A stretch of 64,000 nt of DNA from an uncultured Candidatus Melainabacteria bacterium (GTDB lineage: Bacteria > Cyanobacteriota > Vampirovibrionia > Gastranaerophilales > Gastranaerophilaceae): positions 1 to 64,000 of the forward strand of contig CATKZI010000006.1 of NCBI GenBank assembly GCA_949841365.1, given 5' to 3'. Positions 1 to 64,000 of the stretch are shown piece by piece. The position numbers and the translations under genes are program-made. Numbering within the stretch: the stretch's first letter is position 1; each line of letters begins with the position of its first letter. The notes under the pieces were generated by a model that searched no databases, was not told the origin of the DNA, and saw only the letters and a program-made list of their open reading frames with translations.

Positions 1-21
1 TATGCGTGTCGCTGGTTTTGT

Positions 22-45
22 GGAACTTTGTCCACACAAAGTTCC
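22..45. repeat. Perfect 10-bp hairpin in GC-rich intergenic repeat
   Basis: Positions 22-31 and 36-45 are perfect inverted copies around the loop CCAC, followed by a second small hairpin (GCCC/GGGC, about 51-62). Both are GC-rich islands in AT-rich sequence upstream of tmk. The GGAACTTTGT core resembles pieces of the repeats at 43328-43423 and 61354-61469 (CGGACTTTTGCTCC, CGGAACTAAAGTCC). It has no T-run, so it is not a standard terminator. The upstream gene lies outside the window. Confidence 0.6.
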
Positions 46-123
46 CGCTGCCCGCGCAGGGCATAATAAGGTAGGTTAGCTTTTAGTTGCCGATAATATT
101 TATTATGCTTTTATAAATTTTAA

Positions 124-132
124 TGCTATAAT
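124..132 (+). promoter_or_regulatory. Extended -10 promoter of tmk (leaderless)
   Basis: TGCTATAAT occupies 124-132. Counting from the hexamer, +1 falls on the A of the ATG at 139, so the transcript should have no 5' leader. No Shine-Dalgarno sequence is present and no good -35 lies 17 bp upstream, as is common for extended -10 promoters. Confidence 0.6.
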
Positions 133-138
133 ATCTAT

Positions 139-753
139 ATGGAAAAAGGTTTATTTATAACATTTGAAGGCGCGGACGGATGCGGAAAAACAACCCAAAT
201 GAAACTGCTTGCCGAATATTTACAAAAACAGGGACATGATATAGTACTTACACGCGAACCGGGCGGAAAGGGTTTAGGCGAAAAAGTCAGAGAAATTCTT
301 TTAAATTATGACGGTGAAGTTTCTGACCGATGCGAATCTTTTTTATTTCTTGCCGACCGCGCTCAAAATATTGATATTATAGTTAATCCTGCTGTTGAAG
401 CAGGAAAAATAGTTCTTTGCGACAGACACACTGACTCTACTGTTGCATATCAGGGATACGGCAGAGGACTGGATTTAGACAGAATAAATTTATTAAACAA
501 CATAGCAGTAAACGGCAGAAAACCTGATTTAACATTTGTATTTGATATTGATACGGAAACCTCTATGAAGCGTGTAGGTAAAGAAAAAGACCGCATGGAA
601 AATGCGGGAATTGAATTTCATAACCGCGTAAGAGAAGGTTATCTGAAAATAGCACAACAAGAGCCCGAAAGAATTAAAGTTATTGATGCATCAAAATCAA
701 TTGAAGAAATTCATAAAGAAGTTTTAAACAAAATAGCAAAAAAATTTTTTTAG
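139..753 (+). CDS. tmk: Thymidylate kinase
   Basis: TMP kinase of 204 aa, which makes dTDP from dTMP for DNA synthesis. The P-loop GADGCGKTT lies at residues 11-19. The conserved arginine segment DRHTDST is near residue 95 (the family usually has DRY/F), and the TYGRG-like segment YQGYGRG follows. The LID contains KEKDRME. Length is normal for the family. The ATG at 139 is chosen because the protein then starts right before the kinase fold and the -10 places +1 on this base. The next gene begins 33 bp downstream on the same strand and may be co-transcribed. Confidence 0.95.
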   Translation: MEKGLFITFEGADGCGKTTQMKLLAEYLQKQGHDIVLTREPGGKGLGEKVREILLNYDGEVSDRCESFLFLADRAQNIDIIVNPAVEAGKIVLCDRHTDSTVAYQGYGRGLDLDRINLLNNIAVNGRKPDLTFVFDIDTETSMKRVGKEKDRMENAGIEFHNRVREGYLKIAQQEPERIKVIDASKSIEEIHKEVLNKIAKKFF

Positions 754-786
754 GGATTTTAAAGCCTCTAAAAAAGAGGTAAAGCA

Positions 787-1320
787 ATGGTAAATTACGA
801 TGCACAAATAGGGCAAATGCCCGTTCCGTACACTACAATAAGCCCGTCAGGTTCTCGCAAAAGAAAAATCGGAGCAACACTTGCAGGCGCAATGATTGGC
901 ATGAACGCTTATTATATTCCGGTTGCAAAAGATTCATTTGTGAACAGAGCATTTGATTTAACAAAAAAAGAAGCTGATGAACAAATCGCAACACTAAAAT
1001 CTATAGCAGAAGAAGTTTCAAACGGAAATGTTTCAACAGAAAGCAAAATGATTTTACAAGATATGGGAATTGCTGAAGATGTCAGTGCAATTACAAATAA
1101 ATGTACAGCATTGGATAAATCTGTTTCAGACCCGACTGCAGTAAAAGCATTAAAACAAAATTTCAGCCGAAATTTTGCAAGCTACAAGAAAAATGCAGCA
1201 TTAATGGACAACATTTGCGCAAAAGCATACAAAGGCGTCAGACAAAATAAATTCAAATGGGGCGCAGGTATCGGCGCTGGCATAGGACTTGCACTCGGCT
1301 TAATGACAAGTAGAGATTAG
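787..1320 (+). CDS. Unknown protein with two glycine-rich hydrophobic segments
   Basis: A 177-aa protein I do not recognise. An AGAGGT-like ribosome binding site precedes the ATG. Residues 25-45 (KRKIGATLAGAMIGMNAYYI region) and the C-terminal tail (WGAGIGAGIGLALGLM) are hydrophobic and glycine-rich, like membrane or glycine-zipper segments. The middle is Lys/Ser/Ala-rich and probably helical. It follows tmk on the same strand. Its 3' end overlaps the convergent minus-strand gene by 21 bp with no terminator between them. A membrane-associated role is inferred only from composition. Confidence 0.6.
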   Translation: MVNYDAQIGQMPVPYTTISPSGSRKRKIGATLAGAMIGMNAYYIPVAKDSFVNRAFDLTKKEADEQIATLKSIAEEVSNGNVSTESKMILQDMGIAEDVSAITNKCTALDKSVSDPTAVKALKQNFSRNFASYKKNAALMDNICAKAYKGVRQNKFKWGAGIGAGIGLALGLMTSRD

Positions 1321-1926
1321 ATTACGAGAATTAATATCAATAACATTAAAATCCTTAAAGCTTGAAACAATCTTCACGTTTTGAGGATTTTTTGCATTCT
1401 CTCTTGCAAGCAATGCCCCGACAATTGCTTCCAGTTGTGACATCGGCATCATATTAGCAGGTAAATCCAATCCCCATTCATATCTTAAAGTCTGCTGTAA
1501 AAACTTGCAATCGGCAGGAGAACGTTCTTTATAACAAGAGTTCAAATTCATACTCTGACGGGTTAAATAAAGCTCAAACCTGTTAACTTCAATACCTTTT
1601 TCAACCAATGATTTAAAATATTCACACCCGCGGGTAGAATACCTCTGTGTCCAACCTTCACGATTGGGCATCAAAGGATTTGTTGCAACAAGCTGATAAG
1701 GTTTACCGAGGATTCTCCATTTACCGTTAAGCATTGTTCTATCCCAAACCAAAGACACGCAAATCTTTGAATATTTAAGCATCGGATAATTATCGAAAAA
1801 AAACATAACATCATTCATTGTGTAAAGTTTATCAACAAGAATTAAGTTATTATCTTCGTCCAAAACCGCAACTCCGCTGTCCATACCCGAAGATGCAGAT
1901 AATGCCAAACCTATATAATAATTCAT
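1300..1926 (-). CDS. Putative RNase H-like (DUF429-like) protein
   Basis: A 208-aa protein. The N-terminus YIGLALSASSGMDSGVAVLD looks like the first two strands of an RNase H/actin-like fold. The C-terminal helix SQLEAIVGALLARE resembles the end of DUF429-type predicted nucleases, where an acidic residue closes the active site. The family assignment is tentative. The gene starts 2 bp after map ends and probably belongs to the adk-map transcript. Its 3' end overlaps the convergent upstream gene by 21 bp. Confidence 0.5.
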   Translation of the reverse strand: MNYYIGLALSASSGMDSGVAVLDEDNNLILVDKLYTMNDVMFFFDNYPMLKYSKICVSLVWDRTMLNGKWRILGKPYQLVATNPLMPNREGWTQRYSTRGCEYFKSLVEKGIEVNRFELYLTRQSMNLNSCYKERSPADCKFLQQTLRYEWGLDLPANMMPMSQLEAIVGALLARENAKNPQNVKIVSSFKDFNVIDINSRNLISTCH

Positions 1927-1928
1927 CT

Positions 1929-2681
1929 TTACTCCATTAATTGTGTCATAATTAAAGGTTCATCATCAGTTGCTAAAACCGTATGTTCAAAGTGTGCGGA
2001 AGGTTTTCCGTCTTTTGTGCTTACAGTCCACTCATCATCTGCAACCACAACTTCATCACATCCTAGATTTAACATCGGTTCAATCGCAATGACGTAACCC
2101 TGTTTAATTAATGTATTATCGCCGACTTTGTAATTAAATAAAAACGGATCTTCATGCATCTCATGTCCGACACCATGTCCGCCGTATTGGCGAACAATAC
2201 CCATTTTTTCGCGAACTGCAACAGCTTCAACAGCACCTGAAATATCATCAAGAACATTTCCCGCTCTCATTTGCGAAATTCCCGCAAACAAAGCTTCTTC
2301 GGTAGTTTTTAATAATCTTTGAACCTCATCCGATACTTTACCGACAGGATAAGTCCAAGCACTGTCGCCAACCATTCCCGCATAAGTCGCACCGACATCA
2401 ATGCTTATGATATCGCCTTCTTTAACGGTTACATTTTCATGCGGAATTCCGTGGACAACCTGCTCGTTAATTGATGCACAAATACATCCCGGGAAACCAT
2501 GATAACCTAAGAAAGTAGGAATAGCACGCTCGCTTTTAATAACCTGCATTGCAATATCATCAAGTTCTTTAGTGCTTATACCGGGCTCTATAACTTCTCT
2601 CATTTTTTTATGAACAAGAGCTACAATGTGCCCTGCATGGCGCATTCTTTTAATTTCATCACGCGATTTTCTATGTATCAT
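1929..2681 (-). CDS. map: Methionine aminopeptidase, type I
   Basis: Removes the initiator methionine from nascent proteins. The five metal ligands are visible: two Asp (SIDVGA and VGDSAW segments), His in GHGVGHEMHEDP, Glu in IEPML and Glu in FEHTVL. From the ATG at 2681 the protein is 250 aa, normal for type I. This start overlaps the adk stop as ATGA. A start nine codons upstream would only read further into adk. The adk-map pairing is usual in bacteria, though here it is detached from the large ribosomal protein operon. Confidence 0.95.
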   Translation of the reverse strand: MIHRKSRDEIKRMRHAGHIVALVHKKMREVIEPGISTKELDDIAMQVIKSERAIPTFLGYHGFPGCICASINEQVVHGIPHENVTVKEGDIISIDVGATYAGMVGDSAWTYPVGKVSDEVQRLLKTTEEALFAGISQMRAGNVLDDISGAVEAVAVREKMGIVRQYGGHGVGHEMHEDPFLFNYKVGDNTLIKQGYVIAIEPMLNLGCDEVVVADDEWTVSTKDGKPSAHFEHTVLATDDEPLIMTQLME

Positions 2682-3406
2682 TTTATTACCTGCAATAATC
2701 TTTCCCAAACTTCATCAATTGTACCGTTTGCGTCAATTGATTTAAAAACACCTTTATTAGTATAGTACTCAATTAACGGAGCAGTTTCGTGCTCATAAGT
2801 ATCAAATCTTGATTGGGCGATTTCTCTTGTATCATCTTTACGTTGAGTTAATTCACCGCCGCATTTATCGCAAATTCCTTCAACTTTAGGAGCTTTAAAT
2901 GCAAGGTTGTAAATTTCACCGCATTTTGAGCAGGAACGGCGATTGACAATTCTTTCAACAAGAATACTTGTATCAATATCAAAATAAATTGCCATAAATC
3001 TGACCTGAGTTGAGCCGTTAATTTCGTCATTAATTTTTGTCAACTGTTCAGCTTGTTCAAGGCTTCTTGGGAAACCGTCCAAGATATAACCGTTTTTGCA
3101 ATCATCTTGAGACAATCTGTTTTTGATAATTCTTGACACAAGTTCAACAGGAACAAGATTACCTTTATCAATAAATTTTTTAGCTTCAATACCTGCAGGA
3201 GTTTCTGCTTTAATTTCAGCTCTTAAAAGCGACCCTGTATCAACATGCGGTAAGTTCATGTATTCGGCTAATTTAGTTGTCTGAGTGCCTTTTCCGCAAG
3301 CAGGAGGTCCTAAAAAAATCAATTCGGTTTTCATATTTTGTCTCTTTTCTTCGTTAATAAAATTATTTACCATATTAACGACATCAATACTTTTTGTTTC
3401 GTTCAT
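2678..3406 (-). CDS. adk: Adenylate kinase (possible 24-aa N-terminal extension)
   Basis: Converts ATP + AMP to 2 ADP. The P-loop is LGPPACGKGTQ, followed by the AMP-binding segment DTGSLLR and DGFPRSLEQA. The LID holds a four-cysteine zinc site (CSKCG...CDKCG), as in Gram-positive and some other bacterial enzymes. The conserved start is the ATG at 3334 (218 aa). The in-frame ATG at 3406 has the better Shine-Dalgarno (AGAGGA, good spacing) and would add 24 polar residues, so I report the longer form and flag the choice. The gene is translationally coupled to map. Confidence 0.9.
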   Translation of the reverse strand: MNETKSIDVVNMVNNFINEEKRQNMKTELIFLGPPACGKGTQTTKLAEYMNLPHVDTGSLLRAEIKAETPAGIEAKKFIDKGNLVPVELVSRIIKNRLSQDDCKNGYILDGFPRSLEQAEQLTKINDEINGSTQVRFMAIYFDIDTSILVERIVNRRSCSKCGEIYNLAFKAPKVEGICDKCGGELTQRKDDTREIAQSRFDTYEHETAPLIEYYTNKGVFKSIDANGTIDEVWERLLQVIK

Positions 3407-3454
3407 AATATCCTCTTATACAACAATTTTACATCAAGAATAATTAAATTCAAT

Positions 3455-3478
3455 AAAAAAAGCTCCTAAGAGCTTTTT

Positions 3479-3480
<2 letters not shown>
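3455..3480 (-). terminator. Rho-independent terminator of gyrB
   Basis: AAAAAAAGCTC / GAGCTTTTTTT hairpin directly at the gyrB stop codon. The U-run lies on the minus-strand transcript, and the symmetry would also let it act on the plus strand. Confidence 0.85.
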
Positions 3481-6052
<2,572 letters not shown>

Positions 6053-6166
6053 TTATTGTAACACAAACACATTTTTTTTGCTAATTTATGACAAAAAGTT
6101 AACCGTTTGTCGAATTAAAATTATTAAATTTCGATTTATACTCCGAATGAAAAAAGGAGAATTTAT

Positions 6167-6460
6167 ATGTCAAAAAACTTATTAAAATCAATCAAAAAAA
6201 TTACCGAAGAAGCAGGTACAAACAGTATTACTATTTTTACAAACCACTTAAAAATAGACGGTAATATATTTTTACCCGAAGGCAGATGTGAAGAATGCCA
6301 CGACGATTTTATTACACTTGAAAACGCGCTTGTATGCAGATTATCAGATTACTGCACCTGCAACGGTGATGACTGCAAATGCAACGACTATGTCTGCTTT
6401 AAATACGATTGGCTAAATATTGCAATTGATGAAATAGTAGCTTACAGTATTGTTCAATAA
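6167..6460 (+). CDS. Unknown small cysteine-rich protein
   Basis: A 97-aa protein with a strong AAGGAG site. Eight cysteines fall in residues 41-77: CEECHDD, then VCRLSDYCTCNGDDCKCNDYVC. The spacing suggests one or two bound metal ions or disulfides, but I recognise no family. There is no signal peptide, so metal binding in the cytoplasm is more likely. It stands alone between gyrB (divergent) and a convergent HD-GYP-like gene, and ends in a bidirectional terminator. Confidence 0.7.
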   Translation: MSKNLLKSIKKITEEAGTNSITIFTNHLKIDGNIFLPEGRCEECHDDFITLENALVCRLSDYCTCNGDDCKCNDYVCFKYDWLNIAIDEIVAYSIVQ

Positions 6461-6461
6461 T

Positions 6462-6488
6462 AAAAAAAGACCCTTTCGGGTCTTTTTT
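6462..6488. terminator. Bidirectional terminator
   Basis: AAAAAAAGACCC-TTTC-GGGTCTTTTTT between two convergent genes, with A-run and T-run on both sides so it works in either direction. Confidence 0.85.
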
Positions 6489-7719
6489 ATTTTACTGTTC
6501 TTGATAATGCAACAATTACAATCGGATCCCACTTTGTACCGGCTTCCGACTCCATAATTCCGACCGCCTTTTCAACAGACATTGCTTTTCTGTATGGTCT
6601 GTCGGATGTCATAGCAGCATAAGCATCTGCAACCGCAATAATTCTTGAACCGAACGGAATTGATTGTCCTTTTAAGCCTTCGGGAGCACCCGATCCGTCA
6701 TATCTTTCTTTTTGATATGTAATATACGGAACAACTTCTGATAAGAAGTTAATATTCATCAATAGGTGAACACCAAGATTTGAATGCTCTTGAATTTTTT
6801 TCAAATCCTCGGGAGAAAGTTTTCCGTTTGTCGCAAAAATTTCTTCAGGAAGCGCAATTTTACCGATATTTTGAAGCAATCCTGCGTAATATATCAAATC
6901 TGTAGTTTTTTCATTCAAACCTAATTGTTTGCAAATCTGTCTTGCAAGGTTTGCGGTATTTTGAGAATGTGAAACTTTATAACCGCCTTTGGTATCAACA
7001 GCATGTGCAAGATGTTCCACAAAACTTTGCTGATAATCACACAAGTCACCAATTAATGCTGTTAATTCAGCTCTTATATGCTGCAAGTCAGACGCCAATG
7101 AAGTTTCATCTTCAATAAGTTTATTTGTTTCGTCAATAGTTTGCTGCAATGTCATTGAAGTTGCAAAAAGAACTGCCATGCTCTCAACAAGCTGCAAATA
7201 TTCTTCATTAACTGCTTTTTCGGTTTCAAGAACAATTGCACCTACAGATTTAACATTACAGTGCATAGGAACTGCAATAACATCCTCAAACACAGTTTCG
7301 CGTGAAACAAATGCTTTTTTCGCAGTTTCCAAACCGCATCCGTTTGAAGTTGTACCTACAAGCTCCAAGTTATTATTCTTTTCCAAATAAATATGGCAAG
7401 CTCCAATTTCCAACATTTGCTTAATTGAATGCGCAATCGATGTATAAATTGCCTGTTCTTCGCTTGAATCAAAACTCAAAACACACAAAGTATTTTGTAA
7501 TGAATATATAGAAATCAATTCTTTTAATTGATTTATCAAACCTGCTTTTTTATCTTTTGAACTGTTACCTATTTTTCTTGCCAAATCTTCAGAAATAAGA
7601 TTTTCAGCCATAAAATCGCCTAAGTTCAGGGCAAAAAGTTCTTCAATAGGGTCTTGATCAATTAAATATTCAGACTGCGAAAACAGTGAGACACCATTAT
7701 TTTTCTCTTCTTTTTTCAT
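6487..7719 (-). CDS. GAF plus degenerate HD-GYP domain protein
   Basis: A 410-aa cytosolic protein: an N-terminal region, a GAF-like sensor at about residues 65-195, then an HD-GYP fold at about 235-405. HD-GYP enzymes hydrolyse cyclic di-GMP. Here the catalytic HD dyad (usually LLHDIGK) reads LLQNIGK, so it is Q283-N284. The HHE segment reads YQKE (335-338), and GYP reads GAP (344-346). His251, His312 and His318 remain. The fold is probably intact but catalysis unlikely, suggesting a binding or scaffold role. A promoter and a nested inverted repeat lie upstream. Confidence 0.8.
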   Translation of the reverse strand: MKKEEKNNGVSLFSQSEYLIDQDPIEELFALNLGDFMAENLISEDLARKIGNSSKDKKAGLINQLKELISIYSLQNTLCVLSFDSSEEQAIYTSIAHSIKQMLEIGACHIYLEKNNNLELVGTTSNGCGLETAKKAFVSRETVFEDVIAVPMHCNVKSVGAIVLETEKAVNEEYLQLVESMAVLFATSMTLQQTIDETNKLIEDETSLASDLQHIRAELTALIGDLCDYQQSFVEHLAHAVDTKGGYKVSHSQNTANLARQICKQLGLNEKTTDLIYYAGLLQNIGKIALPEEIFATNGKLSPEDLKKIQEHSNLGVHLLMNINFLSEVVPYITYQKERYDGSGAPEGLKGQSIPFGSRIIAVADAYAAMTSDRPYRKAMSVEKAVGIMESEAGTKWDPIVIVALSRTVK

Positions 7720-7788
7720 GAAATTTTCCTTACATACATGCCTTCATATTCTCTTACGGCACGACATGGAAAAAACTTTAATAAATTT

Positions 7789-7832
7789 TACAAAAGTTCA
7801 TACTTTAGTATGAATAAGATCAAACTTTTGTA
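7789..7832. repeat. Nested inverted repeat in HD-GYP 5' region
   Basis: A 10-bp arm TACAAAAGTT (7789-7798) pairs with AACTTTTGTA (7823-7832). Inside it lies the perfect palindrome CATACTTTAGTATG (7799-7812). It overlaps the -10 and start region of the predicted promoter for the HD-GYP-like gene. It could be an operator or a leader RNA hairpin; I cannot tell which. Confidence 0.55.
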
Positions 7833-7857
7833 TAAGAGGCTATTACCAACCTGTAAA
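7829..7857 (-). promoter_or_regulatory. Predicted promoter of the HD-GYP-like gene
   Basis: TTTACA (7852-7857), a 17-bp spacer, then TATACA (7829-7834) on the minus strand, about 110 bp upstream of the start at 7719. The leader carries the nested inverted repeat just described. The preceding stretch, 7862-7895, forms an AATCGGAT/ATCCGATT hairpin followed by a T-run on the minus strand and may terminate the upstream ftsL-like transcript. Confidence 0.5.
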
Positions 7858-7982
7858 AAACAAATCGGATATCCGGCTAATTGCAGAACATCCGATTATT
7901 ACGTTAAATATAATCATTAAATCTTTTTCATACTTCCAGCTATTCTTAATTCCAATGGAGTCTTTGGACTCCTTTTCTTTTG

Positions 7983-8429
7983 TTAATATCCGACAGCCCA
8001 ATTAAAAGAAGCGGTTTTTTGCGGAGTTGATACAACCGGAACTATAGAATCAACAGCCTGAACTTCAATAACTTTTTCAGCTTTTGAGAGCATGCTGTAC
8101 TGACCCATTTTGCTGTCAACGTTATTAAATGATTTTAATCTGTCTAAATTATTTTGCAATTCTGCATTTTCATCGTTCAAAGTAGTAATTTGACGGCTCA
8201 ATTTATTAAGAGCAAGTTCGTTTGACATCGCAAAATAGTAGCTTACAAATGCGAAAAGCACTGCAACACCTAATAAAGCACATAGAGTTTTATTAACTTT
8301 TCTGATTGCCATAGCTTTTTGCGAAATCTCCTTCTGAAAATAACCTTCAATAACCTGAGTTTCTATCGGATTGTTAACATAACCTGTCTGTGTAATACTT
8401 TCTTCTATTCTTACTCTAGCCGTATTCAA
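7983..8429 (-). CDS. ftsL: FtsL-like cell division protein
   Basis: A 148-aa bitopic membrane protein: about 45 cytoplasmic residues, one membrane segment (about 48-68, ALLGVAVLFAFVSYY), then a short coiled coil (KLSRQITTLNDENAELQNN). It lies directly downstream of rsmH, the usual place of ftsL in the division cluster. FtsL acts with FtsB in the divisome. The assignment rests on topology and position because FtsL sequences diverge strongly. The start is a TTG with AAGGGG about 9 bp upstream, overlapping the rsmH stop region. Confidence 0.7.
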   Translation of the reverse strand: MNTARVRIEESITQTGYVNNPIETQVIEGYFQKEISQKAMAIRKVNKTLCALLGVAVLFAFVSYYFAMSNELALNKLSRQITTLNDENAELQNNLDRLKSFNNVDSKMGQYSMLSKAEKVIEVQAVDSIVPVVSTPQKTASFNWAVGY

Positions 8430-8435
8430 ATTTTC

Positions 8436-9371
8436 TTACCCCTTAATACACCTTGCCACCCGAAGTTTTGCACTTCTTGACGGCGGATTTATCCTTATCT
8501 CCTCATCACTCGCCATTATCGGTTTCTTGTTTACAAGTTCCAGCTTTGGAGGCGGACAGTGGCAAATCATCTGTGATTTATCGCAATGACACCTCTGCGA
8601 GTGGTATTTGAATAAGTGTTTCACTAACCTGTCTTCTAACGAATGAAAACTTATTACACTTATTATAGCACCAAAGTCTAACAAATCCAACACATCATTC
8701 AGAGTATTTTTTACATTTGTTAACTCTTGATTTACTTCAATGCGAATTGCCTGAAAAACGCGTGTAGCAGGGTGAATTGAGGATTTTACATGAGGTGTGC
8801 AATTTACGATTAAATCCGCTAATTCCGTTGTTGTTTCAAGCTTTTTGAGCTTTCTTACATCAACTATTTTTTTTGCAATTCTTTTGGAAAATCTTTCTTC
8901 TCCGTATTCTGAAAAAATCCTTACCAAATCCTCTTCTGAGTATGTATTTACGACATCATAAGCCGAAAATTCGGCATCTTGATTAAATCTCATATCCAAA
9001 GGAGCTTCTTTCGAAAAAGAAAACCCTCGTTCGCCTTTGTGAAACTGATGATAAGATGCACCAAGGTCAAAAAGCACACCTCCGGTGATTTTTTCGATAC
9101 CGAGTTCGTGCAGGACTTTCTTAATATTTGTATATGAACTTTTCACGATTGTTAAATTTTTGTAATCTTTTAATCGTTCCGATGAAGCTTTTATCGCATC
9201 CTCATCCACATCAAAAGCAATGAGTTTTCCGTCAGGCTGAATACGGCTTAATATAAGCCCGCTGTGTCCGCCGCCCCCAAGTGTACAGTCGACATAAATC
9301 TTTCCTGATTGACACTCCAACGCATCAACGGCTTCGTTTTTCATTACCGTATAATGAGTAAATTCTTCCAT
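8436..9371 (-). CDS. rsmH: 16S rRNA (cytosine-1402-N4)-methyltransferase
   Basis: RsmH (MraW), 311 aa from the ATG at 9371. The SAM-binding motif VDCTLGGGGHS is near the N-terminus, followed by FDVDEDA. GGVLFDLGASYHQF and the C-terminal SFHSLEDRLVK signature are clear, as is the basic PPSRSAKLR tail. An upstream in-frame start adding nine residues is unlikely: a TACAAT -10 puts +1 exactly on the ATG at 9371, and no ribosome binding site is present. It is probably co-transcribed with the ftsL-like gene, 6 bp downstream. Confidence 0.95.
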   Translation of the reverse strand: MEEFTHYTVMKNEAVDALECQSGKIYVDCTLGGGGHSGLILSRIQPDGKLIAFDVDEDAIKASSERLKDYKNLTIVKSSYTNIKKVLHELGIEKITGGVLFDLGASYHQFHKGERGFSFSKEAPLDMRFNQDAEFSAYDVVNTYSEEDLVRIFSEYGEERFSKRIAKKIVDVRKLKKLETTTELADLIVNCTPHVKSSIHPATRVFQAIRIEVNQELTNVKNTLNDVLDLLDFGAIISVISFHSLEDRLVKHLFKYHSQRCHCDKSQMICHCPPPKLELVNKKPIMASDEEIRINPPSRSAKLRVARCIKG

Positions 9372-9377
9372 ACGGAA

Positions 9378-9386
9378 ATTGTAACA
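9378..9386 (-). promoter_or_regulatory. Extended -10 promoter of rsmH (leaderless)
   Basis: TGTTACAAT on the minus strand, six bases before the ATG. Predicted +1 is 9371, the A of the start codon. A weak TTTACA lies 19 bp further upstream. Confidence 0.55.
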
Positions 9387-9419
9387 TAAAAACATCAATG
9401 CCTGTAAAGTTTATCCAAA

Positions 9420-9445
9420 ACCCAATGTAGCTACGTGCGTAGCAC
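9420..9445 (-). repeat. GC-rich CTACGTGCGTAGC hairpin repeat
   Basis: On the minus strand GTGCTACGCACGTAGC follows the gltX terminator. The same core appears between the two nusG ends (28547-28563) and, in shorter form, at the rplL stop (48241-48251). It forms a short GC hairpin in otherwise AT-rich spacer. Confidence 0.5.
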
Positions 9446-9472
9446 AAAAAAAGCCCTTTAAAGGGCTTTTTT
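9446..9472 (-). terminator. Terminator of gltX
   Basis: AAAAAAAGCCCTTTAAAGGGCTTTTTT, a perfect hairpin with T-run overlapping the gltX stop codon. Confidence 0.85.
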
Positions 9473-10934
9473 ATTTAATTGCATCTTTAACACGTTTCAA
9501 TGATTTGTCTTTACCGAGGATTGCAAGCGTTGCTGTCATATCAGCTCCGCAAAGTCTGCCTGTTACAGCAGCTCTTATTGCCCACATTGTAACTTTTGGC
9601 TTGATGCCTTTTTCTTTGTATGCACCGCGGAACGCTTCAAGTTTTTCGTGCAGATTTTCTTCTGTCCACTCCCAATCTGCCGATTGTTCAACAAAAGTTT
9701 TCAAAACATCTTGAGAAATCTCAGTATCCAATGTTTCCTTTGCTTTTTCGTCCAATTCAACACCTTCGCCAAAGAAATAAGGAACGGCATCGGTAATATC
9801 AGATAACAACGTCAATGGTTCATAAGTTATTTCAACCATACGTGTATATTGTTCATCTGTCAATTCCGTCAAATCATATTTTGTCAAATACGGTTTTAAT
9901 CTTTCTTTCAATTCAGGGATAGAAAGCATTTTGATATAATGACTGTTCATCCAGTTCAATTTATCGTATTCAAAAATTGAATTTGATGATGAAATTTCAC
10001 CAATTCTGAAATCTTTTGCAATTTCATCAACTGTTTTAATTTCTTCTCCGTCAGAAGGTGACCAGCCCAACAATGCAACAAAGTTAATCAACGCATCTGT
10101 TAAATAACCTTTTTCAACGAATTCAGAAACCGCAGTTGCACCATGACGTTTTGAAAGTTTGCTTCTGTCAGGTGCTAAAATCATACCAAGGTGTCCAAAT
10201 CTCGGAACTTTTGCGCCCAAAGCTTCAAAGATTAAAATTTGTTTGAATGTATTTGAAATATGGTCTTCACCTCTGATAACGTGAGAAATCTTCATAAGCA
10301 TATCGTCAATTACAACTGCGTAGTTATATGTCGGAGCGCCGTTTGATTTCATGATTACGAAGTCGCCCAGCAAGTCAGTATCAACGTGAAGTTCACCTTT
10401 TACCAAATCATCAAATGTTAACATAGAAGTTTCGTGGAAAGCTTTTTGAGCTTTTGCAATATTAAATCTGATAGCAGGTTTTCTACCTTCAGCTCTGAGT
10501 TTTGCTTTTTCTTCTTCTGTCAAATTTTCGCATTTTCTTGTATAAACATAAGGTTTTTTATTAGCTCTTGCTTCTTCTTTTTCCTGTTCCAATTCTTCTG
10601 GAGTACAGAAACATTCATAAGCAAAACCTTTGTCCAAAAGTTCTTGAACATATTTAGGATAAATATCAAATCTTTCGGACTGTGTATATGGTCCATAAGG
10701 TCCGCCTACATCAGGACCTTCATCCCAATTCAAGCCCAATGCTTTCAAGCTGTCAAAAATATTGTCAATATACTCTTGACTTGTTCTGTCAGCATCTGTA
10801 TCTTCAATTCTTAAAACGAATTTTCCGTTATTTTTCTTTGCAAATAAGTAGTTAAACAAAGCAGTTCTAGCTGTTCCTACGTGTAAATTTCCGCTTGGTG
10901 ACGGAGCAATTCTAACTCTGACTTCTTCTGTCAT
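9471..10934 (-). CDS. gltX: Glutamyl-tRNA synthetase
   Basis: Charges tRNA-Glu and, in organisms that use GatCAB, tRNA-Gln as well. A gatB gene is present in this window, so a non-discriminating enzyme is plausible. Class I motifs are clear: the HIGH-type PSPSGNLHVGTART at the N-terminus and the KMSKS-type DRSKLSKRHG near residue 250. At 487 aa the length is typical. The start has GGAAGGATAT upstream. It is monocistronic with a strong terminator. Confidence 0.97.
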   Translation of the reverse strand: MTEEVRVRIAPSPSGNLHVGTARTALFNYLFAKKNNGKFVLRIEDTDADRTSQEYIDNIFDSLKALGLNWDEGPDVGGPYGPYTQSERFDIYPKYVQELLDKGFAYECFCTPEELEQEKEEARANKKPYVYTRKCENLTEEEKAKLRAEGRKPAIRFNIAKAQKAFHETSMLTFDDLVKGELHVDTDLLGDFVIMKSNGAPTYNYAVVIDDMLMKISHVIRGEDHISNTFKQILIFEALGAKVPRFGHLGMILAPDRSKLSKRHGATAVSEFVEKGYLTDALINFVALLGWSPSDGEEIKTVDEIAKDFRIGEISSSNSIFEYDKLNWMNSHYIKMLSIPELKERLKPYLTKYDLTELTDEQYTRMVEITYEPLTLLSDITDAVPYFFGEGVELDEKAKETLDTEISQDVLKTFVEQSADWEWTEENLHEKLEAFRGAYKEKGIKPKVTMWAIRAAVTGRLCGADMTATLAILGKDKSLKRVKDAIK

Positions 10935-11040
10935 CTTTATATCCTTCCTATTTTTTGCAACAAAAGAATATCACGCGCACAATAAATTTTCAACCCTTTA
11001 TACGATTTGACTAACATCTATAATGTTTTAAAATATAAAT

Positions 11041-11895
11041 ATGAAGAGAGCAATTCTGTTATTACTGACAATAATTCTGCTGTCCCCCGCATCATATTCG
11101 GCAAACAAAAAAATGATGCCGACAGTTTCTGACGGTGAAAATTTGCTCCCTAACATATTTATTTATGCGATACCCGATGATGATACAAAAGAGTTTAATG
11201 AAAACCTTGTTGAATATAAAGAACAGGAAGCAAATCAAGACGGTGAAATTATAATGCTTGAGGAAGAAAACGTAACCCTCGGTGCAACAACTTTAAAAGG
11301 CTATGCACAGTTCATTGAAGATGATGCGGTAATTCACCTTAAAGACAATGATAACAATTATGTTTTAAATATAAAAACACCACAAAAAATCGTGGCAGAA
11401 AAAGGATTAAATCTCGCGCACACACCGCAGAAACGAATTCAACAATACCGTGATGACGAATACCTCATAGCCCCAAATTCAATTAAATCTACGGGAAAAG
11501 CAGGAAACTTTACATTCGGTGCAACATACGGAACAGAAGTAGATAGTATAGCTATGCTTGAAACAGAAACAGGTCTGTTTACCAAATACGAAAAAAACAG
11601 ATTTGCAGTAAGTTCATCCGTAAAAAAATCACTAAATACAACATACGGGCTCGATTACAATACAATCTCAATTGCACCCGAATTAAAATTAAATGATTAT
11701 ATGTCACTCAAAAACGTATTAAGTGCCGACGTTACAAGAAACAGAAACTCTACCAAATTCGTATTTACTCTGAATCCGTTCGGAAAAAAAGATCGTGACA
11801 GGGTAGAACTTGAACTTGGCGCTAAACAGACGGTTTATATGGATACTGACTTCACAAAAACCGAATTCAGTTTCTCAACAAACTTTAAATTGTAA
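11041..11895 (+). CDS. Exported protein, probably beta-rich outer membrane type
   Basis: A 284-aa protein with a clear signal peptide (MKRAILLLLTIILLSPASYS, cleavage near residue 21). An acidic middle is followed by a C-terminal half of alternating hydrophobic and polar strands (FTFGATYGTE, ISIAPELKL, FVFTLNPFG, TEFSFSTNF). This pattern and the terminal strand resemble a small outer-membrane barrel, but the protein matches no family I know. A TATAAT lies at 11019-11024, giving a leader of about 10 nt. Genes for division and exported proteins follow. Confidence 0.65.
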   Translation: MKRAILLLLTIILLSPASYSANKKMMPTVSDGENLLPNIFIYAIPDDDTKEFNENLVEYKEQEANQDGEIIMLEEENVTLGATTLKGYAQFIEDDAVIHLKDNDNNYVLNIKTPQKIVAEKGLNLAHTPQKRIQQYRDDEYLIAPNSIKSTGKAGNFTFGATYGTEVDSIAMLETETGLFTKYEKNRFAVSSSVKKSLNTTYGLDYNTISIAPELKLNDYMSLKNVLSADVTRNRNSTKFVFTLNPFGKKDRDRVELELGAKQTVYMDTDFTKTEFSFSTNFKL

Positions 11896-11900
11896 ACTTG

Positions 11901-11929
11901 TTGTCTTACTGTTTTATTTCGTTTATAAT
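11901..11929 (+). promoter_or_regulatory. Promoter of FtsB/DivIC-like gene
   Basis: TTGTCT, 17-bp spacer, TATAAT. The start codon lies 17 bp downstream of the -10, with GTGAGG as ribosome binding site. Confidence 0.75.
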
Positions 11930-11945
11930 TTTGATGTGAGGTTTT

Positions 11946-12311
11946 ATGGCTGAAAATAAGGAAGAAATTGCAGTATCTAAATCTAAAACAGGCTTTTATT
12001 ATTCGTTTTTGACGATTGTCCTTTTGTTTTGCCTTATTCAGATAGGTTTTGGAGCAATTTTAAATATCTCTAAAACAATTTCTTACCGAGGAAAAATTTC
12101 TGTTTTAACAAAAATCAGAGATCATGCAGAAGCTCAAAACCACGATTTGAAAGAAGATATCAAACAATTCTCTTCAACACAGAGCTTGGAAGGAATTGCC
12201 AGAAACAACCTGAAAATGGCAGGCGAAGATGAAGTTTTGATTTTGATTAATAACAATCAGCCTCAAGCTCCTGCAAAGAAAAAACTTAAACACAAGAAAC
12301 GTAAAAAATAA
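11946..12311 (+). CDS. FtsB/DivIC-like septum formation initiator
   Basis: A 121-aa bitopic protein with a short cytoplasmic start, one membrane segment (about 17-42), a periplasmic coiled coil, and the conserved SLEGIARNNLKMAGEDEV segment of the FtsB/DivIC family. The C-terminal 15 residues are almost all Lys/Pro/His, a basic tail. It likely partners the FtsL-like protein encoded near 8 kb. The next gene starts 11 bp downstream, so the two form an operon. Confidence 0.8.
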   Translation: MAENKEEIAVSKSKTGFYYSFLTIVLLFCLIQIGFGAILNISKTISYRGKISVLTKIRDHAEAQNHDLKEDIKQFSSTQSLEGIARNNLKMAGEDEVLILINNNQPQAPAKKKLKHKKRKK

Positions 12312-12322
12312 CGGAAGTGCAA

Positions 12323-13891
12323 ATGCAAGAAACTATTGAATATATTAAACAGGCTTTTGAATTAAAATCACAGCAATGCTACAAACAGGCTATTGAAATG
12401 CTTTATAAAGCATTGGAACTTGAAAGCGACAATATCGAAATATTATTTCAACTCGGCGAGTTATACTTCCTGCTGAACAATTTTGCACGCTCACAACAGT
12501 ATCTTGAAAAAGTCCTTCTACAAAATGAAAATCACGTTGAAACTCTTGAAATTTTAGAAAAAATCTATGTTTATTCAAACGAACTTTCTAAGGCATTTTC
12601 AATTGCAGAGCGAATTTTTAACATTCAAAAAAATCAAAAAAGCATCTTAAAACTTATTGAAATTTCATCAAAACGCGGAGATTTGGATAAGGTGAGAGAA
12701 TTTGAAAATTCAGATGATGACAAAATTATTTATGAAATCGCAAAAGCTTATTATAATAATAAAAAGTTTGATGAAGCTAAAACAAAACTTGAACAGGCAC
12801 ATTCAATAAATCCTGATAATGAAGATGTTCAGGTTCTTTTAGGTAAAATTTATTTTGACAGAAGCGAATTTGATAAATCAAGAGAAATATTTAATAAGTT
12901 TTCAAAAACCTCAGAAAATCACGAGATTTTAAATTATCTTGGATTGTTTGCGCTCGAAGATTTAAACTTTATAGAAGCAATAAAATTTTTCTCTAAAGCA
13001 TCTAATTTAGATAAACAAAACGCTAAATACTGCTACAATCTCGGAAATGCATATTTCTATAACGGTTGGATTGACGAAGCCGTAAAAGCTTATCAAAAAG
13101 CAATCTGTATGGAACCGGATAACAACGGTTACAGATATTCGCTTGCATATCTTTATTTCGAACAAAAAATTTTTGATAAAGCACAAAGAGAAATAGATTA
13201 TATTCTTGAACAAAATGCAGAATATGCGCCTGCTCATGTTTTAAACGCACTTTTGAAATTTGAAAACAAAGATTTTCTCGGAGCAAAAACAGAACTTGAA
13301 CAAAACCTCAAAAACGGTAATGACGACAATTTTACACTTGTGTCGCTTGCAAAAGTTTATACGGAACTTTCAATGTTTGAAAAAGCTGAAAGCATATTAA
13401 ATACAGTTCTTGAAAGAAATCCGCAGAGTTTAAATTACAGGTGTCAACTCAGCAGTAATTATATTGCTCAAAAAAATTATGAAAAAGCACTTGAGATAAT
13501 AAATAACGTTATTTCGGAAAACGAAAATTATATTTGGGCTTACGCGCTCGGAGCAAAAGCTTCTTTGGGCTTAAATGATTTAGACAAAGCAAAAGATTAT
13601 GCACAAAAATCAATTTCTTTGGATATGAACTTTTCTGACGGATATTATTATCTTGCAACGGTAAGATTTGAGGAAAAAGATTTTGAAGAAGCCGTAGAAT
13701 GTATGAAACGTGCAATTATGTACGATATAAATAATGCTTCTTATTACGCAGAAATGAGCAAAATCTATAAAGCCCAAGAAGATTACAAAACAGCTCTTGA
13801 ATATGTTAAAGAAGCAGAAAGCATTTCAGGCAGTGAAGAATATCGAATTATGTATAAAGAACTTGCAGTTTTGACAAGAAAAAATATATAA
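12323..13891 (+). CDS. Tetratricopeptide repeat protein
   Basis: A 522-aa protein made almost wholly of TPR helices; about 13-14 units can be picked out by the W/L-G-Y-A-F-A-P pattern (for example CYNLGNAYFYNGWIDEA, AYQKAICMEPDN). It has no signal peptide or membrane segment, so a cytoplasmic scaffold is likely. The ATG at 12323 is preferred because GGAAG lies at proper spacing; a GTG two codons earlier is possible. It is probably co-transcribed with the FtsB-like gene. The partner is unknown. Confidence 0.85.
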   Translation: MQETIEYIKQAFELKSQQCYKQAIEMLYKALELESDNIEILFQLGELYFLLNNFARSQQYLEKVLLQNENHVETLEILEKIYVYSNELSKAFSIAERIFNIQKNQKSILKLIEISSKRGDLDKVREFENSDDDKIIYEIAKAYYNNKKFDEAKTKLEQAHSINPDNEDVQVLLGKIYFDRSEFDKSREIFNKFSKTSENHEILNYLGLFALEDLNFIEAIKFFSKASNLDKQNAKYCYNLGNAYFYNGWIDEAVKAYQKAICMEPDNNGYRYSLAYLYFEQKIFDKAQREIDYILEQNAEYAPAHVLNALLKFENKDFLGAKTELEQNLKNGNDDNFTLVSLAKVYTELSMFEKAESILNTVLERNPQSLNYRCQLSSNYIAQKNYEKALEIINNVISENENYIWAYALGAKASLGLNDLDKAKDYAQKSISLDMNFSDGYYYLATVRFEEKDFEEAVECMKRAIMYDINNASYYAEMSKIYKAQEDYKTALEYVKEAESISGSEEYRIMYKELAVLTRKNI

Positions 13892-13898
13892 TTATACT
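13871..13898 (+). promoter_or_regulatory. Promoter of secreted HExxH protein gene
   Basis: TTGACA (13871-13876), 16-bp spacer, TATACT (13893-13898). The -35 lies inside the last codons of the TPR gene. Confidence 0.7.
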
Positions 13899-13938
13899 AT
13901 TATTACAGATGTAATAAATAGTAAAAATGGAGAGATTA

Positions 13939-14619
13939 GTGGATATTAAGAAGATAGCAAGTATAAGCGCAATAGTTATTGCAATAGGCATTCCGACATT
14001 TGCCGCAAAAAAAGACGAACAACTTATTGAAATGCCAAAAACTTATCCCGCAAAATATACAGCCGAATATGTAAAACAAATTACTCCGTTATATAAAACA
14101 ACAGGCAAAGATGAAATTATTTATGTTGCACTGGATATGCTGAAAGGTACAAACGGAGAATTTTCAAGAAATGCACTATTAGGCAATAACTTATCGGGAC
14201 GCCCCGTTAAAATAGAATTTAGGGATTTGGGAACAATTAACCCTGATTATGCACAGTTTGATGCATTGGGCTGGAAAAAGAATAAACAGTTATTCGTATT
14301 TATTAACCCACGCCATAAAGATGCACCCCCCGGAGCGCTTGCCGCACTTCTTTCACACGAAGCACTTCATCAGGACGAATACAACTCAATAGCGGAAGAA
14401 ACTTATGCTTGGACGATGGAAGCTTCCGTATGGTACGAAATTGTAAAACTTTATCCTGAAAGCAACGATGAACTCCACCCGCTTGTTGTCAGAGAAAACA
14501 TGCTTAAAAAACTTTTTGAACGCGGAAATTACTCAAACAAATATATCAAAAAGACCGTAATTTCGAACGAAGGTTATAAAAATCTTCCTTCAACTTCACC
14601 CGGTTTTGAGGACATATAA
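13939..14619 (+). CDS. Exported protein with HExxH metallopeptidase-like motif
   Basis: A 226-aa protein with a signal peptide ending near TFAAKK. A SHEALHQDEYNSIAEE segment in the middle fits HExxH zinc metallopeptidases, with Glu residues 14-15 positions after the first His as a possible third ligand. The flanking FVFINPRH strand and following helix TYAWTMEASVW also fit. I recognise no named family. The GTG at 13939 is preferred because GGAGAG lies just upstream; an ATG at 13927 is the alternative. A periplasmic or surface protease is inferred. The ctpA-like gene follows. Confidence 0.7.
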   Translation: MDIKKIASISAIVIAIGIPTFAAKKDEQLIEMPKTYPAKYTAEYVKQITPLYKTTGKDEIIYVALDMLKGTNGEFSRNALLGNNLSGRPVKIEFRDLGTINPDYAQFDALGWKKNKQLFVFINPRHKDAPPGALAALLSHEALHQDEYNSIAEETYAWTMEASVWYEIVKLYPESNDELHPLVVRENMLKKLFERGNYSNKYIKKTVISNEGYKNLPSTSPGFEDI

Positions 14620-14649
14620 ATTATTCTCTTAAACTACTTACAAAGTATA

Positions 14650-14678
14650 TTGATTATAAAAAATCCTTGATGTTAAAT
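14650..14678 (+). promoter_or_regulatory. Promoter of ctpA-like gene (leaderless)
   Basis: TTGATT (14650-14655), 17-bp spacer, TTAAAT (14673-14678), then six bases to the ATG at 14685. Predicted +1 is the A of that ATG. No Shine-Dalgarno sequence precedes it. Confidence 0.65.
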
Positions 14679-14684
14679 ATTCGT

Positions 14685-15914
14685 ATGAAGAGAAGTCAGG
14701 TATTAATTTTCATATTGGCAGCAGCAGCACTTTTTGCGCTTAACCTGTTTTTTACAGGTTCTAATCCGGAAATTTCCGAAGAACCCGATATGATTGACCA
14801 TGACCATATTTCTTCTCAGCGTTTGTTTGATAATACATGGAAAATTATCCGTGACAACTACTATGATGCGGAATTAAACACCCAAGCCTGGGGCAGATGG
14901 AAAGAACATTATCATGGAAAAATCAAAACCGATGATGATGCCAAAGTTGCCATTGATACAATGCTTGCAAGCCTTAATGACCCATATTCAAGGTATATGA
15001 ACAAGGCAGAATATTTAGACCAAAACAACTCACTGAATTCAAAAATTACGGGCATAGGCGTCAATATCTCCTCAAACGCAGGAAAAATTCATATTGTAAA
15101 CGTTATGGAAGGCACACCGGCACAGTTTGCAAACCTTCTGCCTAAAGATATAATTCTGTCAATTGACGGTAAAGAAGTTAACGGACTTGCACTGTCTGAA
15201 GTAGCCGACCTTGTCAGAGGTCCTGAAAACAGTTTTGTAAATATTACAATTTTACGTAACAAAGATAAATTAACCAAACGTGTCATGCGCAAAGAAATCA
15301 AGATAAAAACCGTAAAAAGCGCAGTCGTAGACAAGAATATAGGCTATATACAAATTACAAGCTTTGTCGGCTCAACTACTCCTAACGAGTTTTTGGAAGC
15401 CTTAGAAAAAACCAAAGATACAGAAGGCTTAATCCTTGATTTGCGCGGAAACACCGGCGGTCTTTTACCGAATGCCGTATTTATTGCAAACTTGTTTATT
15501 CCTCACGGCAATATCGTAAGTATAGTCGGCAGAAACGGTTACAAATACGATATCAACGCACAAGATACCGAATTAAGTATTGATAAGCCGACAATTGTAC
15601 TGGTTGACGGCGGCTCTGCAAGCGCAAGTGAAATACTTTCGGGCGCGCTAAAAGATTACAATAAAGCAAAACTTTTGGGCACAAAAACCTACGGTAAAGG
15701 CATGGTTCAAAAAATTATTCCGATGCCGAACGAAACAGGTTTGAATTTAACAATAGCAAAATACTTAACCCCGAAAGGTACAGACATTAACAAAAAAGGT
15801 ATAAATCCCGACATTAAAGTCGAATTCAGCATCAAAGACGTTAAAAACAATAATGATGCTCAATTACAAACTGCAAAAAATATTCTGTCACAGATGCTTT
15901 TAAGCAAAAAGTAG
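14685..15914 (+). CDS. ctpA: C-terminal processing protease (S41, PDZ)
   Basis: A 409-aa periplasmic serine protease. Its N-terminal membrane/signal segment is followed by a helical region (NDPYSRYM), a PDZ domain (about residues 110-190, GIGVNISS, GTPAQFANLL), and the S41 core. The core has LDLRGNTGG, catalytic Ser in GGSASASEI and Lys in TYGKGMVQ. These enzymes trim C-termini of periplasmic proteins. I start at 14685 because the promoter puts +1 there and the signal segment then begins properly; 14670 is possible. Its stop codon abuts the convergent stop codon of the next gene (TAGCTA). Confidence 0.93.
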   Translation: MKRSQVLIFILAAAALFALNLFFTGSNPEISEEPDMIDHDHISSQRLFDNTWKIIRDNYYDAELNTQAWGRWKEHYHGKIKTDDDAKVAIDTMLASLNDPYSRYMNKAEYLDQNNSLNSKITGIGVNISSNAGKIHIVNVMEGTPAQFANLLPKDIILSIDGKEVNGLALSEVADLVRGPENSFVNITILRNKDKLTKRVMRKEIKIKTVKSAVVDKNIGYIQITSFVGSTTPNEFLEALEKTKDTEGLILDLRGNTGGLLPNAVFIANLFIPHGNIVSIVGRNGYKYDINAQDTELSIDKPTIVLVDGGSASASEILSGALKDYNKAKLLGTKTYGKGMVQKIIPMPNETGLNLTIAKYLTPKGTDINKKGINPDIKVEFSIKDVKNNNDAQLQTAKNILSQMLLSKK

Positions 15915-16130
15915 CTATCTCTTAAATATATTTTTATCTTTTAAATCTTTTTTATTAACCACTAATCCGCATTTTGAGCATGCCAGAACCTCACCCGTAC
16001 TGTCGACTGGCAAAAAAACATGCTCACAGCATTCTTCCTCAACCTCATCTTGTGCGAACGGATCAAAATCAGATTTTCGGGTATATTTTTTACCTTTAAT
16101 ATACTTAGTTATAAGCTCAAACAGATACAT
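15915..16130 (-). CDS. Small zinc-ribbon protein, unknown role
   Basis: A 71-aa protein. Cysteines at ECCEH and ACSKCG, with nearby His, look like a zinc ribbon. The N-terminus is basic (LITKYIKGKKYTRK). I know no function for it. It starts 3 bp after the cdd stop, so it is translated from the cdd transcript. It has almost no Shine-Dalgarno of its own, which fits coupling. Confidence 0.65.
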   Translation of the reverse strand: MYLFELITKYIKGKKYTRKSDFDPFAQDEVEEECCEHVFLPVDSTGEVLACSKCGLVVNKKDLKDKNIFKR

Positions 16131-16133
16131 TTT

Positions 16134-16517
16134 TTAAAGTACAAACCCCTCAGGCAAAAGCTCATCAATTGTATGAACACGAATTCCGTCGTTACATAGT
16201 GTTATAACATCAAGCCCTTCATCAGATTTGAACTCTGCAAGAACCTGCCTGCACGCTCCGCAAGGAGTGCAATTCTGCATATTTGGCGAATATATTGCAA
16301 CAGCTCTGATTTTTCTTTCGCCGTTTGCAATCGCAGTACCTACAGCGTTTCGTTCAGCACATATTGTTAAACCGTAACTTGCGTTTTCAAAATTGCACCC
16401 TGTATAAGTTTTCCCGCTTTGCGCAAGTACACAAGCTCCTACAGGGAATTTTGAATATGGTGCATAAGCACATTTTGAGACTTCTTCCGCCGATTTTATC
16501 AATTCTTCATAGTTCAT
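16134..16517 (-). CDS. cdd: Cytidine deaminase
   Basis: A 127-aa homotetrameric type. Deaminates cytidine and deoxycytidine in pyrimidine salvage. The zinc ligands and catalytic Glu are in CAERNAV and CTPCGACRQ. The N-terminal YAPYSKFPVGA motif is canonical. A TAAATT placed six bases before the ATG suggests a leaderless start. The downstream zinc-ribbon gene is in the same transcript. Confidence 0.95.
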   Translation of the reverse strand: MNYEELIKSAEEVSKCAYAPYSKFPVGACVLAQSGKTYTGCNFENASYGLTICAERNAVGTAIANGERKIRAVAIYSPNMQNCTPCGACRQVLAEFKSDEGLDVITLCNDGIRVHTIDELLPEGFVL

Positions 16518-16523
16518 AAGTCT

Positions 16524-16529
16524 AATTTA
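16524..16529 (-). promoter_or_regulatory. Candidate -10 of cdd (leaderless spacing)
   Basis: TAAATT on the minus strand with six bases to the ATG at 16517. There is no convincing -35 or TG extension, so this is weaker than the other cases. Confidence 0.35.
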
Positions 16530-16571
16530 AACCTTTTTATCCAAAAATCCATCCATTAATTATATGAATTA

Positions 16572-16580
16572 TGCTATAAT
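16572..16580 (+). promoter_or_regulatory. Extended -10 promoter of exported protein gene (leaderless)
   Basis: TGCTATAAT, identical to the tmk element. Predicted +1 is 16587, the A of the ATG. No ribosome binding site is present. Confidence 0.6.
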
Positions 16581-16586
16581 AAATTT

Positions 16587-17357
16587 ATGAAGATTTTGGT
16601 TAAATTATTTATTATATTTTGTTTTTTAATAGCACCGGCATACGCTCATGACATTTTGGTGCTCCCTGCAGATTTAATGCAAATAAAAGAAAATTACTAC
16701 AGCTTTGACGAACCGTCGGAAATAATTGCAAATGATATAATAAAAGAATTTAACAAAACAAACGGCAAACTAAAATCATTTGATTTGTATGATATAAAAG
16801 CAAAATTCAATAACAATACCCTGTTAAAGAATTCATTAGCCAAATATAAAAACAATACAATCGATTACGAAGCATTCAAAACTATAGGAAAAGATTTCGG
16901 CTGTAATTACATTTTGCTTGTAAACAGTTCCGTAATGACTAACAAGAATTCTCTAAGACGCAACCTCTGGGAAGTATTGGAAGTTGCAACAGCATTTGAC
17001 ATATCATATCCGTTCAGATTGGAAAACTCTGTTGTATTGTTAGACAGTGCAAATGAACTTGTAATATGGAGCAATAACTATTCAAGCAAACTTGGGACAA
17101 ACAGTAACGAGTTTTCCGCCAAAAATATTGCACAGGCAAATGCCGAGTATGAAAAAATAAAATTATACTCAAAAACCGTAATTGCACCGTCAGTATCTCA
17201 AAATATCATGCTGAGATTTTTCCCGAAATCAATCCGTCCGCTTCAAACTGAAATTAACAGTCAAGGCGGAGCTTTAAAATTTGAACGCACAATCCCCGAA
17301 AAACCAAACCTTAAACCAAGAGAAGATTTTTACGGTGACACGCTCTTCGGAATTTAA
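16587..17357 (+). CDS. Exported protein of unknown function
   Basis: A 256-aa protein with a signal peptide (MKILVKLFIIFCFLIAPAYA). The mature part begins HDILVLPAD and alternates strands and helices (FGCNYILLVNSSV, NSVVLLDSANELVIWS), a pattern reminiscent of TolB N-terminal or CsgG-like periplasmic folds. I cannot assign a family. The C-terminus is basic and proline-rich (IPEKPNLKPRED). It stands alone and convergent to the next gene. Confidence 0.6.
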   Translation: MKILVKLFIIFCFLIAPAYAHDILVLPADLMQIKENYYSFDEPSEIIANDIIKEFNKTNGKLKSFDLYDIKAKFNNNTLLKNSLAKYKNNTIDYEAFKTIGKDFGCNYILLVNSSVMTNKNSLRRNLWEVLEVATAFDISYPFRLENSVVLLDSANELVIWSNNYSSKLGTNSNEFSAKNIAQANAEYEKIKLYSKTVIAPSVSQNIMLRFFPKSIRPLQTEINSQGGALKFERTIPEKPNLKPREDFYGDTLFGI

Positions 17358-17362
17358 ACATT

Positions 17363-17656
17363 CTACTGCATTTGATTATTAATTGTATCCCTGCGTTTAT
17401 CAACGTTATTAAGCTGATTTTGCTGTAAAAGATTATCATTTTCTTTCATCTTTTGTTGAAGTGACTGCACACTGTTTTGATTTTGAATGTTATCTTTTTT
17501 CATTTGTTCATCAGGTTTATTAATCATCTGCTTCATTTCAACCTGAGAAGGAGTATTTGCAGAAATTTCATCAAGCTGTTGAAATCTTTCGCGCGCATCA
17601 AAAAAAGCAATAAGTCCTATTATAAATATTGATAAAAATATAAATGTTTTTTTCAT
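17363..17656 (-). CDS. Small exported or anchored Gln/Asn-rich protein
   Basis: A 97-aa protein. A hydrophobic start (MKKTFIFLSIFIIGLIAFF) without an obvious cleavage site is followed by about 75 residues very rich in Gln, Asn and Met, probably coiled coil. AAGGTG precedes the ATG. Function is unknown. Only 5 bp separate it from the convergent exported protein gene. Confidence 0.6.
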   Translation of the reverse strand: MKKTFIFLSIFIIGLIAFFDARERFQQLDEISANTPSQVEMKQMINKPDEQMKKDNIQNQNSVQSLQQKMKENDNLLQQNQLNNVDKRRDTINNQMQ

Positions 17657-17713
17657 AAAATTTCACCTTTCGGCATCAGTTTAACCCGTATTATAAAAAA
17701 ATAAATTAATCAC

Positions 17714-17742
17714 TTGCATAAAATTCCGCGAAATGATAAAAT
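17714..17742 (+). promoter_or_regulatory. Promoter of small zinc-ribbon gene / radical SAM operon
   Basis: TTGCAT, 17-bp spacer, TAAAAT, followed by AGGAGG and an ATG at 17761. Confidence 0.75.
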
Positions 17743-17760
17743 ATCCTCAGGAGGAATATT

Positions 17761-17928
17761 ATGGCAAGATTAATCAGACCAAGCTGGGCAATAAGATGCG
17801 TTCAATCAGGATGCAAAACTTTATTTGAAGTAGCACAAGTGGAAGACGGCAAACAACAGGAAGTTGTATGCCCAAACTGTGGTGAACACTACGTTTATCC
17901 GATTTATGATGAAGAAAATAAAGATTAA
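17761..17928 (+). CDS. Small zinc-ribbon protein
   Basis: A 55-aa protein with a strong AGGAGG site. CVQSGC near the N-terminus and CPNCGEHY near the C-terminus give four cysteines spaced like a zinc ribbon. Its stop overlaps the next start (TAATG), so it is coupled to the radical SAM gene. The role is unknown; a small nucleic-acid-binding or accessory protein is possible. Confidence 0.75.
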   Translation: MARLIRPSWAIRCVQSGCKTLFEVAQVEDGKQQEVVCPNCGEHYVYPIYDEENKD

Positions 17929-18866
17929 TGGACAAACGTTACAATCAGTTTAGTGCACATTTAAAACAAAAATTCGGCGTTAAGGTTTATAAAATAACAC
18001 TTGACGCCGGTTTTTCGTGTCCAAACCGCGACGGAACAATTTCAACAGGCGGATGCATTTTTTGCGATGACGGCGGGAGTTTTTCTCAGGCACATTCAAA
18101 CCTTCTTTCTATCGAAGAACAGGTTAATGTCGGTGCTAAGACTTTAAAAGAAAGATTTAAAGCAGAAAAATTCATGTCATATTTTCAGGCATTTTCAAAC
18201 ACTTATAAACCTGTTAATGAGCTTGAAAAAATTTACAATTCGGCACTAAATCATCCGGATATCGTCGGAATTTCAATCGGCACACGCCCTGATTGCGTCG
18301 ATGATGAAAAATTAAAACTAATATCAGGCTACAAAGACGATTACTATACTTGGATTGAATACGGTTTGCAGTCAATTCATAATAAGACTTTACAAAAAAT
18401 CAACCGCGGGCACGATTACGATTGTTTTTTAAGAGCTTATGAAAAAACAAAAGAAGCAGGCTTAAATGTCTGTGTTCACGTAATTTTCGGAATGTGGGAA
18501 ACTCATGATGAAATTATGCAGACAGCACAAGAACTTGCAAAACTGGAAGTTGACGGTGTAAAAATTCACATGCTCTGCGCACTTGAAAACACAAGGTTTG
18601 CTCAAATGTATCAAGCAGGTGAAATTGATTTTATGAGTGAAGACGAATATGTAAAAACTGTATGCGACTTTTTGGAATATCTTCCGCCTCAAACAACAAT
18701 ACATCGTCTTGCAGGAAACGGTTTTTCAAAAACTCTGATTGCTCCGCAGTGGTTAAACAAAAAATTTGACTGCTTAAACAAAATCGACAGAGAATTTATT
18801 AACAGAAATTCACATCAGTCAAGTAAATTCATTTACAAACAATCTGCATTGTGCAATAATAATTAA
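17928..18866 (+). CDS. Radical SAM protein, YhcC/YtqA (TIGR01212) type
   Basis: A 312-aa protein. The iron-sulfur cluster motif is CPNRDGTISTGGCIFC, whose first cysteine is followed by a longer gap than the classic CxxxCxxC, as in the TIGR01212 family. GISIGTRPDC and WIEYGLQSIHNKTL are further family motifs. The physiological reaction of this family is not established as far as I know. It is the second gene of a two-gene operon with the zinc-ribbon protein. Confidence 0.88.
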   Translation: MDKRYNQFSAHLKQKFGVKVYKITLDAGFSCPNRDGTISTGGCIFCDDGGSFSQAHSNLLSIEEQVNVGAKTLKERFKAEKFMSYFQAFSNTYKPVNELEKIYNSALNHPDIVGISIGTRPDCVDDEKLKLISGYKDDYYTWIEYGLQSIHNKTLQKINRGHDYDCFLRAYEKTKEAGLNVCVHVIFGMWETHDEIMQTAQELAKLEVDGVKIHMLCALENTRFAQMYQAGEIDFMSEDEYVKTVCDFLEYLPPQTTIHRLAGNGFSKTLIAPQWLNKKFDCLNKIDREFINRNSHQSSKFIYKQSALCNNN

Positions 18867-18951
18867 TGTAACATTTTTTTACAAAAAAGTGGTTAGGGTA
18901 GCAAAAATTTTTTTGACACTTGTTTGGTTAATTGGAAAATTGGAGAATAAT

Positions 18952-19632
18952 ATGTTAACAATACAGCCTAAAGTTTTAAACAATTATCGTCCTGCATTCA
19001 AAGCATCTGAAGAAGTTGATGAAACTCCAATAAACCTTGCTGATTTGAATGAAGATACATACGAATCAATGCGTGATGAACTTGAAGACCGACGCGATGA
19101 ATTCAAAGAACTTGCAGATGATAAAGAATTAAATCTTCCAAAACCGATTAACAAAGTCTTAAAAGGCGGTGCTGTCGTAACAACAGGGCTTTTAGGCGGT
19201 ATGGCAACAGGATGGGGTACTAAAAAATCTCTGGCAGGGTTAAATAAACTCGGCAAAACTAAAGCTATGCAAGGCGTCAAAAAACAAATTATAGATTGCA
19301 AAGTCGATACAGTCAAAACAGCAAAGAGCCTTAAAACAAAATTCTTAGAATCAAACTTATATACAAAAATCTCAAATGCAATAACAAACGGTTGGAGAAA
19401 ATTTGGTGAAACCAAAATCGGTAAACCTATTGCTAAATTCTTAACTTCAGTTGGTTCAGGCATTAAAAATATATACAAAAAAATTGCATCAGGTATTAAA
19501 CACGCCTGGGATAAAATCCGCGGTGTAAAAAAAGAAACCTGGGAAAAAGCAACTGTTAATACAGTAGGCGTATCAGGCGGTATTGCATCAGGTGTTACGG
19601 CATTAAAAGAAAAAGACGGAGACAAAGATTAA
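18952..19632 (+). CDS. Unknown protein with N-terminal F-x-A motif and glycine-rich segment
   Basis: A 226-aa protein starting at the ATG with TTGGAG upstream (18952). The first 20 residues include NNYRPAFKASEE, similar in placement to IAFTG in the next gene and VQFEG in the last gene of the window. An acidic part follows, then a glycine-rich hydrophobic segment (GGAVVTTGLLGGMATGWG), then basic amphipathic helices with repeated W (GWRKFGE, HAWDKIRG). No known family or signal peptide is seen. It forms a pair with the next gene (2-bp gap). Confidence 0.65.
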   Translation: MLTIQPKVLNNYRPAFKASEEVDETPINLADLNEDTYESMRDELEDRRDEFKELADDKELNLPKPINKVLKGGAVVTTGLLGGMATGWGTKKSLAGLNKLGKTKAMQGVKKQIIDCKVDTVKTAKSLKTKFLESNLYTKISNAITNGWRKFGETKIGKPIAKFLTSVGSGIKNIYKKIASGIKHAWDKIRGVKKETWEKATVNTVGVSGGIASGVTALKEKDGDKD

Positions 19633-19634
19633 AT

Positions 19635-20102
19635 ATGACAGTCTCTTTTAACACCATAGCATTTACAGGCACAGAACGTTCTCAAAAACAAAAAGATGCC
19701 GAAAAAAAAGTTGTAACAGGCGGTGGTGCTGTTGCGGCAACTGCTTCTGCAGCAAACCTTAAAGCAACAAAATCAGGTATTGATATGTTTGCATCAACAG
19801 GAAGAATTTCAAGAGGAATGAGTACTGTTACAAATACCGCTAAAGCTGCAAAAAATGTCGCAAAACAGTCAACCGGCTTGTGGACAAAAGTTTGTCAAAA
19901 TGCGCGTTGGGCAAAAGACGCAATCCTGAACTGGGGCAAAAATGTCAGAAAAATGAAGTTTATCAAACCACTTTTTGAAAGCAAATTGTTCAGAGGTTGT
20001 GCAGGTTTCTTAGGCTATGGTTTCGGCGTAATCACTCTAATTGCCGGTCTTGCTGATATTACAAAAGTTGCATCTGATGCTGTCGAAAAATTTGATAAAT
20101 AA
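19635..20102 (+). CDS. Unknown protein with N-terminal F-x-G motif
   Basis: A 155-aa partner of the preceding gene. It begins MTVSFNTIAFTGTERS, then has a Gly/Ala-rich segment, a basic helical middle (WTKVCQNARWAKDAI), and a hydrophobic C-terminal stretch (FLGYGFGVITLIAGLAD). The architecture matches its neighbour, so the two probably arose by duplication or act together. Function unknown. Confidence 0.65.
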   Translation: MTVSFNTIAFTGTERSQKQKDAEKKVVTGGGAVAATASAANLKATKSGIDMFASTGRISRGMSTVTNTAKAAKNVAKQSTGLWTKVCQNARWAKDAILNWGKNVRKMKFIKPLFESKLFRGCAGFLGYGFGVITLIAGLADITKVASDAVEKFDK

Positions 20103-20108
20103 TGTTTA

Positions 20109-20117
20109 TGCTAAACT
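20109..20117 (+). promoter_or_regulatory. Extended -10 promoter of folP (leaderless)
   Basis: TGCTAAACT with six bases to the ATG at 20124; predicted +1 is the start codon A. TTGATA lies upstream with a short (14-bp) spacer. Confidence 0.5.
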
Positions 20118-20123
20118 AAAGCT

Positions 20124-21233
20124 ATGCAAGATTTTATTTTGAGAGAAATTAAAGACGCCTGTATTCAAACAGAGCTTAACCGTATCGGTTTTGACAAATC
20201 TTATGTTGGGCGTGCGGCTGAAAAATATGATTATAAAAACATAAAGATTTATGATTTAACTCCCGCTCAAGCAAACATTTTAAAACAAACCGCAATTTCT
20301 GTCGGCTGTGACTGTGCAACACACAGAGAAGTAATTACAGGAAAAGCTCAAAGCTCAAACTGCATTCTGGGCGGAAGTGTTTCTGAAATAAAAAAAGTTG
20401 CAGAAAAACTAAAGTTTCAGCCGTTTGGACTAAAAAATCTTGGAGAAAAATTACTGCAAAAAAACTCATCCGCAGACACCAAAATTGTTGGAATATTAAA
20501 TATCACAGACAACTCATTTTCCGACGGCGGGCTTTATAACGACTTTGAAAAAGCCAAAGAACACCTTCTTGAAATGATTTCAGACGGAGCAGACGTAATT
20601 GATATCGGGGCTGAAAGCACAAAACCTTATTCTTCACATGTTTCGGCAGATGAACAACTCAAAAAACTCTTGCCGATTATCGATTTTGCGAAAGATAAAA
20701 CAACAATCAGTATAGACACCCGTTCGGCAATTGTCGCGGAAGAATGCTTAAAAGCAGGAGCACATATTATAAATGACGTTTCTGGATTTGATTATGATGA
20801 AAAAATGACAGATGTAATCTCAAAATACAACTGTCCCGTAATCATTCAGCATTCCAAAGGAACACCAGAAAACATGCAGGACAGCCCGCAATATAATGAT
20901 GTTATAGAAGAAATTTTTCTTGCACTTCGTGAAAAAATTAAATTTGCCAAATCAAAAAGCATTGAAAATATTATCATTGATCCGGGTATAGGCTTTGGTA
21001 AAACCCGCGAAAATAACTTTGAAATAATCAGACGTATTGAAGAATTTAAAAGTCTTGGATATCCTGTAATGCTCGGGCTTTCCCGCAAAAGTTTTTTACA
21101 AACACAAGACGATACATATACAGCTATATTTAACGCACTTGCAATTGAAAGAAACGTTGACTACATCAGAGTTCACAATGTTAAAATGCACAAAAATCTC
21201 CTTGATTTGATGGAAATGTTTATGGTAAAATGA
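20124..21233 (+). CDS. folP: Dihydropteroate synthase with N-terminal extension
   Basis: A 369-aa enzyme of folate synthesis that condenses p-aminobenzoate with the pterin pyrophosphate. The DHPS core starts at about residue 118 (VGILNITDNSFSDGG), followed by DVIDIGAESTKP, IINDVSG, IIDPGIGFGK and LGLSRKSF. The first 115 residues (CATHREVITG, CILGGSVSEI) form an extra domain found in some longer DHPS proteins; its role is unclear to me. The usual trimmed DHPS is about 270-280 aa. Likely co-transcribed with gatB, 22 bp downstream. Confidence 0.93.
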   Translation: MQDFILREIKDACIQTELNRIGFDKSYVGRAAEKYDYKNIKIYDLTPAQANILKQTAISVGCDCATHREVITGKAQSSNCILGGSVSEIKKVAEKLKFQPFGLKNLGEKLLQKNSSADTKIVGILNITDNSFSDGGLYNDFEKAKEHLLEMISDGADVIDIGAESTKPYSSHVSADEQLKKLLPIIDFAKDKTTISIDTRSAIVAEECLKAGAHIINDVSGFDYDEKMTDVISKYNCPVIIQHSKGTPENMQDSPQYNDVIEEIFLALREKIKFAKSKSIENIIIDPGIGFGKTRENNFEIIRRIEEFKSLGYPVMLGLSRKSFLQTQDDTYTAIFNALAIERNVDYIRVHNVKMHKNLLDLMEMFMVK

Positions 21234-21255
21234 ACCCATAGATAAGGAGAAAAAA

Positions 21256-22698
21256 ATGGAAGACTTGAGAGATAAATATGAAGTAGTTATCGGTTTGGAA
21301 GTTCACGCACAATTGAAAACCAAATCAAAAATTTTCGCACCTGACGGATGTGAATTCGGTCACGAACCAAACTCGCAAACATCACCGATTACATTGGGTA
21401 TGCCGGGTGTTTTGCCCGTATTAAACAAAGAAGTTGTTAATATGGGTATCTTAACAGGTTTGGCATTAAACTGTGAAATCCCCGAAAGATGCAAATTTGA
21501 CAGAAAACAATATTTTTATCCTGATCTTCCGAAAGGTTATCAAATTTCTCAATACGATGAACCGATTTGCGTAAACGGCTATTTAGATGTTAAAGGCAAA
21601 AGAATTGGTATTACTCGCGCACACCTTGAAGAAGATGCGGGAAAACTTGTTCACGCAGGCGCAGACGGACTTGCAGGTTCAAGCTATTCACTTGTTGACT
21701 TAAACCGCGCAGGAACTCCGCTTCTTGAAATTGTATCAGAACCTGATATGCGTTCATCTGAAGAAGCAAGAAACTATATGGAAGAATTGCGCAACATCGT
21801 CCGCTATATCGGCGTTTGCGACGGAAACCTCGAAGAAGGTTCAATGAGATGTGACGCAAACATTTCTATTATGCCGAAAGGTTCTAAAGAATTCGGTACA
21901 CGTGCTGAAATCAAAAACGTAAACAGCTTCTCAGCTTTGCAAAGAGCAATCGAATATGAAATCGACAGACAAATCGAAATCGTTGAAGAAGGCGGACAAG
22001 TAGTTCAGGAAACAAGATTATGGGATGACAATTCTCGTGAAACACGCTCAATGAGAGGTAAAGAAGATGCTCACGATTACAGATATTTCCCTGAACCTGA
22101 TTTGATGCCTTTAAAAATTTCAAGAGAGTGGGTTCAAGAAATTAAAGATAAAATGCCCGAACTTCCTCAAGCAAAACGTGAACGCTATATGTCATTAGGC
22201 TTAAGCGAATATGATGCATCTGTTATCGTTGAACAAATGGGATTGGCATTATTCTTTGACGAAGTACTAAAAACAGGCGCTTCTGCTAAAATCGCCATAA
22301 ACTTCATTATGGGTGAAATTGCAGCTTACTTGAAAGAAGAAAAACTTGAAATCACTGAAACAAAATTAACTCCTGAAAACTTGGCAGAATTGATTTCATT
22401 GATTGAAAAGAATACAATTTCAAACAACATCGGTAAACAAATTATTATCGATATGATGAAAGATGGCGAAAAAGCATCAGCAATTGTTGAAAAACGCGGA
22501 TTAAGCCAAATTTCTGACGAAGGCGCAATTAAAGAAATCTGTCAAAAAGTAGTTGACGCTAACCCTGATCAGGTTGAAAAATACAAAGGCGGAAAAGTTC
22601 AATTGTTAGGTTTCTTTGTTGGTCAGGTAATGAAAGAAACTAAAGGCAGAGCTAACCCGAAAGCAGTTAACGATTTAATGAAGGAAATATTAGATTAA
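21256..22698 (+). CDS. gatB: Asp/Glu-tRNA amidotransferase subunit B
   Basis: A 480-aa subunit of GatCAB, which converts Glu-tRNA(Gln) and Asp-tRNA(Asn) to the amidated forms. Hallmarks: YEVVIGLEVHAQL at the N-terminus, LGMPGVLPVLN, YPDLPKGYQISQY, HLEEDAGK, and the C-terminal YqeY-like helical tail. AAGGAG precedes the ATG. gatA and gatC are not in this window. Overlaps the next gene by TAATG. Confidence 0.97.
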   Translation: MEDLRDKYEVVIGLEVHAQLKTKSKIFAPDGCEFGHEPNSQTSPITLGMPGVLPVLNKEVVNMGILTGLALNCEIPERCKFDRKQYFYPDLPKGYQISQYDEPICVNGYLDVKGKRIGITRAHLEEDAGKLVHAGADGLAGSSYSLVDLNRAGTPLLEIVSEPDMRSSEEARNYMEELRNIVRYIGVCDGNLEEGSMRCDANISIMPKGSKEFGTRAEIKNVNSFSALQRAIEYEIDRQIEIVEEGGQVVQETRLWDDNSRETRSMRGKEDAHDYRYFPEPDLMPLKISREWVQEIKDKMPELPQAKRERYMSLGLSEYDASVIVEQMGLALFFDEVLKTGASAKIAINFIMGEIAAYLKEEKLEITETKLTPENLAELISLIEKNTISNNIGKQIIIDMMKDGEKASAIVEKRGLSQISDEGAIKEICQKVVDANPDQVEKYKGGKVQLLGFFVGQVMKETKGRANPKAVNDLMKEILD

Positions 22699-23750
22699 TG
22701 TTTAACAAACAAAAATCAAGCATGGAAACAGAAATTTTCGAGCAATCTAATGTGCTCGAAAATTTGCTTAAAACACACGTAAACGACAACAATTACATAC
22801 TTTTTGATATTCCTTCAGATATTCAAAAAGTTGTAATAGTTGCAAGCGGTTCATCATACCATTGCGCGCGCTATGCAGCAGATTTATTCGGAAACATTGC
22901 ACAAATAGAAGCGCGCGCAATTTATTCAAGTGAATTCCTTCTAAAATCAGCAGTTCCGCATGAAAGTGATATTTTATATGTTTTCATAACTCAATCAGGC
23001 GAGACTTCTGATACAAATTCCGCTCTGCGCAAAGCCAAAGAGCTTGGAATGCGAACTCTTTGCATCACCAATAAAAAAGGGTCTACAATCTGGGAAGCAT
23101 CAGATTTCAAAATTGACTGCTGTGCAGGCGAAGAAAAAAGTATTGCAGCAACAAAATCTTTAACAACCCAAATGCTTTGCTGTACTTTACTGGTTTTAAA
23201 ATATTCCGCACACAAAGGAATAGATATCACACACTACATAGAGCAGTTAAAAACACTTTCTGAAAATATTGAAAAAACTTATGAACTTCACGCACAAATA
23301 AAAGAAGTTGCAAAGTTTTTATCTAAATTCAAAAATATCGTAATCACTGCTGACGGAATTTCATACGCTATTGCAAAAGAAGCGTCATTAAAGATTAAAG
23401 AAACCTCTTATATCAATGTTTATTCAAATATTTTGGGTGAATTTATGCATGGACATGTTGCAATCCTAAATAATAAACCTGCATTTATTCATATTTCAAT
23501 AAATGAATTAAGCTATACTGCAATAAAAAATTTGAATAAAATTGAAGAGGATTACAACCCGCCTATATGCATAATAGGCTGTTCTAATGAAAAAATCAAA
23601 GCAAAACATCATATTAATCTTAATTGTGAAAGCGATATCGTAAAATCATTCTGTATCGTGGTTATTTCGCAGCTTCTTGCACTTGAAACTGCAAAAGCAC
23701 TTGGCAAAAATGTCGACAAACCTCACGGTTTAAATAAAGTTGTTAAATAG
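22698..23750 (+). CDS. SIS-domain sugar isomerase/deaminase (GlmS isomerase-like)
   Basis: A 350-aa protein with two SIS domains. METEIFEQSNVLENLL matches the start of the GlmS isomerase half, VIVASGSSYHCA and ITQSGETSDT are phosphosugar-binding loops, and KALGKNVDKPHGLNKVVK matches the GlmS C-terminus. The N-terminal glutaminase domain of GlmS is absent, so it cannot use glutamine. NagB-II or AgaS/FrlB-type deaminases have this form. Substrate is uncertain. Coupled to gatB by TAATG. The phase-variable prepilin 1 starts 11 bp downstream. Confidence 0.8.
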   Translation: MFNKQKSSMETEIFEQSNVLENLLKTHVNDNNYILFDIPSDIQKVVIVASGSSYHCARYAADLFGNIAQIEARAIYSSEFLLKSAVPHESDILYVFITQSGETSDTNSALRKAKELGMRTLCITNKKGSTIWEASDFKIDCCAGEEKSIAATKSLTTQMLCCTLLVLKYSAHKGIDITHYIEQLKTLSENIEKTYELHAQIKEVAKFLSKFKNIVITADGISYAIAKEASLKIKETSYINVYSNILGEFMHGHVAILNNKPAFIHISINELSYTAIKNLNKIEEDYNPPICIIGCSNEKIKAKHHINLNCESDIVKSFCIVVISQLLALETAKALGKNVDKPHGLNKVVK

Positions 23751-23761
23751 GAGGAACTTAT

Positions 23762-24555
23762 ATGTTAAAACTAATTTCTAAGAATTGCCCCCCCCCCGCA
23801 AGTGCGAAGTAGCATTTACATTGGCTGAAGTACTTATCACTTTAGGAATTATCGGTATTGTTGCTACACTCACAATGCCTCAATTATTAGGTAATTTTGA
23901 GAAAAAAAGAAATGTCACTACATTAAAAAAAGCTTACAGTGATTTGCACCAATACGTAAAAGCTTTTGATTATGAAAATGATTGCGATGCAAATTTTTCA
24001 AACTGTGCACCAAATGACGGCGAATTTGTTTATAAATTCGCAAGATTTTTACAAGACAAACAAAATTTTAAAGACAGTTCAAAACCAGAAATAAACAATT
24101 GGTTTTATTTTAAAAATCCCGGTCAAGACAATTGTAGCGTACTGGCTACAAAATCACCAATTACGGAAGAAAATACATCAAGACAATACTATCTTATCTC
24201 TCCCACCGGAAACTATGCTTATGTAATAACATTATATATGTATGACAATTACTACACAGTAAAAGGGATTAAAGATGATGTATACCGTGCAAGAATTTTT
24301 ATAATTACAGATACAAAAAGTGTAAAACCTACGAGCGGATGCAATGCAAGTAAATCACTATATGGTAAAAATGTTTTTGAAGCTTACATAACTCAATTTA
24401 ATTACGTAATACCAAATGGTTCACATTTGTGTACAGGCTGGCAATATTATTGCAGTCCACTACAAGAAAATGACTGCACTAAAGAAAGCGGAAACTATAC
24501 ACGATGCTTACAAAAAATCATTGAAGACGGTTGGGAAATTAAATACAGCTATTAA
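23762..24555 (+). CDS. Prepilin-like protein 1, out of frame at a poly-C tract
   Basis: The ATG at 23762 has a perfect AGGAGG at 23750-23755. It reads MLKLISKNCPPP and then meets a stop (TAG, 23810) because the C10 run at 23788-23797 shifts frame. One more C would join it to the frame that encodes CEVA/FTLAEVLITLGIIGIV, a type IV prepilin/pseudopilin start with Ala at -1 and Glu at +5, giving 264 aa. Only a TTG touching the tract (23785) gives an intact frame as sequenced, without a ribosome binding site. The mature part has eight cysteines and ends in a bidirectional terminator. As read, the gene is OFF. Confidence 0.75.
23788..23797 (+). repeat. Poly-C tract (10) in prepilin 1
   Basis: Ten consecutive C between the start codon and the prepilin cleavage region. 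Ten is out of frame; 8 or 11 would be in frame. In reverse complement it reads TTGC-G10-CA, the same core as the tract in prepilin 2. Confidence 0.85.
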
Positions 24556-24580
24556 AAAAGACCTCTTATGAGGTCTTTTT
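24554..24580. terminator. Bidirectional terminator between prepilin 1 and pheS
   Basis: AAAAAAGACCTC-TTAT-GAGGTCTTTTT between two convergent genes. Confidence 0.85.
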
Positions 24581-25613
24581 AAAATTGTTTCAAAAATCTT
24601 TCGTCATTATTAAAGAATAATCGGATGTCATCTACCGCGTATTTGAGCATGGCAAGACGCTCAACACCCATTCCGAAAGCAAATCCCGAATAAACATCAG
24701 GGTCAATTCCAACCCCTCTTAAAACATTCGGGTCAACCATTCCTGCGCCTAAAATTTCTAACCAGCCTGTACCTGAACAAATTTTACATCCTTTGCCTTC
24801 GCACATAATACATTGAACATCAATTTCTGCAGAAGGTTCTGTAAACGGGAAAAAGCTGTTTCTAAATCTTGTAGGTCTGCTTGCGCCAAAATATATTCTG
24901 ATAAATTCGTTTAAAACACCTTTCAAATCACCAAAAGTTACGCCTTTATCAACATACAAGCCTTCAATCTGATGGAAGAAGTTGTTTTTACGAGCATTAA
25001 TATTTTCGTTTCTGTATACTCTGCCGGGTGCAATAACTCTGATAGGCGGATTTTTGCCTTCCATAGCGTGAATTTGAGCACCTGATGTCTGGCTTCTTAA
25101 CACAACATTTGAAGCAAGTTCAGTATAGAAAGTATCCTGAACGTCACGTGCAGGGTGGTCTTTTGGAACATTCAACGCATCAAAGTTATAATATTCTGTT
25201 TCAACTTCTGGCGAATGCTCTTTTGGCACAACAGAAAATCCCAAGCTTTGGAAAATAGATACGATTTCATTTGTAGTTGAAGTCAAAAGATGTTCTCTGC
25301 CTTGAGGAGTATATTTTCCTGGCAGTGTAATATCAATTCTTTCCTGTTTTAATTTCTCGTCTAATTCTTTTTTATAAAATTCGTCATGCTTTGCTCTCAA
25401 TGCACTTTCAAGTTTTTGTGTAATTTCATTGGCAAGTGCACCGACTACTCTTTTATCCTCATCAGACAAGTTTTTAAGATTTTTCTTAATCTCATTAAAC
25501 TCACCTTTACGGCTTAAATATTTACCTCTGATTTCTTCCAATTCAGCAATTGAAGAAACTTTTTCAAGGTCGCATGACGCATTTTCATATATTCTCTCTA
25601 ACTGTTCTTTCAT
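24579..25613 (-). CDS. pheS: Phenylalanyl-tRNA synthetase alpha subunit
   Basis: A 344-aa class II synthetase subunit. Seen: N-terminal coiled coil, DITLPGKYTPQGREHLLT, DHPARDVQDTFY (motif 2 region), LRSQTSGAQIHAM, GRVYRNENINA, and the C-terminal FAFGMGVERLAML motif 3. pheT is not nearby. The start overlaps the stop of the upstream metallo-hydrolase by TAATG, so they are coupled. Confidence 0.96.
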   Translation of the reverse strand: MKEQLERIYENASCDLEKVSSIAELEEIRGKYLSRKGEFNEIKKNLKNLSDEDKRVVGALANEITQKLESALRAKHDEFYKKELDEKLKQERIDITLPGKYTPQGREHLLTSTTNEIVSIFQSLGFSVVPKEHSPEVETEYYNFDALNVPKDHPARDVQDTFYTELASNVVLRSQTSGAQIHAMEGKNPPIRVIAPGRVYRNENINARKNNFFHQIEGLYVDKGVTFGDLKGVLNEFIRIYFGASRPTRFRNSFFPFTEPSAEIDVQCIMCEGKGCKICSGTGWLEILGAGMVDPNVLRGVGIDPDVYSGFAFGMGVERLAMLKYAVDDIRLFFNNDERFLKQF

Positions 25614-26221
25614 TATATCCTCTGCACTTTTCTCTCGTAACCCACAGTTGTCATATCGCCATGACCCGGGAATACTTTAATATTACCATCCAATTTAAAA
25701 ATTTTATTATTGATACTGTCAACAAGTTTTTCATAGTTCCCGCCGAACAAATCAGTTCTGCCGACACTTTGCTTAAACAATGTATCGCCTGAAAATAAAT
25801 TATCCTCAATCAAGTAACACACACCGCCTTCAGTATGTCCCGGAGTGTGAATTACTTTAATTTTAAGGTTTCCGACATTGATAACATCACCATCTTTAAT
25901 GTATTTGTCATACGTTGGCGGAACAACATCAGGAAGCCCGAACAATCCGGTAAATTCATTGATATTATCAGAAATTACTAAATCATCTTTACAAATCACA
26001 GCTTCAGCACCCAAAGCCTGCTTCAATGATGTTAATCCCATAATATGGTCAAAATGTCCGTGAGTTAAAAGAATATATTCTACATCATAATCTTTTGCAG
26101 CTTCTATCAATTCAGGGATATTTGATGAAGCATCAATCAAAACAGCCTTTTGGGATGCCTCATCGGCAACCAAATACATGTTATTTTCTAATTGTCCTGC
26201 AATAAATTGTTTAATTATCAT
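25613..26221 (-). CDS. Metallo-beta-lactamase fold hydrolase (glyoxalase II-like)
   Basis: A 202-aa protein from the ATG at 26221 (AGGGCG upstream). The metal motif THGHFDHIMG (HxHxDH), HTPGHTEGG, FSGDTLF and the final PGHGDMTT are those of small glyoxalase II/YcbL-type thioester hydrolases. The full-length glyoxalase II C-terminal domain is absent. Substrate not deducible. Translationally coupled to pheS downstream. Confidence 0.88.
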   Translation of the reverse strand: MIIKQFIAGQLENNMYLVADEASQKAVLIDASSNIPELIEAAKDYDVEYILLTHGHFDHIMGLTSLKQALGAEAVICKDDLVISDNINEFTGLFGLPDVVPPTYDKYIKDGDVINVGNLKIKVIHTPGHTEGGVCYLIEDNLFSGDTLFKQSVGRTDLFGGNYEKLVDSINNKIFKLDGNIKVFPGHGDMTTVGYERKVQRI

Positions 26222-26273
26222 TTTTTCGCCCTGTAAAACTACCAATTTGAAATTTCCCCATTTATCTTTGAAG

Positions 26274-27086
26274 CTACTTTACCAATTCAAAAATATCTTT
26301 GCAAGTTTTGAATAATTCTTCTGCATCCTTAAGCGCGACCATATTCGGTCCGTCGCATTTTGCTTTATCAGGATCAGGGTGAATTTCAAAGAATAATACA
26401 TTTGCACCAACCGCCATTGCAGCTTTTGCCAAAATTGGTACAAACCTTCTATCGCCGCCTGAACATGTTCCCTGCGCCCCGGGCAATTGAACACTGTGTG
26501 TAGCATCAAATACAACAGGATATCCAAAACTTTGCATTATAGATATACCTCTAAAATCAACAACAAGATTGTTATACCCGAAGCTTGTACCTCTGTCAGT
26601 CAACAATATATTACTGTTACCGCTATCTTCAACTTTTTTTACCAAAGGCCCCATCTGCTCGGGAGCAAGAAACTGCCCTTTTTTGATATTAACTATTTTA
26701 CCAGTTTTTGCTGCAGCTACAAGCAAATCAGTCTGTCGGCATAAAAATGCGGGGATTTGTAAAATATCAGCGACCTTACTTACAGGCTCTGCTTGATCGG
26801 GCGTATGAATATCAGTTACGATAGGTAAATCATACTTATCCTTAATTGCTTGAAGCATTTCAAGCCCTTTTTCCATACCGGGTCCTCTAAATGAAGTTAT
26901 AGAGGAACGGTTTGCCTTGTCAAAAGATGACTTGAATACAAAATTGATATCAAGTTTTTTTGTAATTTCTTTAAGCCCTTGAGCAGTTTCCTCAAGGATT
27001 TCCATACTTTCAATAGCGCAAGGACCTGCCAAAATTGTAAGCTTATCCCCGCCGATTTCAAAATCTCTCAATTTAATTCTTTTCAT
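26274..27086 (-). CDS. kdsA: 3-deoxy-8-phosphooctulonate synthase
   Basis: Makes Kdo-8-phosphate from PEP and arabinose-5-phosphate for the LPS inner core, evidence of an outer membrane. 270 aa from the ATG at 27086. Seen: LAGPCAIES, KSSFDKANRSS, GLEMLQAIKDKY, DILQIPAFLCRQTDLL, KKGQFLAPEQM, LTDRGTSFGYNNLVVD, FDATHSVQLPG. Cys in LAGPCAIES and the final segment suggest a possible metal-type enzyme, not resolved here. A TTGAAA-N17-TATAAT promoter puts +1 on the ATG, so the longer ORF start is rejected. Confidence 0.95.
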   Translation of the reverse strand: MKRIKLRDFEIGGDKLTILAGPCAIESMEILEETAQGLKEITKKLDINFVFKSSFDKANRSSITSFRGPGMEKGLEMLQAIKDKYDLPIVTDIHTPDQAEPVSKVADILQIPAFLCRQTDLLVAAAKTGKIVNIKKGQFLAPEQMGPLVKKVEDSGNSNILLTDRGTSFGYNNLVVDFRGISIMQSFGYPVVFDATHSVQLPGAQGTCSGGDRRFVPILAKAAMAVGANVLFFEIHPDPDKAKCDGPNMVALKDAEELFKTCKDIFELVK

Positions 27087-27092
27087 AACTTG

Positions 27093-27121
27093 ATTATATT
27101 TAAAATATGAATGAATTTCAA
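27093..27121 (-). promoter_or_regulatory. Promoter of kdsA (leaderless)
   Basis: TTGAAA (27116-27121), 17-bp spacer, TATAAT (27093-27098) on the minus strand, then six bases to the ATG at 27086. This is a near-consensus promoter with +1 on the start codon, the clearest leaderless case in the window. Confidence 0.75.
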
Positions 27122-27125
27122 GCAT

Positions 27126-27153
27126 AAAAAAACACCTCTAATAGAGGTGCTTT
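27126..27153 (-). terminator. Terminator of rplK-rplA
   Basis: CACCTCTATTAGAGGTG hairpin followed by a seven-T run on the minus strand, downstream of rplA and just upstream of the kdsA promoter. Confidence 0.85.
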
Positions 27154-27171
27154 TCGTATTATTAAAAAGAA

Positions 27172-27897
27172 TTAAACTAACAATTCTTTAACTTCAGCAG
27201 CAAAGTTTTTAGGGTCAAGTTTAATACCGGGTCCCATTGTTGTTGAAAGGTATACTGATTTAACAAATGTACCTTTTGCTGAAGATGGTTTTGATCTCAA
27301 AACTGCATCTGCAAGAGTTGCAAAGTTTTTCAACAAATCTTCTTCAGTAAATTCAACTTTACCTACAGGACAGTGAATCATACCTTGTTTGTCAGCTCTG
27401 TATTCAACTTTACCTGCTTTAGCATCTGTAACAGCTTTAGCAACATCCATAGTTACTGTTCCAGTTTTTGGGTTAGGCATCAAGCCTTTAGGTCCTAATA
27501 CACGACCCAATTTACCCAACATACCCATACAGTCAGGTGTAGCGATTAATGTATCAAATTCAAACCAACCGCCTGAAATTTTATCGATAATTTCTTCAGC
27601 ACCTGCAAAATCAGCACCAGCTTCTTTTGCTTCAGTAGCTTTAGCACCTTTAGCGATAACACAAACTCTGACAGTTTTACCCAAACCTGCAGGTAATACA
27701 ACTGTAGATCTGATTTGTTGGTCAGCTTGACGAACGTCGATACCTAATCTCATGTGGCATTCAACTGTTTCGTTAAATTTAGAAAGCTCTTTAGAGATTT
27801 CTTTTAATTTTTTAATAGAGTCAACTGCAGTTGCAGGTTGAACGAATTCAGCCAACATTTCCTGCATTTTCTTTTGTTTTTTAGTTAATTTTGACAT
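27172..27897 (-). CDS. rplA: Ribosomal protein L1
   Basis: A 241-aa large-subunit protein of the L1 stalk and, in many bacteria, translational repressor of its own operon. [19 protein letters not shown] and [18 protein letters not shown] are diagnostic. GAAAGGAA precedes the ATG. It follows rplK by 48 bp in the usual order and ends in a strong terminator. Confidence 0.97.
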
Positions 27898-27945
27898 TTT
27901 TTAAATTCCTTTCGTGGTAATAGCGGGTTTTACCCCTTCCATCAA

Positions 27946-28374
27946 TTATTCTGCTTTTACTGTAACACCCATAGCTCTGCAAGAACCTTTAATCATGTTC
28001 ACTGCTGCTTCCATTGATGTTGCATTTAAGTCGTTCATTTTAATTTTAGCGATTTCTTCAAGTTGAGCTTGAGTAATTTCACCAACTTTATCCTTGTTAG
28101 GTACTGCTGAACCTTTAGGCAAGTTTAAAGCTTTTTTAATTAAAACAGGTGCCGGAGGTGATTTTACAATGAATGAAAAACTTCTGTCTTCGTAAACATC
28201 AATAACAACCGGAATAATATATCCAGCTTGAGATTCTGTTTTAGCATTGAATTGCTTACAAAAATCCATGATGTTAACACCGTGTTGACCTAATGCCGGA
28301 CCAACCGGTGGTGATGGGTTTGCTTTACCGGCTTCAATTTGAAGCTTGATTTTTCCTACTACTTTTTTAGCCAT
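27946..28374 (-). CDS. rplK: Ribosomal protein L11
   Basis: A 142-aa protein of the GTPase-associated centre. Start at [16 protein letters not shown] (28374), with AAGGAG upstream; the ORF open to 28416 runs only through leader. [21 protein letters not shown] and the C-terminal [10 protein letters not shown] segment are diagnostic. A GC-rich repeat and a displaced nusG end lie between nusG and this gene. Confidence 0.97.
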
Positions 28375-28430
28375 TTTTTTCTCCTTTTGTGGTACAAACG
28401 GGGGCGTCCCTTCCACAGTTTATGTATCAT

Positions 28431-28523
28431 CTTGCTCGCTCGCCCTAAACGGGTCTACAGTTGCCGTCTCAGATGACTTTGTCACCAAGCCGTCAAGCCT
28501 TCGCCCTCGGCTCGCTCGCGCTA
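28431..28523 (-). repeat. GC-rich 3'-end repeat, copy C (after nusG)
   Basis: Read on the minus strand it starts with TAG (28523-28521), the stop codon of a displaced nusG-like end, then CGCGAGCGAGC, GAGGGCGAAGGCTTGACGGC, a small TGAC-AAA-GTCA hairpin, GACGGCAAC, GTAGACCCGTTTA and GCGAGCGAGCAAGA. The same blocks in the same order occur at 29585-29681 and 37521-37619, with a diverged form at 43328-43423. Confidence 0.75.
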
Positions 28524-28547
28524 TAATTTGTTGATTTGTTTATATTC
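28521..28547 (-). repeat. Diverged duplicate of the nusG 3' end
   Basis: 27 bp that match the last 27 bp of nusG (28582-28608) at 22 positions. On the minus strand it encodes EYKQINKL-stop, the same peptide as the true C-terminus, with only synonymous changes and TAG in place of TAA. It lies 61 bp downstream of the real end, separated by a GC-rich hairpin stretch containing GCTACGTGCGTAGC. Confidence 0.75.
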
Positions 28548-28581
28548 GTGCTACGCACGTAGCCCTGCCGAACAATATCGG

Positions 28582-29220
28582 TTACAGCTTGTTGATTTGC
28601 TTATATTCTAATTCAACCGGAGTTTCACGTCCGAAAATTGAAACATTTGCACGAAGTTTTGATTTATCAGGATAAACTTCGATAATATCCGCGATAAAGT
28701 CTGCGAACGGACCTGATGTAATTCTGACTTTGTCGCCTGCTTTAACGTCAAGTTCAATTTTTTGTGAAGTTGAAGTTGAGCGGTTAATAATCTTTTTAAT
28801 TTCGCTGTCGCGTGCAGGAATAGGACGTTTTGCAGAGCCTACAAATTTTGTAACGCCTGAAGTGTGTCTTACAACATACCAGCTGTCTTCATCCATAATC
28901 ATTTCAACTAAAACATATCCCGGGAATATTTTTTCTTCACGTTCTTGTTTCTTACCGCCTTTTAATTGAGTAACTGTTTTTTGAGGAACTTCAATTCTGA
29001 AGATTTTATCCGCCATATTCATATACTCAATACGTTTTTCAAGGTTTACTTTTACTTTGTTTTCGTAACCTGAGTAGGTATGAACAATATACCAGCGTTT
29101 CTGGCTTTTTTTAGCTTTTTCTTTTTCAGCATCAGCTTGAGCTTGTTCTTCAGCTTCTTGTGCTTCTAAAGCTTTGTCTTCATTCAACTGTTCTTCCATT
29201 GATTTTTCTTTTTTAGTCAT
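28582..29220 (-). CDS. nusG: Transcription antitermination factor NusG
   Basis: A 212-aa protein. The NGN domain (RWYIVHTYSGYENKVK...FPGYVLVEM, VRHTSGVTKFVGSA) is followed by a KOW domain (KAGDKVRITSGPFADF). The first 40 residues are an acidic, Ala/Glu-rich extension not present in short NusG proteins; cyanobacterial proteins can also be extended. AAGGTGG precedes the ATG. Operon order secE-nusG-rplK-rplA is canonical. The 3' end is duplicated downstream (see the repeat entry). Confidence 0.97.
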   Translation of the reverse strand: MTKKEKSMEEQLNEDKALEAQEAEEQAQADAEKEKAKKSQKRWYIVHTYSGYENKVKVNLEKRIEYMNMADKIFRIEVPQKTVTQLKGGKKQEREEKIFPGYVLVEMIMDEDSWYVVRHTSGVTKFVGSAKRPIPARDSEIKKIINRSTSTSQKIELDVKAGDKVRITSGPFADFIADIIEVYPDKSKLRANVSIFGRETPVELEYKQINKL

Positions 29221-29239
29221 AAGCCACCTTTTCTTTGAA

Positions 29240-29464
29240 CTATTTAATAAGTCCCAGTAAACCTTTAAAAATTATATCCATTAAATAGACTGCAACTGTA
29301 AATACAAAAACGATTGCGATTACAAAAACCGTTTCGGCAACGACCTGACGTCTTTCAGGCCAACTTATCTTACCCCATTCGGTTCTTACGCCTCTGAAGT
29401 ATGTTTTTACTGAATTTGTAGATTTTTCTAACCATGCGGGTGTATTGTTTTCAGCACCTATCAT
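29240..29464 (-). CDS. secE: Preprotein translocase subunit SecE
   Basis: A 74-aa single-span membrane subunit of the SecYEG channel. WGKISWPERRQVVAET is the conserved amphipathic helix and FVIAIVFVFTVAVYLMD the membrane segment. The start is the ATG at 29464 with AAAGGAAAC upstream; the open frame further upstream only reads through tRNA-Trp. Confidence 0.95.
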   Translation of the reverse strand: MIGAENNTPAWLEKSTNSVKTYFRGVRTEWGKISWPERRQVVAETVFVIAIVFVFTVAVYLMDIIFKGLLGLIK

Positions 29465-29491
29465 TTTTGTTTCCTTTATATTTTTTAAAAT

Positions 29492-29564
29492 CGCGCCCTG
29501 AAGGACTCGAACCCTCGACATCCGGTTTTGGAGACCGACGTTCTACCAACTGAACTAAGGACGC
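29492..29564 (-). tRNA. trnW: tRNA-Trp (CCA anticodon)
   Basis: A 73-nt cloverleaf on the minus strand. The acceptor GCGTCCT pairs with AGGGCGC (one G-U), the anticodon CCA is at complement 29529-29531 in the loop CTCCAAA, and the T-arm holds GGTTCGAGTCC. The discriminator is G, and the 3' CCA is not encoded (ATT follows). Its position between rpmG and secE is conserved in many bacteria. Confidence 0.95.
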
Positions 29565-29584
29565 AAGTTGGGGAATTATCCCCG

Positions 29585-29681
29585 CTTGTCTTGCTCGCTC
29601 GCGTTTAACGGGTCTACGGCTCTGCTTGTCTTTGCCATTGCAAAGCCAACACCAGCCTTCGCCCTCAGCTCGCTCGCGCTA
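29585..29681 (-). repeat. GC-rich 3'-end repeat, copy B (after rpmG)
   Basis: On the minus strand it begins with the rpmG stop codon TAG and CGCGAGCGAGC, then GAGGGCGAAGGCT, a CTTTGC-AATG-GCAAAG hairpin, GTAGACCCGTT and AACGCGAGCGAGCAAGAC. It ends about 20 bp before tRNA-Trp, so it would be transcribed inside the rpmG-trnW-secE operon. Confidence 0.75.
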
Positions 29682-29846
29682 TTTAGTTTCCTTATGATTT
29701 GTATGTTTTTTGCAAGTCGGGCAGTATTTGCTCAACTCAAGTCTTTCTTTAATATTTTTTTTGTTTTTTGTTGTAGTGTAGTTTCTTTCTTTGCATTCTT
29801 CACATGCAAGAACTACCATTCTGTCATTTTTTCCTTTGATACCCAT
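29679..29846 (-). CDS. rpmG: Ribosomal protein L33
   Basis: A 55-aa protein too short for many ORF filters. The sequence starts [18 protein letters not shown] and contains two zinc-ribbon pairs (CEEC, CPTC), the C+ form of L33, then [16 protein letters not shown] precedes the ATG. The stop codon is the first codon of the adjacent GC-rich repeat. Confidence 0.95.
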
Positions 29847-29884
29847 TGTTTTATTCCTTATTTTATTATAAATACTTTTTCTCT

Positions 29885-29917
29885 AAAAAAGAATGTGATT
29901 TCCTCACATTCTTTTTT
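29885..29917 (-). terminator. Terminator-like hairpin in the rpmG leader
   Basis: AAAAAAGAATGTGA-GGAAA-TCACATTCTTTTTT on the minus strand, about 40 bp upstream of rpmG and downstream of AT-rich promoter-like sequence (TTGCAA and TTGTTT near 29935-29965). It could be an attenuator for the rpmG-secE-nusG operon, or a second terminator of the upstream gene. Confidence 0.6.
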
Positions 29918-29966
29918 ATCGGCTTATACATATATAATAAATCAAACAAAATAAATTGCAAACAAA

Positions 29967-30003
29967 TACCAAAAAGACTACTCGGTAGAGCAGTCTTTTT
30001 TTA
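29967..30003 (-). terminator. Terminator of the pxpA-coaD-coiled-coil transcript
   Basis: AAAAAGACTGCTC / GAGTAGTCTTTTT hairpin with T-run on the minus strand, 20 bp after the stop of the coiled-coil gene. Confidence 0.8.
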
Positions 30004-30021
30004 CAAAACTTTACGGAATGC

Positions 30022-30624
30022 TTACTCCATTCTATAGTCAGAGTATTGTTGAGCTCTTTCTGAGGAATAAGATGTTGGAACATCGTAACTTCCAAATGAA
30101 TCTGAACGAAGTTTTTCCATATAAACCTGACCGTTTTTAACAATTTGTTGTTGTTGGGTCAAATTCTTTTCAAGATTTGTAAGAACCTGTTCTGCATATA
30201 ATTCAGCGCCTTCTTTGGTTCTCATAGCATCTTCTGTTGCTTGAGCTCTGATATTTTCAGCTTCTTCCATAGCTTTGCGCTTAATTTCTTCGCATTCTTG
30301 CTGAACTTGAGTTCTAATTCTGATACCTTCTCTTTCAAGAGCTTTAATAAAATCAGCTTCAGAAAGTTTTCTGTCAGCTTCTGCTTGGGCATCACTAATA
30401 ATTTTTTCTGCTTTTTGCTGAGCTTCCTGCTGATATTCGTCTTTGCGTCTTAAAAACGCTCTTGCTTCCTGAACTTCTACAGGTAGAGAAGCATAAATTC
30501 TATCTATTAACGTTTCAATTTCTTTTGTTTTAACAACGGTAAATTTGCGTGGAACAATCGGAAAACCTTCCTCCAAAGAAATCTCCAGCATTCTTAATAA
30601 ATCGTATACACCGTTTTGCTGCAT
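30022..30624 (-). CDS. Coiled-coil protein, DivIVA / ATP-synthase-b-like
   Basis: A 200-aa protein. The N-terminus (MQQNGVYDLLRMLEISLEEG...VPRKFTVV) is a short globular part. Residues 60-165 form a charged coiled coil rich in Ala, Glu, Gln and Arg (AQQKAEKIISDAQAEADRKL). The tail is Ser/Tyr-rich. DivIVA-like proteins and ATP synthase b subunits share such coils, but no membrane segment is seen, which argues against the latter. It follows coaD, a neighbourhood I associate with similar coiled-coil proteins in cyanobacteria. AAAGGG precedes the ATG. Confidence 0.65.
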   Translation of the reverse strand: MQQNGVYDLLRMLEISLEEGFPIVPRKFTVVKTKEIETLIDRIYASLPVEVQEARAFLRRKDEYQQEAQQKAEKIISDAQAEADRKLSEADFIKALEREGIRIRTQVQQECEEIKRKAMEEAENIRAQATEDAMRTKEGAELYAEQVLTNLEKNLTQQQQIVKNGQVYMEKLRSDSFGSYDVPTSYSSERAQQYSDYRME

Positions 30625-30665
30625 AATTATCCCTTTCTAATAATAACATTCTACATAAGCGCAAA

Positions 30666-31154
30666 TTAATTGTCAAATAATTTGTTACGATTTTGCAAAT
30701 AATCGTTTACAGGCTCGGGGACAAACTTTGAAATATCTCCATTGTTAAGAAAAATTTCTTTTATCGTACTTGATGAAATAAAGTTGTATTTTGGTTTTGT
30801 TGTCAAAAATACTGTTTTTATTTCACTTGCAAGTGCGCTGTTTGCCTGCGATAACTGCATTTCATACTCAAAATCAGATACCGCGCGAAGTCCTCTGATT
30901 AAAACTTTCGCACCTTTTTGTTTTGCATAATTTATAGTTAATCCCTCAAAAAAATCAACTTCAACATTAGGCAAATCCTTAACACTTTCTCTGATTAATC
31001 TTACCCTGTCCTCTACGGGCAAAAACCCGTGCTTTTCGGAATTTCTTGCAACAGCAATAATTACTTTATCAAAAATTTCTGTCGCAGTATGTAAAATATC
31101 AAGATGTCCTTTTGTAACGGGGTCAAAACTTCCCGGATAAATTGCTATTGTCAT
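30666..31154 (-). CDS. coaD: Phosphopantetheine adenylyltransferase
   Basis: A 162-aa protein of the fourth coenzyme A step (ATP + phosphopantetheine to dephospho-CoA). IYPGSFDPVTKGHLDI carries the nucleotidyl transferase HxGH-type motif (T/KGHLD), and ISSSTIKEI is the ISSTxxR-like motif. RGLRAVSDFEYE is diagnostic. Its start overlaps the panB stop by one base, coupling two coenzyme A pathway genes. Confidence 0.96.
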   Translation of the reverse strand: MTIAIYPGSFDPVTKGHLDILHTATEIFDKVIIAVARNSEKHGFLPVEDRVRLIRESVKDLPNVEVDFFEGLTINYAKQKGAKVLIRGLRAVSDFEYEMQLSQANSALASEIKTVFLTTKPKYNFISSSTIKEIFLNNGDISKFVPEPVNDYLQNRNKLFDN

Positions 31155-31954
31155 TAAAAACTTTCCTCATCTGACGGAAACAATCCGTTTTTAACATCAT
31201 AATCAAACTTTTTGGCACAATCTAAAATCAAAGATTTCATATCGCCGTATTTTCTTGCAAACTTCGGAGTAAAGTCGGAATACTTACCGAACACATCATC
31301 AGATACAAGAACCTGTGCGGTGCAATGTTTTCCCGCACCACAAGAAATTGTCGGAATATCAATATTCTCCGTAATATATTTTGCGGTTTCGGCAGGAACC
31401 ATCTCCAGCAATATTGCAAATGCACCGGCATCACGCATCTCTTTTGCCTGTTTCAAAAGTTCTTGTGCCGCTTTTTCGGTTTTACCCTGAATTTTATATC
31501 CGCCTAAAGTATTTATAAATTGTGGAGTAAATCCCAAATGAGAAACTACGGGAATTCCGGATTGAGTAAGTCTTTTTACAACTTCTGCAATATAATCGCC
31601 AAAACCTTCAATTTTTACGGCATTTGCACCGCATCTTATCATTTCTCCGCAATTTTTAACCGCATCTGAAATATTAGTATGGTAACTTAAAAAAGGCATG
31701 TCCGTGATTACAAAAGCTCGTTCAACTCCCTTTGCCACAGCCCGCGTAAATATTGCCATTTCATCCGCTCCGACGGCATGGGTTGTTTCATACCCCAGAG
31801 CCACCATTGCAAGACTGTCACCGATTAAAATTACGTCAATTCCCGCTTCATCAAGATACTTTGCTGTTGAATAGTCATAAGCTGTCAGTACCGAAAACTT
31901 TTCATTGTTATCTTTGCATTTTTGGAGCGTATTTACGGTAACTTTTTTAACCAT
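31154..31954 (-). CDS. panB: 3-methyl-2-oxobutanoate hydroxymethyltransferase
   Basis: First committed step of pantothenate synthesis. 266 aa from the ATG at 31954 (AGGAATG upstream), a normal family length; the ORF extends 30 residues further into yvcK, which I reject. Seen: LTAYDYSTAKYLDEAGID, VLIGDSLAMVALGYETT, VKIEGF, HLGFTPQ and the LLEMVPAE catalytic region. panC lies far away at 50.3 kb. Overlaps yvcK by 8 bp. Confidence 0.96.
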   Translation of the reverse strand: MVKKVTVNTLQKCKDNNEKFSVLTAYDYSTAKYLDEAGIDVILIGDSLAMVALGYETTHAVGADEMAIFTRAVAKGVERAFVITDMPFLSYHTNISDAVKNCGEMIRCGANAVKIEGFGDYIAEVVKRLTQSGIPVVSHLGFTPQFINTLGGYKIQGKTEKAAQELLKQAKEMRDAGAFAILLEMVPAETAKYITENIDIPTISCGAGKHCTAQVLVSDDVFGKYSDFTPKFARKYGDMKSLILDCAKKFDYDVKNGLFPSDEESF

Positions 31955-33296
31955 TACAACATTCCTGTTTTTCAGCTTCTTTATGGAAAAATTTTCTGTC
32001 AGCTTTGTGTTCTTTTCTGTACCAGTAGTAAATTGCTCTTGCAACTCGATTTGAACTGTGTCTTACAAGCCCTTCTTTGCTATCTTCAATAAGCTTTTTC
32101 GAGAATAATTTTACTCCGAGTTTTTTCAAGTTTTCATAATCCAATCTTACAGGATATGAACCTGACATTTGATATTTTTTAGCCAAATTTGAAGGCAAGA
32201 AATCGTTTACAAGGACTGTATCTATAATATTTCTGCTTTCGGCATGCTTCATCAAAGCATTTACGTGGTCTGAAACATTGTAACCGTCAGTTTCACCCGG
32301 CTGTGTCATAATATTACATACATAAATCTTTTTAGCATTTGATTTTGCAATTTCATGGGAAATTTCTTTAATCAAAAGGTTTGGAATTACACTTGTATAC
32401 AAACTTCCGGGGCCTAAAATAATTAATTCCGCATCTCTAATCGCAGAGATTACATCATCCAAAGCCTTACAATCTTTTGGCTCCGTAAACAATCTTTTAA
32501 TTCTGCCATGTGCTTCGGGAATATTTGATTCACCGTGAATTATTCTGCCGTCTTCCATTTCGGCACCGAGTTTCATATCGTCAAGAGTTGACGGTAAAAC
32601 TCGTCCGCGAATTGAAAGTACATTTGAACTTTCTTTTACTGCACGAACCATATCACCTGTGATTGAGCATAAAGCAGTTAAAAATAAGTTTCCAAAACTG
32701 TGTCCTTCAAGCCCTTCACCTGTTTTGAAACGGTACTGGAACAATTTTGTAACCAAATCCTCGTCATCTGCAAGTGCCGCAATACAATTTCTTATATCAC
32801 CGGGAGGTAAAACACCCATTTCTTCACGTAATCTGCCCGAGCTTCCGCCGTCATCACCCACGGTTACGACAGCAGTGATATTATTTGTAATATGTTTAAT
32901 ACCTTTTAACAACATTGAAAGCCCTGTACCGCCGCCGACTGCAACAACTTTAGGACCTCTGTTCAGTTTTCGTCTTCTATATAAATTTTCCAACAAAGAT
33001 TGATTATCACTTCCGTCAATAATTGAAAGGTTTGTTTTCTGCCAGCCTTTAAAGAAAACACCTGCCCCAACCATTACGAATGCAAATGCAATCCATTCGG
33101 TTGACAAATTCATCGCAACTTTGCGGATAAATTCCATTGTATAAAATACAGGTTTAATATCAAACAAAATGAGAACACCGAGTGTCATCATTACAGCACC
33201 TAAAAATATAAGTGCAAACCATCTTTTTACCTGAAGCCCGGGCATAAGCCATTTAGCTTCCTGAGGCATTTTCATATTTTTTCTAAAATCTTTCAT
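31947..33296 (-). CDS. YvcK/CofD-like protein with N-terminal membrane segments
   Basis: A 449-aa protein. VVAVGGGTGLSMLLKGIK, TVGDDGGSSGRLREE, PPGDIRNC and LGPGSLYTSVIPNLL are YvcK/CofD-fold motifs; YvcK is linked to cell-wall and carbon metabolism and binds UDP-sugars in Bacillus. Unlike the soluble Bacillus protein, residues 26-48 and 65-88 form two membrane segments, so it is anchored. Position in a pxpA-yvcK-panB-coaD run suggests one transcript. Confidence 0.88.
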   Translation of the reverse strand: MKDFRKNMKMPQEAKWLMPGLQVKRWFALIFLGAVMMTLGVLILFDIKPVFYTMEFIRKVAMNLSTEWIAFAFVMVGAGVFFKGWQKTNLSIIDGSDNQSLLENLYRRRKLNRGPKVVAVGGGTGLSMLLKGIKHITNNITAVVTVGDDGGSSGRLREEMGVLPPGDIRNCIAALADDEDLVTKLFQYRFKTGEGLEGHSFGNLFLTALCSITGDMVRAVKESSNVLSIRGRVLPSTLDDMKLGAEMEDGRIIHGESNIPEAHGRIKRLFTEPKDCKALDDVISAIRDAELIILGPGSLYTSVIPNLLIKEISHEIAKSNAKKIYVCNIMTQPGETDGYNVSDHVNALMKHAESRNIIDTVLVNDFLPSNLAKKYQMSGSYPVRLDYENLKKLGVKLFSKKLIEDSKEGLVRHSSNRVARAIYYWYRKEHKADRKFFHKEAEKQECCNG

Positions 33297-33299
33297 TGT

Positions 33300-34073
33300 T
33301 TACTCCACCCAGCCTGACAGACAAGCATTTTTATAATTTACGGGGACAGGGGTGATTATTTCCCTTGCCTGTTTAATCAATTCCAAAGAATTTGACAATC
33401 TGTTTGTAAAGTGAATTGTATCAGCTTTAACAACAGTTTTTCCGCCTTCTATATTGGATACTTGTGATGTTGCAAGCAATTGTTTCAATCTTTGAATTTC
33501 CATTTCCGTATTTTCATTATCACGCGCAACTGTATTTACAGTACCGTCAACATTATACATTTTTTCAAGACAAACTTCCTGCGCAATCGGAATATTTAAT
33601 AACTCGCCTGTTTTTTCGGTAATTTCACCTGTTGCGCCGTAATATACAAGCCATTTTGAACATTTTTGAACAGCTTTTGCAACAGAGCATGCAAAAGAAA
33701 AATCTTCGGCACATTTTTTATACATAGCGCCATGAGGACGAACATGCTCAATTTCCATATTAAAAGTTTTTGCAAATGACATCAAAGCCCCAACCTGATA
33801 AACAACAAGAGCTTCAATCTCATCCTCAGACAAATCCATTTCACGATATCCGAAACCTTGAATATCATCAAATCCGATATGAGCACCTACCACAACATTT
33901 TTTTCTTTCGCTCTCAATAAAGCATTTCTAATAGTTAACGGATCGCCAGCATGAAATCCGCATGAAATATTAACTGAACTTGCATAATCCAATAAATCAA
34001 ATTCCGAATTATTTTTGTAGAAACCAAAGCTTTGAGCCAAATCTATGTTAAAATCAATATTTTTTATCTGCAT
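33300..34073 (-). CDS. PxpA/LamB-YcsF family protein
   Basis: A 257-aa protein of the 5-oxoprolinase A-subunit family. VNISCGFHAGDP, VGAHIGFDD and HVRPHGAMYK are conserved. The N-terminal DLNCDLGExFG consensus reads FNIDLAQSFG, so the Glu is Gln and the Gly-Glu pair is altered, and the FADRxY segment reads CLEKMY. No pxpB or pxpC lies nearby, so oxoprolinase activity is uncertain. First gene of the operon, with AGAAGG upstream and TATAAT before it. Confidence 0.8.
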   Translation of the reverse strand: MQIKNIDFNIDLAQSFGFYKNNSEFDLLDYASSVNISCGFHAGDPLTIRNALLRAKEKNVVVGAHIGFDDIQGFGYREMDLSEDEIEALVVYQVGALMSFAKTFNMEIEHVRPHGAMYKKCAEDFSFACSVAKAVQKCSKWLVYYGATGEITEKTGELLNIPIAQEVCLEKMYNVDGTVNTVARDNENTEMEIQRLKQLLATSQVSNIEGGKTVVKADTIHFTNRLSNSLELIKQAREIITPVPVNYKNACLSGWVE

Positions 34074-34153
34074 AAATAATTTCCTTCTAATGAAATAATT
34101 ATACTCAGAAAATATTTTATTACTATAATCTTTACATAATATTAATCACTATT

Positions 34154-34983
34154 TTAATAATTCATTTTGCCTTCTGTAATAACCCTGTATGCACAACTGT
34201 GACCGCTTTTATTTTTGCCGCATGTATCACCTCGCCTTAACCCGAGTCTTGAGGCCTCCGAATCAGAAACATAAGGTAATATTTTCCCCGACTTATCATT
34301 CATTAAATAAAGAAAAAACACATCACGTCCGACTTTGTTCGGTTTCTTCCAGCCGTTGACATCTATAACAAAAGACATAGAAGGAGTGCCGTAAAAAGTT
34401 GCTCCTTTTTGAACACCAAAATGAATACCGATTAATGTTCCGTCCTGTAACATAATTGGGTATGAAGAAACAAACAAAGGCCATCCGTATATACCACTTC
34501 CATCTGTACCATCTAAACTTTTATAATGGATTGTTCTAAGAAATTTTGTACCGTCACAAAAAGATGCATCTATACTATATCCTACAGAAGAAAGTCGATA
34601 GCATCTTGCTTGTAAATGTTTTACATAATTAGCAACTATATATTCGCTTGCAGAATTATCATCAGACTGATGAATTGTATATGCCCATGTATCCGGAGCT
34701 CCCTCTTCTTGAATTATTGTATTTGTCACCTGCTGCAAAACAGAATAATTCTTTTTTAACCCTTCAACATAACCTTTGTTTTGAATGTTTGTAATTATAG
34801 CGGGCATAGTCAACGCCGAAACAACACCGACAATACCTAATGTAATAAGTACCTCAGCAAGGGTAAAAGCCAAGCGTGCCACTTGACCCGCCACACGGGT
34901 CTCGAACAAACTTTCAAGAGACGGAGATTTACCTAGAGTGCCCCCCCCCCGCAAAAATGAAATAATATTTCAAATTTATTCAT
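34154..34983 (-). CDS. Prepilin-like protein 2, out of frame at a poly-G tract
   Basis: The ATG at 34983 has CAGGAG at proper spacing. It reads MNKFEILFHFCGGGAL and stops (TAG) because the coding-strand G10 run (34941-34950) shifts frame. An eleventh G would continue GGGGTLGKSPS...VARLA/FTLAEVLITLGIVGVV, giving 276 aa with a long 40-residue leader, Ala at -1 and Glu at +5. The only intact frame as sequenced starts at a TTG touching the tract. The mature domain has Trp/Cys-rich ends (CGKNKSGHSCAYRV). As read, OFF. Confidence 0.75.
34941..34950 (-). repeat. Poly-G tract (10, coding strand) in prepilin 2
   Basis: Ten C on the plus strand, so ten G in the coding strand, flanked by TTGC and CACTCTAGG. 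Ten is out of frame for the start at 34983; 11 is in frame. The right flank GCACTC-T/C-AGG is shared with the tract in prepilin 3. Confidence 0.85.
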
Positions 34984-35007
34984 AATTCAGCTCCTGTTCA
35001 AAGTAAT

Positions 35008-35039
35008 AAAAAAAGTCCTATATAAAATAGGACTTTTTT
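35008..35039 (-). terminator. Terminator of rpsT
   Basis: AAAAAAAGTCCTAT / ATAGGACTTTTTT hairpin with T-run, directly after the rpsT stop. Confidence 0.85.
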
Positions 35040-35045
35040 AAGAAA

Positions 35046-35315
35046 CTATTTTGCTTGTAATTTGTTTACAGCAAGAGTTAATCTTGATTTTTTTCTTGCA
35101 GCAGTGTTTTTGTGTAAAACACCTTTTGATACAGCTTTGTCACATAATTGGTAAGCTTTTGACATTGCTGCATTTAAAGCTTCTTTATCATCAGCTTTTG
35201 CAAGTTCTAATACTTTCTTAACCGCAGTTTTAATAGATGTTTTGAAAGCTACGTTTCTGACTCTGTTTCTTTCAGCGATTAATACTCTTTTTTTAGCAGA
35301 TTTAATATTTGCCAT
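35046..35315 (-). CDS. rpsT: Ribosomal protein S20
   Basis: An 89-aa protein starting MANIKSAKKRVLIAERNRVRN at 35315, with GAAAGGTG upstream. The ORF is open 26 codons further, but S20 always starts here. SKGVLHKNTAARKKSRLT is the conserved C-terminal block. Monocistronic. Confidence 0.96.
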   Translation of the reverse strand: MANIKSAKKRVLIAERNRVRNVAFKTSIKTAVKKVLELAKADDKEALNAAMSKAYQLCDKAVSKGVLHKNTAARKKSRLTLAVNKLQAK

Positions 35316-35562
35316 TTTGTTATCACCTTTCTTTTTAGCCTGATTAATGACTTCAGGCACATTTGAGGATGTGAGTAATCTCATTTTATACAAAAAATCA
35401 GAAATTGCAATAGTTTTCGCCGATTCTTGTCAAAACCTTTAACTTTTGTAACAGTATTCGTCAGAATTAGTTCTTAAGGATTATATTTTTTACCCGCTTG
35501 TGGTATAAATATTATATAAAAAAGAATTATAGTTATATAATAATTCTAAGAAGGAGGAATAA

Positions 35563-37281
35563 ATGTCAGTAGGACAATTCGTATTTATGTTACACAGCCA
35601 CCTTCCTTACTATAGAAAAGCCGGCATGTGGCCTTTCGGGGAAGAAAACCTTTATGAATGTATGGCAGAAACTTACATTCCGTTATTAAACGCAATTTCA
35701 GAGCTTTACGATGAAGGTATTAAGGCTAAGTTAACAGTCGGTATTACCCCAATTTTGGCTGAACAGCTAAACGATGAACACCTTAAACACGGGTTTGTCG
35801 AATATCTTGATTCCAGAATTGCTAAAGTTTCTAAAGATTTGGAAAGATATCCGGATGAAAAAGTTCCTCACTCTCAACATTTGAAATATCTTGCTAAATA
35901 TTATTTTGACTGGTTTACAAATATCAAAGACTGCTTTATTAACAAATACGGCATGGATTTGATTGCAGCTTTCAAAAAATATCAAGATTTAGGATGTATC
36001 GAAATCACAACATCAGGTGCAACTCACGGATTTTCTCCGCTTTTGGCTACTGATGCAAACTTGAATGCTCAATTCAAAGTGGGTTCTGATACAACAAAAA
36101 GATTATTCGGTAAAAAAGCATGCGGATGCTGGTTACCTGAATGCGCATACAGACAAGGTTACGAATATGTTGGCAAAGACGGTCAAAAGCACTGGAGACC
36201 TGCAATTGAAGTAACTCTTCAAAATAACGATATTGAATACTTCTTTACAGAATCTCACGTAATCGAAGGCGGAAATTCTATCGGAAACAGACGTGTAATC
36301 GGTGTTTACGGAAACATCGAATACATTCCGCTTCCCGAACGCCCTGCAACAGGTTATGACACATATTCAGCTTACTGGCTTCCTGATGCTCAAGTAGCAG
36401 TTATGGGAAGAAACGAAAGAGCAGGATATCAGGTTTGGTCTGCAGCTGACGGTTACCCGGGCGACGGATGTTTTAGAGAATTCCACAGAAAAGACGCAAA
36501 CTCAGGTATGCACTACTGGAGAATTACTTCATCTAAAACAGATTTAGGCGACAAAATGCTTTACGATCCTGTTTTAGCTTTAAATAAAATTAACGAAAAC
36601 TCAGACCACTACACAACTTTAATTTACCACATGCTTAATGATTACAAAAAAGCTACAGGCAAAGAAGGTTTGGTAATGGTATCATTTGATACCGAATTAT
36701 TCGGACACTGGTGGTTTGAAGGTGTTGAATTTATTAAACAGGTTATTAAAAAATTCAATACTTATATTCCTGAAGTTGAAAGAATGACAGCAGGTGAATA
36801 TGTTCATTCTCATCCTCCAAAAGAAGCTATTCAAATTCCTGAAAGCTCTTGGGGACAAGGCGGACATTTCTATGTATGGAACAACCACTTAACAGAATGG
36901 ATGTGGCCAATTATCCATGCCTGCGAAAAACGCATGAGTGCAATTGCGGATAAATATTCGGAAATTCCTGAAGATAAATTGTTACACAGAGCACTTAATC
37001 AATTAGCAAGAGAAAATCTGTTATTGCAAAGTTCTGATTGGCCGTTCCTAATCACAACATGGCAAGCTAAAGATTATGCAACAGACAGATTCAGAGAACA
37101 TGTTGAAAGATTTGAAAAAATCGCGGATATGATTGAAGCAGGTTCTATTGATGACAGTGCGTTAAAAGAAATAGAAAGCATTGACAACTGTTTCCCTGTA
37201 ATTGATTACAGAGTATACCAATCAATAGAAGAAGGAGTTATTCCTCAACAATCTGCAAAACTTGCACCATTATATAACTGA
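35563..37281 (+). CDS. GH57 1,4-alpha-glucan branching enzyme-like
   Basis: A 572-aa cytosolic glycoside hydrolase family 57 protein. FMLHSHLPYYRKAG is GH57 region 1, and TSGATHGFSPLL region 2. GCWLPECAYR contains the catalytic Glu, and VSFDTELFGHWWFEG the Asp acid/base. EWMWPIIHACEKRM lies in the C-terminal helical part. The best-studied relatives of this form are branching enzymes in Thermococcus and Thermus, so a role in glycogen branching is likely. AAGGAGG precedes the ATG. Ends in a terminator; alone. Confidence 0.9.
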   Translation: MSVGQFVFMLHSHLPYYRKAGMWPFGEENLYECMAETYIPLLNAISELYDEGIKAKLTVGITPILAEQLNDEHLKHGFVEYLDSRIAKVSKDLERYPDEKVPHSQHLKYLAKYYFDWFTNIKDCFINKYGMDLIAAFKKYQDLGCIEITTSGATHGFSPLLATDANLNAQFKVGSDTTKRLFGKKACGCWLPECAYRQGYEYVGKDGQKHWRPAIEVTLQNNDIEYFFTESHVIEGGNSIGNRRVIGVYGNIEYIPLPERPATGYDTYSAYWLPDAQVAVMGRNERAGYQVWSAADGYPGDGCFREFHRKDANSGMHYWRITSSKTDLGDKMLYDPVLALNKINENSDHYTTLIYHMLNDYKKATGKEGLVMVSFDTELFGHWWFEGVEFIKQVIKKFNTYIPEVERMTAGEYVHSHPPKEAIQIPESSWGQGGHFYVWNNHLTEWMWPIIHACEKRMSAIADKYSEIPEDKLLHRALNQLARENLLLQSSDWPFLITTWQAKDYATDRFREHVERFEKIADMIEAGSIDDSALKEIESIDNCFPVIDYRVYQSIEEGVIPQQSAKLAPLYN

Positions 37282-37285
37282 TAAT

Positions 37286-37319
37286 AAAAGAGCGGTTTAT
37301 ATAAAAACCGCTCTTTTTT
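37286..37319 (+). terminator. Terminator of the GH57 gene
   Basis: AAAAGAGCGGTTT / AAACCGCTCTTTTTT hairpin with T-run right after the stop codon. Confidence 0.88.
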
Positions 37320-37375
37320 CAAAAAAGTTCTTGCATTTTTTTTTTTAGCATATATAATAAAGAAGTGACCAATAT

Positions 37376-37450
37376 GGGAGCGTAGCTCAGTTTGGTTAGA
37401 GCGCATGCCTGTCACGCATGAGGTCGCGAGTTCGAGCCTCGTCGTTCCCG
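37376..37450 (+). tRNA. trnD: tRNA-Asp (GTC anticodon)
   Basis: A 75-nt cloverleaf. The acceptor GGGAGCG pairs with CGTTCCC (one G-U), the anticodon GTC is at 37411-37413 between GCATGC and GCATG, the T-arm has GAGTTCGAGCCTC, and the discriminator is G, as expected for tRNA-Asp. CCA is not encoded at this copy (AATT follows). The last 16 nt recur at 37620-37635, there followed by CCA. Confidence 0.95.
37435..37450 (+). repeat. Direct repeat, left copy (tRNA-Asp 3' end)
   Basis: AGCCTCGTCGTTCCCG, the 3' end of tRNA-Asp, identical to 37620-37635. The two copies flank a 169-bp insert containing a terminator and GC-rich repeat copy A, an att-like arrangement. Confidence 0.85.
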
Positions 37451-37489
37451 AATTAAAAAGCGGTGGGTTTTCCTACCGCTTTTTAATTT
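37451..37489 (+). terminator. Terminator directly after tRNA-Asp
   Basis: AATTAAAAAGCGGT / ACCGCTTTTTAATTT hairpin starting at the first base after the tRNA. Confidence 0.85.
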
Positions 37490-37520
37490 GAAAATGTTTC
37501 TGAGGCGAGAACATTTAAGT

Positions 37521-37619
37521 TCGAGCGAGGAGCGAGCGGAGTGCGAAGGCTTGACGGCAAAATGGCAAAGCCATTGTAGACGGCAACCGTAGACACATTT
37601 AACGCGAGCGACTCAAGAC
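37521..37619 (+). repeat. GC-rich 3'-end repeat, copy A (after tRNA-Asp)
   Basis: Plus orientation, same as the tRNA: TCGAGCGAGGAGCGAGCGG, GTGCGAAGGCTTGACGGC, AATGGC-AAA-GCCATT hairpin, GACGGCAACCGTAGAC, TTTAACGCGAGCGACTCAAGAC. Block order matches copies B and C. This is the main content of the 317-bp gene-free stretch 37451-37767, together with two terminators and the second tRNA-end copy. Confidence 0.75.
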
Positions 37620-37635
37620 AGCCTCGTCGTTCCCG
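37620..37635 (+). repeat. Direct repeat, right copy (displaced tRNA-Asp end)
   Basis: Identical 16-bp copy of the tRNA-Asp 3' end, followed by CCA (37636-37638) and then its own terminator. Confidence 0.85.
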
Positions 37636-37643
37636 CCATTATT

Positions 37644-37667
37644 AGAGGGTTTTAAACCCTCTTTTTT
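37644..37667 (+). terminator. Second terminator beyond the displaced tRNA end
   Basis: AGAGGGTTTTAAACCCTCTTTTTT. It may be the original terminator of tRNA-Asp before the repeat was inserted. Confidence 0.75.
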
Positions 37668-37767
37668 AATGCTAAAAATTATCAATAAAAATCAATCATT
37701 AACTTGATTTATTATCTGCCTCAAAAATGTATATTTAAAATGTAAAACAATAGTGAGGTATTTTATT

Positions 37768-37953
37768 ATGAAATGGATTATTATTTTACTTGTAGTGGCA
37801 GCAGGAGTTTGGGCTTACTTAAATGTTGATTTTGCAAACCTCGGGGCAGATGCTCAAAGTAAACTCAGAGAAGAAAAAACAATGAAAGTATTCTTTGATG
37901 CTGACAAACAAAACAAAGATGAAACTCAACAAACTATTCAAGAAAATTTCTAA
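37768..37953 (+). CDS. Small single-span membrane protein
   Basis: A 61-aa protein from the ATG at 37768; the GTGAGG just upstream is the ribosome binding site, not the start. The N-terminus (MKWIIILLVVAAGVWAYLNV) is one membrane segment or uncleaved signal, followed by a charged tail (KTMKVFFDADKQNKDE). Function unknown. Ends in a terminator. Confidence 0.6.
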   Translation: MKWIIILLVVAAGVWAYLNVDFANLGADAQSKLREEKTMKVFFDADKQNKDETQQTIQENF

Positions 37954-37957
37954 AAAG

Positions 37958-37984
37958 AAAAGACCGATTTTATATCGGTCTTTT
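37958..37984 (+). terminator. Terminator of the small membrane protein gene
   Basis: AAAAGACCGAT / ATCGGTCTTTT hairpin with T-run. Confidence 0.85.
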
Positions 37985-37991
37985 TTAATAT

Positions 37992-38062
37992 TATTCCTAT
38001 CCTAAATGTTTTTCCTATTATTTTCTAAGTTTTCCTAATTCTTTCCTATTGATTTTCTAACT
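37992..38062. repeat. Cluster of short TTCCTA / TTTTCTAA repeats
   Basis: About 70 bp holding four copies of TTCCTA plus one CTATCCTAA and two copies of TTTTCTAA (in ATTCCTATCCTAA, TTTTTCCTATTA, TTTTCCTAATT, CTTTCCTATTG), spaced about 10-20 bp, on the pyrimidine strand. They end at the stop codon of the minus-strand 58-aa ORF. Meaning unknown; a protein-binding array or a decayed tandem repeat is possible. Confidence 0.5.
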
Positions 38063-38237
38063 AAGCGATGAAGTTTGTTCCAAACCTGCTTGCTCCGTGG
38101 AAGAACGATTGCTTCATCATATCCACTAATGTTTTCTTAATAACGTGTTTTCCGTTTAAATCTACTGCATTAAGTGCGTCTGATGTTTGTTTGTATGTAT
38201 CTGTTACAGTGTTTGAAAATAATAAAGTTGATGCCAT
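38061..38237 (-). CDS. Small unknown protein, 58 aa
   Basis: Minus-strand ORF starting MASTLLFSNTVTDTYKQTSD and continuing ALNAVDLNGKHVIKKTLVDM with the tail GASRFGTNFIA. Good codon use, soluble, with regular helix patterning. A purine-rich AGAGAGAAAAAG lies upstream as a weak ribosome binding site. The overlapping plus-strand ORF there is compositionally poor. Divergent from the 173-aa gene. Function unknown. Confidence 0.5.
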   Translation of the reverse strand: MASTLLFSNTVTDTYKQTSDALNAVDLNGKHVIKKTLVDMMKQSFFHGASRFGTNFIA

Positions 38238-38294
38238 TTTCTTTTTCTCTCTCTTATCTCTTACTCTTATATAAAAAATTTTTATAAAAAATTA

Positions 38295-38322
38295 TTGACT
38301 TTTTATATTCAATTTATATAAA
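38295..38322 (+). promoter_or_regulatory. Promoter of the 173-aa acidic protein gene
   Basis: TTGACT (38295-38300), 16-bp spacer, TATAAA (38317-38322) in very AT-rich sequence, about 80 bp upstream of the ATG. Confidence 0.6.
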
Positions 38323-38403
38323 TTTTGTTACATTACTTCACAATTACTAAAGATTTTAACTTTAACTGCCGTTATTTTAGAGGTATAAGAAAGGAGAATT
38401 ATA

Positions 38404-38925
38404 ATGGCAGATTCAATGAGTGTAGGGAGCGCTACAACACCAAAAGTTGATACTACGAAGTGGAAAAAACTTACTCCGCAAGAGATTATAAAAGAAGAAA
38501 GCAAGGGCGAAGAAATACCTGCTGAGATTATTGCGTGGGCACAGCAAATGGCAGCTATTGCAAAAATCCCCGATAATGTGACCTATGAGCAGGTTGACGG
38601 AGATGTAGGACTTGATGCACTTGCAAAACTTGGAATTGATGAAGAAAATCCTGTTGGTGTACAGAGTGACAATGCTTTGCCGCCTGACAAAACAGAAGAA
38701 CCCGGAGCTGTTAAAGATGTTGCTCAAGATGCAGAGGTTGGAGACGAAAATGATGAAAACATCTTTATGAATCCACCCGTACCCGGACAAGCATCAGATA
38801 AAAAACCTGCTGAAGGTGAAGAGGTTGATGAACCTGATAAAGAACTCGGACTTGCCGATACGAAAATTACAACTGACCCTGAAGAAATCAGAAAACGTAA
38901 AGAAAGAAAAGGATTACCTCAATGA
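38404..38925 (+). CDS. Unknown acidic protein
   Basis: A 173-aa protein with AAGGAG before the ATG. The first 65 residues (KKLTPQEIIKEESKG, IIAWAQQMAAIAK) look helical. The rest is acidic and Pro-rich, probably disordered (DENDENIFMNPPVPG, EEVDEPDKELG), ending in a basic stretch (RKRKERKGLPQ). No family recognised and no signal peptide. Its 3' end overlaps the convergent rpe by 12 bp. Confidence 0.6.
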   Translation: MADSMSVGSATTPKVDTTKWKKLTPQEIIKEESKGEEIPAEIIAWAQQMAAIAKIPDNVTYEQVDGDVGLDALAKLGIDEENPVGVQSDNALPPDKTEEPGAVKDVAQDAEVGDENDENIFMNPPVPGQASDKKPAEGEEVDEPDKELGLADTKITTDPEEIRKRKERKGLPQ

Positions 38926-39537
38926 GGCAATAGCTGATTTTATATCAGCAGACTTATAAATATAATTACCCGCCACTAAAGAATTTGCACCGTAAGACGT
39001 GCAAATTCTTGCTGTTTCTGCATTTATTCCGCCGTCAACCTGAATAATAAGATTATCTTGCGCTTTTGCTTTTATCGCAGGAATTTTTTCCGCGCAATCC
39101 TGCATAAATTTCTGTCCGCCAAATCCCGGTTCTACAGTCATTACAAGAACCATATCCAAATTTTCAAGATATGGAAAAACAACTTCTGCAGGAGTTTTAG
39201 GCTTGATAGACATGCCTGCTTTTATACCAAAAGATTTTATCAGTCTTATAACAGCATTTACGTCACTTACCGCCTCAAAATGAAAAGTAATAATGTCTGC
39301 CCCAGCATGCGCAAAAGCTTCAATATATTTTTCGGGATTTTCAATCATTAAATGAACATCCAAAGGCATATCGGTAACTTTTCTGATTGATGCCACAACA
39401 GGTACACCGATTGTAATATTAGGCACAAAATGTCCGTCCATAACATCAATATGCAGCCAATCGGCAGTTTCGACAGCTTTTATATCACGTTCCAAATTTG
39501 CAAAGTCAGCAGAAAGAATTGACGGTGAGATTATCAT
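38914..39537 (-). CDS. rpe: Ribulose-phosphate 3-epimerase
   Basis: A 207-aa TIM barrel of the pentose phosphate pathway. PSILSADFANLERD, HIDVMDGHFVPNIT, DVHLMIENP, MTVEPGFGGQKF and VDGGINAETA are diagnostic, with the metal-binding Asp and His visible. The ATG at 39537 overlaps the rnc stop (ATGA). Last gene of pyrH-frr-cdsA-rnc-rpe. Confidence 0.96.
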   Translation of the reverse strand: MIISPSILSADFANLERDIKAVETADWLHIDVMDGHFVPNITIGVPVVASIRKVTDMPLDVHLMIENPEKYIEAFAHAGADIITFHFEAVSDVNAVIRLIKSFGIKAGMSIKPKTPAEVVFPYLENLDMVLVMTVEPGFGGQKFMQDCAEKIPAIKAKAQDNLIIQVDGGINAETARICTSYGANSLVAGNYIYKSADIKSAIASLR

Positions 39538-40220
39538 TTTAAAGCCCCCAAAATTTGACATGCTTCATAAGCGGCATGCTGTTCGGCTTCTTTTTTTGAT
39601 TTTCCAATACCGAATGCCACAACTTTGTTTTGATAAGATACAGAAACCTTAAATGTTCTATTATGCGCAGGGCCTGTTTCTTCAACCAATTTATATACAG
39701 GAGTTTGTTTATCAACAGACTGAGTAAATTCCTGCAATAAAGCCTTTGCGTTATATTTTTCAAAATTAGCATCCACTGCTTCAATATATGGAGTTAAAAC
39801 TTTTTCCAAAAAAGGTTTTAACTGTTCTAATTTACCGTCAAGATAAAACGCACCCAAAACAGCTTCAAATGCGCAGGCACAAACTGATTCAATTTTTGCA
39901 AGTCCCTGTTTTTCCTCATGTTTTGCAAGTATAATCAACTCACACAACCCGATTTCCTGCGCAATCTTAAAAAGTGTATTATCCGAAACAACAATTGAGC
40001 GAATTTTTGATAATTCACCTTCTGCATACTGCGGATATTTTTTATAAAGGATTTCCGATGTAACAAGTTTTAAAACTGCATCACCCAAAAATTCAAAACG
40101 TTCATAGTTTTTATCATAAGGAAGATTATTTTCCTGAGTGTAAGAAGGATGCGTCAAAGCGCATTCAAATAAATCGGAATTATTGATTGTTATTCCGTAA
40201 ATTTCCTCCAACTTTTTCAT
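39534..40220 (-). CDS. rnc: Ribonuclease III
   Basis: A 228-aa double-strand-specific RNase. The catalytic signature NYERFEFLGDAVLKL and the second acidic site FEAVLGAFYLD are clear, followed by a C-terminal dsRNA-binding domain (ALLQEFTQS...KSKKEAEQHAAYEA). One base separates it from cdsA upstream, and it overlaps rpe. Confidence 0.96.
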   Translation of the reverse strand: MKKLEEIYGITINNSDLFECALTHPSYTQENNLPYDKNYERFEFLGDAVLKLVTSEILYKKYPQYAEGELSKIRSIVVSDNTLFKIAQEIGLCELIILAKHEEKQGLAKIESVCACAFEAVLGAFYLDGKLEQLKPFLEKVLTPYIEAVDANFEKYNAKALLQEFTQSVDKQTPVYKLVEETGPAHNRTFKVSVSYQNKVVAFGIGKSKKEAEQHAAYEACQILGALK

Positions 40221-41075
40221 TTAAAATAATCCTTTAAAAAATTCAACTATATCATTTGAAAAAACAAAATATTTACAGAAATAATACATTACGGGAATTG
40301 TAAAAACAAAACTGTCTGTTCTGTCCAAAAATCCGCCATGACCCGGAAGTGAATTTCCCGAATCTTTAACCCCTGCATCGCGTTTGATTAATGATTCACA
40401 TAAATCACCGATTTGGGCAAATATTGTACATAAAAGTCCTGCAATTGCTGATAAATACCATTCTGTCCCAAGTACACATCCGACAACAACTGCGCCGAAA
40501 ACTGCACAAATCATTCCGCCTACAGAACCTTCAATAGTTTTATTAGGGCTCACAACAGGAGCAAGCTTATGTTTTCCAAACTTTGTTCCAGCATAGTAAC
40601 ATCCTACATCAGTTAAAAGAACCGCTGTAAACATCATTACAACAAAGCCCAATCCATCATTATATTGCACAGAGTGCATTTCTCTCAATAATTGTAATTG
40701 AAGCGGGAAATAAGCACAATAAACAAAGCCCAAAATCGTAGTTGCGACATTTGCAATGTATGGCTGTCGCCCTCTGAACAAAACCCACAAGAAAGCTGCG
40801 AATGAACACGCAGTCAAAGCACCTGCAACAAAATCGGTTCTGCCGAAATAAGTTATCAAAGCAAGAATAGCCCCTGATATAAGGATAATTTTAAGGCTCG
40901 GATAAAAACCTTTGTGTTCAAGAATTTTCACATATTCTTTTGAAGCAAAAAATATAACCAATGCCAGTAATAACAAAAGCGGTATACCACCGAGCATAAT
41001 ACAGCCCATGGTAATCGTTCCCATTATAAATCCTGTCAGCATTCTTGTTGCGTTTTTATTCAAGCCTATATCCAT
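40221..41075 (-). CDS. cdsA: Phosphatidate cytidylyltransferase
   Basis: A 284-aa integral membrane enzyme making CDP-diacylglycerol for phospholipids. About eight membrane segments. The C-terminal signature appears as KRDAGVKDSGNSLPGHGGFLDRTDSF, interrupted here only for length, and is complete with both key Asp. VSPNKTIEGSVGG is also conserved. Overlaps frr by one base (TAATG). Confidence 0.94.
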   Translation of the reverse strand: MDIGLNKNATRMLTGFIMGTITMGCIMLGGIPLLLLLALVIFFASKEYVKILEHKGFYPSLKIILISGAILALITYFGRTDFVAGALTACSFAAFLWVLFRGRQPYIANVATTILGFVYCAYFPLQLQLLREMHSVQYNDGLGFVVMMFTAVLLTDVGCYYAGTKFGKHKLAPVVSPNKTIEGSVGGMICAVFGAVVVGCVLGTEWYLSAIAGLLCTIFAQIGDLCESLIKRDAGVKDSGNSLPGHGGFLDRTDSFVFTIPVMYYFCKYFVFSNDIVEFFKGLF

Positions 41076-41641
41076 TATACGGTCATAACCTCTTTTTCTT
41101 TATCTGTAACGTCTTTATCGATAATACCTGTATATTTATCAGTCAATTTTTGAATTTTATCTTGATTATCTTTTACAGCATCTTCAGGAAGATTTTCTGC
41201 TTTTTCAAGTTTTTTCAAATCATCAACCATATCACGGCGAACATTTCTGATAGCAATTTTTGCATCTTCGCCTAATTTTTTAACTTCCTTAGCAGTTTCA
41301 CGTCTTCTTTCTTCTGTCAAAGGCGGGAACGGAAGTCTGATACAAATACCGTCACTGTTTGGAGTAATACCGATTTCAGCTTTGATAATAGCTTTTTCAA
41401 TATCTTTCAAAATAGTTTTGTCATAAGGTGTAATAACAAGAGTTGTACCGTCTTGAACAGTAACCTGTGACATTTGTCTTAAAGGTGTCGGAGCACCGTA
41501 ATATTCAACAATAACTTTATCCAAAATCATAGGATTAGCTCTGCCCGAACGGATTGAACCAAATTCTCTGTGGAGCTGGTTAATTGCTTTTTCCATTTTT
41601 TCTTCGCCAAATAAAAATAATTCATCTAATGCTTCAGACAT
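41075..41641 (-). CDS. frr: Ribosome recycling factor
   Basis: A 188-aa protein splitting post-termination ribosomes with EF-G. GSIRSGRANPMILDKVIVEYYG (split across the hinge), LVITPYDKT, LPFPPLTEERRRE and IRNVRRD are diagnostic. Start at MSEALDELF (41641) with TTAAGGAG upstream; the ORF continues 27 codons into pyrH's end. Follows pyrH by 10 bp in the usual order. Confidence 0.96.
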   Translation of the reverse strand: MSEALDELFLFGEEKMEKAINQLHREFGSIRSGRANPMILDKVIVEYYGAPTPLRQMSQVTVQDGTTLVITPYDKTILKDIEKAIIKAEIGITPNSDGICIRLPFPPLTEERRRETAKEVKKLGEDAKIAIRNVRRDMVDDLKKLEKAENLPEDAVKDNQDKIQKLTDKYTGIIDKDVTDKEKEVMTV

Positions 41642-41651
41642 TTTTATCTCC

Positions 41652-42362
41652 TTAATTAATATATGTACCAATTTCTTTACCTTGCAGAATATCTGTAATT
41701 GCATCTTCTGCCTCAAAGTCAAATACGACGATTGGAATATTATTTTGTTTACACAAAGTACATGCCGAAGTGTCCATGACCTTCAAACCGTTAATAATAA
41801 TATCGTCATATTTAATTCTGTCTAATTTTTTCGCATCGGGATTAGTTTTCGGATCATCCGTATAAACCCCGTCAACTCCGTTTTTCGCCATAAGCATGGC
41901 TTCTGCGTTGATTTCAGAAGCTCTCAATGCAGCTGCCGTATCAGTTGTAAAGAACGGGTTTCCTGTCCCTGCCGCAAAAATAACAACTCTGCCTTTTTCA
42001 AGATGTCTGATTGCTCTGTGTCTGATATAAGGTTCGGCAATCTGGTTCATTGCAATTGCACTTTGAACTCTGCATGGTATTTTCATTTGATTTAATGCAC
42101 TTTGCAAAGCAATTGCATTCATAACGGTTGCAAGCATTCCGACATAATCACCTGAAGCTTGATCCATGCCAAGTTTTGCACTGTTTTTCATGCCTCTGAA
42201 TATGTTTCCGCCTCCGACAACAACAGCAACTTCAGCACCGAGTTCACGAGCTTTTTGAATCTCGCCCGCAATCATTTTCACAGGGTTTTGGTCGATACCA
42301 AACTGTTGCTCTCCCAATAAAGCTTCACCGCTAATCTTTAACAAAATTCTTTTATATTTCAT
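41652..42362 (-). CDS. pyrH: UMP kinase
   Basis: A 236-aa amino-acid-kinase-fold enzyme. Phosphorylates UMP to UDP. KRILLKISGEALLG, VVVGGGNIFRG, VFAAGTGNPFFTTDTAAALRA (within FIFAAGTGNPF-type region) and KNGVDGVYTDDP are diagnostic. GAGAAGG precedes the ATG. First gene of the five-gene operon. Confidence 0.96.
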   Translation of the reverse strand: MKYKRILLKISGEALLGEQQFGIDQNPVKMIAGEIQKARELGAEVAVVVGGGNIFRGMKNSAKLGMDQASGDYVGMLATVMNAIALQSALNQMKIPCRVQSAIAMNQIAEPYIRHRAIRHLEKGRVVIFAAGTGNPFFTTDTAAALRASEINAEAMLMAKNGVDGVYTDDPKTNPDAKKLDRIKYDDIIINGLKVMDTSACTLCKQNNIPIVVFDFEAEDAITDILQGKEIGTYIN

Positions 42363-42576
42363 AGGATACCTTCTCTTTGCATTAATAATATCTTAAACCG
42401 TCCATTAAAGCAACAGGGCATTTTATTAAGTTTTGTTAACTTTTAAAATCCTCGTGTATCAATAGTTTTTGGGATTTGTATATATTTTATAGATAAATTT
42501 TAGCACTTTTTTACATAAAAAAGTTTTTATTAAAATATAGACGATTTTCAAAAAACAAAAGAAAAGGAGAATATAC

Positions 42577-42765
42577 ATGGCACGAGTATTGATTTCTATG
42601 CCCGAAGAATTTTTGCAAAGAATTGACCAGGTTGCGGATGGTGAAAATCGTTCACGCAGTGAACTAATCAGAGAGGCACTGCGAACCTACATTTACAAAC
42701 AAAAAGTCAGGGAATCCACAGCATCCGCAAGAAATGCAGAATTATTGGAATCACTTTTAGAATAG
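42577..42765 (+). CDS. Ribbon-helix-helix (CopG-like) DNA-binding protein
   Basis: A 62-aa protein with the ribbon ARVLISMPEEFLQRID, then helix-turn-helix NRSRSELIREALRTYI, typical of CopG/MetJ-type regulators that bind operators as dimers. AAAAGGAG precedes the ATG. No toxin gene adjoins, so a stand-alone regulator is more likely than an antitoxin. Confidence 0.88.
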   Translation: MARVLISMPEEFLQRIDQVADGENRSRSELIREALRTYIYKQKVRESTASARNAELLESLLE

Positions 42766-42788
42766 ACCGCATAAGCGGTCTATTTTTG
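42762..42788. terminator. Bidirectional terminator
   Basis: ATAGACCGCTTATGCGGTCTAT hairpin, with T-run, between the CopG-like gene and the convergent prepilin 3. It overlaps both stop codons. Confidence 0.8.
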
Positions 42789-43258
42789 TAATTTAACTGC
42801 GCTGCAGCAAGTACCTGAAAGCATTCTGCCATCAAGCAGATTTGAAGACCCTAAAAAACCTTGAGCAGATTCCAAACCATAGTTTTTTGAGCATTCACAA
42901 GTTTTACCATTTGCAGAAGTATTAAAAGTACCGTCTGCTCCCAATGGTTTTGCCCAATCCTCGTTAAGCATAACAGCGAAAACGTCACGTCCTACGACAT
43001 TTGGACCTTTTTTCCCCGATTTGTTATCAATACAGAAATCCTCTCCGATTTCTTCTTTTACAATGTTATAAATATTAGAAATCTCACTGTATTTCTTTTT
43101 CCACATGGCGGTCAACTGCCTGTCTTGCATATCATTTATAAGAGTTGTTAATGTTATAGAAGCAACGATACCGATAATACCTAATGTAATTAAAACCTCT
43201 GCTAAAGTGAAGCCTGGAGTGCCCCCCCCCCGAAAACTCGATTAAATTTGTTTTCCAT
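42780..43258 (-). CDS. Prepilin-like protein 3, out of frame at a poly-G tract
   Basis: The ATG at 43258 has GGAGGGTG upstream. It reads MENKFNRVFGGGALQASL then stops (TAG) because the coding-strand G10 run (43222-43231) shifts frame. An eleventh G gives MENKFNRVFGGGGTPG/FTLAEVLITLG, a textbook prepilin site (Gly -1, Phe +1, Glu +5) and a 159-aa protein. It is shorter than prepilins 1 and 2, with a Cys-rich tail (CECSKNYG, GTCCSAV). As read, OFF. Confidence 0.8.
43222..43231 (-). repeat. Poly-G tract (10, coding strand) in prepilin 3
   Basis: Ten C on the plus strand. The coding-strand right flank GCACTCCAGG matches that of prepilin 2 (GCACTCTAGG) except for one base. Confidence 0.85.
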
Positions 43259-43283
43259 ATCACCCTCCTGCAAATATTATAAC

Positions 43284-43314
43284 AAAAAACCGCCTTTTTT
43301 CAAGGCGGTTTTTG
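43284..43314 (-). terminator. Terminator after the winged-helix gene
   Basis: AAAAACCGCC / GGCGGTTTTT hairpin with A/T runs on both sides, between the 68-aa gene with its repeat and prepilin 3. Confidence 0.75.
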
Positions 43315-43327
43315 ATATTTTTCATTT

Positions 43328-43423
43328 GCGAGTCTTACTCATTCGCCTTAAACAGCATTCCGAACTTTGCTTCTGTGCTCCACACATTAGCAAAGTTGCT
43401 CCAGCCTCGGCTCACTCGCGCTA
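43328..43423 (-). repeat. GC-rich 3'-end repeat, copy D (after winged-helix gene)
   Basis: Starts with the TAG stop codon of the 43421-43627 gene, then CGCGAGTGAGCCGAGG. The middle differs from copies A-C and forms long arms AGCAACTTTGCT / AAGCAAAGTTCGG. It ends TGTTTAAGGCGAATGAGTAAGACTCG, a diverged form of the shared end block. Confidence 0.65.
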
Positions 43424-43627
43424 TTTAAGTCTTACGCTTACTGAAGTTCCTTTTTTAGAAATTTCAACTTTGTCTTCTCTAGCTAACCAGCCAAGACCTA
43501 AGTCTGCAAAGTTACCTTTAAGATCTAATTCTTTTTTCATTTTAGAGAAAGTAGCTTCCCCGTTATTGCTCAAATAATCATATATTTGACCAGCTGAAAA
43601 TCCGATTTGTTCTTGTAATTCTTGCAT
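43421..43627 (-). CDS. Winged-helix protein, DUF2582-like
   Basis: A 68-aa protein. IGFSAGQIYDYLSNNGEATFSKMKK forms the helix pair (split here by family position) and LGLGWLAREDKVEI is the wing signature of the DUF2582 winged-helix family. A role in DNA binding is presumed, not known. TGGAGG precedes the ATG. The stop codon coincides with the edge of repeat copy D. Confidence 0.8.
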   Translation of the reverse strand: MQELQEQIGFSAGQIYDYLSNNGEATFSKMKKELDLKGNFADLGLGWLAREDKVEISKKGTSVSVRLK

Positions 43628-43759
43628 AATTTACCTCCATATGATATCTCTTTTGTGTACAAATACATAATAGACGAACGGGTAAATATTTGCAATAGTT
43701 CATTAGGATGAGGACAAATTTTTTTTATTGTTATGGTAAAATATCGGTAAGGAGTATGA

Positions 43760-46700
43760 ATGTTAATTTCAACGGATTTATCGACAAATAAGACAGAGTT
43801 TTTAATAGAAAAATATACAGAGCTTTTAAATTCGGGCGTTGATGCGTCAGAAATTCTTGTACTTGTCCAAAGCGGAAAACAAAAGTTTATTGATAAAACA
43901 CTTGAAAAACTTAACATTAATTGCATTGAAAAGTTACAGGTTCATACGTTTTTCTCACTTGTTTATAACACTATTAACGATAATTGGGCACTGTTGGAAA
44001 ATATTAACCCGTTTGATAATCCTACAATTTTGCCGAACCTTGCGGGGTTGGAAATTTCTCAATTTATTTTAAAAGACATTCTGAAAGATATTCAATTTAA
44101 GGGTTACAACTCAAAAAAATCACTGCTTCATCAAATTTTCAGAAGATATTCACTTATTGTTCAAAACAACCTGACAGATGAAGATGTTGAATGGCGTTCG
44201 CGCGTTTTGGGTGAAAGTTTTGCGGATGATGCAAAAAAAGCCTTAAAAGAATTATTAAAAAGGACTTTGCAATTACGTGACTTTGACTATTTAAGACAAG
44301 GACTTGTTTTTAATTACGTCTACAAAAATTCGGATTACTTCAAAAAAATAAAATATTTGTTTCTTGATGACGGAGATGAAATTACTCCGATTTGTTTTGA
44401 TTTTATTGAATATCTTACTCCTCAATTGAAAGATGTTTTTGTTTGTTTTGACGAAAAAGGTGCAAGCCGTGCAGGCTATTTGAGCGCAGACAGAACTGCT
44501 GTTTGGAAATTTGAGGAACTCTTTAAACAAAAAGCACAGAGTTTTCCAAGCAATAACCATGACGCAGAAACATTGTTTTCCAATATTATTAAAGGAAAAT
44601 CTGAACCGCTGGAACATTTTTCGACACAGTCGCCGTCAAAAAGAGCTTCTATGATTGACGGAGCAATAAAACAGATTAACGAACTTTTTACAAAAAATAT
44701 TCAACCGTCGGAGATTTCAATTATTACCCCGATAGTTGATGACATGCTCAAATTTTCACTGAAAGAAAATTTGCATTGCAATCTTGTATACCTGTCAGGC
44801 AACGAAAAACTTATTCAAAACAGGTTAGTAAAATCAATTTTAACAATTTTGAAACCGCAAAAAAACGAATTTGACATGCGCGTTGTTTTATCGGAATTTT
44901 TGGGAATTCCCGTCAAATACTGCAAAGAAATTTTAGATGCGGGAGAATTTATTGAGCACGAATTTGCATTGAGCGAATACACGGAAAAATACGAAAAATT
45001 CCGAACAATTTTGAAAAACCTTGCACAAAGTGAAGCAAAACTTTCCGAAAAAGTTTGCGATATATTCTACGAACTTGCCGAATTTTACGAGATAAATCCT
45101 GTAGAACTCAACAAATTTAACTTTTTTGTAAAACAGCTTCAGGAATTTGAAAACATTTTCGGTGACGACTTTAAAAATCGTCAAAACGATATTATTACAC
45201 AGATTGAAAACTCAATTATTTCAGAAAATCCGTATTCAACATTGGAAATTTCCGAAAATGACTTAATTATTTCTACTCCGCAAAAGATTATTGATAACAA
45301 AATCAGAACAAAATATCAGTTGTGGCTTGATATTTCGAGCGACGAATGGATTAAAAGCGACACAGGGCCTTTATATAACGCATGGGTTTTCCAGCGCGGA
45401 TGGGCAAAAGACGAGTACACAATTGATGATAACATTGAGCTTTCCAAAGAAAAAACCGCCCGAATTTTGAGAAAACTTACTCTCTGTGCCTCAGAACATA
45501 TTTATACATTCTCAAGCCTCTTTGACGGAAACGGGGTGGAAAATTTTGGCGGAATAGAGGAATATATAATAGTCACAAAAGTTCAAAAACCGGACGAAAA
45601 ACTTCAATTCAACATAACTCCGCGCGATGACCAAAAACCCGTTCTGGATTATAAATCAGGCAAAATGGCGATTTCGGCAGTCCCCGGAGCAGGCAAAACA
45701 ACAATACTTCTTGCACTGATTGTGAAACTTCTTGATAACGGCATAAACCCCGAAAACATATTTGTAATGACATATATGGAATCTGCTGCAAGAAATTTCC
45801 GCGACAGAATTAAAACTATTCGCTCCAACACAGCTCAATTACCGAATATAAGTACAATTCACGGGCTTGCATTAAGAATTTTAAAAGAAAACGGTAATTT
45901 TGAGCGTCTCGGACTTTCATCAGATTTTGAAATTTGCGACGATACACAGCGTTCAAGGATTATCAAAGGAATTGCACTGAAATTAAAACTCAAAACAAAA
46001 GAAACTGACGAATTTGACAGAGGAATTTCGGTATTTAAGATAGGCAGCGGGCACTTCCAATCCACAACCGATAAAAAACTCGCCAATTTCCAAAAATTCT
46101 TTGAAGAATACCAAACTGTTTTAAAAGAAGCAAACCTGATTGACTACGATGACATGCTCATTTCATCTGTCAAACTTTTGGAAGAAAATCCCGATATCCT
46201 AAAATATTATCAAGATATTTGCCAATATATAATTGAAGATGAAGCGCAGGATTCTTCATCGATTCAGCAGAGATTAATAAATCTGTTGAGTGCAAAGCAC
46301 GGAAACCTAATCCGTTGCGGAGATATAAATCAGGCTATCACAACAACTTTCTCAAACGCCGATGTGGAAGGTTTCCGAAAATTCATAATCGAAAGCAACA
46401 ACGTAAGCATGAACCGTTCACAACGCTGCACAAAAGATGTTTGGACACTTGCAAACGAACTTGTAAAATGGCGAAAAGAAGCGTTTTTTGAAATTTATAT
46501 GAACCCCGTTGAAGGCAGAAACCCTGTTTCTGACAATGCAATTCACGCAGAAATTTTTGAAAAACCGCTTGAGGAAAGAAATTACATTTTAAAAGAAATT
46601 AAGCAGGCTCTGAAAAAAGACCCGAAATGCACAATTGGCATACTTTTGAGAAGTAATTATCAGGTCGGACAATGGTTGAATTTTATCAACAACAGTGGGC

Positions 46701-47554
46701 TGAGATGTATTACAAGAAGTGAAAGTCTGGAACAAAAAACAATTTTCAGAACAATATACGCTGTTATGCAGATGATTTTGCACCCGTTTGACAACAATTG
46801 CATAGCTGATAATTACGAAATTCTTGCCGAAATGGGATTTTACAAACAGCGCTTGGGGCTCGAAATCAGAAAATACGAAACACCCTTTATCCAAACCGAT
46901 TGCGACAATATTGAAAACATTCATCTCGCACAATTTTACTGGGATTTAACCTACTGGCTTTCTTTCCCGCATCTTGCAGGTGAGGAACTTGCGATAAAAA
47001 TCGGACTTCATTACTTCAATTCAGAAATTGAAAAATCAAATGTATATCTGATTTCAACTCTTATAAAACGTTTGAGCTTGAATTACAAAGATTTTCCGAC
47101 CTTGTTGGAACGACTTGGCGAACTTGCCAAAAAGCCTTCATTAAGCGGATTTAAGTTTTTCTCGGAAGTTGATGAAAGCGACAAAGAATTTCTTGCCGGA
47201 AAAGTTCAGGTAATGACAATGCACAAATCTAAAGGTGACGAATTTGATTATGTGTTTATCCCTGAAATGTCCGAAAAAAACCTGACTCTTGATATAAATC
47301 AACTGAAACTCAAAGGTGCAGATTTCACGGAAACCTTAAAACGTCTAAATCCTGACTACAAGCCAAAAACAGAATTACAACTAAAAGAGGAACAAATTGC
47401 TGAATACCTTAGACTTTTATATGTTGCAATCACACGTGCAAAAAAACAGCTTTATTTTACAACCAGCCGTAAAATAAAATCTTTTGATAAAATTCTGGAA
47501 CAAGAGCCGAACACAATTTTTGGAGAACTTTTACATGACAAGCTTTTCACCTAA
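43760..47554 (+). CDS. Double SF1 helicase, AddA/AddB-like fusion
   Basis: A 1264-aa protein. The C-terminal half (about 610-1264) is an active-looking UvrD-type helicase: Walker A AVPGAGKTT (about 640), IIEDEAQD (about 826), HKSKGDEFDYVFIPEM (about 1154) and LLYVAITRAKKQLYFT. The N-terminal half resembles a second, inactivated helicase: the Walker A position reads DLSTNKTEFL, and a YLFLDDGDEITP segment sits where motif II would be. RecB-family nuclease motifs are absent; the nuclease is the next gene, overlapping by 20 bp. AAGGAG precedes the ATG. Probable role: end processing in recombinational repair. Confidence 0.85.
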   Translation: MLISTDLSTNKTEFLIEKYTELLNSGVDASEILVLVQSGKQKFIDKTLEKLNINCIEKLQVHTFFSLVYNTINDNWALLENINPFDNPTILPNLAGLEISQFILKDILKDIQFKGYNSKKSLLHQIFRRYSLIVQNNLTDEDVEWRSRVLGESFADDAKKALKELLKRTLQLRDFDYLRQGLVFNYVYKNSDYFKKIKYLFLDDGDEITPICFDFIEYLTPQLKDVFVCFDEKGASRAGYLSADRTAVWKFEELFKQKAQSFPSNNHDAETLFSNIIKGKSEPLEHFSTQSPSKRASMIDGAIKQINELFTKNIQPSEISIITPIVDDMLKFSLKENLHCNLVYLSGNEKLIQNRLVKSILTILKPQKNEFDMRVVLSEFLGIPVKYCKEILDAGEFIEHEFALSEYTEKYEKFRTILKNLAQSEAKLSEKVCDIFYELAEFYEINPVELNKFNFFVKQLQEFENIFGDDFKNRQNDIITQIENSIISENPYSTLEISENDLIISTPQKIIDNKIRTKYQLWLDISSDEWIKSDTGPLYNAWVFQRGWAKDEYTIDDNIELSKEKTARILRKLTLCASEHIYTFSSLFDGNGVENFGGIEEYIIVTKVQKPDEKLQFNITPRDDQKPVLDYKSGKMAISAVPGAGKTTILLALIVKLLDNGINPENIFVMTYMESAARNFRDRIKTIRSNTAQLPNISTIHGLALRILKENGNFERLGLSSDFEICDDTQRSRIIKGIALKLKLKTKETDEFDRGISVFKIGSGHFQSTTDKKLANFQKFFEEYQTVLKEANLIDYDDMLISSVKLLEENPDILKYYQDICQYIIEDEAQDSSSIQQRLINLLSAKHGNLIRCGDINQAITTTFSNADVEGFRKFIIESNNVSMNRSQRCTKDVWTLANELVKWRKEAFFEIYMNPVEGRNPVSDNAIHAEIFEKPLEERNYILKEIKQALKKDPKCTIGILLRSNYQVGQWLNFINNSGLRCITRSESLEQKTIFRTIYAVMQMILHPFDNNCIADNYEILAEMGFYKQRLGLEIRKYETPFIQTDCDNIENIHLAQFYWDLTYWLSFPHLAGEELAIKIGLHYFNSEIEKSNVYLISTLIKRLSLNYKDFPTLLERLGELAKKPSLSGFKFFSEVDESDKEFLAGKVQVMTMHKSKGDEFDYVFIPEMSEKNLTLDINQLKLKGADFTETLKRLNPDYKPKTELQLKEEQIAEYLRLLYVAITRAKKQLYFTTSRKIKSFDKILEQEPNTIFGELLHDKLFT

Positions 47555-48146
47555 TATGCTTAAAACTTTTGAAACCTGCCCGCAGAAATATTGGTTCAAA
47601 TATGTCCAAAAAATTTCTATGCCGCAAAAAGCTTCATACTTTGAAAAAGGGAAAAAAGTTCACGCACTTGCAAACTATTATCTTCGAGGTGACGATATTT
47701 CAAAACTCGAAACAGCATTGAATACAGATGAACGCATTGTTTGGGAAAATTTGAAACAGAACGAATTTTTCCAAAAGAGTTATGTAAATTCCGAATATAA
47801 TCTTTCCTGCAAAGTCGGAGAATACTGGATTGGTGGGCGATTGGATGCTTTAGTTAAAGATGAAAATTTTTATTATATTTTGGATTACAAGACAGGACAA
47901 ATCCCTAAAAATCCGGAATACGATTATCAAACAATGGTTTATTTATTATGCGCATCTAAAAAATTCGGCAAAAATATAAAGTTTGTCTATATTGATCTTA
48001 AAAACAACCAAAACTGCGTGATTGATTTTGACAAGGACTATGAAAAGCCAATCCTTGAAATTTGTGACAAAATAAAGAATACCCAAACGTCAGTTGAGCG
48101 TTCCAAGAAATGTGATTTTTGCGAGTACAGAAAAATTTGTATATAA
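47535..48146 (+). CDS. PD-(D/E)XK nuclease with Fe-S type cysteines (AddB/Cas4-like)
   Basis: A 203-aa protein starting at MTSFSPNMLKTFETCPQ (47535; GGAGAAC upstream) inside the helicase gene. Motifs: CPQKYWFKY, FEKGKKVHALANYY (His of the RecB family), GGRLDALVKD (Asp), ILDYKTGQ (D-x-K core), and CDFCEYRKIC. The first Cys plus three at the end fit the iron-sulfur staple of AddB and Cas4. Together with the helicase it would form a two-subunit helicase-nuclease. No cas genes are nearby, so Cas4 is unlikely. Confidence 0.85.
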   Translation: MTSFSPNMLKTFETCPQKYWFKYVQKISMPQKASYFEKGKKVHALANYYLRGDDISKLETALNTDERIVWENLKQNEFFQKSYVNSEYNLSCKVGEYWIGGRLDALVKDENFYYILDYKTGQIPKNPEYDYQTMVYLLCASKKFGKNIKFVYIDLKNNQNCVIDFDKDYEKPILEICDKIKNTQTSVERSKKCDFCEYRKICI

Positions 48147-48176
48147 AAAAGCACCCGCATATTGCGAGTGCTTTTA
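48145..48176. terminator. Terminator after the helicase-nuclease operon
   Basis: AAAAAAGCAC(C)CGCA-TATT-GCG(A)GTGCTTTT hairpin right after the nuclease stop, symmetrical enough to serve rplL too. Confidence 0.75.
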
Positions 48177-48186
48177 AAAGTTTATA

Positions 48187-48253
48187 CAAAATCAACTCTC
48201 CCCCCTTCTTTTTGATACTTAATCAAAAAGCGGGGTCCCTGTGCGTAGCACTA
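48187..48253 (-). repeat. GC-capped hairpin repeat at the rplL stop codon
   Basis: On the minus strand it starts with the rplL stop TAG, then TGCTACGCACAGGG, then a long hairpin: CCCCGCTTTTTGAT / ATCAAAAAG..GGGGGG (48199-48235). The TGCTACGCAC core recurs at 9420-9445 and 28547-28563. Again the repeat begins at a TAG stop codon. Confidence 0.55.
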
Positions 48254-48625
48254 TTTGATTTCAACAGTTGCGCCAGCAGCTTCAAGTTGTTTTTTGATAG
48301 CTTCAGCGTCTTCTTTTTTAACGCCTTCTTTAACTGCTTTAGGAGCACCATCAACTAAATCTTTAGCTTCTTTCAAGCCAAGACCTGTGATAGCACGAAC
48401 TTCTTTCAATACAGCGATTTTGTTAGCGCCAGCTGAAGCCAAGATTACGTTAACTTCAGATGCTTCTTCTGTTGCTGCTTCACCAGCTGCTGCAGGAGCT
48501 GCTGCTACAGCTACAGGAGCTGCTGCTGATACGCCGAATTTTTCTTCCATAGCTTTTACTAATTCAGCTGCTTCTAACAAAGTTAATTTTTCAATTGATT
48601 CTAAAATTGTTTCTACGTTACTCAT
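48251..48625 (-). CDS. rplL: Ribosomal protein L7/L12
   Basis: A 124-aa stalk protein. N-terminal dimer domain ([21 protein letters not shown]), an Ala/Pro-rich hinge, and the C-terminal [20 protein letters not shown] factor-binding domain. AAGGAG precedes the ATG. Follows rplJ. A long antisense ORF is a shadow caused by the Ala-rich codons. Confidence 0.97.
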
Positions 48626-48657
48626 TATTTTTCTCCTTTTAAGTTAATTGTGTACGA

Positions 48658-49176
48658 TTAAGATTTTTGATCTCTAACTGCTGCCATAGCTCTTGTAAGT
48701 TGTGCCATAACTGCGTTAACTGATCCAACGATACCTGAAGCAGGTGAATTGATAGAGCCAAGAATTTTCGCAATAAGTTCTTCTTTTGAAGGAAGTTTTG
48801 ATAATGCTTCTGCTTCTTGTGCTGATAACAATTTACCATCCAAAGCACCGCCAAGGATTGCTCCTTTTTTGCTGTCTTTAATAAATTTTGCAACTGCTTT
48901 TGCAGGACTTACCTGATCTTCAAAACCAAACGCAATAGCGATAGGACCTGTTAAAGATTCGGCAAGAACTTCAAAATCAGTACCCTTGAAAGCGATTTTA
49001 GCCAAAGTATTTTTAGTTACCATGTAATCACCGCCGTCTTTTTGCAAAGCACGTCTCAAATTAGTGATTTCTTCTACAGAGTAACCTTTATATTCAGTTA
49101 AAATAGCTACTTGGGCTTTTTCTGCTTTTGCTTTTATAGCATCTATTTTTTCAGATTTAAAAGCTTTTGTTGCCAT
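48658..49176 (-). CDS. rplJ: Ribosomal protein L10
   Basis: A 172-aa stalk base protein. MATKAFKSEKIDAIKAKAEK start (49176, AAAGGAGC upstream), YKGYSVEEITNLRRAL, VTKNTLAKIA and GPIAIAFGFED are typical. The ORF is open 14 codons further, into the leader. Preceded by an L10 leader RNA, through which L10-L12 represses its own synthesis in other bacteria. Confidence 0.96.
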   Translation of the reverse strand: MATKAFKSEKIDAIKAKAEKAQVAILTEYKGYSVEEITNLRRALQKDGGDYMVTKNTLAKIAFKGTDFEVLAESLTGPIAIAFGFEDQVSPAKAVAKFIKDSKKGAILGGALDGKLLSAQEAEALSKLPSKEELIAKILGSINSPASGIVGSVNAVMAQLTRAMAAVRDQKS

Positions 49177-49220
49177 GTTTAGCTCCTTTACTGTTTGTAC
49201 GACCCGTAAAAAATACAAAA

Positions 49221-49240
49221 AAGATTTTGCATCTTTACAT
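49221..49240 (-). terminator. Small attenuator-like hairpin in the rplJ leader
   Basis: AAAGATGCAAAATCTTTTTT on the minus strand: a 6-bp stem and a T-run, between the L10 leader and rplJ. Could be an attenuator or a processed leader stem. Confidence 0.45.
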
Positions 49241-49284
49241 AATTAGACCGCAAAATCAAACAAATCAATATTTATATTTCGACT

Positions 49285-49365
49285 GTTCAACCTCGGTTAG
49301 CTGGTCTTTTAAAGGGATTTTCAAAACCTGAGTTCCGCCACCCCTGCTAACTGTCTGCGGTATAA
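49285..49365 (-). ncRNA. Ribosomal L10 leader
   Basis: About 110-190 nt upstream of rplJ on the minus strand. The sequence ACCGCAGACAGTTAGC opens it and GCTAACCGAGGTTGAAC closes it, so GTTAGC pairs with GCTAAC, as in L10 leaders of many bacteria where L10(L12)4 binds this kink-turn-containing structure. GGTGGCGGAACTCAGG in between fits the family. Identified by position and motif, not by a covariance model. Confidence 0.7.
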
Positions 49366-49405
49366 TTTAATAATATATGAAAAATATTAAAATGCAAGAG
49401 TTTGG

Positions 49406-50314
49406 TTAACCTTTCTTAACCAATGCAAATACATCGCACTCGCCGTCGATGTTATAAGAACCTTTTAAGAATAATGTGTACATCTGTTCTTTATTCAATT
49501 TATAACGCAAATTGAAATTTCCCAAACATAACGCTTCATTTTTATGGCGTAATGTCAATAATTTTTCTAAGACTGGATAAACTTCACCTTTAAAATTAGA
49601 TTTGGAACTGAATACATCAACTGCAACATAGCTAAACAATGCCCATTTGTCTTTTTTCATATTTGCTCTAATTTTATTTATTGACATATCAACAAAATTT
49701 AAAAGGTTATCAACCCTCGTAAATCCATCAAGTAAAATAAGCATTTTATCTCCCGTTTTAGCGAATTTACATCCGCTTAACGACTTTATTGCAGAATAAA
49801 AAATCTTGAATGCTTCATCTTCTTTATCCTTTGCACTGCCTTGTTCGTAATCTACATACATATTTTTAACTTCAAACTTAACCAGTATTGCGACATTATT
49901 ACACTGCTTAATTCTATCTTCAGCTTCTTTTTGCAATTCCTCATTAAATTTTTTCTCATCTTCTCTAAGACAAGCTTTTATTGAAGCTTCAATCTGTTCT
50001 ATTGCACGATATATATAGAATTTTGACTTTGTAATAAAAAATACGGTTAATAATGCAAGAATATCAAAAAGAAGCAGTGAACCGTCGATATAAACTCCGC
50101 CGATTTCAATATCTTCCTGATAAAAAAGTCTTACAAAGTCTGATATACTCTCAGCCAAAGGTCTTGCAAATTCAAAAGCAGAGCAGTTGATTAAGTCCAA
50201 AAACCAATATGTTGCAGTTAAAAATACAACTATCATAAGTGTAATTTGAAGTACGAACATCAAATTTAACGTACCTTCAAATAATTTAATTAAACCTTTA
50301 TATACTTTCAGCAT
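49406..50314 (-). CDS. Membrane protein with cyclase/GGDEF-like soluble domain, unknown
   Basis: A 302-aa protein. Two membrane segments (about 18-42 and 80-98) flank a short loop; a linker helix leads to a C-terminal alpha/beta domain (VAILVKFEVKNM, LSGCKFAKTGDKMLILLDG) whose strand-helix order recalls class III cyclase or GGDEF folds, but their catalytic residues are not seen. No family assigned. Lies 2 bp after panC, so co-transcribed with it. Confidence 0.6.
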   Translation of the reverse strand: MLKVYKGLIKLFEGTLNLMFVLQITLMIVVFLTATYWFLDLINCSAFEFARPLAESISDFVRLFYQEDIEIGGVYIDGSLLLFDILALLTVFFITKSKFYIYRAIEQIEASIKACLREDEKKFNEELQKEAEDRIKQCNNVAILVKFEVKNMYVDYEQGSAKDKEDEAFKIFYSAIKSLSGCKFAKTGDKMLILLDGFTRVDNLLNFVDMSINKIRANMKKDKWALFSYVAVDVFSSKSNFKGEVYPVLEKLLTLRHKNEALCLGNFNLRYKLNKEQMYTLFLKGSYNIDGECDVFALVKKG

Positions 50315-50316
50315 AT

Positions 50317-51171
50317 TTACCTCAAAGCAATATTATCTATCAATCTAACCGTGCCGATTTTTAACGCTATGAACACTATTGTATTATCATCAGCCATTGC
50401 TTTATCTTCCAAATCATCAGCATCTCTGAATTCCAAGTATTCAAGAGAATGTTTTTCATTAAGATATGAATATGCAGTTTCGGTCAATGCTTTTACATCC
50501 GTAATTCCCTTATTATAACAAGCTTTAATATTAAATAAAATTTTGCTTAGAACAAGTGCTTCAACTTTATCCGCTTCAGACAAATATTTATTTCTTGATG
50601 ATAGTGCAAGTCCGCTTTCCTCTCTAACTATCGGGCAAGGGATAATTTCAACGGGAATATTCAAATCTTTAACCATTTTTTTGAGAACTATTAATTGTTG
50701 TCTGTCTTTTTCGCCGAAAAATGCAAAATCAGGCTGAACAATATTAAATAATTTATTTACAACTGTACAAACCCCGTCAAAATGACCGACGCGAGATTTT
50801 CCGCAAAGTTTATCCACATAAAAATAAGGCGGTATAACATAGGTCAGAAAATCATTCGACATAATATGTCCTTCGCCATACATTTCTTTTGGTGACGGTG
50901 CAAAAACAATATCAACACCGGCATCGGCACAAAGCTTTTCGTCAGCTTCCAGAGTTCTGGGATATTTATCCAAATCCTCGCCGGGACAGAATTGTATAGG
51001 GTTTACAAAAACAGAAACAACTGTTTTATCACATTTTGCAACAGATTTTTCTATCAAACTTTTGTGACCGTCATGCAATGCACCCATTGTCGGCACAAGT
51101 CCTACAGTCAATCCCTCTTTTTTCCATTCTCTAATCTTTTCTCTAACTTCAGCTATTGTATGAATAAGCAT
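50317..51171 (-). CDS. panC: Pantothenate synthetase
   Basis: A 284-aa enzyme joining pantoate and beta-alanine. VGLVPTMGALHDGHKSLIEK with the HIGH-like motif, VSVFVNPIQFCPGEDLDKYPR, FFGEKDRQQLIVLKKM and SSRNKYLS are diagnostic. AGAGGGA precedes the ATG. With panB and coaD (30.7-32 kb) the window shows three steps from ketoisovalerate to coenzyme A; panD, panE and coaX are not seen. Confidence 0.96.
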   Translation of the reverse strand: MLIHTIAEVREKIREWKKEGLTVGLVPTMGALHDGHKSLIEKSVAKCDKTVVSVFVNPIQFCPGEDLDKYPRTLEADEKLCADAGVDIVFAPSPKEMYGEGHIMSNDFLTYVIPPYFYVDKLCGKSRVGHFDGVCTVVNKLFNIVQPDFAFFGEKDRQQLIVLKKMVKDLNIPVEIIPCPIVREESGLALSSRNKYLSEADKVEALVLSKILFNIKACYNKGITDVKALTETAYSYLNEKHSLEYLEFRDADDLEDKAMADDNTIVFIALKIGTVRLIDNIALR

Positions 51172-51241
51172 AATTCCCTCTTTCTTAAGAAATTATATCA
51201 CAACATTGTAAATTTGTCTTTACATATCGGCAAAAAATTAT

Positions 51242-51270
51242 TTGCTGTTTTTTTATAAATAGTGTATTAT
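51242..51270 (+). promoter_or_regulatory. Promoter of the four-GntR-domain regulator
   Basis: TTGCTG, 17-bp spacer, TATTAT, then GTGAGG (51273-51278) and the ATG at 51286. Confidence 0.65.
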
Positions 51271-51285
51271 TAGTGAGGTATGTGT

Positions 51286-52410
51286 ATGAAATATATTCTT
51301 CCGCAAAAATCAAATTTAGAACAAATAAAGGTTAGTGATATCAATTCATCGCTGCCTGATTTGAAAAATATAAAAGAATCAAAAGCGGTTACAATCGGAA
51401 AATGGCTTACAAACGTTATAAAAACTAACAAAGCCGTAAAGCCGAATACTCTGCTACCGACAAAGCCTGACCTCGCATATCTTTTAGGCGTGAGCATCGG
51501 AACAATCCAAAACGCTTTGAGATATATTGAAGATTTAGGTTTTGTAGAATCAAAACAATGTATCGGCACAATAGTAAAAGATCCGAATTGCGGAAGTTTT
51601 AGAAAACTTACATCAAAACGTGAACTTGCAATCTGTGCAATTAAAAAGTACATAATTGATAATAATTTTAAAACAGGCGACAACCTTCCATCATCAAGAA
51701 TTATTTCAAAAACAATCGGCTGTTCCGCAAACACAACAAGACTTGCGCTTGAAAGCCTCGGAACATTAAATATTCTTGAACATAAGTTCAAAAATTCAAA
51801 CGAAACAGGATGGAAAGTAATTTCGACAGATTTTACGGTTGATGAAGTTCAAGACAGCACTCTTGTTAAAAAAGTAGAAAACGATTTAAAAAACTATATA
51901 ACACAAAATCTTAAAACAGGCGACAAAATTCCTGCACATGCGGAACTTTCAAAAGAATTATCGGTAAGCATTAAGACAATTCATGATGCATTGAAAGTTC
52001 TAATTGATGAAGGTATTTTGCTTGCAAGACGCGGACGCTACGGAACAACAGTCTTGAGAATGCCTTATGAGGCAAAGGCTTCAGAAAAACCTGAAACCTC
52101 TATTTTTGCATCAGCTCCCGAAACCGCTTTTTATTATTATGAAAAAACCCAAAACCACATCAAAAAAATGATTGCCGAAAATTATGAAATAGGTTCAAAA
52201 CTTCCGTCAATCACTGAACTTTCAAAAGAATTAGATTTAAGTCCCAACACAATCCGCAAAGCATTTCATAATCTGGCAAATGAGGGTTATCTTGCATTTT
52301 CACGCGGACGCTACGGCGGAACATTTGTAATTGATATTCCCGAAACCGATGAACAGGCATTCAAATGGCTTGCAGTAAACCCGAAATATGCAGAGGTTTA
52401 TAAAAATTAA
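51286..52410 (+). CDS. Regulator with four tandem GntR-type winged helices
   Basis: A 374-aa protein (start at MKYILPQKSN, GTGAGG seven bases upstream). Four GntR-type winged helices can be read in order: about 35-100 (LAYLLGVSIGTIQNALRYIED), 110-180 (ISKTIGCSANTTRLALESLG), 195-262 (LSKELSVSIKTIHDALKVL) and 285-352 (LSKELDLSPNTIRKAFHNLA). The last two share the wing RGRYG-T/G-T. No effector-binding domain (FCD, UTRA, aminotransferase) is present. Normal GntR proteins carry one such domain. A multi-site DNA binder is inferred; ligand and targets are unknown. Confidence 0.85.
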   Translation: MKYILPQKSNLEQIKVSDINSSLPDLKNIKESKAVTIGKWLTNVIKTNKAVKPNTLLPTKPDLAYLLGVSIGTIQNALRYIEDLGFVESKQCIGTIVKDPNCGSFRKLTSKRELAICAIKKYIIDNNFKTGDNLPSSRIISKTIGCSANTTRLALESLGTLNILEHKFKNSNETGWKVISTDFTVDEVQDSTLVKKVENDLKNYITQNLKTGDKIPAHAELSKELSVSIKTIHDALKVLIDEGILLARRGRYGTTVLRMPYEAKASEKPETSIFASAPETAFYYYEKTQNHIKKMIAENYEIGSKLPSITELSKELDLSPNTIRKAFHNLANEGYLAFSRGRYGGTFVIDIPETDEQAFKWLAVNPKYAEVYKN

Positions 52411-52670
52411 GGACATAAACTTTCCCAGTCGGGTTCATCTTCTTCCTCACCGGGTTCAACTATATGATCTCCGCTTTCAAGCATAACTTTTAAAGTCCAT
52501 TTCAATTGTTCTTTATAGCTTGCGCGTGCCTTTTCAGCTGTTTTTGCACAAAACAGAAAACTAGGAATTTCTTTTATTTCAACATAATGATAAAGATTAC
52601 CGTCAAAATCAGTGTCAGTACCTTCTATTAATGTCCATTCAAGGTTTAAATAGTAATCTAAATCTTTCAT
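52407..52670 (-). CDS. HicB-like protein without a HicA partner
   Basis: An 87-aa protein. YHYVEIKEIPSFLFCAKTAEKA and the following helix LKWTLKVMLESGDHIVEP fit the partly degenerate RNase H-like HicB antitoxin fold. The tail is acidic (EEEDEPDWESLCP). No hicA toxin adjoins, and no C-terminal DNA-binding helix is seen, so antitoxin function is doubtful. Last gene of the prfA operon, beginning right after the GerM-like stop. It overlaps the convergent regulator by 4 bp. Confidence 0.6.
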   Translation of the reverse strand: MKDLDYYLNLEWTLIEGTDTDFDGNLYHYVEIKEIPSFLFCAKTAEKARASYKEQLKWTLKVMLESGDHIVEPGEEEDEPDWESLCP

Positions 52671-53270
52671 CTAACCTTCCAAAGAGTTTTCGTTCAACGG
52701 CTGAGTAATCATAATACCTTCACCACCGATAACTTCGGCTTTACTTCCGTTTATATAAAGATAAACGGGTTTTGACGTATTTCTTTTTGCAGTTTTAATA
52801 ATCTGATTTAATCTTTTATAAATGCTTTCAGTACCGCCGCCCTGTTCAAAGTCAGCATTCAGGTTTATTATAACTTTGTCAGCAGTTTCGTTTATTGAAA
52901 TAATTCTTGTAGCGGCAGGAATTTCTGTATAGACACCCTTTGATTTTTCATTTGGTTTAGGTCCTGAAATCAAAGCCTGTATTGCAAATTTAATTTTTGA
53001 ACCGTCAACATCTTTATCATATTCTCGATTAACTGCTTTGTAAACTTCTTCTTTATTATCATTTTGACCGATAAAATACACATTGATATAAGTTTTTTCA
53101 ACAGGCGGTTCGGGTTTTTGAGTATTTTCTTCAGGTGTTTCCGTTTTTGGCAGTAACGGACCTGAAATATTGTCATCATTATGATAGAACATTCTTAACA
53201 CAAGAAAACAACATACGGCAACCATTATTACCGCTGTCACAACCAAAAATACTCTTTCGTCTTTACGCAT
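52671..53270 (-). CDS. Membrane-anchored GerMN-domain protein
   Basis: A 199-aa protein: short cytoplasmic start, one membrane segment (about 9-28, VFLVVTAVIMVAVCCFLVL), a Pro/Glu-rich linker, then a GerMN domain (YINVYFIGQNDN, FAIQALISGPKPNE, VIINLNADFEQGGGTESIY). GerMN proteins occur in spore germination factors and in envelope proteins of many non-sporulating bacteria. Function here unknown. Follows lmeA-like gene by 3 bp. Confidence 0.8.
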   Translation of the reverse strand: MRKDERVFLVVTAVIMVAVCCFLVLRMFYHNDDNISGPLLPKTETPEENTQKPEPPVEKTYINVYFIGQNDNKEEVYKAVNREYDKDVDGSKIKFAIQALISGPKPNEKSKGVYTEIPAATRIISINETADKVIINLNADFEQGGGTESIYKRLNQIIKTAKRNTSKPVYLYINGSKAEVIGGEGIMITQPLNENSLEG

Positions 53271-53273
53271 AAT

Positions 53274-54113
53274 TTATTCCTTATCTTTCAGAACAGTTAC
53301 CCTGCCGTCAATTGTAATCTTTTTATCCTCAATTTTTACATTTTGGATATTAATTTTTGCATCTTTATTTTCTAATATTTTTGCAGAAAAATCAAGCGGG
53401 TTTATGTAATTTAATAATTTAGAAAATTTATTTATGTCTAAAGTTGTGTTACTTCCCGCAAAAGTTGTATCCGCAAGCATTATTTTACCGTTATCAACAC
53501 GCAAGCTCGCGCATAGTGCAATCTCTTTTGATTTTCTGACAAACGGAATATTGTATTTAATACCATAATACATTTTATTATTTTTCAGTCTGACATAAGT
53601 TGAATTAACTTCAAAAATCCCTCCTGCAAGAGAATTTACGTCATCAATAAGACGTTTATAATCAGATGATGCCATAGTCTTGTTCAAATCATCCTCGCTG
53701 ATTGTAACCTTCAAAGACATAGGCATATCTTCTTTTACGATGACGTCGCCTTTTTTGTTATCAACAAGATAGTTAAAATCGCATAGGGTTTTAACATCAA
53801 ATGATGTTATATAAACTCCCTGTACATCAACATCTTTACCTTTAATTTCAATTGATTTGAATTTACCATTTTTTAAATCACGCACACTAAATGACTGTAA
53901 ATCTGTCTTTATAGAACCGCTTTCAATATTTTTTTTGATAGCTTTTTTAAGTAAAGCAGAACCGATTTTTTCCGCAAGAAAATTCTGCCCCGTAACTGAG
54001 CTGAAAAATCTGGAAACACCTGATGAAAGTCCGTATGGAGCGGGGCATTGCAGATCACACTGTGCGTATACAACAGAAGTTAATAACATCAATATTAAAA
54101 TTATCTTTTTCAT
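53274..54113 (-). CDS. LmeA-type (DUF2993) exported lipid-binding protein
   Basis: A 279-aa protein with signal peptide (MKKIILILMLLTSVVYA). The following FFSSVTGQNFLAEKIGSALLKKAIKK helix and repeated FKSIEIKGKDVDVQGVYI-type strands match DUF2993/LmeA, a tubular lipid-binding-like fold found in cyanobacteria and actinobacteria. A periplasmic lipid-handling role is inferred. Overlaps truB by ATGA. Confidence 0.8.
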   Translation of the reverse strand: MKKIILILMLLTSVVYAQCDLQCPAPYGLSSGVSRFFSSVTGQNFLAEKIGSALLKKAIKKNIESGSIKTDLQSFSVRDLKNGKFKSIEIKGKDVDVQGVYITSFDVKTLCDFNYLVDNKKGDVIVKEDMPMSLKVTISEDDLNKTMASSDYKRLIDDVNSLAGGIFEVNSTYVRLKNNKMYYGIKYNIPFVRKSKEIALCASLRVDNGKIMLADTTFAGSNTTLDINKFSKLLNYINPLDFSAKILENKDAKINIQNVKIEDKKITIDGRVTVLKDKE

Positions 54114-54943
54114 AAAAACACTTTCTTAACTTTTATCTTATTTCCATCAGTTTTGGCAATTGCAGCAATATTGCCGTCAAAAGTCAATACAATATTACCA
54201 CTATACCCGCAATTTTCAATAGGCATACCATGACGGATTTTCTCAAGCTGTTCCGCATCAACCTCAACTTTCGGTAAATCAAGCATTTCAAGAGGGTTTA
54301 TAATATCAGATAAAACATCAATTCCATCAAGCTGAACACTATTTTCTACCCTAAATTTTCCTGCCTGAGTGCGAACAAGTTTTACAAGATGCGCCCCGAC
54401 TCCGAGATTTTGTCCCAAATCGTGCGCAATCGAACGGATATATGTGCCTTTTGAACATTTAATTAAAACTTCAGCCTGCTGTAAATTTTCATCAAAACTT
54501 TTCAGTTCTATTTTTTCAATTGTAACTTTTCGAGGTTGAATTTCAACATCCTTTCCCTCGCGCGCATATTCGTAAAGTTTTTTACCATTAACCTTAATCG
54601 CTGAATAGATAGGCGGTAATTGTTCAATATCACCCTCAAATGGCTTCAAATCAATGTCGTTTTCCGTAATCTTTCTGTCTGATATAAAAGTTTTTTCGCC
54701 CTCAATATCATAAGTAGTAGTTGAAGCTCCAAATTGCACCGTTGCAAGATACTCTTTATCATCTGCAAAATACTCAATCAAACGTGTCGCTTTGCCGATA
54801 CAAACAGGCAAAACGCCCTCGGCAAACGGGTCTAACGTTCCCGTATGTCCGATTTGTTTGATTTTTGTAACACGTCTCAAAACCGCAACAACATCATGGG
54901 ACGTCATTCCGACAGGTTTATAGATATTGAGCAGACCGAACAT
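54110..54943 (-). CDS. truB: tRNA pseudouridine-55 synthase
   Basis: A 277-aa protein. LLNIYKPVGMTSHDVV, GHTGTLDPFAEGVLPVCIGKATR (catalytic Asp), YDIEGE, PPIYSAIKVNGKKLYEYAREG and CSKGTYIRSIAHDLG are diagnostic. Makes pseudouridine in the T loop. Overlaps rbfA by one base. Confidence 0.96.
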   Translation of the reverse strand: MFGLLNIYKPVGMTSHDVVAVLRRVTKIKQIGHTGTLDPFAEGVLPVCIGKATRLIEYFADDKEYLATVQFGASTTTYDIEGEKTFISDRKITENDIDLKPFEGDIEQLPPIYSAIKVNGKKLYEYAREGKDVEIQPRKVTIEKIELKSFDENLQQAEVLIKCSKGTYIRSIAHDLGQNLGVGAHLVKLVRTQAGKFRVENSVQLDGIDVLSDIINPLEMLDLPKVEVDAEQLEKIRHGMPIENCGYSGNIVLTFDGNIAAIAKTDGNKIKVKKVFL

Positions 54944-55287
54944 TAAATTTCTCCGCGGGAAATCTTATCAATAAGTTCGCTTACTCTTGAACCTTTTTCC
55001 AAAGAATCGGTATAAACAAATTTCAACTCAGGAGTTAAACGTAAACGGATACGTTTTCCGACTTCGTAACGAATTTTCGGAGTGCTTTTTTCAATTACAT
55101 CTTTTGTCTTTTCAACCTGTTCTTCAGAACCTAAAACACTGTATATAACTTTTGCAAAAGAATTATCATGCGAAACTTCTATATCCAAAACCGATACAAC
55201 CCCTGCAAGTCCGCGGATTTCTTTTCTCAAGATATCAGAAATATCTCTCATTAATTCTTTTCTTACACGTTCGTTTCTTAAAGTCAT
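54943..55287 (-). CDS. rbfA: Ribosome-binding factor A
   Basis: A 114-aa KH-like 30S maturation factor. RNERVRKELMRDISDIL, AKVIYSVLGSEEQVEKTKDVI and the RIRLRLTPELKFVYTDSLE block are typical. AAGGAGA precedes the ATG. Between infB and truB as in many bacteria. Confidence 0.95.
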   Translation of the reverse strand: MTLRNERVRKELMRDISDILRKEIRGLAGVVSVLDIEVSHDNSFAKVIYSVLGSEEQVEKTKDVIEKSTPKIRYEVGKRIRLRLTPELKFVYTDSLEKGSRVSELIDKISRGEI

Positions 55288-55339
55288 AATTATCTCCTTG
55301 TATAGAGATTATAACATAAAATTTATATTACACAATTAA

Positions 55340-55534
55340 CTACTTCTGCAATGGAAATAAATTATCAAATAAGTCTTTTAGTACTTCAAAAAGACTTGGT
55401 CTTTGAACATGAAATCCAATAAACTCATCTTTAATAATATCTTTTCCGTTTTTATTTGATATTATTACTGTTTTTGGCGGGATTTTTCTTGATGTAAATG
55501 AAGTTTTTTGGGGTAAATATGATATTGGAAGCAT
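55340..55534 (-). CDS. Small unknown protein between infB and rbfA
   Basis: A 64-aa ORF coupled to infB by TAATG. It starts MLPISYLPQKTSFTSRKIPP and ends VLKDLFDNLFPLQK. Position on the operon strand and tight coupling favour a real gene. The N-terminal SFTS recalls the F-x-G/A/S motif of other small proteins here. Function unknown. Confidence 0.5.
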   Translation of the reverse strand: MLPISYLPQKTSFTSRKIPPKTVIISNKNGKDIIKDEFIGFHVQRPSLFEVLKDLFDNLFPLQK

Positions 55535-58038
55535 TAGAGTGATTTTCTTTCAACCTCCTCGGTAGTCGATACTTCAATAATATCGCCGACTTCAATATCA
55601 TTCCATTTTGCAAATGAAATACCGCACTCAAAACCTTGTGCAACTTCTTTGACATCATCTTTGAAACGTTTCAACTGGTCAATTGCTCCGCGGAAGATTT
55701 CTTTTCCGTCGCGATAAAGCACGGCATCTTTGCTTCTTACAATCTTACCTTCTGTTACATAACAGCCTGCAATTTTTGTAGTTTTACCAACTGTAAATAC
55801 CTGGCGGATTTCAGCCTTACCAAGTTCAACCTCTTTAATTTCCGGTTCAAGAAGTGAAAGCATTGTTTTTTCAATATCTTCAAGAATTTGATAAATAATA
55901 TCATATTTCTTGATTGTAACTCCTTCTCTTTCAGCAGCAACAAATGCATTTGAATCTTCTTTTACCGTAAAGCCCAAAATCAAAGCGTTTGATGCTGATG
56001 CAAGCATTACATCGGCTTCTGAGATATCGCCTACACCTACGTGAATAATCTTAGTCTTAATTTCATCGGATTCAACCTGAGCGATAGCCTGAGAAACAGC
56101 CTCTGCAGAACCGTTTGTATTAGCTTTGATGATTAAGTTCAATTGCGGAATATCATCTTCACCCGCAGCAGCTTCACGGCGAACATGGGCAGGAAGCATA
56201 GCATCAAGACGTTTATCACGTTCTTTTTCTTTACGTTCTTGAATAATCGCTTTCATTTCTTTTTCGTTTTTAACTACTTCAAAATAATCGCCTGCCTGAG
56301 GAACTTCGGACAAACCTAAAATTTCAACAGGAGTAGAAGGCTCTGCCTTTTGAATTCTTTCACCGCTATCGGAAAGCAGTGCTCTTACACGTCCGCATGC
56401 TGTTCCTACAACAATACAGTTGCCTGCACGAAGCGTACCGTTTTGAACCAATAATGTTGCAACAGGACCTTTACCTTTATCAAGGTTTGCTTCGATTACA
56501 ACACCTGAAGCTTCTGCTTTCGGGTTAGCTTTCAAGTCTTGAACATCGGCTACAAGCAAAATGTATTCCAACAATTCATCAATACCTGTACCTTGCAGAG
56601 CTGAAACTTTAACGGTAATTGTATCTCCGCCCCATTCTTCCGGTACAAGTCCGTGTTCCGTTAATTGCTGTAAAATTTTATCGGGATTTGCACCTGCTTT
56701 ATCAATTTTGTTAACAGCAACAATAATTGGGATTTCTGCTGCTTTTGCGTGATTAATCGCTTCAATTGTCTGAGGCATAATACCATCATCTGCCGCAACA
56801 ACAAGAATTGCAATATCAGTTGCTTTAGCACCTCTGGCACGCATTTCGGTAAATGCTTCGTGACCGGGGGTATCCAGGAACACGATTTTCTTATTATCAG
56901 TATTATCCAAAAATACTGTGTAAGCACCGATAGATTGTGTAATACCGCCGACTTCGGTTGCTACGATTTTGTGTTTTGAAGCGCGAATACTGTCTAACAG
57001 AGTTGTTTTACCATGGTCAACGTGACCCATAATTGATACAACAGGAGCACGTTTTTTAAGTAATTTTTTATCAACTTCAGTTAATTTTTTAACTTTTTCT
57101 TCTTTTTCAAGTTCTTCTTCCATGAATGCTTCTAAATCTTCATCAAGAACTTCAAGTTCATATTCGGCGCAAATCTTTTTAATTACGTCAACATCAATAA
57201 GCTGGTTGACAGTTGCCATAATTCCCTGAAACATCAAGAATTTTACGATTTCGGCAGGTGTTTTTTGAATTTTTTCGGAAAGCTCACTGATAGTCATTGC
57301 TCTGTTTACGACAATTTGAGTAACTTGAGCTGTTTCTTCCTCTTTATGCGAACGTTTTTTGTGCTTTTGAGCAGCCGCTTTTTCTAAAGAAATTCTTTCC
57401 TGTTCTTCTTTTTTAGAGTTAAAATCTTTCCCTTTTTTCTTGTTATCGGTACGTTTTCTGCCGGGTCCTTTGTTTTCATAAATATCCTGAGAAATAATTG
57501 TTCTCTGGATAGGTTTTCTTTCTCCTGACGGTTTTTCAAACGGTTTTTTAGGAGCACCCTCTTTGCCGCCTTCTCTTGGAGGACGAGCAGGTCTTTCTCC
57601 TCTCGGAGGTCTGTCACCGCGCGGAGCTCTATCCGGACGTGGCGGGAATTTTTTCTCTCCTGCTGCAGGTTTTTGAGGAGCACGTCTTACAATTTCCAAT
57701 CTGCTTGTAGCTTGAGGTTTTGGTTTAATAATCTCAACTTTTGGTGCAGTTGGGTTTTTAGCTTCTTCAACAGGTTTTTCTTCAATTTTTGGAGTTTCTG
57801 CAACTGTTGCAGGTTCAGGAGCTTTTGCTTTTTTAACAACAAAAGCTTTTGGTTTTTTAGCTTCTTTAACTCCGCCGGATGCGATAAATTCTTTCAGCCT
57901 TTTAGCCTGCTCCATTGTAACAGTGCTTGAATGAGTTTTGCCGGTTACACCGATTTGTGCAAATTTTTCTACGGCTTCTTTGCTGGGAAGCCCAAGTTCT
58001 TTTGCTAATTCATTTATTCTAATTGTTTCAAAACTCAT
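55534..58038 (-). CDS. infB: Translation initiation factor IF-2
   Basis: An 834-aa protein. The N-terminal IF2N module (IRINELAKELGLPSKEAV) is followed by a long basic, Pro/Arg-rich linker, a second IF2N (MTISELSEKIQKTPAEIVKFL), and the GTPase core: GHVDHGKTTLLD, DTPGHEAFTEM, NKIDKAG. C-terminal domains C1 and C2 follow (CYVTEGKIVRSKDA). Overlaps ylxR by 11 bp. Confidence 0.97.
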   Translation of the reverse strand: MSFETIRINELAKELGLPSKEAVEKFAQIGVTGKTHSSTVTMEQAKRLKEFIASGGVKEAKKPKAFVVKKAKAPEPATVAETPKIEEKPVEEAKNPTAPKVEIIKPKPQATSRLEIVRRAPQKPAAGEKKFPPRPDRAPRGDRPPRGERPARPPREGGKEGAPKKPFEKPSGERKPIQRTIISQDIYENKGPGRKRTDNKKKGKDFNSKKEEQERISLEKAAAQKHKKRSHKEEETAQVTQIVVNRAMTISELSEKIQKTPAEIVKFLMFQGIMATVNQLIDVDVIKKICAEYELEVLDEDLEAFMEEELEKEEKVKKLTEVDKKLLKKRAPVVSIMGHVDHGKTTLLDSIRASKHKIVATEVGGITQSIGAYTVFLDNTDNKKIVFLDTPGHEAFTEMRARGAKATDIAILVVAADDGIMPQTIEAINHAKAAEIPIIVAVNKIDKAGANPDKILQQLTEHGLVPEEWGGDTITVKVSALQGTGIDELLEYILLVADVQDLKANPKAEASGVVIEANLDKGKGPVATLLVQNGTLRAGNCIVVGTACGRVRALLSDSGERIQKAEPSTPVEILGLSEVPQAGDYFEVVKNEKEMKAIIQERKEKERDKRLDAMLPAHVRREAAAGEDDIPQLNLIIKANTNGSAEAVSQAIAQVESDEIKTKIIHVGVGDISEADVMLASASNALILGFTVKEDSNAFVAAEREGVTIKKYDIIYQILEDIEKTMLSLLEPEIKEVELGKAEIRQVFTVGKTTKIAGCYVTEGKIVRSKDAVLYRDGKEIFRGAIDQLKRFKDDVKEVAQGFECGISFAKWNDIEVGDIIEVSTTEEVERKSL

Positions 58039-58267
58039 TTATTAATTTTCCTTTCAAATCTTGCGGTACAGAGGTTTTAAGAATTCTTGAAATTTTATTT
58101 TTCTTAAATGCGTTCTCTATACAAGCATTATTATAGCAGAGATATACGGATCTGCCAAATTTTTTACTATCGGGGTTTACAACAAGCTCTCCGTGTACGT
58201 TTGTGATTTTTATCATTTCGTTTCTGTCTTTAATTTTACCACATCCGACACACTTGCGTTCAACCAT
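58028..58267 (-). CDS. ylxR: YlxR/RnpM family RNA-binding protein
   Basis: A 79-aa DUF448 protein. ERKCVGCGKIKDRNEMIKI and KFGRSVYLCYNNACIENAFKKN are diagnostic. Usually sits between nusA and infB; here nusA is missing and prfA is upstream. In Bacillus the protein (RnpM) modulates RNase P. Confidence 0.93.
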   Translation of the reverse strand: MVERKCVGCGKIKDRNEMIKITNVHGELVVNPDSKKFGRSVYLCYNNACIENAFKKNKISRILKTSVPQDLKGKLINEF

Positions 58268-59349
58268 TAATTTACCTCAGCCAATTTTTCCAACTTTAAT
58301 TTTTGGTCGTGTTCAATAAGCAAGTTTAAAAGCTCATCCAAATCGCCGTCAATAACCGTATTAACGTTGAGGTTATGGTTAATTCTGTGATCGGTTAAAC
58401 GACCTTGCGGGAAATTATACGTTCTGATACGTTCACTTCTGTCACCTGTTCCGACTTGAGAACGGCGCAAATCCGTGATTTCCTGCATTTGTTTTTGAAC
58501 TTCCATATCATAAAGTTTTGCTTTCAAAATCTGCAAAGCGCGTTCTTTGTTTTGAAGCTGAGAACGTTCCTCTGTACAGAAAATCATAATTCCTGTAGGT
58601 TTGTGGAACACCCTTGCCGCAGTTTCAACTTTGTTAACGTTTTGACCGCCTGCACCGCCTGAACGAGCTGTTGTAATTTCAACATCATTCATATTAAGTT
58701 CGACTTCAACATCGTCAACTTCGGGCATTACAGCAACCGTTGCAGTTGATGTGTGAACTCTGCCTTGAGATTCTGTAGCGGGAACTCTTTGAACGCGGTG
58801 AACACCTGATTCGTATTTCAATTTTGAATAAATGCTGTCACCTTTCATAGAAATAATAATTTCCGACACACCGCCAGCTTCACATTCTGTTTTACTCAAC
58901 ACCTGCGTCTGCCAGCCTTGTTTATCTGCAAATCTCATATACATACGTGCTAAATCGCCAGCAAAAATGTTTGCTTCATCACCGCCTGCTCCACCGCGAA
59001 TTTCAAGCATAATATCTTTATCATCCATCGGGTCGCGAGGTAATAAAAGGACTTTCATTCTTTCTTCATATTCGGGGAGTTTTGCCTCATTTTCAGCCAT
59101 TTCGGCTTTCAAAAATGATTTCATTTCTTCATCGGATTCTGCGTGAATCATTTCTTTAGCTTCTTCAATAGCATCAGTAGCCTTTTTCCAAGCATAGTAA
59201 AGTTCAACGGTTTCTTCCATTGATTTTCTTTGTTTTGACAAATCCCTGAATTTGTTATAATCCTGAATAACTGCAGGATCTGACAGTGTAATTCCTAATT
59301 CATTATATTTCTTCTCAATTTGAAGAATTTTATCTAACATATCTTTCAT
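58267..59349 (-). CDS. prfA: Peptide chain release factor 1
   Basis: A 360-aa protein recognising UAA and UAG. GGQ loop [13 protein letters not shown] stop-codon tripeptide in [12 protein letters not shown], and [17 protein letters not shown]. Many relatives start at the equivalent of MLDKIL, three codons later; the first ATG (59349) is kept because a TTGAAA-TATAAT promoter puts +1 on it. First gene of a nine-gene run. Confidence 0.96.
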
Positions 59350-59355
59350 AACTCA

Positions 59356-59383
59356 ATTATATCAAGAACAAAAATTTTTTCAA
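59356..59383 (-). promoter_or_regulatory. Promoter of the prfA operon (leaderless)
   Basis: TTGAAA (59378-59383), 16-bp spacer, TATAAT (59356-59361) on the minus strand, then six bases to the ATG at 59349. Predicted +1 is the A of the ATG. Confidence 0.65.
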
Positions 59384-59474
59384 AGGGGTAATGTATATCT
59401 GGTAAATATACAGACTTTAAATGATTGCAATAATCACTATTTTGAATATAATAGACAAATAAGGAGAAAAAAAA

Positions 59475-60530
59475 ATGTTACATTATTTTTTATGCTCATA
59501 TATAGTTACTGCAGCAGGACTTTTAGGAGCTTATTTACTGGGAGAACACACACATGACGGAAGCGGACTTTCCTGCGTGTTTATTGTATTGGTACTTGCT
59601 ATACTGGAAGTCAGTTTATCATTTGATAATGCCGTAGTTAACGCTATGAAGCTTGAAAAAATGAGTGATGTGTGGCGTCACAGATTTTTAACCTGGGGGA
59701 TAATTATTGCGGTATTCGGGATGAGATTTTTGTTCCCGATACTCGTTGTTTCAATATTTGCAAAATTAAGTATGGCAGAAGTTGCAAATATAGCATTACA
59801 TAATGTTGATAAATACGCATACTACTTACACCAAACACATGCCCCGATTGTCACTTTCGGCGGAATATTTTTGATTATGCTGTTTCTTAATTACTTTTTC
59901 AATCATAAAAAAGAAGTTCACTGGATTAAACCTCTTGAAAATTGGTTATCACATTTAGACCATATAAAAGGAATAGAAGTTGTAATATCTTTGTTTATGC
60001 TTTTAATAACTCAAAACTTTGTTCCTGACGAACAAAAACTTCATGTGATAATTTCAGGTATTGCAGGTATAATAACTTATTTAATGATTGACGGTTTTAC
60101 TCATTACCTTGAAAGACATGAACAGCAAAGATTGGCACAATGTACAGAAGGTGCAGCCTGTGCAGGTTTTGTAAGTTTTTTATATCTTGAACTTATTGAT
60201 GCATCATTCTCACTTGACGGAGTTTTGGGAGCTTTCGCTTTATCAAAAGATATTATTATAATTTCAATAGGTCTTGCAATCGGTGCAATGTTTGTACGTT
60301 CTTTGACAATTATGCTTGTTGAAAAGAAAACTCTAAACAAATTTTTATACCTTGAACACGGTGCACACTGGGCAATCGGAGCTTTGGCCGTTTTAATGTT
60401 AGTATCAACGGTTAAAGAAATCCCTGAAGTAGTAACAGGCGGTATCGGGCTTGGTTTTATTGTTTTAGCTTTTATTTCATCAGTTGTTCACAACAAAAAA
60501 ATGGAAAGGCTCTTGGCAAAAGATGCTTAA
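59475..60530 (+). CDS. TerC/DUF475 family membrane protein
   Basis: A 351-aa protein with about nine membrane segments. EVSLSFDNAVVNAMKLEKM and ELIDASFSLDGVLGAFALS carry paired acidic residues in membrane helices, the TerC/Alx family hallmark. Relatives export Mn or serve metal loading of secreted proteins. AAGGAG precedes the ATG. Overlaps the glycosyltransferase start by 8 bp. Confidence 0.88.
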   Translation: MLHYFLCSYIVTAAGLLGAYLLGEHTHDGSGLSCVFIVLVLAILEVSLSFDNAVVNAMKLEKMSDVWRHRFLTWGIIIAVFGMRFLFPILVVSIFAKLSMAEVANIALHNVDKYAYYLHQTHAPIVTFGGIFLIMLFLNYFFNHKKEVHWIKPLENWLSHLDHIKGIEVVISLFMLLITQNFVPDEQKLHVIISGIAGIITYLMIDGFTHYLERHEQQRLAQCTEGAACAGFVSFLYLELIDASFSLDGVLGAFALSKDIIIISIGLAIGAMFVRSLTIMLVEKKTLNKFLYLEHGAHWAIGALAVLMLVSTVKEIPEVVTGGIGLGFIVLAFISSVVHNKKMERLLAKDA

Positions 60531-61353
60531 ACTTCCGCTAGTCACATTTGTAGTAACTTCATACAACTACGAAAAATATATTCTCAAAACCATTGAGAGT
60601 ATAAAAGCTCAAACCTACAAAAATACTGAAATAATTGTAGTTGATGACTACTCTACAGACAATTCATACAAATTATTGGAACAAGTCAGCGATATCAAAC
60701 TAATTAAAAACGAACAAAATCTCGGACAGCTCGCATCAATGCTAAAAGGTTTAGAGCTTGCACAGGGACAGTTTATAAGCTTTATTGACAGTGATGATGT
60801 TTTAATGCCTGATTATGCACAAAATCATATAAGGGCTCATTTGCAAACTTCTGTTGCTTTTACATCTTGCCAAATTATTGAGATTGGTGAAAATGACGAA
60901 ATTCATACAATGAATTCAATCTCATCTCCGCAAGAACTTTTAGAAAGCGAAAACCCTGATTTTACAATAGTTAAAAAGCGTTTTGGCGGTTGGCACTGGT
61001 CGCCGAATTCATCTGCAATGTTCAGAAAAGCATCAATTGAACTTATGCTGAACTATAAAAATACAAATGCTTGGAGAATTTGTCCCGACAAATTTTTGTT
61101 TAACTTTGCACATTTAATTGGCGGTTCTGCAATAATTAACAAACCCCTAATCGGCTACAGACGCCATAATAATAATGCCGGAAACTGTATGCATGTAACG
61201 GGGAATAAAAGATTACACAGCGACCAAACAACATTAATAAATATTCAAAACAACCTCAAAATCCGCCCTGAAACAATTAAATTTTTATGGCAGGAAAGAA
61301 AAAATTTAGGGTATAGAAATACCCTAAATTTAATCATCAAAATGTTTTACTAA
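60523..61353 (+). CDS. Family 2 glycosyltransferase
   Basis: A 276-aa protein from the ATG at 60523, which overlaps the TerC-like stop. GT-A fold: VTFVVTSYNYEKYILKTIES, IIVVDDYSTDNSY, FISFIDSDDVLMPDY (DxD). The C-terminal part has no membrane segment. Acceptor unknown; the envelope is a likely site. Near its end the coding sequence contains a perfect 13-bp inverted repeat. Confidence 0.88.
   Translation: MLKLPLVTFVVTSYNYEKYILKTIESIKAQTYKNTEIIVVDDYSTDNSYKLLEQVSDIKLIKNEQNLGQLASMLKGLELAQGQFISFIDSDDVLMPDYAQNHIRAHLQTSVAFTSCQIIEIGENDEIHTMNSISSPQELLESENPDFTIVKKRFGGWHWSPNSSAMFRKASIELMLNYKNTNAWRICPDKFLFNFAHLIGGSAIINKPLIGYRRHNNNAGNCMHVTGNKRLHSDQTTLINIQNNLKIRPETIKFLWQERKNLGYRNTLNLIIKMFY
61302..61331. 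repeat. 13-bp perfect inverted repeat in the end of the GT2 gene
   Basis: AAATTTAGGGTAT (61302-61314), loop AGAA, ATACCCTAAATTT (61319-61331), inside codons for LGYRNTLNLI. There is no T-run. It may still slow or end transcription, or protect the 3' end of the mRNA. Confidence 0.55.
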
Positions 61354-61469
61354 ACTGAGTTCGGACTTTTGCTCCAATGTCTGATTGACGGGTGGAGCGG
61401 CTACGTTCCCTCTACCAAAATTGGACTTTAGTTCCGAAACCCAATGTGGCGGGTGGAGCGGCTACGCTC
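61354..61469. repeat. Tandem GC-rich repeat between GT2 and ahcY
   Basis: Two imperfect units of about 60 bp on the plus strand: TCGGACTTTTGCTCCAATGT..GACGGGTGGAGCGGCTACGTTCC and TTGGACTTTAGTTCC..CAATGTGGCGGGTGGAGCGGCTACGCTCC (each shown in parts). Read from ahcY on the minus strand, the repeat starts with its stop codon TAG, then GAGCGTAGCCGCTCC, a hairpin. Related motifs occur in copy D and at 22-45. Confidence 0.7.
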
Positions 61470-62735
<1,266 letters not shown>

Positions 62736-62801
62736 TTATATTTCTCCTTTACAAAACGGATTATATCAAAAACATATCCTTATAATCCTTCTTTGTAAAA
62801 A

Positions 62802-62832
62802 TTTGTTAATAATATTATATATTATAACAAAA
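62802..62832. promoter_or_regulatory. AT-rich palindrome in the divergent region
   Basis: TTGTTAATAATAT / ATATTATAACAA, an imperfect palindrome between divergent ahcY and the GH13-like gene, flanked by promoter-like sequence on both sides. An operator is possible but unproven. Confidence 0.35.
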
Positions 62833-62880
62833 TTTTTCCTTTAGTTGAGTTATAACTGGAGAAGGTAAGGAGTTGTCCAC

Positions 62881-64000
62881 GTGAAAATCAGTCTAAATTT
62901 AAACCGGTCGAAAACAAATAATAACGTACAATTTGAAGGCTATAAGCCGGTTAAATCCAATACAGGTTCAAGAGAATTCGAGTTTAACTATGTTTATGAT
63001 GAAGATAAAAAAGACTGTTATTTAGAAATCTTCTTACTTGACAAAGATGCTGACGGCAACTGGTTTGTTACAGGTAAAAAAGACCCGTACGGCAACATAA
63101 AACCTCTGGAAAACACAAAGCATGAAGCTGAAGTATTACTTGAAAAAGGCAAAGCTACAAAAATTAATCTTGCTAAAGAATACGGAATCAGACCTGACCA
63201 GCCCTTCGCTTACCACTACAAACTTGTTCCGAAAGGACAAAAGAACGGAACTCCCGAATACAAAATCGACCCCGGAAATATAATCAATGATAAAGCTTCA
63301 AGCAACCGAGCTCACGAGATTTATAACTTTGTAACAGACAAACTTTCAACATCTACAAAAGCGGGAGCAATGAAACTTATTGTGCCCGACTTTAACAATG
63401 TAAGCTGGGTTTATGACGAAAACAACAAAATAGTACCTAACAAAGATATTGAACGTGCAAGAAAAACAAACAAAAACACCGCAAATAAAATCGGCGGTTC
63501 TCTTGCAGGTATTGAAAAAGACCTTGATAACGGCAAACTCGACAATTTCACAAGAATTATTACAACCCCTCTATTTACCGACGACAGCCTTTCAGCCCAT
63601 GCCTATTGGAACAAAAACAACTTTCAAATGGCACAAAGTTTAGGCAATATTAACAACTACGCTTCACTTCAAAGAAAACTGTTTGCCAAAGGTATCAACC
63701 TTGTATCAGACGGCGCTTATGTAAACGAAGGTCTTGAAGGCGTTCACTTCAAACATATTCTTCAGTGGGGTGAAAAATCACCTTACTTTAACTGGTTCAA
63801 AATTTCAGGACTTCAAGACAGCCCTTTGAATATGGGTGTATTCGGCAAAAGACTTGAACATGTAACTCACAGAATTGTTAACCCGAAATACGATATTAAA
63901 CAATCTCCTGACGGAACAATTAGAATTAATCCAAACAAAAACTATAAATCAAATCAGCCGACATATATTCAAATTTATGACGACAGACTTGTTGATGCCA
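62881..64000 (+). CDS. Probable GH13-like alpha-glucan enzyme, 5' part
   Basis: A partial gene running off the window: 373 codons from a GTG with AAGGAG eight bases upstream. It begins MKISLNLNRSKTNN, then VQFEGYKPV (the F-x-G motif), then a beta-rich module (FEFNYVYDEDKKDCYLEIFL). INLVSDGAYVNEGLEGVHF resembles GH13 region I, and KSPYFNWF the SPY-x-x-W segment that follows it in many amylases. The catalytic Asp and Glu would lie beyond the window. With GH57 it suggests glycogen metabolism. Family assignment moderate. Confidence 0.6.
   Translation, partial: MKISLNLNRSKTNNNVQFEGYKPVKSNTGSREFEFNYVYDEDKKDCYLEIFLLDKDADGNWFVTGKKDPYGNIKPLENTKHEAEVLLEKGKATKINLAKEYGIRPDQPFAYHYKLVPKGQKNGTPEYKIDPGNIINDKASSNRAHEIYNFVTDKLSTSTKAGAMKLIVPDFNNVSWVYDENNKIVPNKDIERARKTNKNTANKIGGSLAGIEKDLDNGKLDNFTRIITTPLFTDDSLSAHAYWNKNNFQMAQSLGNINNYASLQRKLFAKGINLVSDGAYVNEGLEGVHFKHILQWGEKSPYFNWFKISGLQDSPLNMGVFGKRLEHVTHRIVNPKYDIKQSPDGTIRINPNKNYKSNQPTYIQIYDDRLVDA

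Follow-up and report, generated by a model that had tools for sequence, protein, structure and literature searches.

The tRNA-Asp locus

A short structured repeat lies at the 3' end of a tRNA-Asp(GTC) gene in this gut bacterium, and the same arrangement is found at many tRNA genes of its order, Candidatus Gastranaerophilales. In the window, which is the whole 64,000-nucleotide stretch of DNA that was analysed, the last 16 nt of the gene (AGCCTCGTCGTTCCCG) recur as an exact direct repeat (Table 1). The two copies are 185 bp apart from start to start, and the 169 bp between them are too short for any gene. The inner copy supplies the 3' end of the tRNA gene, which is therefore intact. The repeated end is only 16 bp long because no CCA follows the inner copy. 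An intrinsic terminator and a structured core, termed repeat copy A in the original prediction, lie between the copies, and a CCA and another terminator follow the outer one, all as that prediction had described.

The order of the unit is inner tRNA end, terminator, S0, GAGAAC with S2, loop, S3, core, CAAGAC(A), and outer tRNA end. S0 is antisense to the tRNA end, and S3 consists of a copy of the 5' strand of the T-stem plus GTTCGA. The unit in the window is a weak example of its family, with an S0 of 5 nt and an S3 that shares 2 stem bases. The AATTAAAAAGCGGT terminator is also present 3' of tRNA-Asp at three other loci (L002-L004). Rfam searches at the gathering threshold and at E<=1 returned just tRNAs, one ribosomal leader, and unrelated weak matches. 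The leader is that of ribosomal protein L10 (RF00557; window positions 49209-49378, - strand, 50.5 bits).

Table 1. Features of the tRNA-Asp unit and of the dispersed cores in the window
Feature	Position	Strand	Evidence
Dispersed core, nusG-rplK intergenic region, no link to a tRNA end	28428..28531	-	R1, 70.8 bits
Dispersed core upstream of tRNA-Trp	29587..29689	-	R1, 58.3 bits
tRNA-Asp(GTC)	37375..37451	+	ARAGORN 37375-37451; Rfam RF00005 37376-37450, 65.9 bits
Inner copy of tRNA-Asp 3' end (tRNA positions 58-73), not followed by CCA	37435..37450	+	Exact repeat; CCA at this point in empty sites
Intrinsic terminator of the inserted unit, AATTAAAAAGCGGT...ACCGCTTTTTAATT	37451..37488	+	Inverted repeat, 94% complementary, 4-nt loop
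S0 (GAGGC), antisense to tRNA end; complement of GCCTC at 37621-37625 in outer copy	37502..37506	+	Sequence; family permutation test
S2-loop-S3 hairpin, GAAC..GTTCGA; S3 mimics 5' strand of host tRNA T-stem plus T-loop	37509..37524	+	Alignments; permutation test
Structured repeat core (repeat copy A), 3' end CAAGAC at 37614-37619	37515..37619	+	Covariance model R1, 102.6 bits, E 2e-29; covariation
Outer copy of tRNA-Asp 3' end, probable displaced original	37620..37635	+	Exact repeat; empty sites L012, L019, L023, L024
Encoded CCA of the original tRNA-Asp gene	37636..37638	+	CCA after single copy in empty relatives
Original tRNA-Asp terminator, GAGGGttttaaaCCCTCttttt	37644..37668	+	Similar terminator directly after CCA in L019, L023, L024
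Dispersed core directly after a TAG	43331..43429	-	R1, 41.0 bits; sequence

Empty and filled tRNA-Asp sites

The tRNA-Asp locus was compared among relatives of the window's genus, in a set with one genome per species that consists chiefly of metagenome assemblies. In G011 (L012), where the upstream gene has 88% identity and the downstream region 85%, there is one copy of the tRNA end, followed by CCATTT and a terminator. Three further relatives, G020, G019, and G004 (L019, L023, and L024), have one copy, a CCA, and a terminator of the kind that follows the outer copy in the window. What sets the filled sites apart from the empty ones is the unit of about 185 bp between G73 and CCA, whose absence is clean and at the same base in the empty sites. 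The original prediction held that an insertion had created the second 16-bp copy, and this copy is missing from all four of these repeat-free relatives.

Since the repeat-free relatives have one copy, an encoded CCA, and the outer terminator of the window, the sequence comparison indicates that the outer copy with its CCA is the original tRNA-Asp end and that the inner copy arrived with the unit. The original prediction had allowed that the CCA might mark the original end or might be there by chance; the relatives encode it at this place, which speaks for the first and against the second. The empty site would then be the older state. Different core subtypes occupy tRNA-Asp in different genomes (three subtypes, at L001, L004, and L008), so repeated gains are favored. 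Single empty sites could be losses through recombination between the 16-bp copies.

A family of tRNA-linked units

The duplication at tRNA-Asp has counterparts at other tRNA genes of the same genome. For each of its 40 tRNA genes the best downstream match to the last 15 nt was determined. This match covers 12-15 of the 15 positions in eight genes and 7-10 in the remaining 32, so the duplication at tRNA-Asp is not a chance match. The eight genes are those for Asp, Gly(gcc), Ser(gga), Lys(ttt), Val(gac), Leu(caa), Leu(cag), and Ile(gat), with a degraded arrangement at the last. The original prediction had suggested looking for further insertions with duplicated ends in this genome, and with 8 of 40 genes they are indeed present.

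Among all loci read, 55 units lie 3' of 19 tRNA types, and each ends in the 3' end of its own tRNA. Five of the units are from Escherichia coli (three Arg and two Tyr), and the 19 types are complete without them. The median length is 188 bp. The duplicated part starts at T-loop position 59; position 58 is A in 46 of the 55 units, and this A is usually the element's own. The repeated tRNA end measures 15 to 25 bp in most units. A target-site duplication of fixed length was rejected, as the identity from position 59 onward is variable and in most cases spans 15 to 25 nt. CCA is found after the outer copy alone in 12 units, after the inner copy alone in three, and after both in 11. Tandem arrays of units are found at four loci (L045, L049, L076, and L123). 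A literature search found no description of such repeats in Gastranaerophilales.

The flanking pieces of the units are specific to the host tRNA. Over the 55 units, with kinship among them ignored, the fit of S0 to its own tRNA scores 263, against 233.5 for shuffled assignments (sd 5.9), and that of S3 scores 158 against 95.8 (sd 6.3); neither score was reached in 5000 shuffles. When each tRNA type is represented by a single unit, the scores are 54-61 against 34-37 for S3 (0 of 2000 shuffles) and 92-97 against 81-82 for S0 (0-8 of 2000). The core forms a long hairpin in which 95.5% of cells pair and 15 of the 26 pairs have two-sided changes. Its covariation score is 0.462, compared with 0.165 when shuffled and at most 0.098 when slid. 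The predicted fold is closed by S0 and the outer tRNA end in L031, L028, and E. coli tyrT and argQ. In the predicted fold of the window copy the 5-nt antisense of S0 is unused, and S0 and the outer end do not close it.

Occurrence and probable spread of the core

The core also occurs apart from tRNA ends. Covariance model R1 finds the tRNA-Asp core and three further copies in the window. Core-only copies are intergenic and are frequently located just past a stop codon. The copy between nusG and rplK is missing in five relatives (G011, G007, G015, G001, and G014), and comparison with these five empty sites revealed no clear target duplication. A separate repeat of about 35 bp (around GGCTACGTGCGTAGCACGAA) is found near nusG-rplK at window positions 28548-28582 (- strand); G009 has many copies of it and the window's genome has some.

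Within a genome the identity of cores, be they dispersed or at different tRNAs, is 78%, compared with 64% between genomes (0 of 1000 shuffles). At the same tRNA in different genomes the identity is 67%. When only tRNA-linked cores are considered, the values are 73% within and 65% between genomes (16 pairs). Because a core resembles those at other tRNAs of its own genome more than those at its own tRNA in other genomes, the core seems to spread and to adopt the end of each target tRNA. Gene conversion could also account for the likeness within genomes. Of 292 genomes of the phylum, 118 match the core model. With a single exception these belong to the window's family, and there was no match in the other classes of the phylum that were sampled. 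The core subtype of the window is thus not a feature of the whole phylum.

Comparison with known repeats and elements

A published study defines tRNA-linked repeats (TLRs) in E. coli K-12, 22 in number and distributed over ten loci, in which 18-19 bp equal the end of the upstream RNA gene and which have no known function (PMC8144298). The 178-bp repeats at tyrT have been known since 1978, and rrA, rrB, and rrF are transcribed, processed, and bound by Hfq and CsrA (PMC8144298). The comparison covered the 178-bp units of tyrT and tyrV (RttR/RtT RNA, RF00391), the argVYZQ cluster, and rrA, rrB, and rrF between the rrn terminators. The units at tyrT and tyrV of K-12 have their parts in the same order as the Gastranaerophilales units: GGGGAAGGAT, which is antisense to the end of tRNA-Tyr, then GAGAA, then a hairpin that ends in AAGGTTCGA, and, past the hairpin core, ATCCTTCCCCCACCACCA. 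In strain SK1144 both tRNA-Tyr genes are present but the units that fill these sites in K-12 are missing, and the boundary of the K-12 insert at tyrT is at position 59. A shorter form of this architecture is found at argVYZQ, and in rrnB the end of the 5S RNA is repeated between its two terminators. Of 5426 complete E. coli genomes, 729 gave no match to the RtT-type repeat, and the others have it at 1 to 14 places.

The E. coli TLRs resemble the Gastranaerophilales units in lying 3' of a stable-RNA gene whose 3' end is repeated at the 3' end of the unit, in forming tandem copies, and in varying in presence between strains. The tyrT and arg units share further details, as the repeat begins at T-loop position 59, an antisense piece precedes it, and a hairpin core lies between. 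The tyrT unit additionally has a GAGAA..GGTTCGA hairpin that carries the T-stem of its tRNA. The unit in the window directly adjoins tRNA-Asp on the 3' side, and its 3' end equals that of the host tRNA over 16 bp, compared with 18-19 bp in E. coli. By its anatomy it is a TLR. In contrast to the E. coli repeats, the Gastranaerophilales units often have an inner copy without CCA, carry a terminator beside the tRNA, use 19 tRNA types, and have dispersed core-only copies. Model R1 scores the E. coli tyrT copies at 6.4-8.3 bits (best E 0.23), which is not above background, and an Rfam search of five loci gave no RtT match.

The Gastranaerophilales units belong to a kind of repeat that is known but still unexplained, and are a more diverse variant of it. 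They represent a second TLR-like lineage, distant from E. coli, that occupies many tRNA genes, has clean empty sites and dispersed copies, and carries flanks specific to the tRNA. This provides a basis for comparative work on the movement of tRNA-linked repeats and on the reason for the tRNA end in them.

Other elements share part of this arrangement. Genomic islands and phages with T-loop integrases, such as Ms6, also restore the 3' end of a tRNA gene and leave the displaced fragment at their far end, but they usually span kilobases, carry an integrase, and have a fixed target, whereas the unit is 185 bp long, gene-free, and found at many targets. Casposons, which integrate by a Cas1-type mechanism at tRNA 3' ends, have terminal inverted repeats and a cas1 gene; the unit contains no gene. 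REP/BIME and other dispersed palindromic repeats are likewise short intergenic hairpin units that often lie right past a stop codon. Unlike the core described here they have no link to tRNA ends, and the Y1 transposase was not found in several carriers of the core.

Origin of the unit

The insertion of the unit and the rebuilding of the tRNA end are well supported. It is rather probable that a tRNA-linked repeat, gene-free and structured, entered tRNA-Asp at the T-loop, rebuilt the tRNA, and displaced the old end. The repeat would enter between positions 58 and 59. The unit would start with its own copy of positions 59-73, rebuilding the tRNA at once, and the terminator that comes next would allow the tRNA transcription unit to end properly. 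The antisense S0, the T-stem and T-loop look-alike, and the hairpin core ending in CAAGAC(A) would then lie beside the displaced end with its CCA and terminator. The core would be the spreading part, found as dispersed copies without a tRNA end and as copies 3' of many tRNAs; where it is 3' of a tRNA, the outer pieces of the unit match that tRNA. On transcription read-through S0 may pair with the displaced end and close a structured RNA, which the enzymes of tRNA 3'-end processing might trim. A mobility factor would be supplied in trans.

A wider possibility is put forward tentatively. The repeat may be refitted at each insertion, copying the T-arm and 3' end of its target in sense and antisense, so that it could rebuild any stable-RNA gene and move freely between tRNA genes. 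The E. coli TLRs, including that of the rrnB T1-T2 region, would move in the same manner and represent a further branch. If the unit does copy its target, its integration would be distinct from that of the integrases and transposases considered.

The main rival to target copying is selection for a role in RNA processing. On this account, which we regard as rather unlikely, the repeats do not move at tRNA genes; duplication of a 3' segment of the tRNA took place locus by locus, and the second end was retained as a functional part of a small RNA, where it pairs with S0 and is trimmed like a tRNA end, and the cores were homogenized by gene conversion. The E. coli repeats are transcribed and processed, and their repeated end has been proposed to be a signal for RNase E (PMC8144298). 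The closing of several predicted folds by the repeated end and the tandem arrays are also consistent with such a role. However, three core subtypes are present at tRNA-Asp, core-only copies have been inserted elsewhere and are missing in relatives, and the unit is cleanly absent, at the same base, from the empty sites, all of which speaks against this account.

The unit could also derive from an integrating element, as its remnant or miniature, and be moved by a T-loop tyrosine recombinase that a larger island supplies. This is improbable, even though the tRNA 3' end is directly repeated, the tRNA is restored, and relatives have islands at the same tRNA-Asp, one of them of 13 kb with a tyrosine recombinase-like gene (L043). 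The insertion, rebuilding, and displacement that the original prediction proposed are supported by the empty sites, but its minimal element, taken as one of the usual integrase type, is not. The 169 bp contain no integrase gene or any other, and the junction is CAAGACA rather than TTCGA, so that the T-loop itself is unshared. The right end of the tRNA-Asp islands is different (GTTCGAACCT..CCG), and no integrase-bearing element with a CAAGACA end was seen among the loci read. The T-loop integrase of Ms6 was confined to targets matching its 26-bp core (PMC1762012). An integrase with a fixed core fails as an explanation, since the 19 tRNA types carry their own ends and there is no single att core. 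An ordinary integrase is unlikely as the mover.

Movement by a single-strand (IS200/REP-type) transposase or a reverse transcriptase is very improbable; the hairpin core and its intergenic dispersal are as in REP-type repeats and enzymes of both families are present in the E. coli control, but searches of draft genomes, in which past loss is possible, found no Y1 transposase in G000, G002, G009, G020, or G021, each with many copies, and no reverse transcriptase in G002 or G009. The Y1 transposase was rejected as a helper because it was not found in several of these carrier drafts. Reverse transcription primed by tRNA and halting at position 58 was rejected as well, as the inner tRNA-Asp copy lacks the CCA of a mature primer and no reverse transcriptase was found in two carriers.

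Other insertions at tRNA-Asp

The tRNA-Asp gene is also a hotspot for islands. The 13-kb island of G022 (L043, positions 1114-14290) lies between tRNA-Asp and a displaced repeat unit and includes restriction-type genes in addition to the tyrosine recombinase-like gene. In G007 (L044) there is a 0.9-kb insert between tRNA-Asp and the displaced unit, with a gene that starts like a Clp N-domain protein. G028 (L025), from another family of the order, has a tandem unit of about 228 bp 3' of tRNA-Asp, with a different core; this unit repeats the tRNA-Asp end and the terminator that follows it.
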